Shown here piece after piece: positions 1 to 64,000 of a stretch of 64,000 bases of DNA; positions within the stretch are counted from its first letter, which is position 1; every line of letters begins with the position of its first letter. This stretch comes from Mesorhizobium sp. Its GTDB lineage: Bacteria; Pseudomonadota; Alphaproteobacteria; Rhizobiales; Rhizobiaceae. The notes beneath the pieces are model-generated. The model was not told the DNA's origin and made no database searches. It saw only the letters and a program-made list of their open reading frames with translations. The stretch is taken from positions 1 to 64,000 of the forward strand of contig NZ_JAEULZ010000013.1 in the NCBI RefSeq assembly GCF_016793485.1, in the 5' to 3' direction. The translations under genes and the position numbers were made by a program.

Positions 1-267
1 ACCTGGGGTGCCGACGGCAATCCCCAGCCCGCGCGCGCATGGGACGTTGCGAAGGAAGTCGGGCTGGACGTCGCCAAGGGCAAGCTGGACGGGGCCGCAC
101 CAGAGGTCGATGCGGTCATCGCTCAGGATATGGCCGACGTACAAGCCGTGGGGGTGACCGGTACGCCGACCTTCCTTGTCAACGGAAAGCCGCTCGCCTC
201 GTTCGGCAAGCAGCAATTGATTGACGCTGTCGCTCAAGAGGTCGAGGCTCTCAAGCCGAAGTCCTGA
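1..267 (+). CDS. DsbA-family thiol oxidoreductase, C-terminal part (truncated by window start)
   Basis: The reading frame is open from base 1 and stops at 265-267, leaving 88 residues of a C-terminus. The segment VTGTPTFLVNGKPL is the cis-proline loop and following strand typical of DsbA/2-hydroxychromene isomerase-like thioredoxin folds, and it is followed by the usual terminal helix. The CxxC active site and any signal peptide would lie upstream of the window. Members of this family oxidise or isomerise disulfides, normally in the periplasm. The neighbouring copper and cytochrome genes fit a role in thiol or metal handling, but that is inference. The family call is fairly sure; the exact subfamily cannot be decided from this fragment. 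Confidence 0.75.
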   Translation, partial: TWGADGNPQPARAWDVAKEVGLDVAKGKLDGAAPEVDAVIAQDMADVQAVGVTGTPTFLVNGKPLASFGKQQLIDAVAQEVEALKPKS

Positions 268-284
268 TCCGAACAGAGATTTCA

Positions 285-505
285 ATGAGTGAAGAGCTGC
301 GCCTCGTTGCGCAGATCACAGGCGAAGGCATCCGGCACGAGCGCTGCGCAAGAACCTTGGCGAAGACACTTGGTCCGTCGGACGAAGTGATTGAGGCTTA
401 GGCGACCACCGCCGGCGGCGTACATATCGAGTTCGACCGGGAGGCAACTTCCGGAGGCACTTGGCCGAGACGCTGCGCGGCCTCGGCGCGATCCGGTCGC
501 AGGGC
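285..505 (+). pseudogene. Possible decayed HMA-like (heavy-metal-associated fold) small gene
   Basis: An ATG at 285 opens a 38-codon frame that ends at a TAG (399-401). Reading through the stop gives ATTAGGVHIEFDREATS, and a shift of frame near 450 gives LAETLRGLGAI. Joined, the pieces follow the HMA layout: a single Cys near residue 21, a helix, a strand, a V-x-I/V-x-FD strand and a last helix ending in LGA. The metal-binding CxxC is not intact. One nonsense change and one frameshift would be needed, so I call it a decayed gene. It may also be noise in a 300-base stretch between genes; the ribosome site upstream is weak. Confidence 0.3.
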
Positions 506-571
506 GCGGAAGGGGGCACGTCGAATGAGGGTACGCATGCAAGCATGCGCCCGGCGACGACAGGTGCGCCG

Positions 572-994
572 CTATTGGAAACGCCCTATGATGCGGCGGC
601 CGAGCGAGGCAAGAAGCGGAAGCATCATCAAGGCCACGATGCCGAGGGCCCAAATCACGACGATCGCCGGCTTGATGATGATCTGCACAAGCGCCAGTAT
701 CTGACCGGCTAGGCCGCCCCCATCCAGCGCCTTCACGACTTCGCCGGCGGGCTTGCCGCCGAATGCTTCGGCAACGCCCTGTCCGTTCTCGATGACCCCC
801 AGGACGATCGAGCCCAACCACGCGACAACCGGATCGGCCGCGTTGTAGCCGATCCACGCCATCAGCGACCACACGGCTACTGCAACGGCGATCACGATCC
901 GCAGAAGTGGTGCGGGCCTGCTGCCGCGCCCGCGCGAGTTGTCTTGATCGGTGGAGCGTTGGCTCCGCTCGGCAGGAAAGCCATTCCTTGACAT
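572..994 (-). CDS. Small membrane protein of unknown function
   Basis: A 140-residue protein with a basic, hydrophilic N-terminus of about 25 residues and two clear hydrophobic stretches. The first is near residues 29-52 (PLLRIVIAVAVAVWSLMAWI), the second near 105-130 (a run containing IVVIWALGIVALMMLPLLA). A Gly-rich amphipathic middle (residues 60-100) links them. It lies 18 bases downstream of the zinc-ribbon gene on the same strand, so the two are probably co-transcribed. I do not recognise a named family. It is probably an inner-membrane protein; its function is unknown. Confidence 0.6.
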   Translation of the reverse strand: MSRNGFPAERSQRSTDQDNSRGRGSRPAPLLRIVIAVAVAVWSLMAWIGYNAADPVVAWLGSIVLGVIENGQGVAEAFGGKPAGEVVKALDGGGLAGQILALVQIIIKPAIVVIWALGIVALMMLPLLASLGRRIIGRFQ

Positions 995-1012
995 GGGATA
1001 CTCCGCGCGCCT

Positions 1013-1351
1013 CTAGTCGAACAGCCGGCTTAGGAACGAGCCACGCCCATGGCCGCGTTGATTGCCGCGCCCCTCCCCATAGCCGTGACCGTCACGACCG
1101 GACCTGGCGGAATGCTGGTCGTATCCTTGACTGTGATCTGACCGATCCTGACCGGCGTCCCGAAAACCGGGCGCAACGCTCCGCTCTATGATCTTGTCGA
1201 GTTCGCCCCTATCGAGCCAGACGCCGCGGCATTGCGGGCAATAGTCGATCTCAATGCCCTGCCGGTCGCTCATGACAAGATCGACTTGACAGGCAGGGCA
1301 CAGCAGTCTGGAGTTCGAGTGGTTGCCCACCCTGGGTATCGTATTGCTCAT
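1013..1351 (-). CDS. TFIIB-type zinc-ribbon domain protein
   Basis: Two CxxC pairs, CPAC and CPQC, with the typical GVWLDRGELDKIIER segment between them and the tail, identify the short bacterial zf-TFIIB family. The C-terminal half is a low-complexity Gly/His/Arg/Asp-rich tail ending SFLSRLFD. The frame is open further upstream, but I chose the ATG at 1351 because AAGGACC sits just before it; this gives 112 residues. The role of the family is not established. It is followed closely by a two-helix membrane protein, suggesting an operon of two. Confidence 0.75.
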   Translation of the reverse strand: MSNTIPRVGNHSNSRLLCPACQVDLVMSDRQGIEIDYCPQCRGVWLDRGELDKIIERSVAPGFRDAGQDRSDHSQGYDQHSARSGRDGHGYGEGRGNQRGHGRGSFLSRLFD

Positions 1352-1559
1352 GACTTCGGTCCTTTCACCAGTCCTCTTGGGCGACAAGTAATCTCTCGAG
1401 CAACTATAGGTTCAAGACCGACAGACCGAGTTCTCGCGAACGTGAGAATCGTCGGTGAGAGACCTCAGTCGCGCACGGCGCTGTGGCATCGGACGGGCTG
1501 GGCTGCAGCGCATTGATGATGCGGCAGTCGTCTCCCGCTACTGGAAGCCCACAAGAAAG

Positions 1560-2021
1560 CTATTGCCCGTCCTGCTCCTTCAGGAATGCAATGAGGCCAT
1601 CCATGTCGGCATCGGACATCCCCCCGAACGCCATGCGTGTCCCGGGGACGATCGATTGCGGTGCTTTCAGGAAAGCGCGCAGAGTCGGCTCGTCCCAGAC
1701 GATGGCGGCTGCGCGCATCGCTCTGGAGTAGGGATAGTCGGTCAAGGCAGATTTACGCCCAAGAACTCCGGTAAGCACCGGGCCAGAGGTGTTGCGCGCG
1801 CCCGGGCCTGCCTGATGGCAATGGGCACAACTGCGGAAGCGCGGATCGAAAGTCGGCGCGGGAGGCGTTGCGGGTTGCGCCGCCAACTCGGCAGGCACGA
1901 TAGCTACAGACCGCGGACCCGTCTCGGCGTTCCGGCTGAAGTCCTGCGTCAGAACCGCGAAGAGCAGGCCCGAGACCACGCCGAGCGCCGCGACGGCAAT
2001 CACCAGATGCTTGGAATTCAC
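1560..2021 (-). CDS. Class I c-type cytochrome, membrane-anchored or exported
   Basis: The protein has an N-terminal hydrophobic segment (HLVIAVAALGVVSGLLFAVL), a Pro/Ala-rich linker and one haem-binding CAHCH motif near residues 65-69. A PGTRMAFGGM loop supplies the likely axial methionine, and the C-terminal helix ends GLIAFLKEQDG. I chose a GTG start at 2021 because the hydrophobic segment then sits at the N-terminus and a GGAAG precedes it; the frame is open to 2102. It is the last gene after PCuAC and SCO on the same strand, so it is probably an electron carrier made together with copper-delivery factors for a respiratory oxidase. Confidence 0.8.
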   Translation of the reverse strand: MNSKHLVIAVAALGVVSGLLFAVLTQDFSRNAETGPRSVAIVPAELAAQPATPPAPTFDPRFRSCAHCHQAGPGARNTSGPVLTGVLGRKSALTDYPYSRAMRAAAIVWDEPTLRAFLKAPQSIVPGTRMAFGGMSDADMDGLIAFLKEQDGQ

Positions 2022-2061
2022 GATACAGGCTTCCGAGTGGCGATTTTGCGAAGCGGTTGCA

Positions 2062-2670
2062 TCAACTGATGAGTTCGCGGAGCTTGCGCATGCGTTCCTC
2101 ACGCGGCTCTTCCATGCGCATCAAATCGACATACCGGCCATCGGCGTCCATCAGGTAGACTCCGGCCGTATGCTCCATCGTGTAATTCCCGCCTTCCATA
2201 GGAACCTTGATCGCCGCTGCGGCGAATGCCTTGAGAACGGCGTCCGTCTGCGCCCGGGTGCCGCGCAGGGCAACGATCCGGGGATCGAACGCGGTCATGT
2301 ATTGCGCAAGCAGTTCCTGGGAGTCCCGCTCTGGGTCGACGGAGATCAGCAGCACTTTGAACGTGTCGGCGTCCGCTCCCAGTTCGGCCATCATCTCCGA
2401 CAGTTCGAAGAGCGTGGTGGGACAGATATCCGGACAGTTGGTGAAACCGAAGAATGCAAGATAGGGTCTGCCGCGCAGCGACTGGTCGCTCACGACTTCG
2501 CCGCGCTGGGAAACAAGCGAGAAGGGGCCGCCAACCGCAGGCGTCCCGGATACGGTCGAAGCTGGCGTGCTCGGATATTCAGATTTCAGCAGGACAAAAG
2601 CCGCGAGTCCCATCGACACGATCGCAACGGCGATCCAGGCGACCAATCGAAAAGCTTTCAGCCCGTTCAT
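2062..2670 (-). CDS. SCO1/SenC/PrrC family copper-delivery protein
   Basis: This 202-residue protein has one N-terminal membrane anchor (residues 8-28) and a thioredoxin-like domain. The copper site CPDIC lies in FFGFTNCPDICPT near residue 80, and the third ligand is His in MEHTAGVYLMD near residue 166. LISVDPERDS is also typical. SCO proteins pass copper to, or reduce, the CuA site of cytochrome c oxidase at the outer face of the inner membrane. The start overlaps the stop of the PCuAC chaperone gene by four bases, which supports co-translation and a joint role in copper insertion. Confidence 0.92.
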   Translation of the reverse strand: MNGLKAFRLVAWIAVAIVSMGLAAFVLLKSEYPSTPASTVSGTPAVGGPFSLVSQRGEVVSDQSLRGRPYLAFFGFTNCPDICPTTLFELSEMMAELGADADTFKVLLISVDPERDSQELLAQYMTAFDPRIVALRGTRAQTDAVLKAFAAAAIKVPMEGGNYTMEHTAGVYLMDADGRYVDLMRMEEPREERMRKLRELIS

Positions 2671-3176
2671 GGCGCTGCGCTTCCATGCATGCCGTGACCG
2701 AGCGCTTCCTCGGCTTCGCGGCCGCCCATGCCCTGCACCAGAAACTCGATGTCCACGGCGCCTGCCTTTTCGAACGTCAACGTCGCCTTGAACGTTTCCC
2801 CTTTGCGCAGGCTCCGCGCGGGCTTGACGAACATGATGTGATTGCCGTCGCCGATCTTCACCGTCTGACCGGCCGGAATCTCGAGCGGGCCAGCCATCGG
2901 CCGCATTCGCATCATCCCGTCCTGCATGGTGGACTCGTGGAGTTCGGTGCTGGCCGCAAGATCCGAGCTCGCCGACACCAGACGGTCAGCCTCGTTGCCG
3001 ACATTCCTGATTTCCAGATAGCCGCCGGCGACAGGTGCGCCTGGCGGGGTTGCGCGCGACCATGGATGTTCGATCTCGATCGAACCGGCCTTGTGGTCAT
3101 GGGCCGTCGACGGAACCGTCCACGTCAGAATGCCCGCGATCAGAAGCCCTGCGCATTTCAGGGATTTCGCACCCAC
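2667..3176 (-). CDS. PCuAC-type periplasmic copper chaperone
   Basis: The 169-residue protein begins with a signal-like segment (CAGLLIAGILTWTVPSTAHA-type, cut before HDHKAG). It contains the PCuAC copper motif: a His in ELHEST, a run of Met residues in DGMMRMRPMAG, and a distal HIM in DGNHIMFV. The C-terminus adds further His and Met residues. Such proteins bind Cu(I) in the periplasm and hand it to SCO or CuA. The start codon is GTG. A MerR-type promoter lies about 36 bases or more upstream, so copper induction is plausible. Confidence 0.9.
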   Translation of the reverse strand: MGAKSLKCAGLLIAGILTWTVPSTAHDHKAGSIEIEHPWSRATPPGAPVAGGYLEIRNVGNEADRLVSASSDLAASTELHESTMQDGMMRMRPMAGPLEIPAGQTVKIGDGNHIMFVKPARSLRKGETFKATLTFEKAGAVDIEFLVQGMGGREAEEALGHGMHGSAAP

Positions 3177-3511
3177 CGTTCAACCGCGATTGCTGGTCAC
3201 GTTCATCCAGCGGGCTACAGTCTATAGCTGCTTGAGGGTCAACGGACTCCAGCGGACAAATGGTCGCGCTGACGAGACGGCGGCGGCGTGCGGGTTTTAC
3301 ACCGTCTTGACCGGCATTCGCACCTAGCCTGGTCGGAAAGTCCCTTCATCACCCTGCCATCCGTCGCAACTGGGCCGCGAAGCAGAGCCAGAAGGCGACA
3401 GGCTTTCGACGCCCTTTGCGGCAGCGATGCGCCAATCTGTCATCTCGCGACGAATGCTTGTTCGCTGGATACTTGGCGCCTATTTAAAGCGTACGCGGCG
3501 CGGAGATTCCC
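3177..3511. other. Divergent intergenic region between copper operons
   Basis: These 335 bases separate the minus-strand PCuAC-SCO-cytochrome operon from plus-strand copCD. The only structured signal I can see is the MerR-type promoter at 3212-3242. For copC, TATTTAAAG near 3481-3489 could be part of a -10 region and CGGAGA precedes the ATG. Several short frames cross the region but have no family features. Confidence 0.5.
3212..3242 (-). promoter_or_regulatory. Probable MerR-family (CueR-like) promoter
   Basis: On the minus strand a -35 TTGACC (3242-3237) and a -10-like TAGCCC (3217-3212) are separated by 19 bases. The over-long spacer holds an imperfect dyad, CTCAAG CAG CTATAG. A 19-20 base spacer with a dyad is the hallmark of promoters untwisted by MerR-family regulators such as CueR. 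It points at the PCuAC-SCO-cytochrome operon. No merR-type gene lies in this window, so the regulator would be encoded elsewhere. Confidence 0.5.
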
Positions 3512-3874
3512 ATGCTGACATTGATCCGGTTTTTCGTGTTCGCAGTTGGCCTTTCCGCCATGTCGGCTCCCGCGCTGGCCCACGCAAACATTGTTTCGGC
3601 CACTCCGGCAGACAAGTCCCGCGGCCCGTCGCCCGCGACGGTGGAAATGAACTTCAACGAGGCAGTCAATCTCGCCTTCAGCCGCATGAAGATCCTGGGG
3701 CCGGACGGCAAACAGGTTGCGACCGGTGAAACTGTATTGGTGCCGGGCGGAAAAGGCATGATTGCGCCCGTCGAGACCAAATTGCCGGAAGGCGTCTATA
3801 CCGTCGACTGGTCGGTTCTGTCCTCGGACGGTCACAAGCTGACTGGTAAGTATAGCTTCACCGTCGTGCCGTGA
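3512..3874 (+). CDS. copC: CopC/YobA-type periplasmic copper-binding protein
   Basis: This 120-residue protein carries a signal peptide cut after ALA-23, so the mature protein begins HANIVSATPADKS. The N-terminal His and the late His in SSDGHKLTGKYSF are the conserved copper ligands of CopC. The fold is the usual immunoglobulin-like beta barrel (EMNFNEAVNLAFSRMKILGP). CopC carries copper in the periplasm and works with CopD. CGGAGA precedes the ATG. copD begins four bases after its stop. Confidence 0.93.
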   Translation: MLTLIRFFVFAVGLSAMSAPALAHANIVSATPADKSRGPSPATVEMNFNEAVNLAFSRMKILGPDGKQVATGETVLVPGGKGMIAPVETKLPEGVYTVDWSVLSSDGHKLTGKYSFTVVP

Positions 3875-3878
3875 CGCG

Positions 3879-4763
3879 ATGACCGATGCGGCGGCCGTCA
3901 TCGTCGCGGCACGCTTCGCGTTCGATGTTGCCGCGCTGCTCCTTTGGGGGGCTGGGGTCTATATATGGCTTTTGGTCCCGGCCGAGATCGGCTTAGGACT
4001 CTGGCGGCGGCTATCCGCGTTGCGTCTGGCCGCTTTTGCAGCCCTGCTGCTGGCCGTTGCCGTCACGCTGCCGTCGCGCACCGCCCTGCTGGGCGAGGGA
4101 TGGAGCAGCGTCGCCGATTTCGCGCTCGTCCGGTCATTGCTCTGGAGCACCAACATCGGCGCAGCGTGGCTGGTGCAGGCGGCGCTGGCATGTGCGTTTG
4201 CCCTGTTCGTGCTGGCGCGCCGCGATAGCCCGGCAGTGACCGCTCTGATGGCGGCGGCCTTTCTCGCCAGCACGGCGTTGACGGGTCATGCTGCCGCCTA
4301 CGAGGGCTGGCTTCGCACATTGCATCAGGCCAATGCGGTGATGCACCTGTTGAGCGCCGGAGCCTGGGTCGGGTCGCTCGTGCCCCTGCTGCTTGTACTG
4401 CCGATGCTGGGGAGCCGCGCGACCGCAGCGGGCGCCGCCGTGGCACTGACACGCTTTTCCACGATGGGACACGTTGCCGTGGCGCTTGTCCTCGTCTCGG
4501 GCAGCATAAATACGGTTCTGATCGTCGGCGGCTTACCAACCGATATGGGGTCAGCCTACCAGGTGCTGCTGATCGCGAAGATTGCGATCGTTGGGGCAAT
4601 GGTGGCGCTGGCCGTCGTCAACCGCTATTTGCTCGTTCCGCGGCTGCGGCTATGGATCGGTGCGCCGAAAGCGCTGGTTGCCGGCACCCTGGCCGAACTT
4701 GTGCTTGCAGCCGGCGCCGTTGCACTCGTCTCTTGGTTCGGCATGCTGCCGCCGACGCCATAG
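3879..4763 (+). CDS. copD: CopD-family copper import membrane protein
   Basis: The 294-residue protein has about eight hydrophobic helices. Conserved features of CopD are the TGHAAAYEGWLRTLHQANAV region and HLLSAGAWVGSL, which place His residues in the membrane, and a later FSTMGHVAVALVLVSGS helix. CopD takes copper from CopC across the inner membrane. It is directly downstream of copC and has the same orientation. No clear terminator follows; the next 290 bases are lower in GC than the surroundings. Confidence 0.9.
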   Translation: MTDAAAVIVAARFAFDVAALLLWGAGVYIWLLVPAEIGLGLWRRLSALRLAAFAALLLAVAVTLPSRTALLGEGWSSVADFALVRSLLWSTNIGAAWLVQAALACAFALFVLARRDSPAVTALMAAAFLASTALTGHAAAYEGWLRTLHQANAVMHLLSAGAWVGSLVPLLLVLPMLGSRATAAGAAVALTRFSTMGHVAVALVLVSGSINTVLIVGGLPTDMGSAYQVLLIAKIAIVGAMVALAVVNRYLLVPRLRLWIGAPKALVAGTLAELVLAAGAVALVSWFGMLPPTP

Positions 4764-5055
4764 CCGTCGGTACTTTTCGCCCTAATCTGGATTCGGGTAT
4801 CAGAGCTGGAAAAAGAGTAGGGAAGGGCGGCAGTAGCCGATAGATGGCTTACGGAGGTCGGTTTGACATTTATGAATCATATCAGTGTCTTACGGCTGTT
4901 CCGAGTTCTAAGACGGTATTACCTGGGCCAGAAATTTTCCTATTCAAAGAATTCAGATGGCTAATATGGTCCCGAACAATCGAGTGGGAAATGAGGATGA
5001 TCGTCGGAATCGGCTGGATTGCAAACCCACCCGGACATCAGTGAGTTTTGCATAA
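4764..5055. other. Intergenic stretch with a low-GC patch
   Basis: No gene is supported here. Bases about 4850-5000 are clearly richer in A and T than either flank. A 66-codon frame (4844-5044) crosses the patch but has no ribosome site, no family features and unusual codons, so I reject it. The patch marks the boundary between the metal-handling genes and the beta-oxidation module and may hold the promoter of the latter. Confidence 0.4.
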
Positions 5056-7116
5056 ATGGGTCCTGTTTATATTGCCCTGGACGGTGGCGTCGCCGTCATC
5101 ACCATCGACAATCCTCCGGTGAACGTGACGTCGCTTTCGGTCCGTCAGGGACTGGTTGCCGCGCTGGATGAAGCTGAGAAAAGCGGCGCGCAGCGCGTCG
5201 TGCTGACAGGCGCGGGCAAGACGTTCGTTGCCGGAGCCGACGCGAAGGAATTTTCGGCGCCTCCACAGCCGCCGCATCTGCCGGATATCGTCCAGCGGAT
5301 CGAGACATTTCCGATTCCGGTCGTCGCCGCGATCAACGGCGCGGCGCTTGGCGGTGGACTGGAACTGGCTCTGGCCGCCCATGCGCGGATTGCAGCGCCG
5401 GCTGCGACGCTTGGCCTGCCGGAAGTGACGCTCGGCGTGGTGCCCGGCGCCGGTGGAACGCAGCGGCTGCCACGCCTGATCGGCGTCAGGAATGCGGTGT
5501 CGCTGATCGCCGAAGGACGCGTCATCGATGCCGGAGAAGCGGCGCGGCTGGGCATCGTCGACGCCATTGCGCCCGACCCGCTCGAAGCGGCGCGGAGCTT
5601 TGCGATCCCGGCGCGTGCGCCGACTGGCGCGATGCCCAATCCTCAGCCGGATGCACAAGCGCTGGACGATGCCCGCAAGCAGACAGCGCGTCGCAGCGCG
5701 GGCCAGGTTGCGCCCGTCAAGGCGATCGGACTGATCGAGGCGGCGAGCCGGCTGCCGCTCTCAGACGGGCTGGCGGTGGAGCGCGAGACCTTTCTTGAGT
5801 TGAAGGTGTCCGATCAGGCTGCAGCCCTTCGTCACATCTTCTTCGCCGAGCGCGCCGCCATGGGGCGGGGACGCAAGGGTGGCGCGGAGATCGGCTCGGC
5901 CTTGGTCGTCGGCGGCGGCAACATGGGGGCCGGGATTGCCTATGCCCTGGCTGGCGTTGGTGTGGCGGTGACGCTGGTCGAGGCCGACGAGGCCGCGGTC
6001 GAGCGCGCCCGTGCGAATGTCGCAAAGCTCTATGCCGAGGCAGTGTCGCGCCGAAAATCCACGGCGGAGCAGGCCGAGGCCGCGCAGACCGCGCTGTTCT
6101 CCTTCCGTGTTGGCTATGACGATCTGCCGGCAGTCGATCTCGCGATCGAGGCGGTCTTCGAGGATTTGGAGGTCAAGCGTAAGGTCTTTGCTGCCCTCGA
6201 TGCAGCGCTTCCCGAAACCGCTATCCTTGCAACCAACACGTCATACCTCGACGTCAACCGCATTGCGGATGAGATAGGCAATCCCTCACGGTTTATTGGC
6301 CTTCATTTCTTCAGCCCTGCGCATGTCATGAAGTTGCTGGAGGTGGTGAAGGGAGAGAAGACATCCGACGAAACGCTCGCCACGGCGCTTCGGCTCGCTG
6401 GCAGGTTGAAGAAGATCGCGGTTCTGGCCGGCGTCTGTGATGGTTTCATCGGCAACCGCATCCTGACGCGCTACCGCCAGACTTGCGACGTGATGCTGCT
6501 CGAAGGCGCGCTGCCCTGGCAGATCGACGCCGCCATGCGGGGTTTCGGCATGGCGATGGGCCCCTATGAGGTGCAGGACCTTTCCGGCCTCGACATCGCC
6601 TATGCAAACCGCAAGCGTCTCGGCTGGAAGACGAAGCCTGATTTTCGCTACGTGGCGATCGCCGACCGTATCGTCGAGGAAACCGGACGCCTGGGGCGCA
6701 AAACGGGTGCGGGCTGGTACGATCATGAGGGCGGGAAGCAGTCTCCATCGCCGGTGATCGAACGGATCGTCATCGATGAATCCGCAAGCGCCGGCATTCA
6801 GCGGCGGGCTTTCTCGGACGATGAGATCGTCCTTCGCGCCACCGCCGCGATGATGGAGGAGGGCCTGCGCATTCTCGACGAAGGGATCGCCGCGAAGGCT
6901 TCCGACATTGATCTGGTGATGGTGCACGGTTACGGCTTTCCGCGCTGGCGCGGCGGCCCGATGCATCTCGCCGAGCGGAGCGGTCTCGCGGAGGTCGCAA
7001 GGCGCATCGAGGCGCTGGCCGCACAAGACCCCCTTTCGTGGTCCGTTCCCGACCTGCTACGTCGCCTCGTAGAGAATGGCTCCCGTCTTGACGATTTCAG
7101 AGGTACGCATGCCTGA
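5056..7116 (+). CDS. Bifunctional enoyl-CoA hydratase/3-hydroxyacyl-CoA dehydrogenase
   Basis: This 686-residue protein has two parts. Residues 1-180 form a crotonase domain with the oxyanion segment INGAALGGGLELALA and both catalytic glutamates (GGLELA and GLPEVTLG, the latter before PGAGGTQRL). Residues 283-680 form a 3-hydroxyacyl-CoA dehydrogenase with the NAD site VVGGGNMGAGIAYALAG, the catalytic His in GLHFFSPAHVMKLLE, and DGFIGNRIL. The N-terminal half resembles single-chain peroxisomal-type multifunctional enzymes. It overlaps the thiolase gene by eight bases, and glutaryl-CoA dehydrogenase follows. The likely flow is crotonyl-CoA to acetoacetyl-CoA. The ribosome site is weak. Confidence 0.9.
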   Translation: MGPVYIALDGGVAVITIDNPPVNVTSLSVRQGLVAALDEAEKSGAQRVVLTGAGKTFVAGADAKEFSAPPQPPHLPDIVQRIETFPIPVVAAINGAALGGGLELALAAHARIAAPAATLGLPEVTLGVVPGAGGTQRLPRLIGVRNAVSLIAEGRVIDAGEAARLGIVDAIAPDPLEAARSFAIPARAPTGAMPNPQPDAQALDDARKQTARRSAGQVAPVKAIGLIEAASRLPLSDGLAVERETFLELKVSDQAAALRHIFFAERAAMGRGRKGGAEIGSALVVGGGNMGAGIAYALAGVGVAVTLVEADEAAVERARANVAKLYAEAVSRRKSTAEQAEAAQTALFSFRVGYDDLPAVDLAIEAVFEDLEVKRKVFAALDAALPETAILATNTSYLDVNRIADEIGNPSRFIGLHFFSPAHVMKLLEVVKGEKTSDETLATALRLAGRLKKIAVLAGVCDGFIGNRILTRYRQTCDVMLLEGALPWQIDAAMRGFGMAMGPYEVQDLSGLDIAYANRKRLGWKTKPDFRYVAIADRIVEETGRLGRKTGAGWYDHEGGKQSPSPVIERIVIDESASAGIQRRAFSDDEIVLRATAAMMEEGLRILDEGIAAKASDIDLVMVHGYGFPRWRGGPMHLAERSGLAEVARRIEALAAQDPLSWSVPDLLRRLVENGSRLDDFRGTHA

Positions 7117-8311
7117 GGCATTTATCTGCGACTACGTCCGCACGCCCATCGGCCGCTATGGTGGCGCGCTGGCGGCGGTGCGTACCGACGATCTGGCGGC
7201 AATTCCGCTGAACGCGCTCGTGCAGCGCAATCCCGGCCTTGATCCAGCATCGATCGAGGAAGTCTGGATGGGCTGTGCGAACCAGGCCGGCGAGGACAAC
7301 CGCAACGTAGCGCGCATGGCGCTGCTGCTCGGCGGACTGCCCGACACCGTGCCCGGCGTCACCGTCAACCGCCTGTGCGGGTCGGGTTTAGAAGCGGTGG
7401 CGGCTGCGGCGAGGGCGATCCGCGCCGGCGACATGGATCTGGCGATTGCTGCCGGCGTGGAGAGCATGACGCGCGCGCCGCTGGTGATGCCGAAGGCTGC
7501 GTCAGCCTGGTCGCGTGCTGCGGAAATCCATGACACGACCATCGGCTGGCGTTTCATCAATCCGAAGATGCAGGCGCAGTACGGCACGGACTCGATGCCG
7601 GAAACCGCACAGAACCTTGCCGACCAATATTCGATCAGCCGGGAGGACCAGGACGCGTTCGCGCTGCGGTCGCAGGAGCGGGCGAGCGCGGCCCAGGAAA
7701 ACGGCCGGTTGGCGCTGGAAATCGTACCCGTAGATGTGCCCGCCGCGCGCGGTGCGACGGTGCAAGTGGCCGTCGACGAGCATCCCCGCAAGACGACCAT
7801 TGCGGATCTGGCGAAGCTGCGCCCGATCACCCGGCCAGACGGATCGATCACCGCCGGTAACGCCAGCGGCGTGAATGACGGCGCGGCAGCGTTGATCGTC
7901 GCGTCTGAGGCTGCGGCGAAGCGTGCCGGACTGACGCCGTTGGCGCGGATCGTCGGCGCGGCATCAGCGGGCGTCGCCCCGCGTATCATGGGATATGGGC
8001 CGGCGCCGGCGGTCAGGTCGCTGATTGGCAAGACGGGCGTAAAACTCGACGCGGTCGATGTCATCGAGTTGAACGAAGCGTTTGCCGCGCAGGCGCTGGC
8101 GGTGTTGCGCGATCTCGGCGTGGCGGACGATGATCCGCGCGTCAATCCAAACGGCGGTGCAATTGCACTTGGCCACCCGCTTGGCATGAGCGGCGCCAGG
8201 ATCGCCGGCTCGGCGGCTTTGGAACTTGCGCGCGGCTCCGGCCGCCATGCCCTTGCGACGATGTGCGTTGGCGTGGGACAGGGCGCGGCGCTTTTGATGG
8301 AACGGATTTGA
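7109..8311 (+). CDS. Acetyl-CoA acyltransferase (thiolase, PcaF-like)
   Basis: I chose the ATG at 7109, preceded by AGAGG, giving 400 residues, the normal thiolase length. The acylated Cys lies in VNRLCGSGLEAV (near residue 90), the catalytic His in GGAIALGHPLGMSGAR (near 354) and the second Cys in ATMCVGVGQGAALLME (near 385). The sequence GCANQAGEDNRNVARMALLL is like 3-oxoadipyl-CoA thiolases. In this operon the simplest role is cleavage of acetoacetyl-CoA, the end product of glutaryl-CoA breakdown; beta-ketoadipyl-CoA cleavage is the alternative. Confidence 0.9.
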   Translation: MPEAFICDYVRTPIGRYGGALAAVRTDDLAAIPLNALVQRNPGLDPASIEEVWMGCANQAGEDNRNVARMALLLGGLPDTVPGVTVNRLCGSGLEAVAAAARAIRAGDMDLAIAAGVESMTRAPLVMPKAASAWSRAAEIHDTTIGWRFINPKMQAQYGTDSMPETAQNLADQYSISREDQDAFALRSQERASAAQENGRLALEIVPVDVPAARGATVQVAVDEHPRKTTIADLAKLRPITRPDGSITAGNASGVNDGAAALIVASEAAAKRAGLTPLARIVGAASAGVAPRIMGYGPAPAVRSLIGKTGVKLDAVDVIELNEAFAAQALAVLRDLGVADDDPRVNPNGGAIALGHPLGMSGARIAGSAALELARGSGRHALATMCVGVGQGAALLMERI

Positions 8312-8323
8312 AGGGAAGACGAC

Positions 8324-9511
8324 ATGGCCGAAAAGAACGTTTTCAAATGGGATGATCCGTTCCTGCTGGAGAACCAGCTTTCCGAAGAGGAGCGCATGGT
8401 GCGCGACAGTGCTGCGGCCTATTCGCAGGAGAGGCTGGCGAGCCGTGTGCGCGATGCCTACCGCAAGGAGGAGACCGACCCCGCGATCTTCGCCGAAATG
8501 GGCGAACTCGGCCTGCTCGGTATCACCATCCCGGAGGAGTATGGCGGGCTCGGCGCCGGCTACGTGACCTATGGGCTTGTCGCACGCGAGGTGGAGCGCG
8601 TCGATTCCGGCTACCGCTCGATGATGTCCGTCCAGTCCTCGCTCGTCATGTATCCAATCCATGCCTATGGCTCGGAAGAGCAGCGCCGCAAATACCTGCC
8701 GAAGCTCGCATCCGGCGAATGGATCGGCTGCTTCGGCCTGACCGAGCCCGACGCGGGCTCCGACCCCGGCGGTATGAAGACGCGCGCCCGCAAGACCGAC
8801 GGCGGCTATGTACTGAGCGGGTCCAAGATGTGGATTTCGAACGCGCCGATCGCCGATGTCTTCGTCATCTGGGCAAAGTCGGATGCCCACGGCGGCAAGA
8901 TTCGCGGCTTCGTGCTGGACAAGGGCACGAAGGGGCTGTCCGCGCCCAAGATCGAGGGCAAGCTTTCGCTGAGAGCCTCGGTGACCGGCGAGATCGTCCT
9001 CGAAAACGTCGAGGTCGGCGAAGATGCTCTTTTGCCGAATGCGGAAGGCCTGTCGGGGCCGTTCGGTTGCCTCAACCGTGCGCGCTACGGCATTGCCTGG
9101 GGCGCGATGGGCGCGGCCGAGGCCTGCTGGCACGCCGCGCGGCAATATGGTCTGGATCGTAAGCAGTTCGGCCGTCCGCTCGCCAACACGCAGCTTTTCC
9201 AGAACAAGCTGTCCTTCATGCTGACCGAGATCAGCCTCGGCCTGCAGGCGGCGCTCAGGGTCGGTCGCTTGTTCGAGGAGGGGCAGATGGCGCCGGAGAT
9301 GATCTCCGTCATCAAGCGCAACAATTGTGGCAAGGCATTGGATGTCGCGCGGATGGCGCGCGACATGCACGGTGGCAACGGCATTTCTGATGAGTTCCCG
9401 GTGATGCGCCACCTCGTCAACCTCGAGACGGTCAACACCTATGAGGGGACGTATGACGTCCACAGCCTCATCCTCGGCCGCGCTCAGACCGGCCTGCAGG
9501 CGTTCTTCTGA
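8324..9511 (+). CDS. gcdH: Glutaryl-CoA dehydrogenase
   Basis: This 395-residue acyl-CoA dehydrogenase carries the glutaryl-CoA-specific features [20 protein letters not shown] near the N-terminal third and [20 protein letters not shown] at the C-terminus. The Glu of NTYEGT (near 373) is the catalytic base. [15 protein letters not shown] is the flavin/substrate loop. The enzyme oxidises and decarboxylates glutaryl-CoA to crotonyl-CoA, late in lysine and tryptophan (2-oxoadipate) degradation. It is the third gene of a compact operon with the hydratase/dehydrogenase and thiolase, which together yield two acetyl-CoA. Confidence 0.95.
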
Positions 9512-9523
9512 AGCTTGACCATC

Positions 9524-9549
9524 ATCCGGCTGGTGAGGGCCAGCCGGAT
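9524..9549. terminator. Hairpin between convergent gcdH and tetR genes
   Basis: ATCCGGCTGG and CCAGCCGGAT form a perfect ten-base stem around the six-base loop TGAGGG. It sits 12 bases after the gcdH stop and 20 bases before the stop of the convergent TetR gene. There is no clear T tract on either side, so it may be a weak bidirectional terminator or a transcript-end stabiliser. Confidence 0.5.
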
Positions 9550-9568
9550 CAGGCCGCTCCCGAGATTC

Positions 9569-10120
9569 TCAGCCTCTGCTCACCATATTGTGAAGTTCCC
9601 GGACGACCAGATCGCGCTCGTCCTTGGTCAGGACGTCCAGGTCGAGCATCGGAAGGCACCGCAATCCCTCGATTGCCAGGAAGACCACCAGCGCCGCTGC
9701 CTCGTTGGATGCGTTTGCACGGATCATGTCGACCAGCCTACGGCTGAAAGACCGCGCGGGTTGCATCAGGTCCGGATTCTCGACCATCGCGGCCAGAAAG
9801 CCGGAAGCCGGCGGCGGCATCTTGCCTTTGTGTTTCTTTTCAAACAGTTCGACACAGGCAGAGATCACGCTGTCTGTCTTGCCGGCATTGTTTTCGATGT
9901 TTTTCTGGAACGCCGTTTCGAACTCCAGGATGTGATGGGCGACGATGGCTTCAAGAAGCTTTTGTTTGGACGGGAAATTATAGAGCAGCCCCCCCTTGGA
10001 GACGCCTGCGCGTTGCGCGACGGCGTCTAGCGAGACGTGGCCGGGGCCGACTTCCTTGGAAAGTTCGACGGCGGCAGCCACGATCTTGTCGCGCGAACTC
10101 GGTCTGCCAGGTGGTGCCAT
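9569..10120 (-). CDS. TetR/AcrR-family repressor of the adjacent RND efflux genes
   Basis: I chose the ATG at 10120 because CCGGAGGA lies just upstream; the open frame extends to 10246 without support. The 183-residue protein has an N-terminal helix-turn-helix (VSLDAVAQRAGVSKGGLLYN, then FPSKQKLLEAIV), the TetR signature. The C-terminal ligand-binding half holds an FxxKHKGKMPPPASGFLAAM segment like the TetR_C members next to multidrug pumps. It is divergent from the adaptor and pump genes, and a perfect palindrome lies between them, so it most likely represses both units until an effector binds. Confidence 0.88.
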   Translation of the reverse strand: MAPPGRPSSRDKIVAAAVELSKEVGPGHVSLDAVAQRAGVSKGGLLYNFPSKQKLLEAIVAHHILEFETAFQKNIENNAGKTDSVISACVELFEKKHKGKMPPPASGFLAAMVENPDLMQPARSFSRRLVDMIRANASNEAAALVVFLAIEGLRCLPMLDLDVLTKDERDLVVRELHNMVSRG

Positions 10121-10150
10121 TGCTATCCTCCGGGAACACGATAGCGCGGA

Positions 10151-10173
10151 TTGACAATACCGTCCAGACGGTA
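10151..10173 (+). promoter_or_regulatory. Efflux promoter -35 with embedded TetR operator
   Basis: TTGACA at 10151-10156 is a consensus -35 for the plus-strand efflux operon. Immediately downstream TACCGTC CA GACGGTA (10158-10173) is a perfect palindrome with seven-base arms, placed where the -35/-10 spacer lies. On the minus strand the same palindrome is followed by TATTGT, a possible -10 for tetR. The position suits repression of both directions by the TetR protein. The -10 of the forward promoter is less clear (near CAGTAA). Confidence 0.7.
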
Positions 10174-10265
10174 CAGTAATTAAGATCGCGTCGGGGCTAC
10201 AATGGCCCCGTCCATGTGTCGACGTATAGCTCAACCCTCGCACCAATCATTCTTCGGCTGGAATC

Positions 10266-11411
10266 ATGATCCTCCGCTTCATCATCGCCTTCGTACTCGT
10301 CGCTCTGGTCTGCGGCGGCATCGTCGGGTTCAACATGTTTCGCGACCAGGCGATCGGCGAGTTTTTCGCCAACATGCCCGTCGCGCCGATTACAGTGTCG
10401 GCGGTAGAGGTCCAGCCGATCGAGTGGACGCCCGGCATAGGCGCCATCGGCACGGTCGCCGCAGCCCAAGGCGTCGATCTGACGGTCGAGGCGGCGGGTA
10501 TCGTTAAGGCGATCAACTTCAAGTCGAATGAGAATGTCGAGCGGGGAGATATCCTTGTGCAACTGGACGATGGCGTGCAGCGCGCCGATCTCGATGCGGC
10601 AAAGACGCAGGCGGCGCTTGACCAGCAGCGGCTCGACCGGGCGCTGGCGCTGCAAAAGCGGGGCGTCGGATCCGATGTCGCTGTCGACGAGGCGCGAGCG
10701 GCTTCCCAGGCTTCCGCGTCTCAGCTCGATCGCCTCCAGGCTGTGCTTGACCAGCGTCAGTTGAAAGCTCCGTTCAGCGGCACCATCGGTATTCCCCGCG
10801 TCGAGGTCGGGCAATATCTGCCGGCTTCGCAGACGGTGGCCACCTTGCAGGACCTCGACACGATGCGCGTCGACTTTTCCGTCCCGGAGCAGCAGCTTTC
10901 GCTGTTGAAGATTGGCCAGCCGGTGCGCTTCGGAGCGACTGAGGAAGAGATGAATTTTTCCGGCGCCGTGACCGGCATCGATCCCAAGGTCAATCCGGCG
11001 ACGAGGCTTGTCGCCGTGCGAGCCGAAATCGCCAATCCGCAAGGCTTGCTCAGCCCCGGACAGTATGTCCGCGTGCGTGTCGAGCTGCCGGTCGAGCCCA
11101 ACGTGATCGCGCTGCCGCAAACGGCTTTGGTTAGCAGCCTCTACGGCGACTACATCTATGTCGTCAGCGAGGCGGAGGCGAAGGAAGGTGCGCCTGCCCC
11201 GAGCGAGGAGACCGCGCCGACCCTGGTCGCGAGGCAGGTCTTCGTGAAACCCGGCCGCAGGAGCCAGGGCCGCATCGAAATCGCACAAGGCGTAAACGCA
11301 GGCGACCAGGTTGTCACGGCCGGCCAGAACCGTCTCTCGAACGGATCGGTGGTCGTCATCGACAACACCATCGATCCGTCACGCCCGACAGAAGCTGCGA
11401 TGCTGCCATGA
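10266..11411 (+). CDS. RND efflux periplasmic adaptor (membrane fusion protein)
   Basis: The 381-residue protein has an N-terminal membrane anchor (residues 3-22) rather than a lipobox, then a lipoyl-like half (VEAAGIVKAINFKSNENVERGDILVQL). A coiled-coil hairpin rich in Gln, Ala, Leu and Arg follows at about 110-160. The second lipoyl half is QLKAPFSGTIGIPRVEVGQYL, with beta-barrel domains after it. These adaptors link the inner-membrane pump to an outer-membrane channel. The stop overlaps the pump start by four bases. No outer-membrane channel gene is present in the window. Confidence 0.92.
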   Translation: MILRFIIAFVLVALVCGGIVGFNMFRDQAIGEFFANMPVAPITVSAVEVQPIEWTPGIGAIGTVAAAQGVDLTVEAAGIVKAINFKSNENVERGDILVQLDDGVQRADLDAAKTQAALDQQRLDRALALQKRGVGSDVAVDEARAASQASASQLDRLQAVLDQRQLKAPFSGTIGIPRVEVGQYLPASQTVATLQDLDTMRVDFSVPEQQLSLLKIGQPVRFGATEEEMNFSGAVTGIDPKVNPATRLVAVRAEIANPQGLLSPGQYVRVRVELPVEPNVIALPQTALVSSLYGDYIYVVSEAEAKEGAPAPSEETAPTLVARQVFVKPGRRSQGRIEIAQGVNAGDQVVTAGQNRLSNGSVVVIDNTIDPSRPTEAAMLP

Positions 11412-14400
11412 GCCCGTCTGATCTCTTCATCCGTCGACCGGTCCTGTCGACGGTTCTTGCCTTTATGATTTTGCTCTTGGGGTTCCAGGGGTTGTTCAAC
11501 CTGACCGTCCGGCAATATCCGGAAGTCGAGGAGACCGTCGTGACCATCACGACGGCCTATCCGGGCGCCAGCGCCGATCTCATCCAGGGCTTCGTTACGT
11601 CGCCGATCGCTGCTGCCGTCGCGACAACCGAAAACATCGACTACGTGACATCGCAGAGCCGGCCGTCCGCCAGCGTCGTTACCGTCCAGATGGAACTCGG
11701 TTCCGATCCCGACGCCGCGCTGACCGAAGTAATGTCCAAGGTTCAGCAGGTGCGCAGTCAGCTGCCGACCGACGCCGAGGACCCGACGATCGTCAAGGGC
11801 ACGGGACAGCAATTCGCCATCATGTATCTGGCGATGCAGAACCCGAACATGACGGCCGAGCAGCTGACCGAATATATCGAGCGCGTCATCAGGCCTCGCC
11901 TTTCGACGGTCGAGGGTGTTGCCGAGGTTCAGGTGCTCGGCGCACAGAAATATTCCATGCGCATCTGGATCGATCCGATCCGACTGGCTGCTCGCGGCAT
12001 GACCGCTGCAGAGGTGCTTGCGTCGCTGCGGGCCGCGAATTTCCTGTCTGCTCCGGGCAAGACCAAGAACGAATACGTCACCTATTCCGTCACCATGCAG
12101 TCGACGTTGCAGACGCCCGAGAGCTTCGGTGAACTGCCGCTGAAGTCGCAGGACGGGAAGGTGGTTCGGCTACGCGAGATCGCTGACGTCGAACTGGCCG
12201 CCGAAAGCACAGACACCGTGGTCAAGTTCAATGGCGAGCCCGGCACGTTCATCGGCATCTTCCCGACGCCATCTGCCAACCCGCTCGACACTGCGGCAGC
12301 CGTGATTGCGGAGTTGCCTGCGGTGCAGGCCTCGCTTCCCGAGGGGATGACCATCACGCTCGTCTACGATTCGACCGAGACGATCAGCGCCTCCATCGAG
12401 GAAGTGTTCAAGACGATCGCCGAGGCGGTTGCCATTGTCGTGGTCATCATCCTTCTGTTCCTCGGGTCGTTCCGCTCCGTCCTGATGCCGATCGTGACGA
12501 TTCCGCTCTCGCTGATCGGCGTTTGCTTCATCCTGTTTGCAGTTGGCTATTCCATCAACCTCCTCACGCTGCTTGCCATGGTGCTTGCGATCGGGCTCGT
12601 GGTCGACGACGCCATTGTCGTGGTGGAGAACATCCAGCGCCATATCGAGGAAGGCATGTCGCCGATGCAGGCGGCTTTCAAGGGCATGGGGGAAATCTTC
12701 GGGCCGGTGGTGACGATGACGATCACGCTGGCCGCCGTCTTTGCGCCCCTTGCCTTCACCGGAGGCCTGACGGGTTCGTTGTTCCGCGAGTTTGCGCTCA
12801 CGCTTGCCGGCGCAGTGATCATCTCCGGCCTTGTGGCGGTGACGATCACGCCGATGATGTCGGCGCGCATACTCAAGGGCGGTGAGCACGGCCGGTTCCA
12901 GCGCATCGTCGATCGTACATTCGAGCGCGTGGCGAACCGCTATGAGCGCCTCGTGAAGGGATCGCTCAAGTATCGGCCGGTCACGCTCATGATCGTGATC
13001 GCGCTCGTATCGGTCACCGGCTACATGTTCATGAAGACTTCAAGCGAGTTGGCGCCCGAAGAGGATTCCGGCGCGCTATTCTCACTGGTCACCGGGCCTC
13101 GCTACGCGACCACGAAATACACCGGCATGTATTCCGATCAGATGATGGATCTGACCAAGGACATCGAGGAGTTGAAGGCGTACTTCACCGTAACGGGTTT
13201 CGGCGGTCAGACCAACAGCGGTATCGCGCTCTGGTCCTTCAAGGACTGGGCGGATCGGGAGCGGTCGCAGAAGGAACTGCAGCAGGACATCCAGGGTAGG
13301 ATCTCCAAGGTGGCGGGTGTCCAGGCGCTCGTGTTCGCGCCTCCATCCCTGCCGGGCGCCGGTGGCGGCCTGCCGATCTCCATGGTGATCCAGTCGACCA
13401 GCGATCCGAGCCAGGTCTTCGAGGTGGCCGAGGAGATCAAGCAGAAAGCGCAGGCGTCGGGACGCTTCATCATCGTCCAGAACTCTCTTGCTTTTGATGC
13501 GCCCCAGGTCACGGTTACCATCGATCGCGACCGGGCGGCTGCGCTCAATTTGCCGATCAGCGACATTGGCGCGACGCTCAATCTCCTCGTCGGCGGTGCG
13601 GCGGTCGCCCAGTTCGACCGCGATTCCAACAGCTACGACGTCATCATGCAGGTGCCGGAGCGTATCAGGAGCAATCCGGAGAGCCTGGGCAACTACTATG
13701 TGCGCTCGGTGACGGGAGACATGGTGCCGCTGTCTGCAGTGGTGGCGCTCTCCACCAACGCTTCCCCCGCGGCGATCGAGCAGTTCAATCAGTTGAACTC
13801 CGCGACCATAACCGCTCTTCCTCTGCCGGGCGTGACGACCGGCGATGGCCTGGCTGTGATCGAGGACATAGCGAGGCCTCTGCTGCCGGCAGGGTTCTTC
13901 ATCGATTATTCCGGTCAATCACGGCTGGAGCAGGAGCAGGGCAACACCATACTGATCGCCTTCCTCGCCGCGGTCGTCGTCATCTATTTGGTGCTGGCCG
14001 CGCAGTTCGAGAGTTTCCGCGATCCGTTCATCATCATGATGTCGGTGCCGCTTTCGATCTTCGGTGCAATCCTGCCTCTGAACATCGGTCTCGGAACGCT
14101 GAACATCTATACCCAGGTGGGTCTGATCACCCTCATCGGCCTGATCACAAAGCACGGCATCCTGATGGTGGAGTTCGCGAACCAGTTGCGCGAGGAACAG
14201 GGGCTGTCGCGACTCGACGCCATCATCGCCTCGGCCAAGGTGCGCCTGCGCCCGATCCTGATGACCACGGCAGCCATGGCGCTCGGCGTGGTGCCGCTGA
14301 TCATCGCCCAGGGCGCCGGCTCCGCTGCCCGCTATTCGATGGGCCTGGTGATTTTCTCCGGCATCCTGATCGGTACGGTCTTCACGCTGTTCGTGGTGCC

Positions 14401-14482
14401 CATGTTCTACACGCTGATCTCGCGCAAGGAGCTGGCTCCACATGCCGAGTTGCCGCAGGCCGACCCGGCGCCGGCACACTAA
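11408..14482 (+). CDS. RND-family (HAE1-type) efflux pump
   Basis: This 1024-residue protein has the full RND layout: a helix at residues 12-30, a large periplasmic loop, helices 2-6 from about 330, a second loop and helices 7-12 to the end. Proton-relay residues are present: the Asp pair in GLVVDDAIVVVEN (near 400) and the Lys in GLITKHGILMVEF (near 913). The porter domain begins RQYPEVEETVVTITTAYPGA. It exports hydrophobic drugs or toxic metabolites by proton antiport. It is co-transcribed with the adaptor, and a strong terminator follows directly. Confidence 0.94.
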   Translation: MSPSDLFIRRPVLSTVLAFMILLLGFQGLFNLTVRQYPEVEETVVTITTAYPGASADLIQGFVTSPIAAAVATTENIDYVTSQSRPSASVVTVQMELGSDPDAALTEVMSKVQQVRSQLPTDAEDPTIVKGTGQQFAIMYLAMQNPNMTAEQLTEYIERVIRPRLSTVEGVAEVQVLGAQKYSMRIWIDPIRLAARGMTAAEVLASLRAANFLSAPGKTKNEYVTYSVTMQSTLQTPESFGELPLKSQDGKVVRLREIADVELAAESTDTVVKFNGEPGTFIGIFPTPSANPLDTAAAVIAELPAVQASLPEGMTITLVYDSTETISASIEEVFKTIAEAVAIVVVIILLFLGSFRSVLMPIVTIPLSLIGVCFILFAVGYSINLLTLLAMVLAIGLVVDDAIVVVENIQRHIEEGMSPMQAAFKGMGEIFGPVVTMTITLAAVFAPLAFTGGLTGSLFREFALTLAGAVIISGLVAVTITPMMSARILKGGEHGRFQRIVDRTFERVANRYERLVKGSLKYRPVTLMIVIALVSVTGYMFMKTSSELAPEEDSGALFSLVTGPRYATTKYTGMYSDQMMDLTKDIEELKAYFTVTGFGGQTNSGIALWSFKDWADRERSQKELQQDIQGRISKVAGVQALVFAPPSLPGAGGGLPISMVIQSTSDPSQVFEVAEEIKQKAQASGRFIIVQNSLAFDAPQVTVTIDRDRAAALNLPISDIGATLNLLVGGAAVAQFDRDSNSYDVIMQVPERIRSNPESLGNYYVRSVTGDMVPLSAVVALSTNASPAAIEQFNQLNSATITALPLPGVTTGDGLAVIEDIARPLLPAGFFIDYSGQSRLEQEQGNTILIAFLAAVVVIYLVLAAQFESFRDPFIIMMSVPLSIFGAILPLNIGLGTLNIYTQVGLITLIGLITKHGILMVEFANQLREEQGLSRLDAIIASAKVRLRPILMTTAAMALGVVPLIIAQGAGSAARYSMGLVIFSGILIGTVFTLFVVPMFYTLISRKELAPHAELPQADPAPAH

Positions 14483-14483
14483 C

Positions 14484-14510
14484 AAAAGGCGGCCAAGTGG
14501 CCGCCTTTTT
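14484..14510. terminator. Bidirectional rho-independent terminator
   Basis: AAAGGCGGCCA and TGGCCGCCTTT form an 11-base stem with an AG loop, followed by TTTTT on the plus strand and preceded by an A run that gives U residues on the minus strand. It lies between the convergent stops of the RND pump and dhaK and can end both transcripts. Confidence 0.92.
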
Positions 14511-15496
14511 CACATGCCCCAACGTAGCGCTGCCGTGTGGACCGGCGCATCCCAAAGACGAACAGTCTCGTCGTCGAGCATGGTGAGCGTGATCGAGCAC
14601 CCTGCCATGTCGAGCGAGGTGACGTAGGAGCCAACCAGCGAACGGACGATCGACACGCCCTGTCTCTCCAGAAGTCTGCGGGCGCTGTTGTACATCAGGT
14701 AGAGTTCCATCGACGGTGTCCCGCCAAACCCGTTGACGAAGAGCAATGCATTGCCTCTGGCCGCGTTGCCGAGATCGCCGACGATCGCCGCACAGATTTC
14801 CTCAGCGATGGCATCTGCGCTCTTGAGTGTGTCGCGCCTGCGCCCCGGTTCGCCATGAATGCCGACGCCGAATTCCATTTCATTGTCGCCGAGGTCAAAG
14901 GTCGGCTTTCCGGCCGCCGGAACGGTGCAGGAGGTCAGCGCCACGCCCATCGAACGGGTCGCACGATTGACGCGATCGCCGAGTGCCTTGAGCTCTTCGA
15001 GCTTTCGGCCTTCCTCGGCAGCGGCCCCGACGATCTTTTCGACGACGAGTGTCCCAGCCACACCGCGCCGGCCTGTCGTGAAAAGCGAGTCTTCCACCGC
15101 CACGTCGTCATTCGTGACGATCTGCAGCACGCCATCTGACATTTCCGCAGCCATGTCGAAATTCATGACATCGCCTTCGTAGTTCTTGACGATGAAGAGG
15201 CATCCGGCGCCTGTATTCACCTCAGCCGCCGCCTCCAGCATCTGGTCCGGCGTCGGCGAGGTGAAGACCTGGCCGGGACAGGCGGCATCGAGCATTCCAT
15301 GACCCACCAGTCCGCCATGCAGCGGCTCATGACCTGATCCGCCGCCGGAAATTAGCGCCACCTTGCCTGGCTTCAGCACCTTGCGGCGGATGAATTTGTG
15401 GCCGCCACCGAGCGTCACGATGTTGGAATGGGCTGCCGAGAAGCCGTCCAGGCTTTCGACCAGGACATCATCGACGGCGTTGATGAACTTCTTCAT
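14510..15496 (-). CDS. dhaK: Dihydroxyacetone kinase, DhaK subunit
   Basis: The 328-residue protein has the DhaK core: SGGGSGHEPLHGGLVGHGML near residues 50-70, FIVKNYEGDVMNFDMA, and GVGIHGEPGRRR near 212-222, whose His binds dihydroxyacetone covalently. DhaK presents the substrate to DhaL, which carries the nucleotide and is rephosphorylated by DhaM. The length matches PTS-dependent DhaK. It is the last gene of a long minus-strand operon and has a GGGAGGAG ribosome site. It is separated from dhaL and dhaM by the phosphorelay genes. Confidence 0.95.
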   Translation of the reverse strand: MKKFINAVDDVLVESLDGFSAAHSNIVTLGGGHKFIRRKVLKPGKVALISGGGSGHEPLHGGLVGHGMLDAACPGQVFTSPTPDQMLEAAAEVNTGAGCLFIVKNYEGDVMNFDMAAEMSDGVLQIVTNDDVAVEDSLFTTGRRGVAGTLVVEKIVGAAAEEGRKLEELKALGDRVNRATRSMGVALTSCTVPAAGKPTFDLGDNEMEFGVGIHGEPGRRRDTLKSADAIAEEICAAIVGDLGNAARGNALLFVNGFGGTPSMELYLMYNSARRLLERQGVSIVRSLVGSYVTSLDMAGCSITLTMLDDETVRLWDAPVHTAALRWGM

Positions 15497-15543
15497 GCTT
15501 CTCCTCCCGCTTGCCGCATCCGGCCCCTCAGCCGGTCGGCATC

Positions 15544-15978
15544 CTATCCGCCCTTGCCGGTTATGCTCGTTATCCTTTGGATGAAGTCGTTGATGGCGCG
15601 ATCGAGCGCCGCGTTCTGCTTGGGGTCGCCGAGGTCCGGAACAAGAAGCGATACATGACGTGTACGGCGGATTTCCCCGTCGGCCGGCGCCTTCCCCGGA
15701 TGCGCGATCCTGTAAGCGGCGAGGAACGCGTCACGTTCCTGCGGACTGAAATGGCAGACGGAAAAAATCGCCGGTAGGTGTTTGGCCGGTATGGGCGTCG
15801 AGTAAGTCGGGCTGGTGATCTGCGTGACAAAGCTGCGATGCTTGCCGAGTGCATCCGCCAATCGCTGCCGCGTTCCGGATGGACGCTGTTCGATCACCGT
15901 GGACAGGATGTCCTTGTAGCCCCGGATCGCGCTCTCGACATCAGGCGGGGCAGGGGCCTGCTTGGGTTGCCTGGCCAT
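15544..15978 (-). CDS. Small protein with a Cro/lambda-repressor-like helix-turn-helix, in the dha operon
   Basis: This 144-residue protein has no membrane segment or catalytic motif that I recognise. Residues about 37-75 (RQRLADALGKHRSFVTQITS, then TPIPAKHLPAIFSVCHFSP) fit the helix pattern of XRE-like DNA-binding domains. The next part, ERDAFLAAYRIAHPGKAP, continues a small helical domain. It begins directly after the EI-like gene and is followed by dhaK, so it belongs to the dihydroxyacetone operon. It could be a local regulator or an adaptor for the kinase. The DNA-binding idea rests on pattern only. Confidence 0.6.
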   Translation of the reverse strand: MARQPKQAPAPPDVESAIRGYKDILSTVIEQRPSGTRQRLADALGKHRSFVTQITSPTYSTPIPAKHLPAIFSVCHFSPQERDAFLAAYRIAHPGKAPADGEIRRTRHVSLLVPDLGDPKQNAALDRAINDFIQRITSITGKGG

Positions 15979-17598
15979 CTATTCCTCAGCTTCCGCGATG
16001 GCTGCCTTCGCCAATGCGAGTTGCGCAGGCACGACGGAGAGGTCGCGGAGACCCGCCTTCAAAAGATATGGGATGGAAGCCGGATCGCCGCCTGCGTCGC
16101 CGCACAGGCTGACGGGGATTGAGTGCTCGTGCCCGAAAGTCGCGACCGCCTCGATCAGCCGCAACACCGCCGGGTTTGTTACCGAATTGAGGGCGGCGAC
16201 AGCTGTGTTGTCGCGCGCCGCCGCCATCACGTACTGCGTCAGGTCGTTCGATCCGATCGAAAAGAATGCTGCATTTGCAAACAGTTCGGGCGCGATCGCG
16301 ACCGACGGAACCTCGACCATGATGCCAAGCGGCGGCATGGCATGCGCGACGCCGGAAGCAGCTAGCGAGCGCGCCTCTTCAGCGAACAGCTTTGCGGCGC
16401 GCCCATATTCTTCCGGTACCGCGATCATCGGGAACATCACCTTCAGATTGCCGTGTATGGCAGCCCTGAGCAATGCACGAATCTGGACTCGGAAGATGTC
16501 CGGTCGAGCGAGCGAAAGCCGGATGCCGCGCAGGCCGAGGAACGGGTTGCCTTCCTCGACCGTAAATCCCGGAACGGGCTTGTCGCCGCCGGCATCGACG
16601 GTGCGGATCGTTACCGGCTTGCCGCCTGCCCATTCCAGCACCTTTCGATAGGCTCGGTATTGCGTGTCCTCGTCGGGCAGGCCGCCAGCCTTGCCGAACA
16701 GGAACTCGGTACGCATCAGCCCGACACCGTCGCACGTCGAGATGTCGATGCTTTCGACATCGGCGGGATCGGCGATGTTCACCTGCACGCGCACCGGCGT
16801 GCCACTCGCTGTGACGGCGGGCCTGCGAAGATAATCCTGCGCCCTTTGTTGACGACCGGCGAAGGCTTTCGCCGAAGCCTCGAATAGTTCAGCAGCCTCA
16901 CTACCGGCGCAGAGCAGCAACGTCCCGTGTTCTGCGTCCAGCAGCGCAATGCCGTCATGATCCGGAAGCGGACCAAGTCCGACAACCATCGGCACGCCGC
17001 GCGAGCGCGCCAGCATGGCCACATGGCTTGCCGAACTGCCGGCGCTGAGCGCGATGCCGCCGCCTTGCGTCCAGTCGGTGGCGAGAAATCGCGTCGGCGC
17101 GATGTCGTTGCCGATCAGGATCGCGCCGGGCGGGGCAGACACGCTTTCGCTCGAAGTCAGCGCATCGAGCACCTGCTGGCGAATGTCCCTGAGGTCTGCG
17201 GCCCGGGCGCGAAAATAGTCGTCGTCCGATGATTCATACCCTGCGATTTCCGCAGCCAGCGCATCGTTCCAGGCCTCGTCTGCGGCGAAGCCCTTTTCTA
17301 TCGATGCGAGTGCCGGATCGGTGAGCGAGTCATCGGCAAGCATGGCAAGCTGGAATTCCAGCATCTCTGCGGCCTCGCCAGCGGTAGATGCGATCAGTTC
17401 GGCAAGTCGTGCGGATGCCTTGTTGATAGCGGCCTTGAGCGTCCCCGTTTCGAGGGCAGGTGAAGCGCTTGGCACATACTTCGCTGCCCCCGCTTCAAAT
17501 CGGAAAAGCGGACCACGCGCATACCCCGCTGACGCCGAAATGCCGGTGAATCGCTGCTCGGGGCCTGTCGCCGAAATCTTGTCAGGCCGTCCGTGCAT
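15979..17598 (-). CDS. Phosphoenolpyruvate-protein phosphotransferase (EI) of the Dha phosphorelay
   Basis: The 539-residue protein is a full EI. An N-terminal HPr-binding helical domain is followed by the phospho-His segment SSASHVAMLARSRGVPMVVG (His near 191). The C-terminal PEP-binding barrel carries GLMRTEFLF, TIRTVDAGGDKP, NPFLGLRGIRLSL, EVPSVAI and the catalytic Cys in VSLCGDAGGD (near 497). It takes phosphate from PEP and passes it to HPr. Unlike E. coli DhaM, which carries only part of EI, this one looks complete. Its ATG lies within the HPr gene's last codons (17-base overlap). Confidence 0.93.
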   Translation of the reverse strand: MHGRPDKISATGPEQRFTGISASAGYARGPLFRFEAGAAKYVPSASPALETGTLKAAINKASARLAELIASTAGEAAEMLEFQLAMLADDSLTDPALASIEKGFAADEAWNDALAAEIAGYESSDDDYFRARAADLRDIRQQVLDALTSSESVSAPPGAILIGNDIAPTRFLATDWTQGGGIALSAGSSASHVAMLARSRGVPMVVGLGPLPDHDGIALLDAEHGTLLLCAGSEAAELFEASAKAFAGRQQRAQDYLRRPAVTASGTPVRVQVNIADPADVESIDISTCDGVGLMRTEFLFGKAGGLPDEDTQYRAYRKVLEWAGGKPVTIRTVDAGGDKPVPGFTVEEGNPFLGLRGIRLSLARPDIFRVQIRALLRAAIHGNLKVMFPMIAVPEEYGRAAKLFAEEARSLAASGVAHAMPPLGIMVEVPSVAIAPELFANAAFFSIGSNDLTQYVMAAARDNTAVAALNSVTNPAVLRLIEAVATFGHEHSIPVSLCGDAGGDPASIPYLLKAGLRDLSVVPAQLALAKAAIAEAEE

Positions 17599-17893
17599 GC
17601 ACGTCGCCCTCGGCGGCCTCGTCGAAATCGCGCGTTACCAATGCCACCAAAGCATCGACGGCTTCGGACGCGCCTTCGCCGCTGGCGCGAAGATGGATCA
17701 CGGTTCCCTTCGGCGCCTTGGCCGCCATGACTTTCACGATCGACTTCGCGTCGATCCACGGACCGTCTTCCGTCAGCGCCATCTCTATCGTCGCCGGAAA
17801 GGTCTTCGCCAGCTTCGTGAACTTGACGGACGGACGCGCGTGCAGCCCGACCGCATGGGTAATCTCGACCTTCGCTGATGCTGTCACCGACAT
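17582..17893 (-). CDS. HPr-family phosphocarrier protein of the Dha system
   Basis: This 103-residue protein carries the HPr active site GLHARPSVKF with the phospho-His at residue 18. The helix DAKSIVKVMAAKAPKGTVIHL contains Ser in the position of the regulatory serine. The C-terminus is slightly longer than a free HPr (usually about 85-90 residues). It sits between dhaM and the EI gene and overlaps EI by 17 bases. It should relay phosphate from EI to DhaM. The chain EI-HPr-IIA, fused as DhaM in E. coli, is here three separate proteins. Confidence 0.93.
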   Translation of the reverse strand: MSVTASAKVEITHAVGLHARPSVKFTKLAKTFPATIEMALTEDGPWIDAKSIVKVMAAKAPKGTVIHLRASGEGASEAVDALVALVTRDFDEAAEGDVHARTA

Positions 17894-17902
17894 GATGGAT
17901 CC

Positions 17903-18292
17903 TCAGGCCGGCGCGAGTTCGTGCGCGGTCGCCACGACTTCCTTCAGCGACGCGCCACCGGAAGCTTCGGTCGCCGCCATGACGGCGCCCTCCACGATCG
18001 GCGCATTGCAGATCACGATTCGCGAGCTTCTGGGTTCGCCGATCATCTCGACGGCCATTTCGCTGTTGGTCTCGGCACCGCCGAGGTCGACCAGGATGGC
18101 CACGCCCGCCTCCGACCATGCGCGGTCGATCGCTTCCATGATGTCGCCGACCTGCGTGCCCAGCCCGCCGTCGGCATTGCCGCCGCACCAGGCGAGCGGC
18201 ACTTCCTCGCCGACCATCTGGCGCACCATGTCCGCCGTGCCCTCGGCAACCTTGGGCGAATGCGAGACGATGACGATGCCGACATTCTTCAT
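17903..18292 (-). CDS. dhaM: DhaM, mannose-type EIIA phosphotransferase subunit
   Basis: The 129-residue protein begins MKNVGIVIVSHSPKVAEG; the His of VSHSPKVAEG (residue 11) is the phosphorylation site of DhaM/EIIA-Man-like domains. GGNADGGLGTQVGDIMEAI and ILVDLGGAETNSEMA complete the fold. It accepts phosphate from HPr and rephosphorylates ADP bound to DhaL. Only the EIIA domain is present. It overlaps the dhaL stop by four bases. Confidence 0.94.
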   Translation of the reverse strand: MKNVGIVIVSHSPKVAEGTADMVRQMVGEEVPLAWCGGNADGGLGTQVGDIMEAIDRAWSEAGVAILVDLGGAETNSEMAVEMIGEPRSSRIVICNAPIVEGAVMAATEASGGASLKEVVATAHELAPA

Positions 18293-18906
18293 GCGCCGCG
18301 CTCCAGCGTTTCGGCAATCGCTCTTGTGATCAGCGCCGTCGAACGCGCGCCGGCATCCACATGGCCGATCGAGCGATCGCCGAGAAAGGACGCTCGGCCC
18401 CGCATCGCCTTCATCGGCTTCGTCGCCTCGGCGGCGGCATCGGCAATATCCGCCACTTCGCTTGCGGGCTTGCCTCCGGCAACCGCCTCGCTGACCGGAT
18501 AAAGCACGTCCAGCATGGTCTTCTGCCCGGCTTGCGATTTGCCGCGCGCGGCCACCGCATCGATGGCCTTGCCGAGAGCGGTCGCGAAGTCGGCCCTGCT
18601 CGGCTCGACCGGCAGTTCCTTGCCGAGTGTCATGAAAAGCGTCCCGAACAACGGTCCCGATGCGCCGCCGACGGTCATCACCAGCTTCGTGCCGATCGCT
18701 TTCAGCGCGTCGGGCAAGGGTTTTCCGGCCAGCGCCGGAAGTTCGGCCCGAACCGCCTCGAAGCCGCGCTTCATGTTCAGCCCATGGTCGCCGTCGCCAA
18801 TGGCCTGGTCGAGCGCGGTCAGTTCCTCGGCATGCGCAGAGATCGTATCCGCGACTGCGGAAGCCAGCCCGGCAACATCGATCCTGTCCGTGGTTGCGAC
18901 CATCAT
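18289..18906 (-). CDS. dhaL: Dihydroxyacetone kinase, ADP-binding DhaL subunit
   Basis: The 205-residue all-helical protein contains DQAIGDGDHGLNMKRGFEA (residues 32-50), whose Asp residues bind magnesium and nucleotide, and TVGGASGPLFGTLFMTLG, both diagnostic of DhaL. It transfers phosphate from its bound nucleotide to dihydroxyacetone on DhaK. The start overlaps the ABC ATPase stop at 18903-18906. Two ATGs in tandem (18906 and 18903) are possible. The gene joins the transporter half and the kinase half of the operon. Confidence 0.95.
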   Translation of the reverse strand: MMVATTDRIDVAGLASAVADTISAHAEELTALDQAIGDGDHGLNMKRGFEAVRAELPALAGKPLPDALKAIGTKLVMTVGGASGPLFGTLFMTLGKELPVEPSRADFATALGKAIDAVAARGKSQAGQKTMLDVLYPVSEAVAGGKPASEVADIADAAAEATKPMKAMRGRASFLGDRSIGHVDAGARSTALITRAIAETLERGA

Positions 18907-19919
18907 CCCGCGATCCTGTTGCCGGCGCCGTCGAAATAAAGCGGCTCGTTGAAGCGGATCGTCACGGTGTCTCCCTTGGCAAACGCCGTGTCCGGCTCGG
19001 CGAGCGTGACGAGCTTGCGGTCCTTCACGGTGACATGAAGGTGGTTCTGGTCGCCCAGATGCTCGACCCAGTCAACCGTCCCGTCCGCGTGGCCGTTCGT
19101 CGCCTTCTCGATGGTCAGGTGTTCAGTTCGCGCACCGATCGTTTTCGTTCCCGCCGGCGCCGCGTCTGCTGGCAGAAGTCCGGCAGGCAGAATGTTGATT
19201 GCCGGCTGGCCGAGACGCGCGGCGACGTGCAGGTTCGCGGGCTGCGTATAAATCTCGCGCGGCGTTCCGATCTGCACCAGACGACCTTCGGCCAGGATGC
19301 CGATGCGGTCGGCCATGGTCATCGCCTCGATCTGGTCATGCGTGACATAGAGCAGGGTCGAGAACAGCTCCGACTGGATGCGCTTCAGCTCAAGGCGCAG
19401 GTCGCCGCGCAGCTTGGCGTCGAGCGAAGACAGCGGCTCGTCCATCAGATAGATGGACGGCTTGCGCACCAGCGCGCGCCCGATCGCCACGCGCTGCATC
19501 TCGCCACCCGACAGTTTTGTCGACTTGTTCTCGAGCTTGTGGTCGATGCGCACCAGCTTGGCGATTTCGGCGACACGCGCCTTGATCTGGTCTTCCGTGA
19601 AGTTGCGGGAAGGGGACCTCAGCGGGAACGCGAGGTTCTCGTACACCGTCAGGTGCGGATACAGCGAATATTGCTGGAACACGAAGGCGACGTCGCGCAT
19701 CGCAGGTTCCAGCTTGGTGACATCGCGACCGCCGATCAGGATGGATCCGTTATCGGGGCGTTCGAGCCCCGCGATCAGGCGCAGCGTCGTCGTCTTGCCT
19801 GCGCCGGTAGGGCCAAGCAGGACGACGAATTCACCGTCCTTGATCGTCACGTTCAGGTCATCGATGGCCTGCGTGTCGCCAAAGGCTTTCGACACGTTTC
19901 GGAGCGATACGTCAGCCAT
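18903..19919 (-). CDS. ABC transporter ATPase (CUT1/MalK-like), canonical partner
   Basis: This 338-residue ATPase has Walker A GPTGAGKTTTLR, signature TKLSGGEMQRVAIGRAL, Walker B IYLMDEPLSSLDAKLR and the switch His in LLYVTHDQIEAM. The C-terminal 100 residues form an OB-like regulatory domain (TIGARTEHLTIEKA). It is the second of two ATPase genes in the operon, suggesting a heterodimeric motor for the carbohydrate-type importer. It overlaps the other ATPase gene by eight bases and dhaL by four. Confidence 0.92.
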   Translation of the reverse strand: MADVSLRNVSKAFGDTQAIDDLNVTIKDGEFVVLLGPTGAGKTTTLRLIAGLERPDNGSILIGGRDVTKLEPAMRDVAFVFQQYSLYPHLTVYENLAFPLRSPSRNFTEDQIKARVAEIAKLVRIDHKLENKSTKLSGGEMQRVAIGRALVRKPSIYLMDEPLSSLDAKLRGDLRLELKRIQSELFSTLLYVTHDQIEAMTMADRIGILAEGRLVQIGTPREIYTQPANLHVAARLGQPAINILPAGLLPADAAPAGTKTIGARTEHLTIEKATNGHADGTVDWVEHLGDQNHLHVTVKDRKLVTLAEPDTAFAKGDTVTIRFNEPLYFDGAGNRIAG

Positions 19920-21006
19920 TGGCGGCCTCCCGTGCGCTGGTCATCACGGCGCGGCCGGACGCCTTGTCGAACAGCGACAAGCGCTGGGCATTGAAGGTCA
20001 GCCCAACCTGATCGCCGGTCCGCAAGGGGACGTTGGCCGGAACGCGCGCCTTGAGCATGCCGTCTGCGGTCTCGACCGCCACGATCTGCGTGGTGCCGAG
20101 ATATTCGGTTCCGTAGATCGAACCGCGCAGCTTCGATCCGTCGTCGAAGCGGATGTGCTCGGGACGAACACCCAGCGTGAAGTCGGCAGGCGCGAAATCC
20201 TCGCGGATTTCGGGCACGGCGACGTTGGCGCCCTGCACGACGACCTCCCGGGCGCCCTTCTGCAGGCCGCCGCCGAACTTGAGAAAATTCATTGGCGGCG
20301 AGCCGATGAAGTCGGCGACGAACATGGTGGCGGGGTGGTCGTATATTTCCTGCGGCTTTCCGAACTGTTCGATGACGCCATGGTTCATCACCGCGATTTT
20401 GTCGGCCATCGCCATCGCTTCGTGCTGGTCGTGTGTCACATAGACCGTGGTTGCGTGGATGCGGTTATGGAGTTCGCGCAGTTCATGCACCATCAGGTCG
20501 CGGAACTCCGCGTCGAGCGTGCCGAGCGGCTCGTCCATCAGGAAGCATTTTGGTCGCCGCACGATAGCGCGTCCGAGCGCGACGCGCTGGCGGTCGCCGC
20601 CGGCCAGCCCAGACACCGGACGGTCGAGCAGGTGGTCGATGCGAAGCAGCCGCGCGGTCTCTTCGACTCGCTGCTTGATCTCCGCCTTCGGCATGCCCTG
20701 CGCCAGCAGCGGGAAACCCATGTTCTTGCGCACGTTCATGTGCGGGTAAAGCGCGAAGAGCTGGAAGACGAACGCAATGTCTCGCTCCCGTGCGCGCAGC
20801 ATCGTCACCTCTTCGCCTCCGAGCAGGATCTGCCCACCCGTCGGCAATTCCAGCCCGGCGATCATCCGCAGCGTCGTCGTCTTGCCGCAGCCAGACGGTC
20901 CCAGCATGACGAAAAACTCGCCGTCATTGACGACGAAGTTGGAGTTCTGAACCGCGACGAACGATCCGAATTCCTTGCGCAGGTTCTGAACACGGATTTC
21001 CGACAT
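19912..21006 (-). CDS. ABC transporter ATPase (CUT1-like) with variant signature
   Basis: The 364-residue ATPase has Walker A GPSGCGKTTTLR, Q-loop FVFQLFALYPHMNV, Walker B CFLMDEPLGTLDAEFRD and switch His TVYVTHDQHEAM. The ABC signature reads GLAGGDRQRVALGRA, that is LAGGD in place of LSGGQ, unlike its partner. The C-terminal domain (TLGVRPEHIRFDDGSKLRG) is the MalK-type regulatory fold. A pair with one altered signature suggests two unequal ATP sites. The neighbours are a small membrane protein upstream and the second ATPase downstream. Confidence 0.92.
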   Translation of the reverse strand: MSEIRVQNLRKEFGSFVAVQNSNFVVNDGEFFVMLGPSGCGKTTTLRMIAGLELPTGGQILLGGEEVTMLRARERDIAFVFQLFALYPHMNVRKNMGFPLLAQGMPKAEIKQRVEETARLLRIDHLLDRPVSGLAGGDRQRVALGRAIVRRPKCFLMDEPLGTLDAEFRDLMVHELRELHNRIHATTVYVTHDQHEAMAMADKIAVMNHGVIEQFGKPQEIYDHPATMFVADFIGSPPMNFLKFGGGLQKGAREVVVQGANVAVPEIREDFAPADFTLGVRPEHIRFDDGSKLRGSIYGTEYLGTTQIVAVETADGMLKARVPANVPLRTGDQVGLTFNAQRLSLFDKASGRAVMTSAREAANG

Positions 21007-21009
21007 CGC

Positions 21010-21216
21010 CTACTCCGGGAACTTCGAGACGATGATGAACATCGCGGTGCCGAACAGCATCGTGACGAACGACCAGGTGTAGAGCGACAGCGCGAAGGAC
21101 TGGAACAGCATCAGGAAGCCGATGCCGATGATCGCCGTCGCAATATTCTCGAGCGGTCCGCGCCGCAGCCAGACGGGCCAGTTGGAACGCTTTTTCCTCG
21201 TCGTGGCCGCGCTCAT
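21010..21216 (-). CDS. Small two-helix membrane protein of the ABC operon
   Basis: This 68-residue protein has a basic N-terminus (TTRKKRSNWPVWLRRG) and two hydrophobic stretches, NIATAIIGIGFLMLFQSFAL and LYTWSFVTMLFGTAMFIIV. It overlaps the permease gene upstream and lies three bases before the ATPase gene. Small membrane proteins of this kind occur in rhizobial polyol/glycerol-type ABC operons, possibly as accessory subunits. The tight packing supports a real gene; its function is not known. Confidence 0.75.
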   Translation of the reverse strand: MSAATTRKKRSNWPVWLRRGPLENIATAIIGIGFLMLFQSFALSLYTWSFVTMLFGTAMFIIVSKFPE

Positions 21217-22160
21217 TTCCTCACCGCTCCGAAGGTGATGCCGCGCAGGAGCTGTTTCCTGAGCAGGACGGTGAAGACGAGGATCGGCACGAGGAAGACG
21301 GTGGTTCCCGCAGCGACCGCCGGCCAGTCCTGCCCGCCTTCGCCGATGATGGTTGGGATGAAGGGCGGCGCCGTCTGCGCGGTGCCGGATGTCAGCAGCG
21401 AGGCGAAAGCATATTCGTTCCAGGCGAAGATCAGGCAGAAGATCGCGGTCGCCGCGATGCCGGTTGTCGCCTGCGGCAACACCACCTTGCGGAACGCCTG
21501 CAGCCGCGTGTAGCCGTCGATCATGGCGGCTTCTTCATATTCACGCGGGATCTCGTCGATGAAACCTTTCAGCAGCCACACGGCGAGCGACACGTTGACC
21601 GCCGTGTAGAGCAGGATCATGCCGAGCGCGGTGTCCGAGAGGCCGACCTCGCGATACATCAGGTAGATCGGGATAGCCACGGCGATCGGCGGCATGAAGC
21701 GTGTCGACAGGATGAAGAATAGCAGGTCGTCGGCGAGCGGTACGCGAAAGCGGGAGAAACCGTAGGCTGCGAGCGTACCGAGGAAAACGGCGCAGAAGGT
21801 CGAGCCGAACGCGATGATGACCGAGTTGAGGAAGCGCGGCAGGAAGTTCGACGGTCCGGCGATCACCATATTGCGCTTGCGGACGGTCTCGTCGCAGAAG
21901 CTCTCCGCAGGCGGCAGCGCGTTGATGTATTCCGGCGTCTGCCGGGTGCGTGTCGTGAAGAGGTTGCAGTAGCCCTCGATCGACGGCGTGAACAGGATCT
22001 TCGGCGGGTACGCGATCGAATCCGGCGGCGTCTTGAAGCTTGTCGCGACGATCCAGAACAACGGGATCATCGAGATCAGCGCATAAAGAATGATCAGCGT
22101 CCCGGCGATCCGCTTCGACGTGCTGCTTGGCTCGACGACCGAGTGGGCGGCGGCGCTCAT
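21213..22160 (-). CDS. ABC transporter permease (CUT1, MalG-like)
   Basis: I chose the ATG at 22160, which overlaps the upstream permease stop (ATGA); the longer open frame has no support. The 315-residue protein has six hydrophobic helices, the first at about 20-40 (AGTLIILYALISMIPLFWIV). It carries the EAA loop EYEEAAMIDGYTRLQAFRKVVLPQA that contacts the ATPase. An insert of about 50 residues after helix 1 (TTRTRQTPEYINALPPAESF region) with two Cys faces the periplasm. It ends LRGITFGAVRK, typical of MalG-type proteins. Confidence 0.92.
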   Translation of the reverse strand: MSAAAHSVVEPSSTSKRIAGTLIILYALISMIPLFWIVATSFKTPPDSIAYPPKILFTPSIEGYCNLFTTRTRQTPEYINALPPAESFCDETVRKRNMVIAGPSNFLPRFLNSVIIAFGSTFCAVFLGTLAAYGFSRFRVPLADDLLFFILSTRFMPPIAVAIPIYLMYREVGLSDTALGMILLYTAVNVSLAVWLLKGFIDEIPREYEEAAMIDGYTRLQAFRKVVLPQATTGIAATAIFCLIFAWNEYAFASLLTSGTAQTAPPFIPTIIGEGGQDWPAVAAGTTVFLVPILVFTVLLRKQLLRGITFGAVRK

Positions 22161-23155
22161 CGGCTTTTCACCCTGTTCAGGACCTTGACGTAGATGTTTG
22201 CCAGCCCGAAGACCGCGACGAACAGGATGATGGCGAAGGCCGAGGAGAAGCCGGTTCGCCATTTCTCGAACGCCTCGCGCTTGAGCGTGATCGAGGCGAC
22301 CTCCGTCGTTGAGCCAGGCCCGCCGCCGGTGAGCAGGTTCACCATGTCGAACATCTTGAAGTTCTCGATGCCGCGGAACAGCACCGCCAGCATGATGAAG
22401 GGCAGCGCCATCGGAAGCGTGATCGACCAGAACTGCCGCCAGTTGGAGGCGCGGTCCACCTCTGCTGCCTCGTAGATGTAGTCCGGTATCGAGCGCAGCC
22501 CGGCGAGGCATATCAGCATCACGTAGGGCGTCCACATCCAGGTATCGACGATGATGATGGCCCAGGGCGCGAGCTTCACCGACGACAGCATCAGGATGTC
22601 GGTGGTCGGAATGCCCGTGAAGAACGACACGATATAGGTGAACAGGCCGATCTGCGGCTCATAGAGGAAGCGCCAGAAATTGCCGACCACCGCCGGCGAC
22701 AGCATCATCGGAACGAGGATGATCGTCGTCCAGAAGGCATGGCCGCGAAACTTGCGATCGATGAGATAGGCGAGCGAGAAGCCTATGAGGGTCTGAAGCA
22801 GGATCGTCCAGAAGACGAAATGCGCGGTCGCCTGCATCGCCATCCACGTGTCGGCGTCGTTCAGGATGCGCGAATAGTTCTGCAGGCCTACGTTCTTGAT
22901 CTCCTCGTTCGGCCTGTTGGCGCGATAGTTCGTGAAGGAAAGCTGGATCGCCCATATCAGCGGGAAGATGTTGATGGCGAGCAGCAGGACGATGGTCGGT
23001 GCGATGAAAATCCACGCGACCATGCGATCGGAAAGGCCGCGCACCTTCTTGGCCAGCGTGTCGGGCGTAGCGCGCGCTGCGGCTTCCGCCGCCCGATCGA
23101 GTATCGTCGAGGTGGTGTCGGTCACGACAGGTTTTCCGCTGGTCATGTCTTGCAT
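22157..23155 (-). CDS. ABC transporter permease (CUT1, MalF-like)
   Basis: The 332-residue protein has a hydrophilic N-terminal 45 residues, then about six helices starting MVAWIFIAPTIVLLLAINIF. The EAA loop is YEAAEVDRASNWRQFWSITLP. LLTGGGPGSTTEVAS is the family's conserved late loop. It pairs with the MalG-like permease. Its Shine-Dalgarno region (GCGGAGAT) lies at the foot of a strong hairpin between it and the binding-protein gene, so its translation may be damped relative to the binding protein. Confidence 0.92.
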   Translation of the reverse strand: MQDMTSGKPVVTDTTSTILDRAAEAAARATPDTLAKKVRGLSDRMVAWIFIAPTIVLLLAINIFPLIWAIQLSFTNYRANRPNEEIKNVGLQNYSRILNDADTWMAMQATAHFVFWTILLQTLIGFSLAYLIDRKFRGHAFWTTIILVPMMLSPAVVGNFWRFLYEPQIGLFTYIVSFFTGIPTTDILMLSSVKLAPWAIIIVDTWMWTPYVMLICLAGLRSIPDYIYEAAEVDRASNWRQFWSITLPMALPFIMLAVLFRGIENFKMFDMVNLLTGGGPGSTTEVASITLKREAFEKWRTGFSSAFAIILFVAVFGLANIYVKVLNRVKSR

Positions 23156-23167
23156 CTGGCCTGATCT

Positions 23168-23200
23168 CCGCCCCGCACCAGTCTAGCCGGTGCGGGGCGG
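23168..23200 (-). promoter_or_regulatory. Intercistronic hairpin touching the permease ribosome site
   Basis: CCGCCCCGCACC and GGTGCGGGGCGG form a perfect 12-base stem with a nine-base loop, between the binding-protein stop (23215) and the permease ATG (23155). On the transcript the last GG of the stem runs into AGAT, the probable ribosome site of the permease. There is no U tract. It may protect the upstream binding-protein mRNA and limit permease translation. Confidence 0.7.
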
Positions 23201-23214
23201 CCTTGGGAGGGCGG

Positions 23215-24546
23215 TCAGATCTTCCCGTCGTCCTCGAAGATCTCGGTCCAGTCCTTGACCAGCCCGTCGAGGGCTTCCTTCGCGGTGCCCTGGCCGGCCA
23301 CCACATAGTCATGGAAGCGCTTCTGCGATGCCTGCAGCAGCGAGGCGTAGCTCGGCTCTGCCCAGAAGTCCTTCACGATCGCCATGGAGTCGAGGAAGGT
23401 CTTCGCGTAGGGCTGGCTTTCTGGGAAGGTCGGGTCCTCAACCACGGCCTTCAGGCAAGAGAAGCCGCCGAGTGACCACCACTTCTTCTGCACTTCGGGA
23501 TTGGCGAACCATTTAATGTACTGAAGCGCGGCGTCCTGATTGTCGGAGTAGGAAACCACCGAGATGCCCTGGCCGCCAAGCTGGGCGAGCTTTTCGCCGT
23601 CCGGACCCGCCGGGTTGGCGAAGAAGCCGACCTTCTCGCCGCCGACCATCTCGTCCTTCTGCAGGCCGGGCCAGGTGAAGGCGAAGTTCATGTGCATCGC
23701 CACCTGTCCGGATTTGAAGGCATCGATGCCTTCGCCCATGTAGCTGTTCGATGCGCCAGGCGGCGTGCAGCAATCGTAGAGAGACTTGTAGAATTCGAGC
23801 CCGGCAACCGACTTGTCGGAGTTGACGTAGCCTTCCATTTCATAAGGCTTGTCGGGGTTTTCATATTTGAAGCCGAAGGAATAGAGGACGTCCATGACGC
23901 CCATCGTGACGCCTTCGGAGCCGCGCTCGGTATAAATAGAGGCGCCGTAGACCTTCTTGCCGTCGATCTCGCGATTCTGGAAGAATTCCGCGACCTCCTT
24001 CAACTGCGCAAAGGTCTTCGGAGCATCAAGGTCCCAGCCGTACTTCGCCTTGAATTCCTGCTGCAGTTCGGGCCGGGAGAACCAGTCCTTGCGATAGGTC
24101 CAGCCGACCACGTCGCCAAAAGCCGGCAGCGACCAGTAATTCGGCGTGTTCTTCGGCCATTGCGAATAGCCGACAACCGTCGCGTCGACGAAGTCGCTCA
24201 TCTTGATTCCTTCCTTGTCGAAGAAATCGTTGAGCTTGACGTAGTGCCCGTTCTCTGCCGAACCGCCGATCCACTGGCTGTCGCCGATGATCAGGTCGCA
24301 GAGCTTGCCCTTGGAGTTGAGTTCGTTGAGGAACCGGTCCGCATAGTTCGTCCACGGGACGAACTCGAACTTCATGCCGATGCCGGTCTGCGTGGTGAAG
24401 TCCTTGGACAGTTCAACCAGCGCGTTTGCAGGGTCCCACGCAGCCCAGCAGAGCGTCAGGTCTTCGGCCTGCGAAGCGCCCGTCATGGCGGTCGAGGCGG
24501 CAAGCCCCGCAGCCAGGCCGAGCGACACCTTCAATGTCGATTTCAT
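23215..24546 (-). CDS. Extracellular solute-binding protein, family 1 (CUT1 importer)
   Basis: The 443-residue protein has a signal peptide (STLKVSLGLAAGLAASTAMT, cut near SQA-ED). The mature protein has family-1 features such as WTNYADRFLNELNSKG, GDSQWIGGSAENGHY, LPAFGDVVGWTYRKDWF and GGQGISVVSYSDN. It captures a sugar, polyol or similar solute in the periplasm. It heads the operon that continues with two permeases, a small membrane protein, two ATPases and the dihydroxyacetone kinase system. Dihydroxyacetone, glycerol or a precursor is therefore a plausible substrate, by context only. An AraC gene is divergent. Confidence 0.92.
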   Translation of the reverse strand: MKSTLKVSLGLAAGLAASTAMTGASQAEDLTLCWAAWDPANALVELSKDFTTQTGIGMKFEFVPWTNYADRFLNELNSKGKLCDLIIGDSQWIGGSAENGHYVKLNDFFDKEGIKMSDFVDATVVGYSQWPKNTPNYWSLPAFGDVVGWTYRKDWFSRPELQQEFKAKYGWDLDAPKTFAQLKEVAEFFQNREIDGKKVYGASIYTERGSEGVTMGVMDVLYSFGFKYENPDKPYEMEGYVNSDKSVAGLEFYKSLYDCCTPPGASNSYMGEGIDAFKSGQVAMHMNFAFTWPGLQKDEMVGGEKVGFFANPAGPDGEKLAQLGGQGISVVSYSDNQDAALQYIKWFANPEVQKKWWSLGGFSCLKAVVEDPTFPESQPYAKTFLDSMAIVKDFWAEPSYASLLQASQKRFHDYVVAGQGTAKEALDGLVKDWTEIFEDDGKI

Positions 24547-24660
24547 GCCTTCCTCCCATTAGCGAGCCCGCCCGGATGACGGCCTCGAAAAACGTCCCCG
24601 GTTCTCCTCCCGGGGGGCTCGACAACGGGGCCGTTCGGCCATGCCGATGTTGAGTAATTT

Positions 24661-24687
24661 GTTTAGTTGAAACAGAATTTACTAAAC
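24661..24687. promoter_or_regulatory. Inverted repeat in the divergent promoter region, candidate operator
   Basis: GTTTAGT (24661-24667) and ACTAAAC (24681-24687) form a perfect inverted repeat with 13 bases between the arms. It lies in an A/T-rich part of the 288-base region between the binding-protein gene (start 24546) and the AraC gene (start 24835). The dyad could bind the AraC protein or another regulator. Nothing else structured is visible in this region. Confidence 0.45.
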
Positions 24688-24834
24688 ACGCAAGGGGAAA
24701 AATGTTTTGCGCTGCACAATCGTCGGAGCGCTAAATCCGGGATTGGCCGTATTGACGGCCGGCGATCCGCGCATCACAATTTTCGTCAACGAGGCGACGA
24801 ACAGAACAAGCAACGCAGCCTCGGGAGGAAGCAG

Positions 24835-25659
24835 ATGGCCACCTCGATCCGCCTTTTCCGAGGCGCGTTCGGGCACGTTTCGGTGCTCAACGTCGCGAGC
24901 GATTTCGTCACCCATGCCCATGCCGAGGCGCATATCATCCTTTGGCTCGACGGCGCTGCGGGCGAGATGACGATCGGGCAGGAGAAGGTGCGGCTCGGGC
25001 CGGGCGTTGCGGCCGGCATCAACTCCTTCCAGCCCCACAGCCATGCTCTATCTGCCGACGGTAGGGTGGGCAGGTTTCTCGCCTTCTACATCGACCCCGA
25101 ATGGTTTTATCGCAGGCGTGGCGTTGTGCGCGGCCAGCCAATTTTCGCCTCGGCCTCGATCCCGATCGACATCTGGCTGCATCGGGCAGCTGTGCTGCTC
25201 TACGAGGAACTGGACGTGGGCGAGGCTGGAGAACTCGCCCTTTATGAGATCGAGCGGCTGATCGACAGCCTGGCCGATGCGGCTGATTCGGTCCGTCCTC
25301 GGCATGCGGGCACTCTGCGTGGCGATGAACTCGACTTCCGCGTCCGCAAGGCGATCGACCTCATGAAAGCCAATGTCTGCGAGCGCATCTGCTTCGACGA
25401 GGTTGCTAAGGCGGTCGGTCTGTCGCGCCCGCATTTCTTCGCGTTGTTCAAGGAACAGACCAGCCTGACCCCGAATGTCTACTGGAATGCGCTGCGCATG
25501 CAGGAGGCGCTCAGGCAGTTGCAGTGGTCACGCGAGCCGTTGACGTCGGTCGCCTGGAATCTCGGCTTCACCACGCAGGGCAACTTCACGCGCTTCTTCC
25601 GCGACCATGCCGGCGTGCCGCCGACGCTATATCGCGAGGCGGCCAGAACCGCCGCTTAG
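24835..25659 (+). CDS. AraC-family transcriptional regulator
   Basis: I chose the ATG at 24835, directly after GGGAGGAA; the frame is open to 24667 but unsupported. The 274-residue protein has a cupin-like sensor N-terminal half (FVTHAHAEAHIILWLDGAAG, GINSFQPHSH). The C-terminal DNA-binding half has two helix-turn-helix units: ICFDEVAKAVGLSRPHFFALF and TSVAWNLGFTTQGNFTRFFR with GVPPTLYR. It is divergent from the ABC/dihydroxyacetone operon, which it probably controls. The molybdenum hydroxylase operon lies just downstream in the same direction and is a second possible target. Confidence 0.92.
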   Translation: MATSIRLFRGAFGHVSVLNVASDFVTHAHAEAHIILWLDGAAGEMTIGQEKVRLGPGVAAGINSFQPHSHALSADGRVGRFLAFYIDPEWFYRRRGVVRGQPIFASASIPIDIWLHRAAVLLYEELDVGEAGELALYEIERLIDSLADAADSVRPRHAGTLRGDELDFRVRKAIDLMKANVCERICFDEVAKAVGLSRPHFFALFKEQTSLTPNVYWNALRMQEALRQLQWSREPLTSVAWNLGFTTQGNFTRFFRDHAGVPPTLYREAARTAA

Positions 25660-25682
25660 CGATCTCTATTTTCAGACGGATC

Positions 25683-25711
25683 GATAAGCGTTCCCGACTG
25701 ATTGATAAGCG
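25683..25711. promoter_or_regulatory. Tandem direct repeats GATAAGCG, 21 bases apart
   Basis: GATAAGCG occurs at 25683-25690 and again at 25704-25711, each preceded by TC or TT (TYGATAAGCG). The 21-base spacing is two helical turns, the geometry used by AraC/XylS-type activators. The repeats lie 50-80 bases before the GTG of the SRPBCC gene that opens the molybdenum hydroxylase operon. Confidence 0.5.
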
Positions 25712-25761
25712 CTGCTTTCGCTGAGGCGTTATTCTCCAGACGCACATCGAGGGAGGATTGC

Positions 25762-26202
25762 GTGGCGAAAGTCAGGATTTCGAGCGTCATCGAAGCGCCG
25801 ATCGAGAAGGTCTGGGCGCGCATTCGCGACTTCAACGGATTGCCGAGCTGGCATCCGCGCATGGTCGAGAGCGAAATCGAAGACGGCAAGAAGGCGACCG
25901 ATATCGGCGCGGTGCGCAAATTCAAGCTGGCGTCCGGTCCCATCGTTCGCGAGAAGCTCATCGCTTTTTCCGACGATGACTTCCTCACCACCTACTCGAT
26001 CATCGAACACCCGGCGCCGATCAGCAACCATACGGCGACGCTGAAGCTCGATCGCGTCACAGACGGCGACCGGACCTATGCCGTGTGGACGTCTGAATTC
26101 GACGCGCCTGCCGAGAAGGCCGACGAGTTGGCCAAGGGTATGGGCGAAAACGTCTTCCAGGGCGGTTTCAACGCGCTGAAGAACCTTCTCGAAAGCAAAT
26201 AA
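25762..26202 (+). CDS. SRPBCC (START-like) domain protein, CoxG-type position
   Basis: I chose the GTG at 25762, preceded by GGGAGGA, giving 146 residues. The protein has the SRPBCC pattern: VRISSVIEAPIEKVWARIRD at the start, an FNGLPSWHPRMVESEIEDG segment, and a long C-terminal helix ELAKGMGENVFQGGFNALKNL. Such ligand-binding proteins accompany CO-dehydrogenase-like molybdenum hydroxylases, where CoxG belongs to the same superfamily. It opens the operon and is followed by the FAD subunit after 13 bases. It may help assembly or bind a hydrophobic intermediate. Confidence 0.85.
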   Translation: MAKVRISSVIEAPIEKVWARIRDFNGLPSWHPRMVESEIEDGKKATDIGAVRKFKLASGPIVREKLIAFSDDDFLTTYSIIEHPAPISNHTATLKLDRVTDGDRTYAVWTSEFDAPAEKADELAKGMGENVFQGGFNALKNLLESK

Positions 26203-26215
26203 GGCGGAGGGCGCC

Positions 26216-27001
26216 ATGCCGCTTGCCCTGAAGACCTGCTCGACGATTTCCGAAGCTGGTACCGCGCTGAAAGAGGCCGGTACACGTTATCTTGGCGGCG
26301 GGACATTGGTTGTCCGCGCGGCCAATGAGGGCGACGTATCGGTTTCTACCCTTGTCCGCTCGACCGATCCGGCACTTTCCTCGATTTCGATCGACGGGGG
26401 CAGGGCAACGATCGGCGCGTCCGTCACCATGTCGGCGGTTGCCCGGCACCCCGGCCTATCTTCGATCGCGAAGGTCGCTAAGGCTGTCGGCGGGCCGGCA
26501 ATCCGCAACATGGCGACTGTCGGCGGCAATCTGTTCGCCGCGTCGCCCTATGGCGACTTCACGGTTGCGCTTCTCGCTCTGGATGCGACGGTGCATACGA
26601 CCGAAGGCCATCTGGGCGCCGAAGAATTCCTGGCCGGCCGTGACGGCAGGGTCGTCTCCGCCGTCAGCTTCGATGTTCCATCGGCGGAGCAATTCCGCTT
26701 CGTCAAGATATCGCGCATCAAACCGAAGGGCGTTTCGGTGCTCAGCATTGCCGCTCTCGTCGAAAACGCGGGTGGAAAGATCAACGGCGCAAGGATCGCG
26801 CTCGGCTGTATGGCGGATCGTCCGATCCGCGCCAAAGCTGCCGAGAAAGCGCTCGCCGGTGCAACGCTGACGGAGGAGGGCGTTGCGCCGGCGGTGGCCG
26901 CGATCGGCGAGGGCACGCGCCCGCTGACCGATGCGATCGCAAGCGCATGGTACCGAGGGGAGGTGCTTCCGGTGCATTTCCGCCGCCTGTTGCTGGAGTA
27001 G
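26216..27001 (+). CDS. Molybdenum hydroxylase FAD-binding (medium) subunit, CoxM-like
   Basis: The 261-residue protein has the FAD_binding_5 features: RYLGGGTLVVRAANEG near residues 24-39, and GGPAIRNMATVGGNLFAASPYGDF near 92-115, which binds FAD. A C-terminal CO_deh_flav_C domain follows (KISRIKPKGVSVLSIAALV). It passes electrons from the iron-sulfur subunit to the outer acceptor. At 261 residues it is slightly shorter than usual (about 280-290). It is followed after 43 bases by the [2Fe-2S] subunit. Confidence 0.92.
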   Translation: MPLALKTCSTISEAGTALKEAGTRYLGGGTLVVRAANEGDVSVSTLVRSTDPALSSISIDGGRATIGASVTMSAVARHPGLSSIAKVAKAVGGPAIRNMATVGGNLFAASPYGDFTVALLALDATVHTTEGHLGAEEFLAGRDGRVVSAVSFDVPSAEQFRFVKISRIKPKGVSVLSIAALVENAGGKINGARIALGCMADRPIRAKAAEKALAGATLTEEGVAPAVAAIGEGTRPLTDAIASAWYRGEVLPVHFRRLLLE

Positions 27002-27044
27002 CAGGAGCGGAAAAAACGCGGACAGCACGCCACAGGGAGGAAAG

Positions 27045-27527
27045 ATGGCGAAGGTTCCGGTCCAGTTCACGTTGAATGGCGAAGAGAAGGCCGATTTTGT
27101 CGACGGCGGCGCGACCCTTCTGAAGGTGCTGCGAGAAAAGGTAGGCGACACCTCGGCCAAGGCAGGATGCCAGCAGGGCACATGCGGGTCCTGCTCGGTC
27201 ATCATCGACGGCGAGTTGCGGCTGTCGTGCCTGACGCTTGCCGAAACCTGTGGTGGCGCTGAAATCCACACCACGGGCGGCCTGGCGACGGACGGTGTTC
27301 TCCATCCTCTGCAGCGCGCCTTCATGGACGAATTCGCGGCGCAGTGCGGTTTCTGCACACCGGGCATGATCATGGCGGCAAAGGTGCTGTTGGACCGCAA
27401 CCCGAACCCCTCCCACGAGGATGTCGTCGAGGCGCTGTCAGGAAACGTGTGCCGCTGCACCGGCTACGAGCCGATCATCCGCGCCGTGCTGACGGCAGCG
27501 CGCTCCAATTCGCAGAACGCGGCGTGA
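27045..27527 (+). CDS. Molybdenum hydroxylase [2Fe-2S] (small) subunit, CoxS-like
   Basis: I chose the ATG at 27045, after AGGGAGGA, giving 160 residues, the usual size. The N-terminal plant-type cluster is in GCQQGTCGSCSVIIDGE with a later Cys in RLSCLTL. The C-terminal helical domain has the second cluster in QCGFCTPGMIM and NVCRCTGYEPII. It carries electrons from the molybdenum cofactor to FAD. It lies between the FAD subunit and the split large subunit. Confidence 0.95.
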   Translation: MAKVPVQFTLNGEEKADFVDGGATLLKVLREKVGDTSAKAGCQQGTCGSCSVIIDGELRLSCLTLAETCGGAEIHTTGGLATDGVLHPLQRAFMDEFAAQCGFCTPGMIMAAKVLLDRNPNPSHEDVVEALSGNVCRCTGYEPIIRAVLTAARSNSQNAA

Positions 27528-27534
27528 GGTCCAG

Positions 27535-28899
27535 ATGAAACTCGCCAAGAGCTATTTCGCCGACCAGCGCACAGACGACCTAAAGGAACTCGGGCAAGGG
27601 CTGCCGCGCTCCGACGTGCCCGGACACGTCACCGGCAAGACGACCTACTTCGCCGACCGCACCTTTCCCGGCATGCTCTATCTCAAGATGGTGCGCAGCC
27701 CTCATCACCACGCGCGTATCAGGAGCGTCGATCTCTCTGATGCGGAGAAGCATCCGGGCGTCCACCGCATCCTCACCCACAAGGACATCCCACATAACCT
27801 CTACACGATCCTCATCCTCATCCAGGTCGGTCCGGAGGATGAGCATGTGCTAGCCGAGGACAAGGTGCGGTGGAAGGGCGAGGCCGTCGTCGCAGTTCTG
27901 GCCGACAGCGAACGTGCGGCGAACGAAGCTGCCGCCAAGGTGAAGGTCGACTACGAAGTGCTGCCCGATGTGCTCGACATCGACTCCGCGCTCGCTCCCG
28001 GCGCGCCTATCGTGAACGAGCATCACGGCCAGAACTACTACATGTACGACAGTGGCCAGTCGCGGAAGGTTCGCTACGGCGATGTCGAGAAGGGCTTCGC
28101 AGAGGCCGATCATATCCTCGAACAGACCTATTACTCGTCGCCGATCGAGCAGGCGCCGATGGAGACGACCGGCTGCATCGTGACTCCGGACGGCAACGAC
28201 CGCTTCACCTGCTACACCAACACGCAGGCGATGTTCTTCACGCTCGACAACACGTCGATCATCCTGCAGATGCCCGGCCACAAGCTCCACATGGTCGGCG
28301 GTACGGTGGGCGGCGGCTTCGGCGGCAAGGTGGACGTCACGGTCGAGCCGATCGCCATCCTCGCCGCCAAGCTGACAGGCAGGCCAGTGTCCTTCATCTA
28401 CGGTCGCTACGAGGAGATGCAGATTTCCTCGCCGCGCGCGGCCGAGAAGATCGTACTCAAGGACGGCGTCATGAAAGACGGCCGCATCGTCGCGCGACAG
28501 GTCTGGGGCTACACTGACGCCGGCGCCTATTCGCGCCACTCGCCCTATGGGGCGCAGAAGGGCGCGGCGCACTATCCCGGCCCCTACACGATCCCGAACG
28601 TCTGGGTCGATACATGGTGCGTCTACACCAATAGAACGCCGTCCTCGGCAATGCGCGGCTTCGGCGTTACCATCGCCGACTTCGCGCTGGAGGTTCAGAT
28701 GGACAAGCTGGCGCGCCTGATCGGCATGGATCCGCTGGAGTTCCGCTTCATCAACGCCTACCGCGACGGCGACATGAAAGCGCATCGCCAGCCGACGACA
28801 GGGGCGGCGCTGATCGAATGCATGCAGGAAGCTTCCCGCGTCGCCAATTGGCCCATCGCGGAAAAGTATCTTGAGATGTCGTCCTACAAGGAGGTTTGA
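27535..28899 (+). CDS. Molybdenum hydroxylase large subunit, N-terminal protein of a split pair
   Basis: The 454-residue protein starts with the a/b-hammerhead domain (VPGHVTGKTTYFADRTFPGM, then SPHHHARI). It continues with the first molybdopterin-binding half: GGTVGGGFGGKVDVTVEP (near 254-271) and SSAMRGFGVTIADFALEVQM. It ends cleanly after a helix (EKYLEMSSYKEV). The remaining cofactor-binding half, including the catalytic Glu, is in the next gene, three bases after the stop. Together they equal one normal large subunit of about 790 residues. Sizes resemble the split nicotinate dehydrogenase of Eubacterium barkeri. The substrate is unknown. Confidence 0.9.
   Translation: MKLAKSYFADQRTDDLKELGQGLPRSDVPGHVTGKTTYFADRTFPGMLYLKMVRSPHHHARIRSVDLSDAEKHPGVHRILTHKDIPHNLYTILILIQVGPEDEHVLAEDKVRWKGEAVVAVLADSERAANEAAAKVKVDYEVLPDVLDIDSALAPGAPIVNEHHGQNYYMYDSGQSRKVRYGDVEKGFAEADHILEQTYYSSPIEQAPMETTGCIVTPDGNDRFTCYTNTQAMFFTLDNTSIILQMPGHKLHMVGGTVGGGFGGKVDVTVEPIAILAAKLTGRPVSFIYGRYEEMQISSPRAAEKIVLKDGVMKDGRIVARQVWGYTDAGAYSRHSPYGAQKGAAHYPGPYTIPNVWVDTWCVYTNRTPSSAMRGFGVTIADFALEVQMDKLARLIGMDPLEFRFINAYRDGDMKAHRQPTTGAALIECMQEASRVANWPIAEKYLEMSSYKEV
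28888..28895 (+). promoter_or_regulatory. Strong ribosome binding site inside the end of the first large-subunit gene
   Basis: AAGGAGGT is a full Shine-Dalgarno sequence, seven bases before the ATG at 28903. It is formed by the codons of the last residues YKEV of the upstream protein. It decides that the second half is translated on its own, rather than being the remnant of a frameshift. Confidence 0.8.
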
Positions 28900-28902
28900 G
28901 CC

Positions 28903-29907
28903 ATGACGATCCGGCGTGGCCGCGGCGTTGCGGCGGTAAACTATCCGACGGGCATGAATCTCGGCGGTGACCCCAGCCAGGCGCTCGTTCATTCGACGCC
29001 GACGGGCAACTTCATGGTCACGCTGTCATCGGTCGATCTGGGGCAGGGCCTCAAGCAGGTCATGGCGCAGATCTGCGCCGAGACGATCGGCGTGAAGACC
29101 GAGCAGGTCATCATCGACACTGCCGACACCGACACAGGCCCGCATTGCATGGGCACCTTCGCCTCGCGCGGCACGCACCGCATCGGCAACGCCGTCATCC
29201 AGGCGGCGCGAGAGGCACGGCAGGTCATGCTGGAGGTTGCGGCGGAGGCTCTGGAGGTAGACGCCGGCGATCTCGACACTGACGGTGACGGCAACATCCA
29301 CGTCAAAGGGGCGCCGCAAAAATCAATCTCGATTTTCGACACCGCGTTGATGGCTCACTTCAAGCTAGGTCGCTCGATCTCGGGCCGGGGCATGTTCCTT
29401 GTTCCACGTTCCTACCCCGAGGTGGAAACGGGCGCGATGAAGCCGTCAACCTGCTATGCGCACGCCTGCACGGTTGCCGAGGTCGATGTCGACGACGAGA
29501 CCGGCGAGGTCACGGTTATCTCGATGAAGAATGTCTTCGAGATTGGCCGCGCGCTCAATCCGAAGATGGTCGAGCAGCAACTGGTCGGCGGTTCGTGGAT
29601 GGGCATTTCGCACGCGCTCTATGAGACGACAGAGCCCTATTATCCGAAGCGCGATCACGCCGGCACCGACTTCAATGAATATCTGATGCCGGGGCCGGGT
29701 GACATCGCGCCGACCGAGATCATCGTGCTTGAACGTCCCGCCGAGGATGGACCATACGGCGCAAAGGGCCCGGGCGAGATGTGCGCCAATCCACAGATAC
29801 CCGCGCTGGCAAACGCTATCTTCGATGCCGTCGGCGTGCGCATCGACATGATGCCGATAACGCCGGAGCGCATCCTGCGCGCACTCAGGGAAAAGCAGGC
29901 GGCCTAG
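28903..29907 (+). CDS. Molybdenum hydroxylase large subunit, C-terminal protein of a split pair
   Basis: The 334-residue protein begins MTIRRGRGVAAVNYPTGMNL, as the second molybdopterin domain does inside a fused subunit. It holds SSVDLGQGLKQVMAQICAET, MGTFASRGTHRIGNAV and, near residues 285-292, GAKGPGEM, whose Glu is the catalytic base of the xanthine oxidase family. Nothing of the family core appears missing when both proteins are joined. A perfect ribosome site precedes it. The AAA maturation gene begins at the base after its stop. Confidence 0.9.
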   Translation: MTIRRGRGVAAVNYPTGMNLGGDPSQALVHSTPTGNFMVTLSSVDLGQGLKQVMAQICAETIGVKTEQVIIDTADTDTGPHCMGTFASRGTHRIGNAVIQAAREARQVMLEVAAEALEVDAGDLDTDGDGNIHVKGAPQKSISIFDTALMAHFKLGRSISGRGMFLVPRSYPEVETGAMKPSTCYAHACTVAEVDVDDETGEVTVISMKNVFEIGRALNPKMVEQQLVGGSWMGISHALYETTEPYYPKRDHAGTDFNEYLMPGPGDIAPTEIIVLERPAEDGPYGAKGPGEMCANPQIPALANAIFDAVGVRIDMMPITPERILRALREKQAA

Positions 29908-30786
29908 GTGTCCCGGCTGGCCTCCGAAGTAGCCATTTCGCCGGAGGCTTTGGCCTCCGGTCTCGAGGCGATGAACTACCTCGCCGACGACGGACTGGCC
30001 ACGGCCATCTTCCTTGCCATCCGCCTCGGCAAGCCGCTGCTTCTTGAGGGCGCGCCCGGCGTTGGCAAGACCGAGGCTGCGAAGGCCATTGCCAAGCTGC
30101 TCTCGCGCGATCTTGTCCGCTTGCAATGCTACGAGGGTATCGATGCGGCCCACGCGCTCTATGAGTGGAACTATCAGCGCCAGCTGCTCGCCATCAGGCA
30201 GGCGGGCGAACGAGAGGTCGATATCTACGACGATCGTTTCCTGATCGCGCGGCCGCTGCTTCAGGTTTTGCAAGAGCCGGAAAGTCGGATGCTGCTGGTC
30301 GACGAGATCGACCGTTCCGATCATGAGTTCGAAGCGTTGCTGCTGGAATTCCTCTCCGATTTCCAGATCACGATTCCTGAGCGTGGCACGCTGGTTGCGA
30401 CCGGCCAGCCGCTGGTCGTGCTGACCTCAAACCGCACGCGCGAACTTGCCGAGGCTCTGCGCCGCCGCTGTGTCTATCACTGGATTTCCTATCCGGATGC
30501 CGAGCGGGAGGCAGCGATCATCATGCTGCGCGCTGGCGATGTTGCGGAAGCCACCGCTCGCGCGGTGGCAAAGGCGGTCGGCGAAATCCGCCAGAAGCCT
30601 CTCGCGAAGCCCCCCGGCATCGCCGAGGCGGTCGAATGGGCGAATGCGGCGACCGTGCTCGAAAAAGGCGGTAGCCCCTGGCCGGAAGCGTTTCGCCGTG
30701 CGCTCGGCGTCCTGATCAAGGACGAGGAGGATATCTCCTTCCTCAATCCGGAACTCGATCGCATCCTCGGAAGGGCGATGGCGTGA
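29908..30786 (+). CDS. MoxR-type AAA ATPase, CoxD-like maturation factor
   Basis: The 292-residue protein starts at a GTG directly after the previous stop. It has Walker A GAPGVGKTEAAKAIA (near 48-62), Walker B MLLVDEIDRSD (near 128), sensor 1 VVLTSNRTRELAEALRRRC and the MoxR helical C-terminus. CoxD-type ATPases help insert sulfur and copper into the active site of CO dehydrogenase; related pairs serve other molybdenum hydroxylases. It overlaps the VWA gene that follows, its usual partner. Confidence 0.9.
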   Translation: MSRLASEVAISPEALASGLEAMNYLADDGLATAIFLAIRLGKPLLLEGAPGVGKTEAAKAIAKLLSRDLVRLQCYEGIDAAHALYEWNYQRQLLAIRQAGEREVDIYDDRFLIARPLLQVLQEPESRMLLVDEIDRSDHEFEALLLEFLSDFQITIPERGTLVATGQPLVVLTSNRTRELAEALRRRCVYHWISYPDAEREAAIIMLRAGDVAEATARAVAKAVGEIRQKPLAKPPGIAEAVEWANAATVLEKGGSPWPEAFRRALGVLIKDEEDISFLNPELDRILGRAMA

Positions 30787-31913
30787 CGTCACTCCCTCGC
30801 GGTGCGCGTCCCTTCGCGGACTTCGCCAGGCATCTGCGGCGGTTTGGTTTTGTTGTGGCCGGCGAGCAGACGATTGCGTTCCTGCAAGGCGTTGCCCTGC
30901 TCGGCCCGCGCTCGATGGAGGATATCAAGCAGGCGGCTCTGGCGACGCTCAGTCCCCCGCACGACCGCGTTGCGGAATTCGACGCGCTCTTTCGAAGCTT
31001 CTTCTACGGGGAGGCGACGGTCACCGTTGACGCCGAGGGCGACGAGGATACCGAGGTCAAGGACGACAGCGGCGTCGAGCGGGAAGGGGAGCAATTGGAA
31101 TTGAGGCAGGAGGAGAGCGGCGAATCTGCCTCGACGCTGGAGCAACTCGGTCGCCGGACGTTTCGGAATGACCAGGATGCGCTTGCGGCCTTCTGCAGGG
31201 CGCTGCCATCGGCCTTGCCGCAGCGCCGCTCGTTCCGTCCGGTGCGAACGCGGTCGCGTGGTACACTCGACCTTAGGCGCGCTTTGCGTGCCATCGTACG
31301 CGCAGACGGCGACGTGCCCGCGCCACCCTTCCGCCGCCGGCCAACTTTGTCCCGCAAGCTTTTGATCCTGATCGATATTTCGGGCTCGATGAAGCTGCAT
31401 ACCGACGACTATCTCAAGCTCGCTCATGCTGCCGTGCAGGCTGCCGACCGAGTCGAGGTCTTCACGCTCGGCACGCGCCTGACCCGCATCACCCGCGCCC
31501 TGCGCGTTCGTGATTCCGGCGCGGCGCTGAGCCGGGTTGCCGCGCTTGTCGAGGATTGGGACGGCGGCACGCGTATCGGGCCAACGCTCTCTGCCTTCCT
31601 GTCGGTGCCGCGTTTCGCTGCCTTCGCGAGGGGAGCCGCAATCGTGCTCCTGTCGGATGGGCTGGAGCGTGGCGACCATGCCGAACTGGAAACCGCTGTC
31701 CGCCGGCTTGGCGCGCGCGCGTTCCGCCTGTCGCTTGCCACGCCGCTCGCCGGCGATCCGCGTTTTGCGCCGAAGACCGCGGCGCTGAAGGCGATCCTGC
31801 CGCATCTCGACGATCTGGTGGATGGCTCGTCGCTGCCGCGCCTCGCCGAGTTTATGCTGACGCTGGCGCGGCCGGCCCCGTCGGCGGAAGCGGTCTGGAA
31901 AAGGAGGGCCTGA
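30783..31913 (+). CDS. VWA-domain protein, CoxE-like partner of the AAA ATPase
   Basis: The 376-residue protein starts at a GTG that overlaps the ATPase stop. The N-terminal half is an MoxR-partner domain with an acidic low-complexity stretch near residues 80-120. The C-terminal half is a von Willebrand A domain with the metal site DISGSM near residues 198-203, followed by WDGGTRIGPTLSAFL and VLLSDGLERGD, which complete it. CoxD/CoxE-type pairs act as a chaperone for molybdenum hydroxylases. It is followed by an amidohydrolase, with the stop and start overlapping (TGATG). Confidence 0.9.
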   Translation: MTSLPRGARPFADFARHLRRFGFVVAGEQTIAFLQGVALLGPRSMEDIKQAALATLSPPHDRVAEFDALFRSFFYGEATVTVDAEGDEDTEVKDDSGVEREGEQLELRQEESGESASTLEQLGRRTFRNDQDALAAFCRALPSALPQRRSFRPVRTRSRGTLDLRRALRAIVRADGDVPAPPFRRRPTLSRKLLILIDISGSMKLHTDDYLKLAHAAVQAADRVEVFTLGTRLTRITRALRVRDSGAALSRVAALVEDWDGGTRIGPTLSAFLSVPRFAAFARGAAIVLLSDGLERGDHAELETAVRRLGARAFRLSLATPLAGDPRFAPKTAALKAILPHLDDLVDGSSLPRLAEFMLTLARPAPSAEAVWKRRA

Positions 31914-32800
31914 TGCACAAGGCGATCGATTCCCACTTCCATATCTGGCGCCAGAAGGATCAGCCCTGGCTGGTCGGCCCGATGGTGCCGCGCATCTTCG
32001 GACCCTACGAGGCGATCCGGCGCGACTATCCGATCGAGGAATTCCTTGCTGACCAGAAGGGCTCCAGGGTCGAGAAGGCGGTCTATGTGCAGACCAACTG
32101 GGCGAAGGAGGATTTCGAGAACGAGGTTGCCTTCCTGAGCGAGACCGCGAAAGCGAGCGGCTGGCCGCATGCGATCGTCGGCTATGCCGACATGACGGTC
32201 GATGATGTTCGTCCGCAGATCGACCGGCTGGTGAAATATCCGCTGCTGCGCGGCGTGCGCATGCAGCTTCACTGGCACGAGACGCCGGCCTTCCGTTTCG
32301 CCAAGTCGGCCGACCAGGTGATCGATCCAGTCGTCAAGAAGAATGTTGGACGGCTGAAGGACTATGGTCTGTCGTTCGACCTCCAGCTTTTTCCGGCGCA
32401 GATGAAGGACGGGCTGCAACTCGTCGGCGAGAACCCGGAGACGAACTTCATCCTGACCCACACCGGCATGTTGACCGATCTCGCGGAGCCGGTGGTCGAG
32501 GAATGGAAAGCGGGGCTGCGGACGCTCGCGCAGGCACCCAACTTCTATGCCAAGCTCTCCGGCCTCGGCACCTTCGTCCATCGCAACGATGCGGACGTGA
32601 TCGACACGGTGGTCGACAACGCCATCGCCATCCTTGGCAGCGACCGCTTGATGTTCGGCTCCAATTTTCCGATCGAAAAACTCTGGACCACCCATGCCGA
32701 GCTGATCGCAGCCCATCGCAAGGCAGTCGCAAGACATGGGGCAGTGGCAGAGGCGGACATTTTCTGGAACACGGCTGAGCGGATCTACAGACCGGCTTGA
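31913..32800 (+). CDS. Amidohydrolase-2 family metallohydrolase
   Basis: I chose the ATG at 31913, after AAGGAGGG, giving 295 residues. Family features are the N-terminal metal pair DSHFHIW (residues 6-12), the His in QLHWHETP, FILTHTGM and the C-terminal FGSNFPIEKLW, which replaces the more common GSDYP. Relatives hydrolyse lactones or amides or decarboxylate cyclic acids. It is the last gene of the molybdenum hydroxylase operon, so it probably hydrolyses the hydroxylated product or opens its ring. The actual substrate is unknown. Confidence 0.88.
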   Translation: MHKAIDSHFHIWRQKDQPWLVGPMVPRIFGPYEAIRRDYPIEEFLADQKGSRVEKAVYVQTNWAKEDFENEVAFLSETAKASGWPHAIVGYADMTVDDVRPQIDRLVKYPLLRGVRMQLHWHETPAFRFAKSADQVIDPVVKKNVGRLKDYGLSFDLQLFPAQMKDGLQLVGENPETNFILTHTGMLTDLAEPVVEEWKAGLRTLAQAPNFYAKLSGLGTFVHRNDADVIDTVVDNAIAILGSDRLMFGSNFPIEKLWTTHAELIAAHRKAVARHGAVAEADIFWNTAERIYRPA

Positions 32801-32813
32801 CCTCCGTGGAATC

Positions 32814-32831
32814 ATGTCGCGACGGCGACAT
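32814..32831. other. Short hairpin between the amidohydrolase and aldehyde dehydrogenase genes
   Basis: ATGTCGC and GCGACAT pair around GACG. There is no T tract, so it is either a weak transcript end for the upstream operon or an operator-like dyad. A modest promoter for the dehydrogenase may follow (TTGTGC at 32849-32854, GCTAAG at 32872-32877, 17 bases apart). Confidence 0.35.
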
Positions 32832-32907
32832 CCGACGGCACGCGGCTATTGTGCAAAGGCCGTCGTCCTGTGCTAAGTCGCTGCCGGAAACGATCTGAGA
32901 GGATACC

Positions 32908-34335
32908 ATGAGCAACCATCTGAAATTCTACATCGACGGCAAATGGGTCGATCCGGTCAAGCCGGCAGTCCTCGACGTGATCGATCCGTCGACCGAGGAA
33001 GCCTACACGCAGATTTCCGTGGGTTCGGCCGCCGATGTGAATCTTGCCGTCGCCGCCGCCAAGGCAGCGTTTCCGGCTTTTTCGGTGACCACAAAGGCCG
33101 AGCGCCTGGCGCTCCTGCGGCGCATCCTCGAGGTCTATAACGAGCGCTACGAAGACATCGCGCAGGCGATCAGCTACGAGATGGGCGCTCCCATCACCTG
33201 GGCGCGCGAGGCGCAGGCCTATGCCGGCCAGGGGCACATGGAAGCCACCATCAAGGCGTTCGAGAACTATGAGCTCACCGAGCGCCGCGGCACCACAATG
33301 GTTGTCAAGGAGCCGATCGGCGTCTGCGCGTTGATCACGCCGTGGAACTGGCCGCTCAACCAGATCGTCTGCAAGGTTGCGCCTGCCATCGCGGCCGGCT
33401 GCACGGTCGTCCTGAAGCCGTCCGAGATCGCGCCGATCTCCGGCATCATCTTCTCGGAAGTGATGCATGCTGCCGGCACGCCCAAGGGCGTCTACAACAT
33501 GGTCAACGGAACCGGCCCGGATGTCGGCCAGGTCATGGCCGGCCACCCGGATGTCGACATGGTGTCCTTCACCGGATCGACCCGCGCGGGCACGATCGTC
33601 GCCGAGACGGCTGCGAAGACCGTCAAGCGCGTCTCCCAGGAGCTCGGCGGCAAGTCCGCCAACATCATCCTGCCGGACGCCGATTTCGAGAAGGCCGTCC
33701 GCAAGGGCGTCAACGCCTGCTTCGGCAACACCGGTCAGTCCTGCGATGCGCCGACCCGCATGCTCGTGCCGGCCGCACGCCACGACGAAGCGCTGGAAAT
33801 CGCCAAGAAGGCCGCCGACGCGCACAACACCGGCGACCCGCGCTTGGAGGAAACGCAGCTCGGCCCGGTGGTGAGCGAGATCCAGTTCAACAAGATCCAG
33901 GGCCTCATCGAGGCCGGCATCAAGGAAGGCGCCACGCTGGTCGCCGGCGGCCCTGGCCGTCCCGAGCACCTGAACCGCGGCTACTATATCCGCCCGACCG
34001 TCTTCGGCCACGTGAAGCCCGGCATGCGGATCGAGAAGGAAGAAATCTTCGGGCCGGTGCTGTCGGTCATCTCCTACGAGACCGAGGACGAGGCCGTGGA
34101 TATCGCCAACGACACGCTCTATGGGCTTGCCGGCTACGTCCAGTCGGAGAATATCGACCACGCCCGTTCGATCGCGTCCCGCATACGCGCAGGCCAGATA
34201 TCGATCAACTATCCGGACTGGGACCTCTATGCGCCGTTCGGCGGTTACAAGCAGTCGGGCAACGGCCGCGAATACGCCGACTGGGCGATCCACGATTTCC
34301 TGGAAATCAAGGGCATCATCGGCTACGGCGAGTAA
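32908..34335 (+). CDS. NAD(P)-dependent aldehyde dehydrogenase
   Basis: The 475-residue protein is a complete class-typical aldehyde dehydrogenase: ALITPWNWPLNQIVCKVAPA, KPSEIAPISG, SFTGSTRAGTIVAE, the catalytic Glu in ELGGKS (near 245) and the catalytic Cys in NTGQSCDAPTRM (near 278). It also has EEIFGPVLSVISY. GAGAGGA precedes the ATG. It oxidises an aldehyde to the acid. It stands alone, with a terminator behind it, just after the molybdenum hydroxylase operon and may handle a product of that pathway. The substrate cannot be read from sequence. Confidence 0.93.
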   Translation: MSNHLKFYIDGKWVDPVKPAVLDVIDPSTEEAYTQISVGSAADVNLAVAAAKAAFPAFSVTTKAERLALLRRILEVYNERYEDIAQAISYEMGAPITWAREAQAYAGQGHMEATIKAFENYELTERRGTTMVVKEPIGVCALITPWNWPLNQIVCKVAPAIAAGCTVVLKPSEIAPISGIIFSEVMHAAGTPKGVYNMVNGTGPDVGQVMAGHPDVDMVSFTGSTRAGTIVAETAAKTVKRVSQELGGKSANIILPDADFEKAVRKGVNACFGNTGQSCDAPTRMLVPAARHDEALEIAKKAADAHNTGDPRLEETQLGPVVSEIQFNKIQGLIEAGIKEGATLVAGGPGRPEHLNRGYYIRPTVFGHVKPGMRIEKEEIFGPVLSVISYETEDEAVDIANDTLYGLAGYVQSENIDHARSIASRIRAGQISINYPDWDLYAPFGGYKQSGNGREYADWAIHDFLEIKGIIGYGE

Positions 34336-34346
34336 GTCGATTGGAC

Positions 34347-34382
34347 AAAAACGGCCGCGCCTTAACTGGCGCGGCCGTTTTT
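34347..34382. terminator. Bidirectional rho-independent terminator
   Basis: AAAACGGCCGCGCC and GGCGCGGCCGTTTT pair around TTAACT, with T runs on both strands. It lies between the convergent aldehyde dehydrogenase and cupin genes and overlaps the cupin stop codon region by a base or two. Confidence 0.92.
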
Positions 34383-34767
34383 ATTTTGCCGGGCTGGCCA
34401 GCGGTTTCGACGCATCGACCACGAAGACGCTGAGCGCCTTGGCCGGCACGGAGCCGACGCTCTTCACGTCATGCGCAGCGCCGGGCGGTATGACGAAGGA
34501 ATCGCCAGGTTTCAGGGTGCGATCCGGCTCGCCCTCGACTGACATGACGACCTCGCCCTCCAGCACGTAGCCGGTTTCGATGCCAGGATGCGTGTGCAGG
34601 CCCGACGCATGGCCGGGCACGACCTCAGCCAGCCCGGTCACCGTCTTGTATCCTTCCGGAAAATCGATCGACTGCAGCGGCGTGCGTTTGATGCCTGACG
34701 GAGCATCATGCGCCAGCGCCGGTGCGCCGAGCAACATCAGCCCGACGAACAAGACAGTCCTCAACAT
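34381..34767 (-). CDS. Secreted cupin-domain protein
   Basis: I chose the ATG at 34767, after GAGGAGGAG, giving 128 residues with a signal peptide (RTVLFVGLMLLGAPALA, cut before HDAPSG). The single cupin domain has motif 1 in SGLHTHPGIETGYVLEGE, with two His and one Glu as metal ligands, and motif 2 in PGDSFVIPPGAAHDV. It is probably a periplasmic metal-binding cupin; the function is unknown. It is a single-gene unit bounded by terminators. Confidence 0.85.
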   Translation of the reverse strand: MLRTVLFVGLMLLGAPALAHDAPSGIKRTPLQSIDFPEGYKTVTGLAEVVPGHASGLHTHPGIETGYVLEGEVVMSVEGEPDRTLKPGDSFVIPPGAAHDVKSVGSVPAKALSVFVVDASKPLASPAK

Positions 34768-34832
34768 GCGTTCTCCTCCTCTTAACAACGCGAGACTACA
34801 GTGAAGGTCCTCGTCACGCACCTCCCGGCAAA

Positions 34833-34870
34833 GAAAAACCGGCCACCCTTTCGGACGGCCGGCTTGTTTT
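34833..34870 (-). terminator. Rho-independent terminator of the binding-protein gene
   Basis: On the minus strand GCCGGCC and GGCCGGTTTTTC form a stem of about seven bases with a 12-base loop, followed by five T residues. It lies 18 bases after the stop of the branched-chain-type binding-protein gene at 34888. Confidence 0.85.
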
Positions 34871-34887
34871 GTGAAGGCTGGCGTCCC

Positions 34888-36150
34888 TTACTTCGCCAGT
34901 TCGGCCTTGAGCGACACCACGTCGTCGGCGCTCATCTCGCCGACCGTGGTCACCGCGCCGTCCGTGATTTTCCAGAGGCGGAATGGACCGGTGATGTCGC
35001 CATACTCATCGAAGTTGACCGGGCCGATGACGCCTTCGTACTTGATCGGCTTGCCTTCCTTGATCAGAGCAAGCGCCTTGGCGAACCCGTCCTTGCCGGC
35101 GAAGATCTTCTCGCCGTCATGCGAAACCACCTCGGGGATCGCAGCCTTGATCTTGGCGGGATCGCCGCTGCCGGCCTTGGCGATGGCGAGCGCGACGATG
35201 GCGCCGGCATCATAGGAGCGGTCGGCGGCCGGCGCGTCCGGCTTGATGCCGCCGGAGAAGGCTTCGTAGTCCTTGTAGAAATAGTCGGTCGAGGCTGTCT
35301 TGGCGGTGCCCGACGAGGTGCCATAGGCCTCGTTCAGATACTGCGCGCCGACGGCGTCGATGAACTCCTGCGAGTTCATCCCGTCGTTGAGCAGGAACTT
35401 CGCCGGCCCGCCACCGGAAATCCAGGCGCGGGCGATGGTTGCGCCATCGACCGGGTAGCTGACGAGATAGAGGCCCTCGGGCTCGCCGGCCATGGCGGCG
35501 CTCGCCTCGGAGGAATAGCTGGCCTGCTTTTCGTTGTAGGGCGTGGTCGAGGTGATCGTGCCGCCGAGCTTCTCGAAGGCAGCTGCGAATTCGCGCACCA
35601 TGTTGACGCCGAAGTCGTTGTTGACGTGGACGATGGCGAGCTTCTTGAGGCCCTGGTCGATGGCGTATTTCGCCGCCGCGGTGCCCTGCAGCGCGTCGGA
35701 CGTGATGGTGCGGAAGAAGACGCCGTTGGTCTTGCCGTCGCGGGCGAGCGCGGTCAGCGTCGGCGAGGAGGACGCTGGCGAAACCTGCACCACGCCAGCC
35801 GGCGCGGTGACGGAGGTCAGGATCGGGATCGACACCGAGGAGATGATGCCGCCAATGATGACCGGCACCTTCTTGATATTGACGAGCTGGGTAGCCTGGT
35901 CGACAGCGACGGTGCCCTGGCTCTGGCTGTCGCGCGTGTCCGTCGTCAGCTTGCAGCCGTCCGCGCCGGAAGCCTCGTTGAAGTCGCGAAACGCCATCTC
36001 GACGGACTTGGCGCCGGCCTGTCCATAGGCGCCCGCGGGGCCGGTCAGTTCCATGACGACGCCGACGGTGACATCGCAATCCGCTGCGGCGGCGGGCAGC
36101 GCGAAGGCGGCCGTGGCGAGCAGTGTTGAAGCGAGCAGAAGCTTTTTCAT
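34888..36150 (-). CDS. Branched-chain amino acid-type ABC solute-binding protein
   Basis: I chose the ATG at 36150 after GGGGAA, giving 420 residues. The signal peptide KKLLLASTLLATAAFALPAA is cut near AAA-DCD. The type-1 periplasmic fold (Peripla_BP_6) is shown by VGVVMELTGPAGAYGQAGAK, VPVIIGGIISSVSIPI, a VVQVSPASSSPTLT segment and IVHVNNDFGVNM. It differs from classical LivJ in two Cys residues near the N-terminus (ADCDV and DGCKL). It serves the LivG/F/H/M-type genes at 38479-41925, across the GntR block. The substrate is not known; the neighbours suggest a small carbonyl or ring compound. Confidence 0.92.
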   Translation of the reverse strand: MKKLLLASTLLATAAFALPAAAADCDVTVGVVMELTGPAGAYGQAGAKSVEMAFRDFNEASGADGCKLTTDTRDSQSQGTVAVDQATQLVNIKKVPVIIGGIISSVSIPILTSVTAPAGVVQVSPASSSPTLTALARDGKTNGVFFRTITSDALQGTAAAKYAIDQGLKKLAIVHVNNDFGVNMVREFAAAFEKLGGTITSTTPYNEKQASYSSEASAAMAGEPEGLYLVSYPVDGATIARAWISGGGPAKFLLNDGMNSQEFIDAVGAQYLNEAYGTSSGTAKTASTDYFYKDYEAFSGGIKPDAPAADRSYDAGAIVALAIAKAGSGDPAKIKAAIPEVVSHDGEKIFAGKDGFAKALALIKEGKPIKYEGVIGPVNFDEYGDITGPFRLWKITDGAVTTVGEMSADDVVSLKAELAK

Positions 36151-36225
36151 CTCATTCCCCTTTTGGTTCGACGCTCTCCCGGAGCGGCTTCGGTTCATCT
36201 GTCAGGCGAAGGTTCGGAGACCGGT

Positions 36226-37281
36226 TCACGCGGCTCCCTTGTTGAGGTTGTATTTCATGATCGAGCCATGGCGGCCGTGGCGGTCGCGCTCCAGCGTGTA
36301 GACATCGCCGTCGAGTTCGTTGGCTTGCGACAGCATGGCGTCGATATCGGCGAGGTCCCGCGCGGTCAGCGCCACAGACGAAATGGCGAGGTTGGAGGGC
36401 AGGTGGTCGCGGTTACGCGCCCCGACGATGACGGCCGCGACGGCCTGCCTCGGCAGCATGGCGGCGCTGGCGATGGTGGCGATGTCGACGCCGTGGCGGT
36501 CGGCGATGGCTCGCAGTGTCTTCAGGAGCGACTGGAAGAGATCCCAGCCGCCGAGATCGTCGATGATGAGCTTGTATTTGATCAGCGAGCGGTTCTCGAA
36601 ATCGCCCGGCTCCTTCTGACCGAGCCAGCGGTCGCCGAGGAAGCCACCGGCGACCGTGCCGTAGCAGAACAGCGCGACGCCGTTTGCCGTCGCGGCTTCC
36701 ACCATGCGCCTGGCCGGACGGGAATCGAGCAGCGAATATTGCACCTGCATGGAGGTGAGAGGCACGCCGGCCTCGATCATCGCCAGCATGTGGTCGGTAT
36801 CGAAATTGGTGGCGCTGACCTTGTTGATCTTGCCCGCCAACCTGAGTTCATTGAGCCAGACGGACGTCTCCAGCCATAGCGGCGCGGCAAAATCCCACCA
36901 GTGGAACTGCACGAGGTCGAGCCGGTCGAGCTTCAGGCGGCGCAGCGACTGGTCGATGATGCGTTCGACGTCCGTCTTTCTGATGCGCGGCAGGATGTCG
37001 AGGTCGGGTACGAATTTCGTGTGCACCCTGATGCGCGCCAGCGCATCGGCCCCGCGCGCCTTGCCATAATGCTCGCGGAAGCGCCCGATCGTCTCCTCGA
37101 CGCCGGTATAGATGTCGGCGCAATCGAAGGTAGTGATGCCGGCGTCCGCAAAGGCGACCATATCGGCAACGGGGTCCTCGCTCTTGACCGAGCCGTGGCC
37201 CGAAGCGAGCTGCCACCCGCCGCGGATGACGCGCGAAATCTCATAGTCTGGCGCGAGCCTGATGCGTTGCATGTCAGTCAT
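36226..37281 (-). CDS. Aldo/keto reductase
   Basis: The 351-residue protein has the aldo/keto reductase tetrad: Asp and Tyr in TTFDCADIYTG (near 50-60), Lys in RVHTKFVPD and His in LVQFHWWDF. The nucleotide end is AAVIVGARNRDHLPSNL. GTVAGGFLGDRWLGQKEP and QFHWW are shared with the aldo/keto reductase half of the fusion protein at 41894, so the two are paralogues. It reduces a carbonyl or oxidises an alcohol with NAD(P)H. It overlaps the TIGR04076-like gene upstream by eight bases and probably lies in the GntR operon. Confidence 0.92.
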   Translation of the reverse strand: MTDMQRIRLAPDYEISRVIRGGWQLASGHGSVKSEDPVADMVAFADAGITTFDCADIYTGVEETIGRFREHYGKARGADALARIRVHTKFVPDLDILPRIRKTDVERIIDQSLRRLKLDRLDLVQFHWWDFAAPLWLETSVWLNELRLAGKINKVSATNFDTDHMLAMIEAGVPLTSMQVQYSLLDSRPARRMVEAATANGVALFCYGTVAGGFLGDRWLGQKEPGDFENRSLIKYKLIIDDLGGWDLFQSLLKTLRAIADRHGVDIATIASAAMLPRQAVAAVIVGARNRDHLPSNLAISSVALTARDLADIDAMLSQANELDGDVYTLERDRHGRHGSIMKYNLNKGAA

Positions 37282-37621
37282 CGAGCGGCACCGCCGTGGT
37301 TTGCGCGTGGCTGAACGTACGCAAGCCGAGCCGGGTAATCCTGAGTCGCGAGCCGCAATGCGGGTCGGGGCAGGCGATCTCGGCGTCGGTGGTCATCCAG
37401 TCGTTGCGATGGGTAGGGCGCTGCTTGGCGGCTAGCAGCGGCAGCACCGAGGCCAGCGAGTAGATGGAAATGCCCTGGCCGGGCGGCAGATGCAGCATCT
37501 CGCCACGCAGCTCGAAATGGTCGCCTACCTTGGCCCCGCAATAGATCTTCGCGCCTTCGTCGGCGACGACCTCGATCTTTAGGTCGAAGAGCTGGAACGT
37601 GTCGTCCCGCGTCTCAGCCAT
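37274..37621 (-). CDS. Small TIGR04076-like protein
   Basis: The 115-residue protein has LKIEVVADEGAKIYCGAKVGDHFELRG near the start, PGQGISIYSLASVLPLLAA in the middle and CPDPHCGSRLRI near the end. This order (GDxF, then a P-rich loop and helix, then a Cys/Asp strand) resembles the TIGR04076 family, whose function is unknown. It is wedged between the GntR and aldo/keto reductase genes with overlaps on both sides, so it is surely expressed with them. It may be a small accessory or metal-binding protein. Confidence 0.65.
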   Translation of the reverse strand: MAETRDDTFQLFDLKIEVVADEGAKIYCGAKVGDHFELRGEMLHLPPGQGISIYSLASVLPLLAAKQRPTHRNDWMTTDAEIACPDPHCGSRLRITRLGLRTFSHAQTTAVPLDD

Positions 37622-38333
37622 AGGCGCGCGCCTCCTCGTTCGCGTCGGCTTGCGTCAGGCGAGCGCGCACCAGATTGAACGACCGGGTGATGTCGTCCTT
37701 CAGCGCCTTGACGGACGCAGCCTTCTCGCCCCGCTCCAGCGCCTCGATCAGCGCCCAGTGATGATGGGTGCCGGACATGTCGCGCAACTCGTCATGGATT
37801 TGCGCGGCGGCGCGCACATAGGGACCGGACTGCAGCCAGAGGCTCTCCACGACGGGAATGAGCACCGCCGAGCCGGCCGCGCGGTAGATGTGGAAATGGA
37901 ACGCGTGGTTGAGCTCGGACGTATGGTGCGGCTTGTCCGGGTCGTCGGCGGCGAAGGCCGCGTCGCACTGCTCGGTGTGGGTGCGCAACGCGGCGAAATC
38001 CTCTGGCTTCAGCCGACGTAGCGCCTGTGTGACGAGTTCGCCTTCGATCAGGCAGCGCGCGCGGGCGAGGTCGTCGAGCTTCTCGCGGGTGATGACCGGG
38101 ACGCGCACGGTGCGGTTGGGCAGCGCCTCCAGCGCCTGTTCGGAGACCAGCCGCCCCAGCGCCTCGCGCACCGGCATGGTGCTCGTCTGCAATGTCTCGG
38201 CAAGGTCGACGATGCGCAGTGCTGCGCCGGCGTCGAGCATTCCGTGGATCAGGGAATTTCGGATTTCGGCATAGACGCGGTCATGCAGCGTTTCGCGGCC
38301 GACAGGGGAAAGTGCGCCGCGCCGCGAGGTCAC
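37614..38333 (-). CDS. GntR-family (FadR/FCD) regulator
   Basis: I chose a GTG at 38333 because GGGAGGAA lies ten bases upstream; the frame is open to an ATG at 38363. The 239-residue protein has the winged helix at residues 20-75 (TLHDRVYAEIRNSLIHGMLD, VDLAETLQTSTMPVREALGR). The FCD sensor domain carries metal-ligand positions in ELNHAFHFHIYRAAG and THHHWALIEALERG. It is divergent from the LivG-type operon; a perfect palindrome between them is the likely operator. It probably controls both ABC units and the reductases. Confidence 0.9.
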   Translation of the reverse strand: MTSRRGALSPVGRETLHDRVYAEIRNSLIHGMLDAGAALRIVDLAETLQTSTMPVREALGRLVSEQALEALPNRTVRVPVITREKLDDLARARCLIEGELVTQALRRLKPEDFAALRTHTEQCDAAFAADDPDKPHHTSELNHAFHFHIYRAAGSAVLIPVVESLWLQSGPYVRAAAQIHDELRDMSGTHHHWALIEALERGEKAASVKALKDDITRSFNLVRARLTQADANEEARAYG

Positions 38334-38441
38334 CGTATGGTTCCTCCCGCACATGCCGCGCACTTTGACTTCGATACCGACATACGAACGCCAATTCCTG
38401 CTGCTTGCGAATTTTGTAGTTGCAAATTTGCCGGCTGTAAA

Positions 38442-38453
38442 GTTTGATCAAAC
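38442..38453. promoter_or_regulatory. Perfect palindrome GTTTGATCAAAC, candidate GntR operator
   Basis: The 12-base perfect palindrome lies in the A/T-rich stretch between the GntR gene and the LivG-type gene. Just upstream, TTGCGAATTTTG and TTGCAAATTTGC form near-identical direct repeats. FCD-type GntR proteins bind short dyads of this sort. Confidence 0.5.
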
Positions 38454-38478
38454 ATCACCTATCAATAAATCGGGTCGC

Positions 38479-39276
38479 ATGCAGGCAGCTTCCGACATCG
38501 CCCAGAACAAAGCGACATCGCCGCTCGAAGCGCGCGACGTGGTGAAGGTTTTCGGCGGGCTGCATGCGGTCGATGGCATGTCGATTGCGCTCGGGCGCGG
38601 CGAGCTGCTCGGGCTGATCGGCCCGAACGGCGCAGGCAAGACGACGCTGTTCAATCTTCTCGCCGGCAGCCTGAAGCCCAGTGCCGGCACGATCCTGATC
38701 GACGGGCGCGAGATGACCACGGCGGGGCCGGAGACGCGCATCGCCAACAGCGTCGGACGCACCTTCCAGATCCCGCGCCCCTTCGCCGAGATGACCGTGC
38801 TGGAGAACGTGCTGACGGGCTGCCAGCGCCAGTCCGGCGAGCGAGCCTGGCTGAACATCGTCCGCCCGAGCCGGGTGGCGGCGGAGGAGCGCGCGGCGGT
38901 GGAAAAGGCGCGGGCGCTGCTCGACTTCGTCACGCTGTCCAGGCTGGAGAGCGAGCCCGCGCGTGTGCTTTCCGGCGGCCAGCGCAAGCTGCTGGAACTG
39001 GCGCGTATCCTGATGGCGGACCCGGCCACGATCCTGCTCGACGAGCCTGCCGCCGGCGTCAATCCGACGCTGCTTGAATTCATCATCGACCGCGTGCTGG
39101 AGCTCAACGCGCGCGGCACATCGATCCTGCTGATCGAGCACAACATGGAAATGGTGGCGCGGCTCTGCTCGCGCGTCGTGGTGATGGCTGGTGGCCGCTA
39201 CCTCACGGAGGGCAAGCCCGACGACATCGCGCGCGACCCTGCCGTAGTCGATGCCTATCTCGGAGGGGTGGCGTGA
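38479..39276 (+). CDS. LivG-type ABC ATPase
   Basis: I chose the ATG at 38479, giving 265 residues, the usual LivG length; the longer frame runs through the regulatory region. It has Walker A GPNGAGKTTLFNLLAG, a TFQIPRPFAEMTVLENVL Q-loop region, signature VLSGGQRKLLELARIL, Walker B ILLDEPAAGVNPTLLEF and switch His LLIEHNMEM. It powers branched-chain-amino-acid-type uptake together with the LivF-type protein. The binding protein is encoded at 34888-36150 on the other strand. Confidence 0.92.
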   Translation: MQAASDIAQNKATSPLEARDVVKVFGGLHAVDGMSIALGRGELLGLIGPNGAGKTTLFNLLAGSLKPSAGTILIDGREMTTAGPETRIANSVGRTFQIPRPFAEMTVLENVLTGCQRQSGERAWLNIVRPSRVAAEERAAVEKARALLDFVTLSRLESEPARVLSGGQRKLLELARILMADPATILLDEPAAGVNPTLLEFIIDRVLELNARGTSILLIEHNMEMVARLCSRVVVMAGGRYLTEGKPDDIARDPAVVDAYLGGVA

Positions 39277-40022
39277 TGGCGGACGGCACGACGGTGCTCT
39301 CCACCTCCGCGCTCGTCGCCGGTTATGAGCGTGACCTGCCGATCGTGCGCGGCGTCGATCTTGCGGTGCGCGCCGGAGAGTTTGTCGTGGTGCTCGGCCC
39401 AAACGGTGCCGGCAAGTCGACCTTCGTCAAGGCGATCGCAGGGCAGGTGCCCGTGCACTCGGGCTCGATGAAACTCGGCGACCTCGACATCACGGCGGTG
39501 CCCGCGCATGAGAAGATCAGGCATGGGCTGGCCTTCGTGCCGCAGACCGAGAACATCTTCGCGACCCTGTCCATCCACGACAACCTGCTGCTGGCGGCGG
39601 ACATCTTGCCGAAGGAGAAGCGCGGGGAACGCGTCGCTGCGCTCTACGCCATGTTCCCCGACCTCGCCGAACGCCCTTCGCGCCGCGCCGGTGCGCTCTC
39701 TGGCGGGCAGCGGCAGATGCTGGCGGTGGCGCGTGCGCTGATCGTTGAGCCTTCGGTGCTGATCCTCGACGAGCCGTCGGCCGGCCTGTCGCCGAAGATC
39801 GTGTCCGAGGTCTTCGCGCGGCTGAAGGAGATCAACGCGCGCGGCGTCACAATCGTGCTTGTCGAGCAGAATGTGAAGGCGGCGCTCGCCATCGCCGACA
39901 GGGCGATCATCCTGGTCGAGGGCAGGCTCGCGCACGAAGGAACGGCCGCTAGGCTGATGGACGATCCGCTGGTGGCCGAGCTCTATCTCGGCGCGCGCCA
40001 TCACCAAAAGGCCGCGCCATGA
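39276..40022 (+). CDS. LivF-type ABC ATPase
   Basis: I chose the ATG at 39276, whose first base is the last of the LivG stop, with GGAGGGG upstream; a GTG three bases earlier is also open. The 248-residue ATPase has Walker A GPNGAGKSTFVKAIAG, FVPQTENIFATLSIHDNL, signature ALSGGQRQMLAVARAL, Walker B LILDEPSAGLSPKIV and switch VLVEQNVKAAL. It pairs with the LivG-type ATPase. The stop overlaps the permease start by four bases. Confidence 0.92.
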   Translation: MADGTTVLSTSALVAGYERDLPIVRGVDLAVRAGEFVVVLGPNGAGKSTFVKAIAGQVPVHSGSMKLGDLDITAVPAHEKIRHGLAFVPQTENIFATLSIHDNLLLAADILPKEKRGERVAALYAMFPDLAERPSRRAGALSGGQRQMLAVARALIVEPSVLILDEPSAGLSPKIVSEVFARLKEINARGVTIVLVEQNVKAALAIADRAIILVEGRLAHEGTAARLMDDPLVAELYLGARHHQKAAP

Positions 40023-40930
40023 ACCCGCAGGCGCTGATGGACGGGCTGATCGCCGGCTCGATGATCGGGCTCGGCGCTGTCGGCATCACACTGACCTATT
40101 CGATCCTGCGTTTCGCAAACTTCGCTCATGGCGAGCTGATCGCCTGGGGTGCCTACATCGCTTTTGCCATCGCGGCCGCCCTCGGCATGCTTTCGGGCGC
40201 ACTGACGACGCCGATCGGGCCGTTCTCCTTCGGCTGGGCGCTGGTGATCGCAACCGTCGTTGCCATCGTGCTGAACGGCGGCCTTGCCCTGCTTGTCGAT
40301 GCGCTGCTGTTCGGCCGCCTGCGTTCGCAGAAGGGCGCGATCATCATCATGGTGATGGCGAGCTTCGGCGCGGCGCTGACGCTGCGCAGCCTGCTCGAGT
40401 TCATCTTCACCGCGCAGCCGCTCTATTTCTCGAAGGCGTTGCAGATCGCCTTGCCGCTCGGCGGCGGCATCCGCGCCACGCCCGATCAGTTGCTGTCGCT
40501 CGGTGTGGCGGCGCTTCTGGTCGTTGCCGTCCACCTGCTGCTGTCGCGCACGCCGATAGGCCGCGCCATGCGCGCGGTGTCGGAGAACCCACAGCTCGCA
40601 GGGGTCGCCGGCATCGACGTGCGCCGCGTCATCCGCGTCGTCTGGCTGCTTGGAGCCGCGCTTGCCTGCGTCGCCGGCATCAGCGCCGGCCTGCTCGTGC
40701 AGATCAGGCCCCAGATGGGCCTCGACCTTTTGTTGCCTCTCTTCGCCGCAGCCATACTCGGCGGCATCGGCTCGGTGCCGGGAGCCATGATCGCCGGGCT
40801 GATCGTCGGCCTGTCGGAAGCTTTCGCCGTGCAACTGATCGGGGCCGAATGGCGGTCCGCGGTCGCCTTCGTCATTCTCGTTCTCGTGCTGCTTTTCCGC
40901 CCGCAAGGCCTGTTCGGGAGAGCGCAATGA
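40019..40930 (+). CDS. LivH-type ABC permease
   Basis: The 303-residue protein has eight or so hydrophobic helices. LivH features include LTYSILRFANFAHGELIAWGAY near residues 24-45, TPIGRAMRAVSENPQLAGVAG, which is the ATPase-contact loop, and PLFAAAILGGIGSVPGAMIAG near the end. It forms the inner-membrane channel with the LivM-type permease. An overlap with the next gene (ATGA) supports coupling. Confidence 0.93.
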   Translation: MNPQALMDGLIAGSMIGLGAVGITLTYSILRFANFAHGELIAWGAYIAFAIAAALGMLSGALTTPIGPFSFGWALVIATVVAIVLNGGLALLVDALLFGRLRSQKGAIIIMVMASFGAALTLRSLLEFIFTAQPLYFSKALQIALPLGGGIRATPDQLLSLGVAALLVVAVHLLLSRTPIGRAMRAVSENPQLAGVAGIDVRRVIRVVWLLGAALACVAGISAGLLVQIRPQMGLDLLLPLFAAAILGGIGSVPGAMIAGLIVGLSEAFAVQLIGAEWRSAVAFVILVLVLLFRPQGLFGRAQ

Positions 40931-41925
40931 GCGTCGATCTCCTGAGCTACGGCGCTTTCTTCCTGACCATGGCGCTGACCTACGCCATCATCTGTCTCGG
41001 GTTGAACGTCCAGTGGGGGCAGACCGGCCTGTTCAACGTCGGCATTGCCGGCTTCGTCGCGGTTGGAGCGTACGTGTCGGCCTTGCTGACCACGCCTGAG
41101 GACCCGGCCCGGCTTGGCGGCTTCGGGTTGCCGATCGTCGTCGGCTGGGTTGGCGGTGCGGTTGCGACGGGCCTCGTCTCCTTCTTGATCGGCGCACTGA
41201 CGATACGGCTACGCGCCGACTATCTCGCCATCGCGACCTTCGGCGTGGCTGTCGTCGTGCAGCTTGCTGTGCTCAATCTCGAATGGATCACTGGCGGCCC
41301 GTTCGGCATCGGTTTCATTCCGCGCCCCTTCGCCGATCAAGCCGGCAATCCGCTGGTCTTCGGGCTGGCCAATCTCGCCGTGTTGGTAGCCATCGTTCTC
41401 GTCCTCTACCTCGTGCTGGAGCGGCTGGCGCGAAGCCCGTGGGGTCGGGTGCTGCGCGCCATACGCGAAGACGAGCAGGCAGCGCTTGCGCTCGGCAAGA
41501 ACGCGACGAAATTCCGCCTGCAGGCCTTCGCCATCGGTGGCGGCATCATGGGGCTTGCCGGTGCGGTGCAGGCGCATTTCATCGGCTTCATCGCGCCGGA
41601 CAACTACGTGCCGATGCTCACCTTCCAGGTCTGGGCGATGCTGATCGTCGGCGGCTCCGGCAACAACAGGGGCGCCATCCTTGGTGCGGTGCTCGTGTGG
41701 GGCATCTGGGCGATGTCGGCGGCCGCCGTCTCCGGTCTGTTCCCGCCCGGACAGCAGGCGCGCGCGGCGTCGCTGCAGATCGTCATGATCGGCGTCGCGC
41801 TCTGCCTCATCCTGCTTCTGCGGCCGCGCGGCATTCTGGGCGAGCGCCGCGTCGTCTCGCGGCATATCGGTGCGCGCGGCGCAAATTCCGAAAATGGACA
41901 AACTTCAGATGCCAAAAGTTCCTGA
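40927..41925 (+). CDS. LivM-type ABC permease
   Basis: The 332-residue protein starts at the ATG overlapping the LivH-type stop. It has about nine helices with LivM features: LGLNVQWGQTGLFNVGIAGF, IRLRADYLAIATFGVAVV, SPWGRVLRAIREDEQAALALG (ATPase contact) and VWAMLIVGGSGNNRGAILGA. A 20-residue hydrophilic tail ends the protein. The next gene, the reductase fusion, probably begins inside this tail. Confidence 0.93.
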   Translation: MSVDLLSYGAFFLTMALTYAIICLGLNVQWGQTGLFNVGIAGFVAVGAYVSALLTTPEDPARLGGFGLPIVVGWVGGAVATGLVSFLIGALTIRLRADYLAIATFGVAVVVQLAVLNLEWITGGPFGIGFIPRPFADQAGNPLVFGLANLAVLVAIVLVLYLVLERLARSPWGRVLRAIREDEQAALALGKNATKFRLQAFAIGGGIMGLAGAVQAHFIGFIAPDNYVPMLTFQVWAMLIVGGSGNNRGAILGAVLVWGIWAMSAAAVSGLFPPGQQARAASLQIVMIGVALCLILLLRPRGILGERRVVSRHIGARGANSENGQTSDAKSS

Positions 41926-43372
41926 TCGCACCACGCTTGCCGACGGCCTGTCGATCAGCCGCCTCGTCTGCGGCCTGTGGCAGGTCGCTGACATCGAGAA
42001 ATCAGGGCAGATCATCGATCCCGAGCGCGGTGCAGACGCGCTGGAAGCCTACGCTAAGGCAGGCTTCGATACGTTCGACATGGCCGACCACTACGGCAGT
42101 GCCGAGATCATCAGCGGCAGGCTGCTGTCGCGATACCCCGACGGAGAAAAGCGTCCGCTCGCTTTCACGAAATGGTGCCCCGAACCCGGTCCGATGACGG
42201 CCGATGTCGTCCGCAGCGGCGTGCAGGAGCGTCTCGACAGGCTGGGCGTGAAGAAGGTCGACCTGCTGCAGTTCCACTGGTGGACCTTCGAGCATCCGGG
42301 CTGGCTCGATGCGCTGCATGAGATGGCGCGGCTGAAAGAGGAGGGGCTGATCGGCGCGATCGGCGTCACCAATTTTGATGCCGCGCACCTGCGCGTCGCG
42401 CTGTCCGACGGCGTTCCTCTTGCCACCAACCAGGTCTCCTTCTCGCTGGTCGATCGCCGCGCGGCAGGCGACCTCTCCGCGCTTTGCCGCGAGAAGGGCG
42501 TGAAGCTGCTCGCTTACGGCACGCTCTGCGGCGGGTTCCTTTCGGAGAAGTGGCTGGGCAAGCCGGAGCCAACGGAAATACCGGACTGGAGCCGCTCAAA
42601 ATACAAGCGTTTCATCGACGTTGCCGGCGGCTGGGAGCCGTTCCAAGGCATCCTCGCCGCTGCATCCGAAATCGGCCGCAAGCACGGCGTCTCGTTGTCC
42701 AACGTCGCGTCCCGCTGGGTGCTGGAGCATGAGGCGGTGGCAGCGACCATCATCGGCGCGCGTCTCGGTGAAAACGAACATCGCGACGACAATCTGAATG
42801 TTTTCGGCTTCGCGCTCGACGCAGAGGACCGGGCGCGGCTGGACGCGGCATTCGCGAAGACGAAGCCGGTGCCCGGCGATTGCGGCGACGAATACCGCAA
42901 GCCGCCCTATCTCACGGCGTCGGGCGACCTCAGCCACCATCTCGACGCGATTCCCTCGGTCTTCAAGGCCGATCCTGTGCCGGGCAAGCCGGGCCGCAGT
43001 CGCGTGTCCTCGGGCAGCGTGTGGGAGCCGATTGCCGGCTACAGCCGGGCAGTGCGCGTCGGCGATACCATCCGCGTGTCGGGCACCACGGCGACGCATG
43101 GCGGCGACCGCTGTGTCGCGCCCGGCGATCCTGGCGCGCAGACGACATACATCCTCGACAAGATCGCGGCCTCGATCTCCGCGCTCGGTGGCTCGACGGA
43201 GGACGTCGTGCGCACGCGCATCTATCTCAGGGACGCAGCGCAGTGGGAGCCGGTCTCGCGCGCGCATGGTCGCGTGTTCGGCGAGGTGCTGCCGGCCAAT
43301 ACGATGATCGCAGCCGGCGGCCTGATCGGCGACTATGAGGTCGAGATCGAGGCGGAAGCGGTGGTTGGCTAG
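41894..43372 (+). CDS. Fusion of an aldo/keto reductase and a Rid-family (YjgF/YER057c) domain
   Basis: The frame is continuous over 492 residues from the ATG at 41894 (another ATG at 41909; no clear ribosome site). Residues about 15-330 are an aldo/keto reductase: Asp/Tyr in FDTFDMADHYGS, Lys in LAFTKWCPEP, His in LLQFHWWTFEH, then ATIIGARLGENEH. After a linker with GDCGDEYRKPPYL, residues about 380-492 are a Rid domain: VGDTIRVSGTTATHGGDR, TYILDKIAASISALGGSTED, TRIYLRD and MIAAGGLIGDYEVEIEAEAV. The position of RidA Arg105 holds Asn (LPANTM). Both halves may act on one carbonyl/imine substrate. It is co-directional with the importer genes. Confidence 0.9.
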   Translation: MDKLQMPKVPDRTTLADGLSISRLVCGLWQVADIEKSGQIIDPERGADALEAYAKAGFDTFDMADHYGSAEIISGRLLSRYPDGEKRPLAFTKWCPEPGPMTADVVRSGVQERLDRLGVKKVDLLQFHWWTFEHPGWLDALHEMARLKEEGLIGAIGVTNFDAAHLRVALSDGVPLATNQVSFSLVDRRAAGDLSALCREKGVKLLAYGTLCGGFLSEKWLGKPEPTEIPDWSRSKYKRFIDVAGGWEPFQGILAAASEIGRKHGVSLSNVASRWVLEHEAVAATIIGARLGENEHRDDNLNVFGFALDAEDRARLDAAFAKTKPVPGDCGDEYRKPPYLTASGDLSHHLDAIPSVFKADPVPGKPGRSRVSSGSVWEPIAGYSRAVRVGDTIRVSGTTATHGGDRCVAPGDPGAQTTYILDKIAASISALGGSTEDVVRTRIYLRDAAQWEPVSRAHGRVFGEVLPANTMIAAGGLIGDYEVEIEAEAVVG

Positions 43373-43788
43373 CCCTCGGGGATCACCGCCATCGCTTGTA
43401 TCTCGACCTTGGCGCGATCCTCGACCAGCGCCGTCACTTCGACAGCGGCCATAGCCGGGAAATGCTTGCCGATCACTGCGCGATAGGCTTGCCCGACGCC
43501 TTTGAGGTTGGCGAGATATTCCTGCTTAGAGGTGAAGTACCAGGTCATCGTGGTGATGTGCTCGGGGCCGCCGCCGGCCTCGGCCAACACCGCGACGATG
43601 TTCTCAAGCGTCTGCCGGACCTGTCCGGCGAAATCATCCGTTTCCCACTGCTGCTGGCCGTTCCAGCCGACCTGGCCGCCGATGAACACCAGCCGTCCGC
43701 TGGCAGCGATGCCGTTGGAGTAGCCGATCGGCTTGGCCCAGCCCTCCGGCTGCAGGATCTCTTGCATCAGCTCCTCCGTCATATTCAT
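43369..43788 (-). CDS. Rid-family (YjgF/YER057c) protein of the kyn/anthranilate operon
   Basis: I chose the ATG at 43788, overlapping the kynA stop (TGATG), giving 139 residues. Rid features are GRLVFIGGQVGWNG, FAGQVRQTLENIVAVLAEAGGG and PAMAAVEVTALVEDRAKVEIQAMAV. The RidA catalytic arginine position holds Met (FPAMAAVEV), so it is not an archetypal RidA. It is the last gene of the anthranilate operon, where it may act on the enamine or imine intermediate of 2-aminobenzoyl-CoA breakdown. It ends four bases inside the convergent fusion gene. Confidence 0.88.
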   Translation of the reverse strand: MNMTEELMQEILQPEGWAKPIGYSNGIAASGRLVFIGGQVGWNGQQQWETDDFAGQVRQTLENIVAVLAEAGGGPEHITTMTWYFTSKQEYLANLKGVGQAYRAVIGKHFPAMAAVEVTALVEDRAKVEIQAMAVIPEG

Positions 43789-44627
43789 CAAAGTTCCGTC
43801 CGTACCTTCCAGAGCTCGGGGAACAGCTCGACCTCCAGCATGCGGCGCAGATAGGAGACGCCGGCCGTGCCGCCGGTGCCGCGCTTCAGCCCGATAATGC
43901 GCTCCACCGTGGTGACATGGTTGAAGCGCCAGCGCCTGAAATAGTCCTCGAAGTCGACCAGTTTCTCGGCGAGTTCGTAGAGCATCCAGTGTGTCGTGGG
44001 ATCGCGGTAGACGATCTTCCAGGCTTCCAGCACCTTCGGATTCTCGCTGCGTGTCTCGCGCCAAGTTGCGCGGTCCGCTTCGTCACCGATGTCGAAACCC
44101 TTGCGGACCAGCAGGCGCAGCGCCTCGTCATAGAGGCTGGGAGCGGAGAGGATATCCTCGAGCCTCGCTGTGACTTCCGGCACGTGCTCGTGCGGTTTCA
44201 GCATGGCGAGGTTGCGGTTACCGGCAAGGAATTCGATGGCACGGTACTGCCACGACTGGAAGCCCGACGACTGGCCGAGCGAGGCACGAAAATCAGTGTA
44301 TTCGCTGGGCGTCATGGTTCGCAGCACGTCCCACGCGCCGGTGAGTTGCTCGAAGATGCGCGCAACGCGCGTCAGCATCTTGAAGGCAGGCTCCAGCCTG
44401 TCCTCACGGATGGCCAGCATGGCGGCGCGGATCTCATGGATAGCGAGCTTCATCCAGAGTTCCGAGGTCTGGTGCTGGATGATGAACAGCATCTCGTCAT
44501 GCGCGGTAGACAACGGCTCCTGCGCGTCGAGCACGCGTTCGAGGTGCAGGTAGTCGCCGTAGGACATGCGTCCCTTGAACGACATCTGCGCGCCTTCCGT
44601 GCCGGGATCGTAGGGCTTACTGCTCAT
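43788..44627 (-). CDS. kynA: Tryptophan 2,3-dioxygenase
   Basis: The 279-residue protein has the usual bacterial length and conserved parts: [38 protein letters not shown] (substrate and distal His), [15 protein letters not shown], and [20 protein letters not shown], whose His binds haem and whose RGTGGT closes over tryptophan. It converts tryptophan to N-formylkynurenine. It overlaps kynU upstream by four bases. A dedicated kynurenine formamidase is not in this operon. Confidence 0.97.
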
Positions 44628-45817
44628 GTCACTGCCGCCTTGCGGTGATAGTCCGGCGTATCCCAGAGCCGGTCCTTCATGATCGCTTCGAGGATCGCAG
44701 CCGCGCCGAGCACTTCCGCCTCGCCGATATAGAGCGGCGTGAAGCCGAAGCGGATCGCATCCGGCGCGCGGAAATCGCCGATGACCCCGCGCGCGATGAG
44801 CGCCTGCATGATCGCGTAGCCGGCCGGGTGCCGGAACGACACCTGGCTGCCGCGCTGATGGCCGTGGCGGGTGGTGGCGAGCGTCAGCTCCGGGCAGCGC
44901 CCTTCCACCTCACGGATGAAGAGATCGCAAAGCCCGATCGATGCCGCGCGCACGTCGTGCATCGAGACGCCGTCCCAGGCATCGAGCGCCGCGTCGAGGA
45001 CGGTAAGCGCGATGACCGGCGGGGTGCCGACGCGCATGCGGTCGATCCCGTGACCGGCACGGTAGTCGAGGTCGAAGGCGAAGGGTGCCTCATGGCCCAT
45101 CCAGCCGGACAGGGTAGGGCGAGCCGTCTCCGCATGCTTGGGCGCAACGTAGATGAAGGCCGGCGCGCCGGGGCCGCCATTGAGGTATTTGTAGGTGCAG
45201 CCGACGGCGAAGTCCGCGCCGGCGCCGAAGACATCGACTGGAATCGCCCCGGCAGAATGCGCGAGGTCCCAGACCGTGAGTGCGCCAGCCGCATGCGCCT
45301 TTCTGGTCAGGGCCTTCATGTCGTGCAGGCGGCCGGTACGGTAATCGACCTCGGTCAGCAAGAGAACGGCGACGGTATCATCGATCGACGCCTCGACGTC
45401 CTCTGGCTCGACCACCTTCAGCTCCAACCCACGACCGGGAGAGCCGATCAGTCCCTGCGCCATGTAGAGGTCGGACGGGAAGTTTCCGCTATCGGAGAGA
45501 ACGACTTTGCGGCCGGGGTTGAGGTCGAGTGCGGAGGCAAGCGCCTGATAGACTTTTATCGACAGCGTATCGCCCATGACGACGGTGCCCTCAGGCGCGC
45601 CTATGAGCTTGCCTATACGATCGCCGATGCGGCGCGGCTGCGCCATCCAGCCCGCGACGTTCCAGCCCTTGATGAGGTGCTTGCCCCATTCGTTCGCCAG
45701 CATGTCGGCCACGCGCGCCTTTGCCGCGACGGGCAGGGGGCCGAGCGAGTTGCCGTCGAGATAGATGAGCCCGTCAGGGATATCGAACAGCGCGCGCGTG
45801 CGGGCGAAGTCGGTCAT
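44624..45817 (-). CDS. kynU: Kynureninase
   Basis: The 397-residue PLP enzyme begins with [13 protein letters not shown] and has [46 protein letters not shown] (PLP aspartate) and [16 protein letters not shown], whose Lys binds PLP. It cleaves kynurenine to anthranilate and alanine. Downstream is kynA, upstream the anthranilate-activating CoA ligase, so anthranilate is here degraded rather than returned to biosynthesis. Starts and stops overlap on both sides. Confidence 0.96.
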
Positions 45818-47433
45818 TTCTCCTCCCTCAGCCTGAAGCGCTGGATCTTGCCGGTCTGCGTCTTGGGCAGCGCGTCCACAAACTTCACCGAGCGCGGATA
45901 CTTGTAGGGTGCGATGACGGCCTTGACGTGATCCTGCAGGATCTTCCGGACCAAATCGTCGCCCTCAATGCCCTCGACCAGCACGATATGCGCCTCGACG
46001 ATCTGCCCGCGCTCGCCGTCGGGCGCGCCGATGACGGCGCATTCCTTCACATGGGCATGCGCCAGCAGCGCCGCCTCAACCTCGGGCCCGGCGATGTTGT
46101 AGCCGGACGAGATAATCATGTCGTCCGAGCGGGCGGCGAAGTGGAAAAAGCCGTGCTCGTCCTGCACGAAGGAATCGCCGGTGAGGTTCCAGCCGTCGCG
46201 GACGTATTTCGCCTGCCTGTCGTCGGCCATGTAGCGGCAGCCCGTCGGTCCGCGCACGGCAAGCCGCCCGACCGTGCCGCGCGGCACTTCTTTCATGCCC
46301 TCGTCGACGATCCGCGCCTCGTAGCCGGTGACCGGCTTGCCAGTCTGGCCGGGGGCCATGTCGGAGAGGCGGTTGGAGATGAAGATGTGCAGCATCTCGG
46401 TCGCGCCGATGCCGTCGAGAATCGGCTTGCCGGTCTTGCGCATCCAGTCTTCGTAAACCGGGGCCGGTAGTGTTTCGCCGGCCGAAACCGCGATGCGCAG
46501 CGACGACAGGTCGGCGCCCTTGTCCATCGCCGCCAGCATGGCGCGGTAGGCTGTCGGCGCGGTGAAGCTTATCGTCGCCTTATACGTCTCGATGATCTCG
46601 ACCATGTTGGGCGGGGTGGCGCTTTCGAGCAGCGTGGCCGCCGCGCCGAAGCGCAGCGGGAAGATCGCAAGGCCACCGAGGCCAAAGGTGAAGGCAAGCG
46701 GCGGCGAGCCGACGAACACGTCGTCGGGCGTGACGCCGAGCACTTCCTTCGCATAGCCATCGGCGATGATGAGGAGATCGCGGTGGAAATGCATCGTCGC
46801 CTTGGGCACGCCCGTCGTGCCCGAGGTGAAGCCGAGCAGCGCGACGTCGTCGCGGCCGGTCTGCACGGGGTCGAAGCGGACGGACTTGCTGAGCGCCGCG
46901 CGGTCAAGCTCCGCGTCGTGATTGGCGGTACCGTCGAAACCGATCACCTGCTTGAGGAAGCCGCTGGTCTTGGCGCATGCGACCATCTCGTCCATCAGCC
47001 GCGTGTCGCAGAGCGCGAGTGCGATCTCGGCCTTGTCCACGATCTGCGACAGCTCGCCCGCGCGCAGCATCGGCATGGTGTTGACCACGACCGCGCCGGC
47101 CTTGGTTGCCGCGAGCCAGCAGGCAACCATGGCTGGGTTGTTGGCCGAGCGGATCAGCACGCGGTTGCCCGGCTTCACGCCGTAGTTCTCGACCAGCGCA
47201 TGCGCCAACCGGTTCGTCCAGTCCGACAACTCCTTGTAGGTGCGCTGCCGGCCGTTGCCGATCAGCGCGGTGTTGTCGCCGAAACCCCTGTCGACCATGC
47301 GGTCGGTGAGTTCCACCGCCGCATTCAGCCGTTCCGGATAGTCGAAGCCGTCGAGCAGGAAATCCGGCCACTGGTCCTCGGGCGGCAGGTTGTCCCGCGT
47401 AAACGTGTCCGTATGTGCAGACGGCCCAAGCAT
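45814..47433 (-). CDS. abmG: 2-Aminobenzoate-CoA ligase (benzoate-CoA ligase family)
   Basis: The 539-residue adenylate-forming enzyme has the P-loop LLGFTSGTTGVPKATMHFHRD (near residues 197-217, split here by its Gly-Thr core), ILDGIGATEMLHIFIS, VRDGWNLTGDSFVQDEHGFF and the catalytic Lys in PKTQTGKIQRFRLRE. DDMIISSGYNIAGPEVEAAL is the hinge. The benzoate-CoA ligase subfamily is clear. The choice of anthranilate as substrate rests on kynureninase next door and the 2-aminobenzoyl-CoA monooxygenase/reductase at the head of the operon. Confidence 0.9.
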   Translation of the reverse strand: MLGPSAHTDTFTRDNLPPEDQWPDFLLDGFDYPERLNAAVELTDRMVDRGFGDNTALIGNGRQRTYKELSDWTNRLAHALVENYGVKPGNRVLIRSANNPAMVACWLAATKAGAVVVNTMPMLRAGELSQIVDKAEIALALCDTRLMDEMVACAKTSGFLKQVIGFDGTANHDAELDRAALSKSVRFDPVQTGRDDVALLGFTSGTTGVPKATMHFHRDLLIIADGYAKEVLGVTPDDVFVGSPPLAFTFGLGGLAIFPLRFGAAATLLESATPPNMVEIIETYKATISFTAPTAYRAMLAAMDKGADLSSLRIAVSAGETLPAPVYEDWMRKTGKPILDGIGATEMLHIFISNRLSDMAPGQTGKPVTGYEARIVDEGMKEVPRGTVGRLAVRGPTGCRYMADDRQAKYVRDGWNLTGDSFVQDEHGFFHFAARSDDMIISSGYNIAGPEVEAALLAHAHVKECAVIGAPDGERGQIVEAHIVLVEGIEGDDLVRKILQDHVKAVIAPYKYPRSVKFVDALPKTQTGKIQRFRLREEK

Positions 47434-47434
47434 C

Positions 47435-47887
47435 TCAGGCGTTCGCTTCTTCCGGCAGGAAGTCGACGTCGTGGTCGGCCGAGAGTTGCATGATGGTCGG
47501 GATGTCGCTCTTGTCGTGCAGGTGCTCGAACAGTTCCTTCAGCCGCCCGGCCGGCGACACCCAGAACAGCGCCCGGCACGGCTTGTCGGACTTGTTGAAG
47601 TAGCCATGCGGGATGCCGCGCGGCATGCGCACGAGGTCGCCTGCCTTCGCCGTCGACCACACGCCGTCGAGCTTCAGTTCGAGCTGGCCTTCCTGCACGA
47701 GGATGAACTCGTCCTGGTCTGGGTGGATATGCACCGGCACGAACTGGCCGGGCGCGCTGTTCGTCTCGAAGGCAAAGGCGCTCTCGCACACCGCCTTGGG
47801 GTAGTAGACCTGTCCGAGGATATTCCATTTGACGCCGTCGAAACCGGAGCCGTTTGCGGTAATGCCTTTCGCGAGTTCCTTCGTCAT
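47435..47887 (-). CDS. Cupin-domain protein of the anthranilate operon
   Basis: The 150-residue protein has a single cupin: VPVHIHPDQDEFILVQEGQLEL supplies His, His and Glu ligands, and PRGIPHGYFNKSD the second His. LFWVSPAGRLKELFEHL follows. No signal peptide is seen, so it acts in the cytoplasm. Its place between the CoA ligase and the acyl-CoA dehydrogenase suggests a step in 2-aminobenzoyl-CoA breakdown or an isomerase/dioxygenase-like function, but the reaction is not established. Confidence 0.85.
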   Translation of the reverse strand: MTKELAKGITANGSGFDGVKWNILGQVYYPKAVCESAFAFETNSAPGQFVPVHIHPDQDEFILVQEGQLELKLDGVWSTAKAGDLVRMPRGIPHGYFNKSDKPCRALFWVSPAGRLKELFEHLHDKSDIPTIMQLSADHDVDFLPEEANA

Positions 47888-47921
47888 GACGCAGTCCCTT
47901 CACCCTCTGGAGTTTTGATAG

Positions 47922-49079
47922 TTATGTCTTCCTGGCGTCGCTCAGCACCTGCCGCGCGATGACCACCTTCTGCACGTCGGAAGCACCTTCGTAGATGCGC
48001 AGCGCGCGGATTTCGCGGTAGAGGCTCTCGACGATATGTCCCTTGCGTACACCGTCGCCGCCGTGAAGCTGCACCGCCTTGTCGATGACCTCTTGCGCCC
48101 TGTCGGTGGCGAAAAGCTTGGCCATAGCAGCCTCGCGCGTGACGCGCGCTGCGCCGGAATCCTTCGTCCAGGCGGCTCGGTAGACGAGAAGGGCGGCGGC
48201 ATCGATATCGAGCGCCATGTCGGCGAGGTGGCCCTGCACCATCTGCAGTTCTGCGAGCGGCGCGCCGAAAAGCTTTCGATCGGCCGCGCGTTTCAGGCTT
48301 TCGTCGAGGGCACGCCGCGCAAAGCCTAGGGCGGCTGCGCCGACCGTCGAGCGGAAAACATCAAGCACCGACATGGCAATCTTGAAGCCGTCGCCGGGCT
48401 TTCCGATCATCGCGGAAGAGGGAACGCGCACGCTCTCGAAGGAGAGGCGCGCCAGCGGATGCGGAGCGATCACTTCCAACCGCTCGGCAACCGTCAGCCC
48501 CTTCGTATCGGCAGGCACCAGAAAGGCCGACAGCCCCTTGGCGCCGGGCGCTTCGCCCGTGCGCGCGAAGACGACATAGAGATCGGCGATGCCGCCGTTG
48601 GAAATCCACGTCTTCTCGCCGTCGAGAACGTAGGTGTCGCCGTCCTTCGTCGCGGCCATGTCCATGTTGGCGACGTCGGAGCCGGAGCGCGGCTCGGAGA
48701 GCGCGAAGGCGGATATCGCTTTGCCGGCGCGCGTCTTCGCCAGCCACTCCTTCTGCGCGTCCGTGCCGAACAGGCTGATCGCCCCGGTGCCGAGCCCCTG
48801 CATGGCAAACGCGAAGTCGGCGAGCCCGTCGTGCCGCGCCAGCGTCTCGCGCGTGAGGCAGAGCGTGCGCACGTCGAGCGGCGCGGGGTTGGCGATATCG
48901 ATTGCCGTCGGTTTCAGCCAGCCGTCACGGCCAAGCATGGCGACGAGTTCGCGGCAGGCGGCGTCCACGTCATGATGGGCGACCGGGAGGTTCGCCGCAC
49001 ACCACGCATCGAGCCTGTCGGCCCACTCGCGATGGCGCGGCTCGAAGAACGGCCAGTCGAGGAAGGAGCGGTCAGGCAT
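47922..49079 (-). CDS. Acyl-CoA dehydrogenase of the anthranilate operon
   Basis: I chose the ATG at 49079, which shares one base with the upstream stop, giving 385 residues. Features are [54 protein letters not shown] and the C-terminal [20 protein letters not shown], with Glu in the IYEG position as base. It probably oxidises a ring-derived CoA thioester after reduction of 2-aminobenzoyl-CoA. The exact substrate is inferred from context. Confidence 0.92.
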
Positions 49080-49891
49080 CAATCTCCCTCGAAAACCGGC
49101 TTCTGCTTCGCCACGAAGGCATTGTAGGCGCGCTCGAAATCCTTCGTCTGCATGCAGATGGCCTGCGCCTGCGCCTCGGCTTCGATGGCCTGGTCGAGAC
49201 CCATCGACCATTCCTGGTTGAGCTGCGTCTTGGTGATGCCGTGCGCGAAAGTCGGGCCTGATACTATGCGGGCAGCCATCTCCATTGCGTCGGCTTCCAG
49301 CGCTTCGGCGTCTACGAGCCGGTTGTAGAAACCCCAGCGCTCCCCCTCCGCAGCACTCATGGTGCGCCCGGTGTAGAGCAGTTCGGCGGCGCGGCCCTGT
49401 CCGATGATGCGCGGCAGGATCGCACAGGCGCCCATGTCGCAGCCGGCGAGCCCGACCTTGGTGAACAGGAAGGCGGTCTTCGCCTCCGGCGTGGCGATGC
49501 GGATGTCGGATGACATGGCGATGATCGCGCCGGCGCCGACAGCCACGCCGTCCACCGCCGAGATAACAGGCTTGCCGCAGTTCAGCATCGCCTTGACGAA
49601 ATCGCCCGTCATGCGCGTGAAGGCGAGAAGCTGCTTCATGTCCATGCGGACCAGCGGCCCGATGATGTCGTGAACGTCGCCGCCCGAGCAGAAATTGCCT
49701 CCGTTCGGCAAGAAGACGACGGCATCGATATCGTCGGCATAGACGAGCGCGCGGAACGTATCGCGCAGTTCGGCGTAGGATTCGAAGCTCAGCGGGTTCT
49801 TGCGCTCGGGACGGTCGAGGCGGATTTTCGCGACACGTCCCTCGGCTTCCCAGAGGAAATGCTGAGGCTTCAGGTGCGCCATCGCCGTCAT
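49079..49891 (-). CDS. Enoyl-CoA hydratase/isomerase family protein of the anthranilate operon
   Basis: I chose the ATG at 49891, six bases after GGGAGGG; the frame continues five codons further. The 270-residue crotonase has [36 protein letters not shown] (oxyanion loop) and [20 protein letters not shown]. The Glu of the usual GGGxE is not present (AGAIIAMS), so the chemistry may differ from simple hydration. It overlaps the MarR gene by four bases. It is likely to act on the non-aromatic CoA intermediate, possibly in ring opening. Confidence 0.9.
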
Positions 49892-50358
49892 TCGTGTCCC
49901 TCCCAACTGCTGCTGAAAGCCTTCAGCATGGCGGCGAGCCGCTTCGTGTCCTCCTCGCCGACGCCTGCCAGCAGCTCGCCGATCCAGCCTTCGTGCGCGG
50001 CCGCCATCGCCTCGAACTGGGCGCGGCCGGCGTCGGTCAGCGTCACCATCGAGGTGCGGCGGTCGCCATTGCGACGTGCGCGCTCCACCAGCCCTTCCGA
50101 AACGAGACGATCGACGATGCCGGTGACGTTGCCGTTTGAAACCAGCAGGAAGCTCGACAGGCCGCTCATCAGCATGCCGTCCGGGGTACGATAGAGCGCG
50201 GCCATCACGTCGAAGCGCGGCAGGGTCGTGTCAAACTCCTGGCGCAGCCGCTCGCGCAGCTCGGCCTCGATGGTACGCGCGGCGCGCAGCATCCTGATCC
50301 AGAGCCGCAGGCGTTCCTTGTTGTCGTGGGAGATATCGGACAGCGGCGCGCTTACCAT
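49888..50358 (-). CDS. MarR-family regulator of the anthranilate operon
   Basis: The 156-residue protein has the MarR winged helix: [46 protein letters not shown] and the wing [19 protein letters not shown]. Similar proteins sense aromatic-CoA thioesters (for example benzoyl-CoA) and release repression. It is embedded between the SDR and hydratase genes, so it regulates its own operon. The palindrome at 53451-53463 in front of the operon is a candidate site. Confidence 0.92.
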
Positions 50359-51104
50359 GTCTCGCCACCCGAGATGGAGATCGCCTGACCGGTGATTGAA
50401 CGCGCATTGTCGCCGCAGAGCCAGAGCACCGCGTCGGCGACTTCTGCGGGCTGCACGAAGCGGTTTTGCGGATTGGTGGCGGCAAGCGTTGCGCGCGTCT
50501 CTTCGACCGTACGGCCGGTCTTGCGCACGATGTTCTCGACCGAGCGTTCCAGCATGTCCGTCTCGACGAAGCCGGGGCAGACGGCATTCACGGTGACGCC
50601 GGTCTTCGCCAACTCGGCGGCGAGCGCGCGCATCAGGCCAACGACGCCGTGCTTTGCCGCGACATAGGGCGCGACATAGCCATAGCCTTTCAGGCCAGCG
50701 GTAGACGCAACGAAAATGATGCGGCCCGTCTTGCGCGCGGCCATGCCTGCAAGCGCAGGCTTCGCGGTGAGAAACGCGCCGGTAAGATTGACGTCGAGCG
50801 TAGCCTTCCAGTCATCCAGCGAGACCCTATGCGCAGGCGCGCTCTCCGCGCTGCCGGCATTGGCGACGACGATGTCGAAGGGGCCGCGTTCAGCTTCGGC
50901 CTGTTCGTAGAGCGCCAGCATGGACTGCTCGTCGGTCACGTCGGCGGTGACCGCATTGATGCGGGTATTCTCCGCCGCAACCCGTTCGAGCGCGTCCAGC
51001 CGTCGGCCGCAGATCGTCACGTTGATGCCGGCTTCGGCCAGCGCCAATGCGATTGCGCGTCCGACACCGGAGCCGCCGCCGGTGACGAGGGCGTGCCGGC
51101 TCAT
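50352..51104 (-). CDS. Short-chain dehydrogenase/reductase of the anthranilate operon
   Basis: I chose the ATG at 51104, overlapping the upstream stop, giving 250 residues. It has the Rossmann start [29 protein letters not shown], the catalytic Ser in [12 protein letters not shown] and the [11 protein letters not shown] Tyr/Lys pair, then [12 protein letters not shown]. The C-terminus ends [14 protein letters not shown]. It probably oxidises a ring hydroxyl or reduces a keto group on a CoA-bound intermediate of anthranilate breakdown. Confidence 0.93.
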
Positions 51105-53398
51105 ACCTTGAACTCCGGCACTGCGTTGCGCTGGGCCGCGAGGCGGTAAGCCTGGTCGCGGCCGGGTAGATACGGCTCGGGCCACTTCACGCCCCGGTCG
51201 TTCAATGAGACGGCGGCATGCAGCGTCCAGTAGGGGTCGGCGAGATGCGGGCGGGCGAGACAGACGAGATCTGCGCGGCCGGCCATCAGGATCGAGTTGA
51301 CGTGGTCTGGCTCATAGATGTTGCCGACCGCCATCGTCGCCATGCCCGTCTCGTTGCGGATGCGGTCGGAGAAAGGCGTCTGGAACATGCGGCCATAGAC
51401 CGGCTTGGCCAGCGTCGAGGTCTGCCCGGCGGAGACGTCGCAGATATCGACGCCGGCGGCGGAGAGCATCTTCGCGATCTCAACGGCGTCAGCCGGCGTC
51501 ACGCCCTCGATGCCAACCCAGTCATTGGCCGAGATGCGCACCGAGATCGGCTTGTGCAGCGGCCATGCCTCGCGCACCGCGTGGAAGATTTCGAGCGGAT
51601 AACGCATGCGGTTCTCCAGCGAGCCGCCATAGTCATCCGTGCGCTTGTTGGTGATGGGGGTGATGAAGGACGAGAGCAGGTAGCCGTGCGCTGCGTGGAT
51701 TTCGAGCATGTCGAAGCCGCAGCGGTCGGCCATCTCGGCTGACGCGACGAACTGGTCGCGCACCAGATCCATATCGGCGCGGGTCATTGCCTTCGGCACC
51801 TGATTCTTCGTCGACCACGGCACGGCGGATGCGGCCATGATCGGCCAGTTGCCGTCTTCCAGAGGCGCGTCGCCTTCCTCCCAGCCGACCTGGGTGGAGC
51901 CTTTCGCGCCGGAGTGCCCGATCTGCGCGCAGATTTTCGCCGGCGTCTCGCGGTGCACGAAATCGACCAGCCGCTTCCACGCGACCTCGTGTTCCGGCTT
52001 GTAGAAGCCGGGGCAGCCGGGCGTGATGCGGCCTTCGGGGCTGACGCAGGTCATCTCGATGTAGACCAGACCCGCGCCGCCCTTTGCGCGCTCGGCGTAA
52101 TGCGTGAAATGCCAGTCGGTCGGGCAGCCGTCGACGGCCTTGTACTGCGCCATCGGCGAGACGACGACGCGGTTGGCGAGTTGCATGTCGCGCAGCTTGT
52201 AAGGCGCGAACATCGGCGCGCGCTTCCAGCTTTCCTCCGGCGCGCCGGCCTCGCGCTGGAACCACTCTTCCGCGTCGCCGAGCCATTCGGGGTCGCGCAG
52301 GCGCAGGTTTTCGTGGCTGATGCGCTGCGAACGCGTCAGCAGCGAGTAGTTGAACTGAACGGGGTCGAGATCGAGATAGCGCTCGACCTCCTCGAACCAC
52401 TCCAGCGAATTGCGTGCTGCCGACTGAAGCTTCAGCACCTCGGTGCGCCGCGCGTCCTCATATTTGCGGAAGGCGGATTCGAGGTCGGGCTCGGAGTGCA
52501 CGTAGTCGGCGAGCGCGACCGCGCTTTCCAGCGCGAGCTTGCTGCCGGAGCCGATCGAGAAATGGGCCGATGCGGCCGCGTCGCCCATCAGCGCGAGGTT
52601 CTTGTAGGACCACCGCTCGCACAGCACGCGCGGGAAGTTGATCCACGCCGAGCCGCGGATGTGGTTGGCGTTGGTCATCAGCGGATGCCCGCCGAGATGC
52701 TTTTCGAAAATCTTCTCGCAGGTCGCGATGGATTCCTGCTGGCTCATTCCGCCGAAGCCGAACTTGTCCCAGGTCTCCTGCGAACATTCGACGATGAAGG
52801 TCGCGGTGTCCGGATCGAACTGATAGGCGTGCGCCCAGACCCAGCCATGCTCCGTCTTCTCGAAGATGAAGGTGAAGGCGTCGTCGAATTTCTGGTTCGT
52901 GCCCAACCAGACGAACTTGCACTTGCGCGTGTCTATGTCGGGCTTGAACACATCTACGAAGGTCGAGCGCGAGCGCGAGTTCAGCCCGTCGGCCGCAACG
53001 ACGAGATCGTACGCCTCCATATACGGGCGGGGATCGGGCGCCTCCGTCTCGAACTGCACGGTGATGCCGAGCTCTCGCGCTCGGCGCTGCAAGAGCAGCA
53101 GCAGCCGTTTGCGACCGATGCCGCAGAAACCGTGGCCGGTCGAGACGGTTCGCGTGCCCTTGTAGATGACGGCGATGTCGTCCCAGTAGGCGAAGTAGCG
53201 CTTGATCCAGACCGCGCTGACAGGGTCGTTGCGGTTGAGGTTGTCGAGCGTCTCGGCCGAAAGCACCACGCCCCAGCCAAACGTGTCGTCCGGCTTGTTG
53301 CGCTCGATGACGGTGATGTCGTGCGCCGAATTTCGCAACTTCATCGAGATCGCGAAGTAGAGACCGGCAGGTCCGCCACCAAGAACCGCGACCTTCAT
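51101..53398 (-). CDS. abmA: 2-Aminobenzoyl-CoA monooxygenase/reductase (fused flavoprotein)
   Basis: I chose the ATG at 53398, after GAGGAGAG, giving 765 residues. Residues 1-390 are a flavin monooxygenase: [33 protein letters not shown] and [20 protein letters not shown]. Residues about 395-765 are an old-yellow-enzyme-type domain: [64 protein letters not shown]. This combination is known from the enzyme that hydroxylates and then reduces the ring of 2-aminobenzoyl-CoA. It is the first gene of the operon that continues to kynA and the Rid protein. Confidence 0.94.
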
Positions 53399-53450
53399 CG
53401 AGCGCTCTCCTCTGCTTGCGTCAGGCACTATCGCGCCAGCAGAAAGATAT

Positions 53451-53463
53451 TTCAAGCTTAAAG
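53451..53463. promoter_or_regulatory. Palindrome TTCAAGCTTAAAG before the anthranilate operon, candidate MarR site
   Basis: TTCAAGCTTAAAG has the near-symmetric core TT-AAGCTT-AA and lies 53 bases upstream of the abmA ATG, in the 78-base gap after the ABC operon. A closely similar sequence occurs at 60872-60884. A MarR protein encoded in the operon is the obvious candidate to bind it. Confidence 0.55.
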
Positions 53464-53476
53464 TTTCATGCCGACG

Positions 53477-54292
53477 TCAGCCGGCCTTCAGCCATTCGTC
53501 GTCGATCTCCGGCAGCGGGATCGCGGCGATCAGGTCGCGCGTGTAGGCGTGCTTTGGATCGGCGAAGAGCGCGTCGGTCGGACCCTGCTCGACGATCTCA
53601 CCCTGGCGCATGACGATCACCTGCCTGCAGAGCCGCCGGATGACGGAGAGATCATGGCTGATGAAGGCGACCGTCAGGCCCATCTCGTCTGCGAGCTTTT
53701 CGAGCAGCGTCAGGATCTGCGCCTGCGTCGAGACGTCGAGGCCGGACACGATCTCGTCGGCGAGCACGAAGTCGGGCGACAGCGCCAGCGCGCGCGCGAT
53801 GCCGACGCGCTGGCGCTGGCCGCCAGACAATTCGTGGCGGTAACGACTGGCAAAACTCTCGGGCAGGCCGACGCGCGACAGGGCCTCTGCGACGCGTTGT
53901 TCGAGATTGTCACCAAGCCCATTGAGTTTAAGCGGCGCGGCGATGATCGCGCCGATGGTGCGACGCGGGTTCAGCGACGACATCGGGTCCTGGAAGATCA
54001 TTTGCAGGTTTCGCCGGAGCGGGCGCAATTCGCCCTCCGGCAGATGCGCGATGTCGCGGCCCTCGAAATGAATGCTGCCGGCGCTGGGTTCGATCAACCG
54101 CACCAGTGCGCGGCCGAGCGTCGACTTGCCCGAGCCGGATTCGCCGACGATGCCGGTCACCGAGCGGCGCGGCAGTTCGAAGTCGAGACCCTTCAGGATT
54201 TCCACCAGAGGCGCGCTGCCGATCAGCGGCTTCCGCGTCATGTCGGGCAGCGCGACCTTCAGGCCGCTAACCTTGAACAGAGGCTCAGCCAT
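53477..54292 (-). CDS. Peptide/nickel-type ABC ATPase (DppF-like)
   Basis: The 271-residue ATPase has Walker A GESGSGKSTLGRALVRL, MIFQDPMSSLNPRRTIGAII (Q-loop), signature ELSGGQRQRVGIARALALSP, Walker B FVLADEIVSGLDVSTQ and switch AFISHDLSVIRRLC. The C-terminal FADPKHAYTRDLIAAIP is the typical tail of this class, although without clear Cys residues for an iron-sulfur cluster. It pairs with the DppD-like ATPase and overlaps it by eight bases. It is the last gene of this importer operon. Confidence 0.92.
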   Translation of the reverse strand: MAEPLFKVSGLKVALPDMTRKPLIGSAPLVEILKGLDFELPRRSVTGIVGESGSGKSTLGRALVRLIEPSAGSIHFEGRDIAHLPEGELRPLRRNLQMIFQDPMSSLNPRRTIGAIIAAPLKLNGLGDNLEQRVAEALSRVGLPESFASRYRHELSGGQRQRVGIARALALSPDFVLADEIVSGLDVSTQAQILTLLEKLADEMGLTVAFISHDLSVIRRLCRQVIVMRQGEIVEQGPTDALFADPKHAYTRDLIAAIPLPEIDDEWLKAG

Positions 54293-55160
54293 GGGGCCTC
54301 CAGTCGTGGTCCGCGACCGCGATTTCAGCGGCGAGACCCGCCAGCACCGACTCGTCCACCGGTTTCAGCGACGCCTGCGGGTCGGTGTATTTTGGCGTCG
54401 CGGCCATCAGCGCCCGCGTATAGGCGTGCTGCGGATTGGCGAACAGAGCAGGCGTGTCAGCCTCCTCGACCACCTTGCCGGCGTAGAGCACCGTCACCTT
54501 TTGGCTGACCTTGGCGACCACGCCGAGGTCGTGCGTGACGAACAGGATCGCGGTGCCATGCTCCTGCTGCAACTGCGCGATCAGCCGCAGGATCTGTTTT
54601 TGCACAGTCACGTCGAGCGCCGTCGTCGGCTCGTCGGCGACGATCAGGCGCGGCTCGGAGGCGAAGGCGGCGGCGATGAGCACGCGCTGGCGCATGCCTC
54701 CGGAAAGCTCGTGCGGATATGCCTTCATGACACGATCCGGCTCGCGGATATGCACCTCATCGAGCAACTGCCGCACGCGCCTGTCGGCCTTGTCGGCGGC
54801 CCAGCCGAGGATGTGGACGAGACGATCTGTCATCTGCGGACCGACGCGCCGCGACGGGTTGAGCGCGGTCAGCGGATCCTGCGGGATCAGCGCGGCCTTC
54901 GCCCCGATCAGCCGACGCCGCTCCTTTGCCGACAGCGCGCCGAGGTCGGTCCCTTCCAGCCGGATCGCGCCCTCCACGATGCGAACGCTCGGCGGCAGCA
55001 CGCCGAGCACGGCCTTGCCGATCATGCTCTTGCCGGCGCCGCTTTCGCCGACCAGCGCGCGCACCTCGCCGGGCTGCACGGTCAGCGACACCGAGCGCAG
55101 CACGCGCTGGCCCGACGGCAGCGTCGCGCTCAGGTTGGAGATGTCGAGACACGCGCTCAT
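54285..55160 (-). CDS. Peptide/nickel-type ABC ATPase (DppD-like)
   Basis: I chose the ATG at 55160, which overlaps the permease stop, giving 291 residues. It has Walker A GESGAGKSMIGKAVLG, IPQDPLTALNPSRRVGPQM, signature ELSGGMRQRVLIAAAFASEP, Walker B LIVADEPTTALDVTVQ and switch LFVTHDLGVVAKV. FANPQHAYTRALMAATPK ends the core. It works with the DppF-like ATPase. Confidence 0.92.
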   Translation of the reverse strand: MSACLDISNLSATLPSGQRVLRSVSLTVQPGEVRALVGESGAGKSMIGKAVLGVLPPSVRIVEGAIRLEGTDLGALSAKERRRLIGAKAALIPQDPLTALNPSRRVGPQMTDRLVHILGWAADKADRRVRQLLDEVHIREPDRVMKAYPHELSGGMRQRVLIAAAFASEPRLIVADEPTTALDVTVQKQILRLIAQLQQEHGTAILFVTHDLGVVAKVSQKVTVLYAGKVVEEADTPALFANPQHAYTRALMAATPKYTDPQASLKPVDESVLAGLAAEIAVADHDWRPHG

Positions 55161-56008
55161 CGCAGCACCGGGTCGAAGCGCGACTTCAGCCCTTCGCCGA
55201 ACTGGCTGAAGGAGAGCACGGTGAGAAAGAGCGCGATCAGCGGGAACACCAGCACCCACCATGCCTGATGGATGGAGAGCCGCCCCTCCGCGATGATGCC
55301 GCCCCAGGTCGGCGCGTCGCTGGAGATGGACAGGTTCACGAAAGAGAGGATCGCCTCGACGATGACCGCGATACCCATCTCCAGCGACAGCAGCGCGACG
55401 ATGGAAGGCAGCACGTTGGGCAAGACTTCGGAGACCATGATGCGCAGCCGGCCGAAGCCGGCGATGCGGGCGTTCTCGACATAATCCATGCGTGCCTGGC
55501 TCATCGCCTCGGCGCGGATGACGCGGCAGAAGCGCGTCCAGTCGATGACGGCGATGGCGATGATGACCGACATCAGACCGGTACCGAAGACGGCGACGAG
55601 CAGGATGGCGAACAGCACAGGCGGAAACGCCATCCAGATATCGACGATGCGCGAGATGATACGGTCAGGCCAGCCGCCGAAATAGCCTGCGACGAGCCCA
55701 AGCGTGGAGCCGACAATGCAGGCGGCGAGCGCCGCAACGAAGGCGACAATGAGCGCGATGCGCGCGCCGAAGATCAGGCGTGAGAGCAGATCGCGCCCGA
55801 GGCTGTCGGTGCCTAGCCAGTAGCCGGGCTCCGACCCCGGCAGCCAGAAGGGTGGCAGGCGTTCCAGCATCAGGTCCTGCGCCAGCGGGTCGTGTGGCGC
55901 GACGAGTGGCGCAAAGATCGCAGCCAGAAGAACGACGAGAAGCCAGCCACCGGCGAGCATCAGGCGGGCGTCGAAGCGGCGGCGGGGCAGGGCGCGTGCG
56001 TCAACCAT
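55157..56008 (-). CDS. Peptide-type ABC permease (DppC-like)
   Basis: The 283-residue protein has about six helices; the N-terminal region LLAAIFAPLVAPHDPLAQDL and YWLGTDSLGRDLLSRLIFGAR are classic for DppC-type permeases. The ATPase contact loop is MDYVENARIAGFGRLRIMVSEVLPN. It overlaps the DppB-like gene by eight bases. The importer probably serves a small catabolic substrate rather than peptides, judged by its enzyme neighbours. Confidence 0.93.
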   Translation of the reverse strand: MVDARALPRRRFDARLMLAGGWLLVVLLAAIFAPLVAPHDPLAQDLMLERLPPFWLPGSEPGYWLGTDSLGRDLLSRLIFGARIALIVAFVAALAACIVGSTLGLVAGYFGGWPDRIISRIVDIWMAFPPVLFAILLVAVFGTGLMSVIIAIAVIDWTRFCRVIRAEAMSQARMDYVENARIAGFGRLRIMVSEVLPNVLPSIVALLSLEMGIAVIVEAILSFVNLSISSDAPTWGGIIAEGRLSIHQAWWVLVFPLIALFLTVLSFSQFGEGLKSRFDPVLR

Positions 56009-57008
56009 GGCGCAGCCTCGGATTGAGCAGTGCGTACATCATGTCGACCGCGAGATTGATCAGCACGAAGATCAGCGCGAAGACGAGTACGATGCCCTGG
56101 ATGAGCGGCAGGTCGCGATTGATGACCGCGTCGATCGCCATGTTGCCGAGCCCTTCGTAGGAGAACAACCGCTCGATGATGACCGTGCCGCCGATCAGGA
56201 AGGTGAACTGTACGCCGATCAGGGTCAGCGTCGGCAGCGCGGCGTTCTTCAGCGCCTCGCGCAGGATGACCTTCGTCTCGGAAAAACCCTTCACCCGGGC
56301 CAGCGTGACATAGTCGAGCGTCATCACCTCTTTCAGCGAAATCTTCAGGAGCTGCGAGATGATCGCCGCGAGCGGCAGCGCGAGTGCCAGCGCGGGCATG
56401 AACATGTGGCCTATCAGGTCTCTCGTCAGGTCGAAGCGCAGACGGAAAATGCTTTCGAAAAGATAGAACTGCGTGACAAAAGGCAGGTCCATGCGTGGCG
56501 AGACGCGGCCGGAAATATGAAAGACCGGCCACAGCACGCCGAACAGCAGGATGAGCGCCAGCCCCCACAGGAAGTCGGGGATGGAGAGGGCCGCGCCGTT
56601 GGCGACATCGATGCCGGCCTCGACAGCCGTGCCCTGTTCACGCGCGCCGACAATGGCGAGCGGCCCGCCGATGATGAGGGCGATGAGTAGGGCGAAGATC
56701 GAAAGTTCGAGCGTCGCCGGCAGGCGGCTCAGCACCAGCGACATCACATCCTGCCGAAGCGAGATCGAGGTGCCGAAATTGCCCTGCACCACGCCCGACA
56801 GCCAGATGAAATATTGCTCGACGATGGAGCGGTCGAGGCCATAGAGCGCACGCAGCCTGGCGATGTCGGCATCGGTGGCGCCGGGCGGCAGCATCATGGC
56901 GATCGGGTCGCCCGGTGCCACGCGGATGATGACGAACACCACCACCGACACGCCGAGCAGCGTAATCGCCATGGTGATGAGCCGGATCAGGAAGCGTTGA
57001 AGGATCAT
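56001..57008 (-). CDS. Peptide-type ABC permease (DppB-like)
   Basis: I chose the ATG at 57008; no strong ribosome site is visible. The 335-residue protein has an N-terminal helix (LITMAITLLGVSVVVFVIIR), VAPGDPIAMMLPPGATDADI, and the ATPase contact TLDYVTLARVKGFSETKVILREALKN. It ends DMMYALLNPRLRHG. A 240-base gap containing an inverted-repeat element separates it from the binding-protein gene upstream. Confidence 0.92.
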   Translation of the reverse strand: MILQRFLIRLITMAITLLGVSVVVFVIIRVAPGDPIAMMLPPGATDADIARLRALYGLDRSIVEQYFIWLSGVVQGNFGTSISLRQDVMSLVLSRLPATLELSIFALLIALIIGGPLAIVGAREQGTAVEAGIDVANGAALSIPDFLWGLALILLFGVLWPVFHISGRVSPRMDLPFVTQFYLFESIFRLRFDLTRDLIGHMFMPALALALPLAAIISQLLKISLKEVMTLDYVTLARVKGFSETKVILREALKNAALPTLTLIGVQFTFLIGGTVIIERLFSYEGLGNMAIDAVINRDLPLIQGIVLVFALIFVLINLAVDMMYALLNPRLRHG

Positions 57009-57040
57009 GTAGTGAACGTGCTGAGGATTGGCGTTCTTTC

Positions 57041-57200
57041 GCGCCCCCCTCTGTCCTGCCGGACATCTCCCCCACACGGGGGGAGATCGGCAGCGTCATC
57101 CCCATCGCGATTTCTGCGACGTTGAAGTTTGGCGGAAGCGTTAATGCCAGCCAATCTCCCCCCTCGTGGGGGAAATGTCCGGCAGGACAGAGGGGGGCGC
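57041..57200. repeat. Inverted-repeat intergenic element, copy 1 (MITE-like)
   Basis: Arms of about 47 bases, nearly perfect inverted copies (two or three differences), begin GCGCCCCCCTCTGTCCTGCC and bound a centre of about 65 bases. Each arm also contains its own small hairpin around TCTCCCCC and GGGGGGAGA. It fills the gap between the binding-protein gene and the DppB-like permease gene. A second copy is at 61836-61995. No coding capacity is seen. Confidence 0.9.
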
Positions 57201-57248
57201 CACAAGACGCTCACCTCTGGATTTGCAGCTGAATTGCCCGCGGCCACC

Positions 57249-58778
57249 TCAGGCCGGCGACATCAGGGCCGGCAGCAGTGCGCCGGACTTGTGCGGAACG
57301 ACCTTGACGGTCTCCGAATAGACGATCGGCTGTGCGTACTGCATCAGCGGCAGCACGTAGGCGTTGTCGGCGATCAGCTTGCTGACGGCCTTCCAGCCGG
57401 CGATGCGCTTGGCCTCGTCGGCCTCGCCCCACAGGGGATTGATCGCGTCGATGACGTCCTGGCTGTCCCAGACCGAGTGCGGGCTCGGGCCGTACATGGC
57501 AAAGCCGGTCGAGGTGGTCGGGTCGCCGATCGAGTTGCCCCAGTTGTAGAAGGCGGCAGGCGCGAGTTGGTCGGCAGCACGCAGCTCGTAGTGCTTGGCG
57601 ATCTCGTAGACCTCGATATCGGCTTCGATGCCGACCTTGCGCCACATGCCGACGATCGCCTGGATCATCTCGTAGTCCTTGGGCTTGAAGCCGCGCGTCG
57701 TCTGGATCGTGAACTTCACCGGATTCTCGGGCGAGTAGCCGGAAGCCTTGAGCAGCTCGATAGCCTTCTCAGGATTGTACTCGACCTTGATCGTCTCGTC
57801 GTAAGCCTCGTATTCCGGCGTCTCCAGCGTATCGAGCGGCACGCCGTAGCCGCGCAGCAGGCGGTCGACCAGCAGCTTCTTGTCGACCGACATGACGGCG
57901 GCCTGACGCACGTTCTCGTCCTTCATCACGTCGATGTCGTTGAAGAAGATCATGCCGATGTCCGACACCGTCTCGGCCGAGCCGGCCAGCCCGTCCTTGG
58001 CGATCAGGCGGTCGTATTCCTCATAGGGAATCTCCAGCGTCACATGCGACGAGCCCGACTCGATCTCCGCGACGCGGCTCGCCGCATCAGTGACGAACTT
58101 GATCGTCACGTTCTCGAAGGCCGGCTTGCCGCCCCAGTAGTTCGGGTTGGCCTTGAGCTGCACGAAGGCGTTGCGCTCGAACTTTTCCACCATGTACGGG
58201 CCGGTGCCGATGGGCTTCGCCTCGAAACCTTCCGCGCCGACCTTCTCGTAGTAGGCTTTCGGCAGCACGTAGCCGGTCAGGAACGACATCCACTTGAAGT
58301 AGGTCGGGTCGAACTGCACGACGTCGCCGGTGATCTTGTTGCCGTCGATCTTGAAGTTGTTGACGTTCTTCCAGACGAACTGGATCGGGTTGCCGGTTTC
58401 TTCCTTGGCGGCGCGCTCCAGCGACCAGACGATGTCCTCGGCCGTGAAGGGCGAGCCGTCATGCCAGGTGACGCCGTCGCGCACGGTCATGTGAACCTGC
58501 TTGAGATCGTCGGAGAAGCCCCATTCGGTGAGCAGGCCCGGCGCAAGCGACAGGTCCGGCTTCTGCAGGATGAATTGGTCGAACACCGACTGGTAGATGC
58601 CCTGGATGGTCGGGTTGACCGCCGACGGGCCGGTGGTCGGGTCCCATGACGGCAGGTTGACGTTGTAGGCGATGACGAGTTCGTCTGCCTGCGCCAGCGC
58701 CATGCGCGGCATCGAGATGCCGGCCATGGCGGCGGTCGCGCCGGCCAGTTTGAGGATAGTTCGTCTGTTGATGGTCAT
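57249..58778 (-). CDS. Peptide-type ABC solute-binding protein (family 5)
   Basis: I chose the ATG at 58778 after GGGGAA, giving 509 residues. The N-terminus NRRTILKLAGATAAMAGISM with paired Arg looks like a twin-arginine-type signal, cut near LAQA-DEL. Family-5 features are LTEWGFSDDLKQVHMTVRDG, VTWHDGSPFTAEDIVWSLER, KPIGTGPYMVEKFERN, FQLKANPNYWGGKP-like AFVQLKANPNYWGGKPAFE and NVRQAAVMSVDKKLLVDRLL. It captures the substrate for the DppBCDF-type genes downstream. Enzyme genes just upstream on the same strand suggest a catabolic substrate. Confidence 0.93.
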   Translation of the reverse strand: MTINRRTILKLAGATAAMAGISMPRMALAQADELVIAYNVNLPSWDPTTGPSAVNPTIQGIYQSVFDQFILQKPDLSLAPGLLTEWGFSDDLKQVHMTVRDGVTWHDGSPFTAEDIVWSLERAAKEETGNPIQFVWKNVNNFKIDGNKITGDVVQFDPTYFKWMSFLTGYVLPKAYYEKVGAEGFEAKPIGTGPYMVEKFERNAFVQLKANPNYWGGKPAFENVTIKFVTDAASRVAEIESGSSHVTLEIPYEEYDRLIAKDGLAGSAETVSDIGMIFFNDIDVMKDENVRQAAVMSVDKKLLVDRLLRGYGVPLDTLETPEYEAYDETIKVEYNPEKAIELLKASGYSPENPVKFTIQTTRGFKPKDYEMIQAIVGMWRKVGIEADIEVYEIAKHYELRAADQLAPAAFYNWGNSIGDPTTSTGFAMYGPSPHSVWDSQDVIDAINPLWGEADEAKRIAGWKAVSKLIADNAYVLPLMQYAQPIVYSETVKVVPHKSGALLPALMSPA

Positions 58779-58839
58779 GTTCTCGTTCCCCAGTTGATTG
58801 TTGGTTTGGTTGTGTGAACGCCCGAAGGCGCGGTTGAGC

Positions 58840-59241
58840 CTAAAGTGCCGCCGTTGCCTCGATCTCCACCAGAAAATCCGGAAGCGCCAGTGCCTGTACG
58901 CCGATGAAGGTGTTGGCCGCCGGCACGACGCCGTCGTAGAAGGCCATGATCTCGCCGATGACCGGGCCAAGCTTGTCCGGCGAATGATCGACGACATAGG
59001 TCCGCAGGCGCACGATGTCGGCGGGCGTCGCGCCGACCTCGGCCAGAACGGCCTTCAGGTTGGCAAGCGCCTGGCGCGTCTGAGCTGCAAGATCACCGGG
59101 ACCGACAACCTCGCCGGCCTTGTTCCATGCAACCTGACCAGCGAGATGAAGCGTACGGCCACCGTTCTGCTCGACCGCGTGCGAGAATCCGAACTGTGTG
59201 GACTCATATAAAGTAGCTGGGTTTATCGCCTTGCGCTTCAT
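58840..59241 (-). CDS. Rid-family (YjgF/YER057c) protein
   Basis: The 133-residue protein has GRTLHLAGQVAWNKAGEV, LAAQTRQALANLKAVLAEVGAT, VRLRTYVVDHSPDKLGPVI and the end FLVEIEATAAL. The catalytic Arg position of RidA holds Ala (VVPAANTFIGVQAL), so it belongs to a Rid group without that residue. It lies between the first FAD oxidoreductase (38 bases upstream) and the binding-protein gene, in one orientation, and probably handles an imine, enamine or related intermediate of this unnamed pathway. Confidence 0.9.
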   Translation of the reverse strand: MKRKAINPATLYESTQFGFSHAVEQNGGRTLHLAGQVAWNKAGEVVGPGDLAAQTRQALANLKAVLAEVGATPADIVRLRTYVVDHSPDKLGPVIGEIMAFYDGVVPAANTFIGVQALALPDFLVEIEATAAL

Positions 59242-59279
59242 CGTGACCTTCTATCGCTTCCGGATATCGACCTGCATTG

Positions 59280-60854
59280 TCATGCGCCCGCCAGTTGCTG
59301 CGCAAGCATGAAGCCCGAGCCTGCACCTGTTCCGGCTCCGGGCCAAGTGGCTGCGCCCACGAGATGCAGATTTGTGACTGGCGTGTTCCAGCGCGCGTAG
59401 CCGGGCGCCGGGCGGAACAGGAAATTCTGCGAAATATGATGGCTGCCGCAAATCTGGTCGCCGCCGACGAGGTTGGGGTTCTCGCGTTCGAGGTCGATCG
59501 GCGAGAAGACCGCGCGACCGAGTATCTTTTGCGACAGGCCCGGCGCGTGCTTCTCAACCAACGCGAGCGCCCGGTCGGCGTAGCGATCCTTGATCGCATC
59601 CCAATGATCGGGCGCGATCTCGCCTGCTGCATCGCCGGTAACGTTGGCCGGCAGCGCGCGCACCTGCACCCACAGCACATGCTTGCCATCAGGCGCGCGC
59701 GACGGATCGATCGCCGTCGGCTGGCCGACGACAAGCACGGGCTCGTCGGGCAGCAGGCCGGCGATGGCCTGCTGATAGGTTCTCGCCATCTGCTCCAGCG
59801 ACGGCGCGATATGCACATAGGCGAAGTTCTTCAGTTCCTCGCCCGCCTTCCAGTCGGGCAGGCCGTCCAACGCCAGATGGATCATCATCGTCCCGGGCGC
59901 ATGGCGGAACGTCTTCATCGCGCCGTCGAAGCCGGCATCGCCCGAACCCTTCGGCAGCAACTTGCCCGCAAGCGCGCCAGGCGCGACGCCCGCGATCACT
60001 GCCTTCGTCGCTGTATGCGTCTCGCCACTGGCGAGCCTGATGCCGGTCGCCTTGCCGCCGCTGGTGATAATCTCGGCGACATCGGCGCCGTGGAACACCT
60101 TGCCGCCCGACTTCGCCAGCATGCCCTCCAGCGCACGGATGATCGTATCTGCGCCGCCTTTGCCGATCACCATGCCAAAACTCTGGTTGGCCATGGATTC
60201 GAGGTAGGGGAAAACCGCGCCGCCGGCGATGTCGGGCGCGAAATCGAGATGCATGCCCCAGGCGGCAAGCGTCGCCTTCACATGCGGCGAGGTGAAATTC
60301 TCGTCAAGCCACGCGCGCGGCGACGACAGCAAAAGCTTCGCCGTATCGAGCGAGCCTTTCACGCCCTTCTTGCGCCAGAGATTCCAGCCCGTGCCGGCAA
60401 GCGCACGCGCACCCATCGGCGAACCGAGCAGGCGGAAGAGGTGTTCGGCCTCGCCCATGAAGCCGCCGACCAGCCGCCGCCATGTCTCGGCGTCGCCCTT
60501 GGAGAATTTTTCGAGCCGGCCAACGGTCTTTTCAATGTCGGTGCTGACGCCGAACCAGTGCCCGTCTGGGAAGACTGATGCGAAACAATCGGCGGCGGGG
60601 ACGAATTCAAGTCCGGCTGATTTCAATTCATTTGCATATTTCCGGTGGAAGGCGGAGCCGGCAAACAGGCTGAGATTCATCGCGGCGAGGTCGTGCCGGA
60701 AGCCGGGAAGCGTCAACTCGCGTGTCTGGACCGCACCGCCGCTGACGGGATTGCGCTCGAAAACGCCGGTTTTCCAGCCCTTTGTCGCCAAATGCGCCGC
60801 ACAGGCCAGACTGTTGTGGCCGGCACCGACAAAGATGGCGTCGAATTCACTCAC
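59280..60854 (-). CDS. FAD-dependent oxidoreductase, phytoene-desaturase-like (COG1233 type), copy 1
   Basis: The 524-residue protein begins FDAIFVGAGHNSLACAAHLA, an FAD-binding Rossmann motif, followed by the second dinucleotide part FERNPVSGGAVQTRELTLPG. Near the C-terminus LHLVGAATWPGAGTGAGSGF is the FAD-ribityl motif of the amine oxidase/phytoene desaturase group. It is paralogous to the protein at 62034, sharing NLVGGD and GSGF regions. It is divergent from the cyclase gene. Relatives desaturate or oxidise C-C or C-N bonds; the substrate here is unknown. Confidence 0.88.
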   Translation of the reverse strand: MSEFDAIFVGAGHNSLACAAHLATKGWKTGVFERNPVSGGAVQTRELTLPGFRHDLAAMNLSLFAGSAFHRKYANELKSAGLEFVPAADCFASVFPDGHWFGVSTDIEKTVGRLEKFSKGDAETWRRLVGGFMGEAEHLFRLLGSPMGARALAGTGWNLWRKKGVKGSLDTAKLLLSSPRAWLDENFTSPHVKATLAAWGMHLDFAPDIAGGAVFPYLESMANQSFGMVIGKGGADTIIRALEGMLAKSGGKVFHGADVAEIITSGGKATGIRLASGETHTATKAVIAGVAPGALAGKLLPKGSGDAGFDGAMKTFRHAPGTMMIHLALDGLPDWKAGEELKNFAYVHIAPSLEQMARTYQQAIAGLLPDEPVLVVGQPTAIDPSRAPDGKHVLWVQVRALPANVTGDAAGEIAPDHWDAIKDRYADRALALVEKHAPGLSQKILGRAVFSPIDLERENPNLVGGDQICGSHHISQNFLFRPAPGYARWNTPVTNLHLVGAATWPGAGTGAGSGFMLAQQLAGA

Positions 60855-60870
60855 GCCCCGATCCCATTTC

Positions 60871-60884
60871 CTTTAGGCTTAAAG
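60871..60884. promoter_or_regulatory. Palindrome CTTTAGGCTTAAAG in the divergent promoter, candidate MarR site
   Basis: The 14-base near-palindrome (12 of 14 symmetric) lies between the FAD oxidoreductase and cyclase genes, 17 bases before the former's ATG. Its last 13 bases differ from the site before the anthranilate operon (53451-53463) at only two positions. The MarR gene at 63593 is the nearest regulator candidate. The 111-base region is A/T-rich beyond the site. Confidence 0.55.
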
Positions 60885-60965
60885 ATAATTGCAGATGCAT
60901 ATGTTTTCGTCTAGTAGCATATTGAAGGCCGACAAGAGCCGCTACCAATCGACAAGGGGAATGAA

Positions 60966-61757
60966 ATGGACTCCGCAAAACTTCTCGGCGAATTCGCCAC
61001 CCAGCTTCTCTCCGGCGCGATCGAGGTCGTCGATCTCTCCGCCGTGCTCGGGCCTGAGACGCCGCTGATCAAGCTGCCGCCGGAACTGGCGGTCGATACG
61101 CCGAAGGTCGAGATCCACACCATCTCCGCCTACGACAAGAACGGTCCGTGGTGGGCCTGGAATTGGCTGAAGCTCGGCGAGCACTCCGGCACGCATTTCG
61201 ACGCACCGATCCACTGGATTTCAGGCAAGGACTACGCCGACGGCTCGACCGATACGCTGCCGGTGCAGAAGCTCGTCGGACCGGTCAACGTGCTCGACTT
61301 CTCCAAGGAAGCGGCCGCCGACGCCGACTTCCTGCTGACTGTCGACCACATCAAGGCCTGGGAGGCCAAGCATGGCGCCATCAACCCGGGCGAATGGGTT
61401 GTCATGCGCACCGACTGGTACAAGAAGAACGGCTCGGAAGCCGCGTTCCTGAACGCCAACGAGACCGGTCCGCACACGCCCGGCCCGACGGCCGAGGCGA
61501 TCCTCTATCTGATCGACAAGGATGTTGCCGGCTGGGGCTCCGAGACGATCGGCACCGACGCTGGCAAGGCTGGCGGCATGGAACCGCCGTTCCCGGCGCA
61601 CACGCTGATGCACAAGGCCAACAAATATGGCCTCGCCAGCCTCTGCAACCTCGACCGCCTGCCGCCCAAGGGCGCTGTCCTGATCGCCGCGCCGCTCAAG
61701 ATCGAGAAGGGCACCGGCAGCCCGATCCGCGCCCTGGCACTCGTACCGAAGAAGTAG
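60966..61757 (+). CDS. Cyclase-family metallohydrolase (kynurenine formamidase/isatin hydrolase superfamily)
   Basis: The 263-residue protein has the family metal motif HSGTHFDAPIHW near residues 73-84, IEVVDLSAVLGPETPLIKLP at the start, VVMRTDWYKKNG and the later SETIGTDAGKAGGMEPPFPAH. Family members hydrolyse cyclic amides, lactones or N-formyl groups with Mn or Zn. Bacterial KynB formamidases are shorter (about 210 residues), and isatin hydrolases are nearer this size. It could supply the formamidase missing from the kynurenine operon, or act in the local pathway. AAGGGGA precedes the ATG. Confidence 0.9.
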   Translation: MDSAKLLGEFATQLLSGAIEVVDLSAVLGPETPLIKLPPELAVDTPKVEIHTISAYDKNGPWWAWNWLKLGEHSGTHFDAPIHWISGKDYADGSTDTLPVQKLVGPVNVLDFSKEAAADADFLLTVDHIKAWEAKHGAINPGEWVVMRTDWYKKNGSEAAFLNANETGPHTPGPTAEAILYLIDKDVAGWGSETIGTDAGKAGGMEPPFPAHTLMHKANKYGLASLCNLDRLPPKGAVLIAAPLKIEKGTGSPIRALALVPKK

Positions 61758-61835
61758 GAGCTGGTTGGGAGACGGGCTCATGCGGACGAGCGGGATGAGG
61801 GAAGGCAGCGGGATGTTCTACCGCTGCGATCCTTC

Positions 61836-61995
61836 GCGCCCCCCTCTGTCCTGCCGGACATCTCCCCCACGAGGGGGGAGATCAGCTGTCACGACGACTT
61901 TCGCCCATCTCCGACGTTACAAGGCACGGCAAGCCGCTGGAACTGCCAATCTCCCCCCGTGTGGGGGAGATGTCCGGCAGGACAGAGGGGGGCGC
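61836..61995. repeat. Inverted-repeat intergenic element, copy 2 (MITE-like)
   Basis: It has the same arms as copy 1 (GCGCCCCCCTCTGTCCTGCC at the outer ends, internal hairpins around CTCCCCC and GGGGGAG) and a centre of similar length with partial similarity, including CGACGTT and CAAT next to the right arm. It occupies most of the 276-base gap between the cyclase and second FAD oxidoreductase genes. Confidence 0.9.
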
Positions 61996-62033
61996 CGTAG
62001 AGCGCCAACGCCTCCAATTTCGGAGCTTTCCCC

Positions 62034-63593
62034 ATGAGCGCCCCCGACCACATCATCGTCGGCAGCGGCATCAACGCGCTGGTCTGCGCCGCTATTCTCG
62101 GCGGCAAGGGTCGCAAGGTGCTGCTGCTGGAGCGTAACGATCGTATCGGCGGCTGCATCCGCACGGAAGAGATCACCGCGCCGGGTTTTGTCCATGATGT
62201 GATGGCCACGACCTTCGTGCTTTTCATCACCTCGCCGGCCTATGCCGCGCTTGCCTCAGACCTCGGCAGGCATGGGCTGGAGTTCTGTCACGCCAATGCC
62301 CCCACCGGCGTGTTGCGGCCTGACGGCAGCCATTTGATCCAGCGGATGGACCGCGCGGCGAATGTCGCAGCGTTCGGCGAGGACGGCGCGCAATATGCTG
62401 CCGACGTCGACGATATCGGCGCGAATGCCGGCCTTCTGTTCGGCCTGCTCGGCGGCGGGCTCTGGACATGGCCGACCTTCAAGCTGCTGTTCGCCGAGGC
62501 GCGGCGGCGTGGCCCGCGCGGACTTGCAGCCTTCATGGGCGATGCGCTGACTTCATCGCGAAGCTGGCTGGAAAGTTCCTACAAGACGGACCGCGCGCGC
62601 GCTCTCTGGGCGCCCTGGTCCCTGCATGCCGGCATCGGCCCGGAAGATGCGTTTTCCGGCCAGATCGCCAAGGTCATCGCCTTCGCACTGGAAGCGGCAG
62701 GTGCGCCGATCGTCAAGGGCGGTGCGAAAAATATCCTCTCCGCCTTCGATGCCCTCATCAGGGAAAAGGGCGGAGAGATCCGCACCGGCGCGGACGTTGA
62801 CTCCATTATCGTCGAAGGCGGCAAGACGACCGGCGTTCGCCTCGCCTCTGGTGAGACGGTTAAGGCGACGAAGGGCGTGATCTGCTCGGTGACGCCGACA
62901 CAACTCTATGGCCGCCTGCTCGGCAATAACGCTCCAGCGGACGATATCGCCGCGACAAAAGCCTATCGCTACGGCAAGGGCAATTTCCAGATCCACTACG
63001 CGCTCGACCGACTGCCGGCATGGCGCAACAAGGCGCTTGGCGAAGTTGCGTTGCTGCACCTGACGCCGGGTCTGGATGGTGTGTCGAAGGCGTCGAACGA
63101 GGCGGTGCGCGGCATGCTGCCGGAGACGCCGACCATTTGCGTCGGCCAGCCGCATGCGCTGGACCCCTCGCGCTGCCCGCCGGGCAAGGCCATCCTCTGG
63201 CTGCAGCTTCCGGAATCCCCGCGCCACATCAAGGGCGACGCCGCCGGCAAGCTGAAGGCGCCCGCCGACGGGAAGTGGACCGACGAGTTGCGCGAAGCCT
63301 ATGCCGACCGCGTCGAGGACATTCTCGCATCGCACATCGATGCCTTCTCGGCGACGGTGCTCGGCCGTCGTTGTTATTCGCCTGCCGATCTGGAGGCGAT
63401 GAACATCAATCTGGTCGGCGGCGACCCCTATGGCGGTTCGTCAACGATCGACCAGTCGTTCCTGTGGCGTCCATTCAAGACCAGCCGCAACCACGCGACA
63501 TCAGTAAAAGGTCTCTACCACATCGGCGCATCCACCCATCCGGGCGCGGGTCTCGGCGGCGGTTCTGGCTTCCTTCTGGGGAGCAAGCTCTGA
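62034..63593 (+). CDS. FAD-dependent oxidoreductase, phytoene-desaturase-like (COG1233 type), copy 2
   Basis: The 519-residue protein begins DHIIVGSGINALVCAAILGG and continues LLLERNDRIGGCIRTEEITA, the FAD-binding part. The C-terminal motif is LYHIGASTHPGAGLGGGSGF. It resembles the protein at 59280 along its length, with NLVGGDPYGGSSTIDQSFLW matching NLVGGDQICGSHHISQNFLF. Two such paralogues in one cluster suggest two oxidation steps or a heteromer. Its stop overlaps the MarR start (TGATG). Confidence 0.88.
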   Translation: MSAPDHIIVGSGINALVCAAILGGKGRKVLLLERNDRIGGCIRTEEITAPGFVHDVMATTFVLFITSPAYAALASDLGRHGLEFCHANAPTGVLRPDGSHLIQRMDRAANVAAFGEDGAQYAADVDDIGANAGLLFGLLGGGLWTWPTFKLLFAEARRRGPRGLAAFMGDALTSSRSWLESSYKTDRARALWAPWSLHAGIGPEDAFSGQIAKVIAFALEAAGAPIVKGGAKNILSAFDALIREKGGEIRTGADVDSIIVEGGKTTGVRLASGETVKATKGVICSVTPTQLYGRLLGNNAPADDIAATKAYRYGKGNFQIHYALDRLPAWRNKALGEVALLHLTPGLDGVSKASNEAVRGMLPETPTICVGQPHALDPSRCPPGKAILWLQLPESPRHIKGDAAGKLKAPADGKWTDELREAYADRVEDILASHIDAFSATVLGRRCYSPADLEAMNINLVGGDPYGGSSTIDQSFLWRPFKTSRNHATSVKGLYHIGASTHPGAGLGGGSGFLLGSKL

Positions 63594-64000
63594 TGGACCA
63601 GAAGGTCGCGGAAAAGCGCGAACGCATCTCCACGCTGGGCCAGATCGGGCTGCAGCAGTTCGCGCCCTACCTGATGAACCGCATCATGGGGCGCTATAAC
63701 GCGACGCTCCGCGAGGCCTATGGCCGCGAGAATCGGACTGTCCCGCAGGTGCGCACGCTGGCAGTCCTGTCGGTGAGCGATGGCGTTACGGTCGGCGATC
63801 TCGCGGTCTACACGGTGATCGAGCAATCGACGCTGTCGCGCACGCTCGACGCGCTTGAAAGCCAAGGTCTGGTGCGCCGCGAAGCCGGCGAGAGCGACAA
63901 CCGCGTGAAGAAGGTTTTTCTCACCGACGAGGGACGCGCCGAATTCAACCGCGCGTGGCCTGCCATGCACGACGCCTTCGAGCTCATGTTCGATGGCATC
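63593..64000 (+). CDS. MarR-family regulator (cut off by window end)
   Basis: The first 136 residues are visible and the frame is open at the window end. The winged helix is clear: VPQVRTLAVLSVSDGVTVGD, LAVYTVIEQSTLSRTLDALESQGLVRRE, then the wing GESDNRVKKVFLTDEGRAEF. It is co-transcribed with the second FAD oxidoreductase. It probably controls the unnamed catabolic cluster through the palindrome at 60871-60884. Confidence 0.92.
   Translation, partial: MDQKVAEKRERISTLGQIGLQQFAPYLMNRIMGRYNATLREAYGRENRTVPQVRTLAVLSVSDGVTVGDLAVYTVIEQSTLSRTLDALESQGLVRREAGESDNRVKKVFLTDEGRAEFNRAWPAMHDAFELMFDGI

Follow-up and report, generated by a model that had tools for sequence, protein, structure and literature searches.

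The large subunit of xanthine-oxidase-type enzymes is normally a single chain. An exception is the nicotinate dehydrogenase (NDH, NdhFSLM) of Eubacterium barkeri, which has a selenium site and whose substrate, nicotinate, is known. NDH has been described as the product of four genes (PMC10331938), with a molybdenum subunit that consists of two proteins (PMC5746545). The account of the four genes ndrB1B2B3B4 of Sphingomonas melonis likens both B3 and B4 to the large subunit of nicotine hydroxylase (PMC5239795), and judging from these descriptions, ndrB3/ndrB4 is possibly another split. As for maturation, CoxD and CoxE of Oligotropha are reported to act in the sulfuration and metal insertion that mature the molybdenum site of CO dehydrogenase (PMC4240915).

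We analysed a 64-kb stretch of DNA from a Mesorhizobium sp. (this whole stretch is "the window" below). Nucleotides 26216-29907 very probably encode a molybdenum hydroxylase that belongs to the xanthine-oxidase family, has four subunits, and permanently divides its molybdenum subunit between two proteins, which we call A and B (Table 1). Jointly, A and B contain all of the domains that make up the large subunit of a molybdenum hydroxylase (Pfam, above cut-offs), and membership in the family is given by the hammerhead, MoCoBD_1, and MoCoBD_2 domains along with the FAD and double [2Fe-2S] partners. The four motifs that a preliminary description of this DNA had named were all located (GGGFGGK at A259, AMRGFG at A372, LGQG at B46, and GPGE at B289). 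The GPGE of B aligns with the GxGE of NdhM and CoxL, and we take its glutamate to be the catalytic-type glutamate of that motif. The coordinates and lengths in that description (454 and 334 aa), its three-base gap, and its Shine-Dalgarno (SD) sequence 7 bases before the ATG match the sequence exactly, and its four subunit sizes (261, 160, 454, and 334) are correct. Elsewhere in the window (41870-43372), a single frame joins a Ribonuc_L-PSP (Rid) domain to an aldo/keto reductase.

Table 1. The split molybdenum hydroxylase operon in the Mesorhizobium sp. window.
Feature	Coordinates	Strand	Basis and remarks
AraC-type regulator, cupin-like N-terminus	24667..25659	+	TTG ORF, start provisional; Pfam HTH_18; Cupin_2 under cut-off
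SRPBCC-fold protein	25762..26202	+	Pfam PF10604; GTG start inferred from homologues
FAD subunit, 261 aa	26216..27001	+	Pfam FAD_binding_5 and CO_deh_flav_C
[2Fe-2S]2 subunit, 160 aa	27045..27527	+	Pfam Fer2 and Fer2_2; cysteines present
A, first half of molybdenum subunit, 454 aa	27535..28899	+	hammerhead PF01315 and MoCoBD_1 PF02738
AAGGAGGT, ribosome-binding site of B within last codons of A	28888..28895	+	7 nt before B ATG at 28903
GCC spacer between TGA of A and ATG of B	28900..28902	+	sequence
B, second half of molybdenum subunit, 334 aa	28903..29907	+	MoCoBD_2 PF20256; GPGE glutamate
MoxR-type AAA+ ATPase, CoxD-like	29908..30786	+	Pfam AAA_5, PF07728
VWA protein, CoxE-like	30783..31913	+	Pfam PF05762 VWA_CoxE
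Amidohydrolase (Amidohydro_2)	31913..32800	+	Pfam PF04909; start overlaps VWA gene stop

A and B share a reading frame in the window, where nothing but TGA-GCC separates them, so we needed to exclude a nonsense mutation. A recent nonsense mutation or a sequencing error in a fused gene could account for this arrangement, as a single TGA and one codon are all that lie between the halves. However, in a scan of named genomes, all of the best 80 of the 495 relatives found (by title mostly Mesorhizobium and other Rhizobiaceae/Phyllobacteriaceae) have the split, and B starts one base past the stop of A, in another frame, in 70 of these 80 and in frame in 10. For the final tally, 216 loci less 64 repeats, 5 incomplete loci, and 1 locus with a frameshifted A (L013, Sinorhizobium sp. 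BG8) gave 146 distinct complete loci, including the window, with 51-100% identity to the window in A and 61-100% in B. (Left out of the 216 were L001, L190, L184, and the VWA locus L193, and also L174-L176, L178, and L179, whose genomes were already tallied otherwise.) The preliminary description had proposed looking for the split in related genomes, and had held that close relatives with an intact fused gene, and a single indel explaining the break, would speak against a stable split. All 146 loci are split, and none has a fused A-B gene.

The arrangement of the two genes varies. Among the 138 loci in which they are adjacent, the relative frame is 0 in 22, 1 in 102, and 2 in 14, and the match to B begins between 14 nt before and 11 nt after the end of the stop codon of A, most commonly 1 nt after it (97/138). 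A and B are apart in the other 8 of the 146 loci. One of these has a gap of 206 nt that contains no long ORF; the other seven, which all have the tailed form of A discussed below, have gaps of 582-1563 nt (L231, L232, L234, L237, L239, L243, and L245). The inserts encode an EamA transporter in L239 and L245 and a GFA domain in L237, and by eye the inserts of L231, L234, and L243 resemble the EamA transporter. Relatives whose split genes differ in frame relation or have another gene inserted between them rule out a recent frameshift or nonsense mutation: in 124 of the 146 loci, the genes are in another frame relation or apart. Also, B comes with an SD and an ATG of its own, and A and B are each under purifying selection (comparison of the window with four relatives gave dN/dS values of 0.044-0.137 in A and 0.014-0.101 in B). 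We regard a recent mutation or sequencing error as extremely improbable. A second possibility is recoding, in which read-through of the stop codon sometimes yields one A-B protein. This could occur in the window's frame, and frame 0 is found in 22 adjacent loci, but another 116 adjacent loci have relative frame 1 or 2, the genes are apart in 8, and the start of B lies as close to the stop of A as is usual for two genes. The frame relations and the inserted genes rule out read-through as a general rule, and we consider even its occasional use highly improbable. The split is an old, widespread, and working design that other genomes share.

When the order was sampled evenly, with the window's genome included, A (E ≤1e-110) turned up in 58 of 347 genomes and 25 of 134 genera, so the enzyme is accessory. 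From these 58 genomes we examined 59 loci (one genome twice), of which 4 were incomplete and 55 were complete; all 55 are split. In the plasmid copy of Sinorhizobium sp. BG8 (L013 and L190), the frameshift is near residue 354 of A and B is intact.

The junction is complete. The preliminary description had suggested an alignment with fused homologues to locate the break, and a loss of core residues there would have counted against it. In the alignment with ten fused enzymes, the break falls at the seam between domains, no residues are missing, and the start of B coincides with the start of the second half in the fused enzymes and in NdhM. With no fused gene among the 146 loci and no loss at the junction, the description's claim of a stable split, rather than a sequencing frameshift, is borne out. 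An AlphaFold model of the read-through A-B chain, made with 14 close rows, had a mean pLDDT of 35.7.

The same description had interpreted the junction as designed re-initiation. The SD sequence itself is there: the + strand of the window contains AAGGAGGT a single time, and runs of at least 5 of its bases, at the spacing seen for B, are found at 4% of positions inside A (window background). The perfect SD before B is peculiar to the window. Among the best 80 of 495 relatives, 74 match the SD over 4-5 bases and the other 6 over 6-7 bases. Nevertheless, at least 4 consecutive SD bases precede B in 80/80 of these relatives (versus 18% of background positions), and at least 5 do so in 22/80 (versus 5%), which gives B a ribosome-binding site of its own in the relatives as well. 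As A and B are not adjacent in 8 loci, translational coupling is dispensable, and the sequences do not bear out a designed re-initiation. We propose that translation of B relies on B's own SD and may be coupled to the termination of A where the genes are adjacent.

How does this split relate to that of NDH? The E. barkeri enzyme (PDB 3hrd) also has four subunits, and its molybdenum subunit is split at the same seam between domains. The best solved match of A is 3hrd_A (E = 3.5e-64) and that of B is 3hrd_B (E = 2.6e-46). The identical break site and these top matches would fit a single ancient split, shared with NDH and followed by re-fusion in the related fused enzymes. However, B is only about 35% identical to its NDH counterpart, and NdhM is closer to the best 16 fused enzymes (40-45% identity) than to the split family (34-36%). 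In trees of 49, 33, and 36 rows, NDH grouped with the fused enzymes, and constraining it into the split family was rejected (AU test, P = 0.0086, 0.0061, and 0.0048), with the caveats that these trees and tests included one NDH sequence and that the tree tool gave a long-branch warning. The minimum on the trees is two changes. We consider a shared split improbable; the two splits are probably independent, as the preliminary description had suggested, and as the three trees and three AU tests support. The second-best solved match of both A and B is 4-hydroxybenzoyl-CoA reductase HcrA (PDB 1rm6), which has the same domains. In contrast, its large subunit is fused, and A and B miss the equivalog cut-off (271 and 205 versus 994.55 bits).

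The split is not confined to the Rhizobiales. Among plasmid-collection records, it is present in the actinobacterium Nonomuraea gerenzanensis (60% identity in A and 66% in B), in the haloarchaeon Salinigranum rubrum (52% and 61%, with the frames overlapping by 8 nt), and in Yoonia (a rhodobacterium) and Shinella; outside the Pseudomonadota, we saw it in such plasmid records only, a single one each for the actinobacterium and the haloarchaeon. In the Yoonia and Salinigranum records, both halves are annotated as "molybdopterin cofactor-binding domain-containing protein." In 299 genomes of Pseudomonadota, matches to B (E ≤1e-40) form two groups, with either 70-100% or 32-37% identity. The second group comprises 14 places with open frames of 774-1175 codons, one of them with a TAG inside the match, and the 9 of these 14 that we examined (L043-L051) are all fused. 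The window's genome itself also has fused paralogues of the same fold family (at C45, C44 (two), and C32), which are 26-35% identical in B.

The operon order is AraC, SRPBCC, FAD, FeS, A, B, MoxR, VWA, and amidohydrolase, and this order is kept in the best 80 of 495 relatives, some of them truncated by contig ends. Among these 80 loci, A, B, FeS, and MoxR were retained in 80/80, AraC (upstream, scored at ≥50% identity) and FAD in 78, SRPBCC in 77, and VWA and the amidohydrolase in 74. The order is mostly kept in the sister clade with tailed A as well. Several gene variants were seen around these operons. One untailed subgroup has an EthD-domain gene that separates B from MoxR (L136:7960-8283; also L139, L141, L142, L260, L261, and L263). 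The tailed sister clade usually has two SRPBCC genes (L137, L138, L140, L143-L155, L187, L188, L254-L259, and L264-L269), and a fusion of SMP-30/gluconolactonase with isochorismatase is encoded downstream in that clade (L148:12246-13850). Near the operon of Mesorhizobium ciceri, an ABC permease domain is joined to a strictosidine-synthase/SMP-30-like domain (L073:16302-18422).

The CoxD-like MoxR gene and the CoxE-like VWA gene that the preliminary description had listed are present in the operon, and they follow the structural genes, as in aerobic CO dehydrogenase (CoxMSL/CoxDE). The enzyme differs from CO dehydrogenase in that its large subunit is split and in its loop, which is AMRGFG instead of the Cys-bearing active-site loop of CoxL; also, the cut-off of TIGR02416 (CoxL) is missed (178.7 and 127.4 versus 991.15 bits). 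The VWA gene is the genome's only VWA_CoxE match. Both of the genome's XdhC_CoxI matches are on other contigs than the split operon, and one of them adjoins the fused paralogue at C32.

From these homologies, we propose the following scheme. A would give the hammerhead and the first cofactor-binding half, with the GGGFGGK and AMRGFG loops, and B would give the second cofactor-binding half and the glutamate of GPGE. The two would come together in a single active site, as NdhL and NdhM do, and would assemble with the Fe-S and FAD proteins. The MoxR and VWA proteins of the operon may then mature this two-chain site, activating the molybdenum much as CoxD and CoxE do in CO dehydrogenase. Electrons would flow from molybdenum through the two [2Fe-2S] clusters to FAD and then to an acceptor.

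There are two candidate types of substrate. One candidate, which we put forward tentatively and with less than even confidence, is a small and probably nitrogen-containing heterocycle, with the product passing to the adjacent amidohydrolase. Tyr14 of B aligns with NdhM Tyr13, which has been modelled as holding the ring nitrogen of nicotinate (PMC5746545). Some fused relatives also have a tyrosine there, so this is a weak hint as to the substrate. Another candidate, which might equally turn out to be correct, is an aldehyde or lactol that feeds lactonase-like hydrolases, with no nitrogen heterocycle involved. Under their cut-offs, NCBIfam models match the enzyme to glyceraldehyde dehydrogenase and the amidohydrolase to fuconolactonase; SMP-30 and MBL hydrolases adjoin the operon in the sister clade; and an aldehyde or lactone would fit the sugar-type transporters and lactonase-like hydrolases among the neighbours. 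The window also has an aldehyde dehydrogenase neighbour, but it is retained in only 2 of the best 80 of 495 loci, and the isochorismatase and cyclase-family neighbours suit the breakdown of amides or heterocycles instead.

Of the 146 loci, 48 encode an A with a C-terminal tail of 71-182 aa. (The window's own A does not.) The C-terminus of A is RRR in all 48 tailed loci versus 0 of 98 untailed loci. In the 18 tails that we inspected, proline makes up 17-27% of residues, and the end is RF[SI]S..G.RRR with small variants. The AGG-AGG of the RRR codons is often the SD of B too, and one could suppose that RRR is a by-product of this AGGAGG. We rejected this explanation, as loci with B >1 kb away still have RRR, encoded there by codons such as CGC-CGC-CGC. 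In 5 of the 7 loci with B 582-1563 nt away, RRR is kept without AGGAGG; because it is retained where B is distant, RRR is kept as protein. One locus (L033) gave the impression of a fused gene, given that the frame of its second half is open for 884 codons, but its A is in a different frame and terminates at RRR.

The tail goes along with a flotillin. We checked 104 + 16 loci for a long operonic flotillin gene, and 7 had too little upstream DNA to judge. Where there was enough upstream DNA, the gene was present in 29/29 tailed loci and in 0/84 untailed loci. The tailed rows are one clade in the tree, so the link between tail and flotillin is a correlation with one origin and may reflect shared ancestry. 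One explanation, which we offer as a speculation and think rather unlikely, is that the split opened a free C-terminus at the seam and that the tail docks the enzyme on the membrane scaffold formed by the operon's flotillin.

In the titles and openings of abstracts that we searched, with thin coverage of the subscription literature, we found no description of the split family, its operon, or its link to flotillin. As the sole solved example of a split molybdenum subunit, NDH could pass for a curiosity, and an apparently independent second split changes that. That Mesorhizobium, an actinobacterium, and a haloarchaeon share a split at this seam indicates that the two halves are separable modules, and the split family forms an enzyme subfamily that has an operon of its own and as yet no name. 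If the proposal for the tailed, flotillin-linked clade is true, then splitting the gene opened a new point of attachment.
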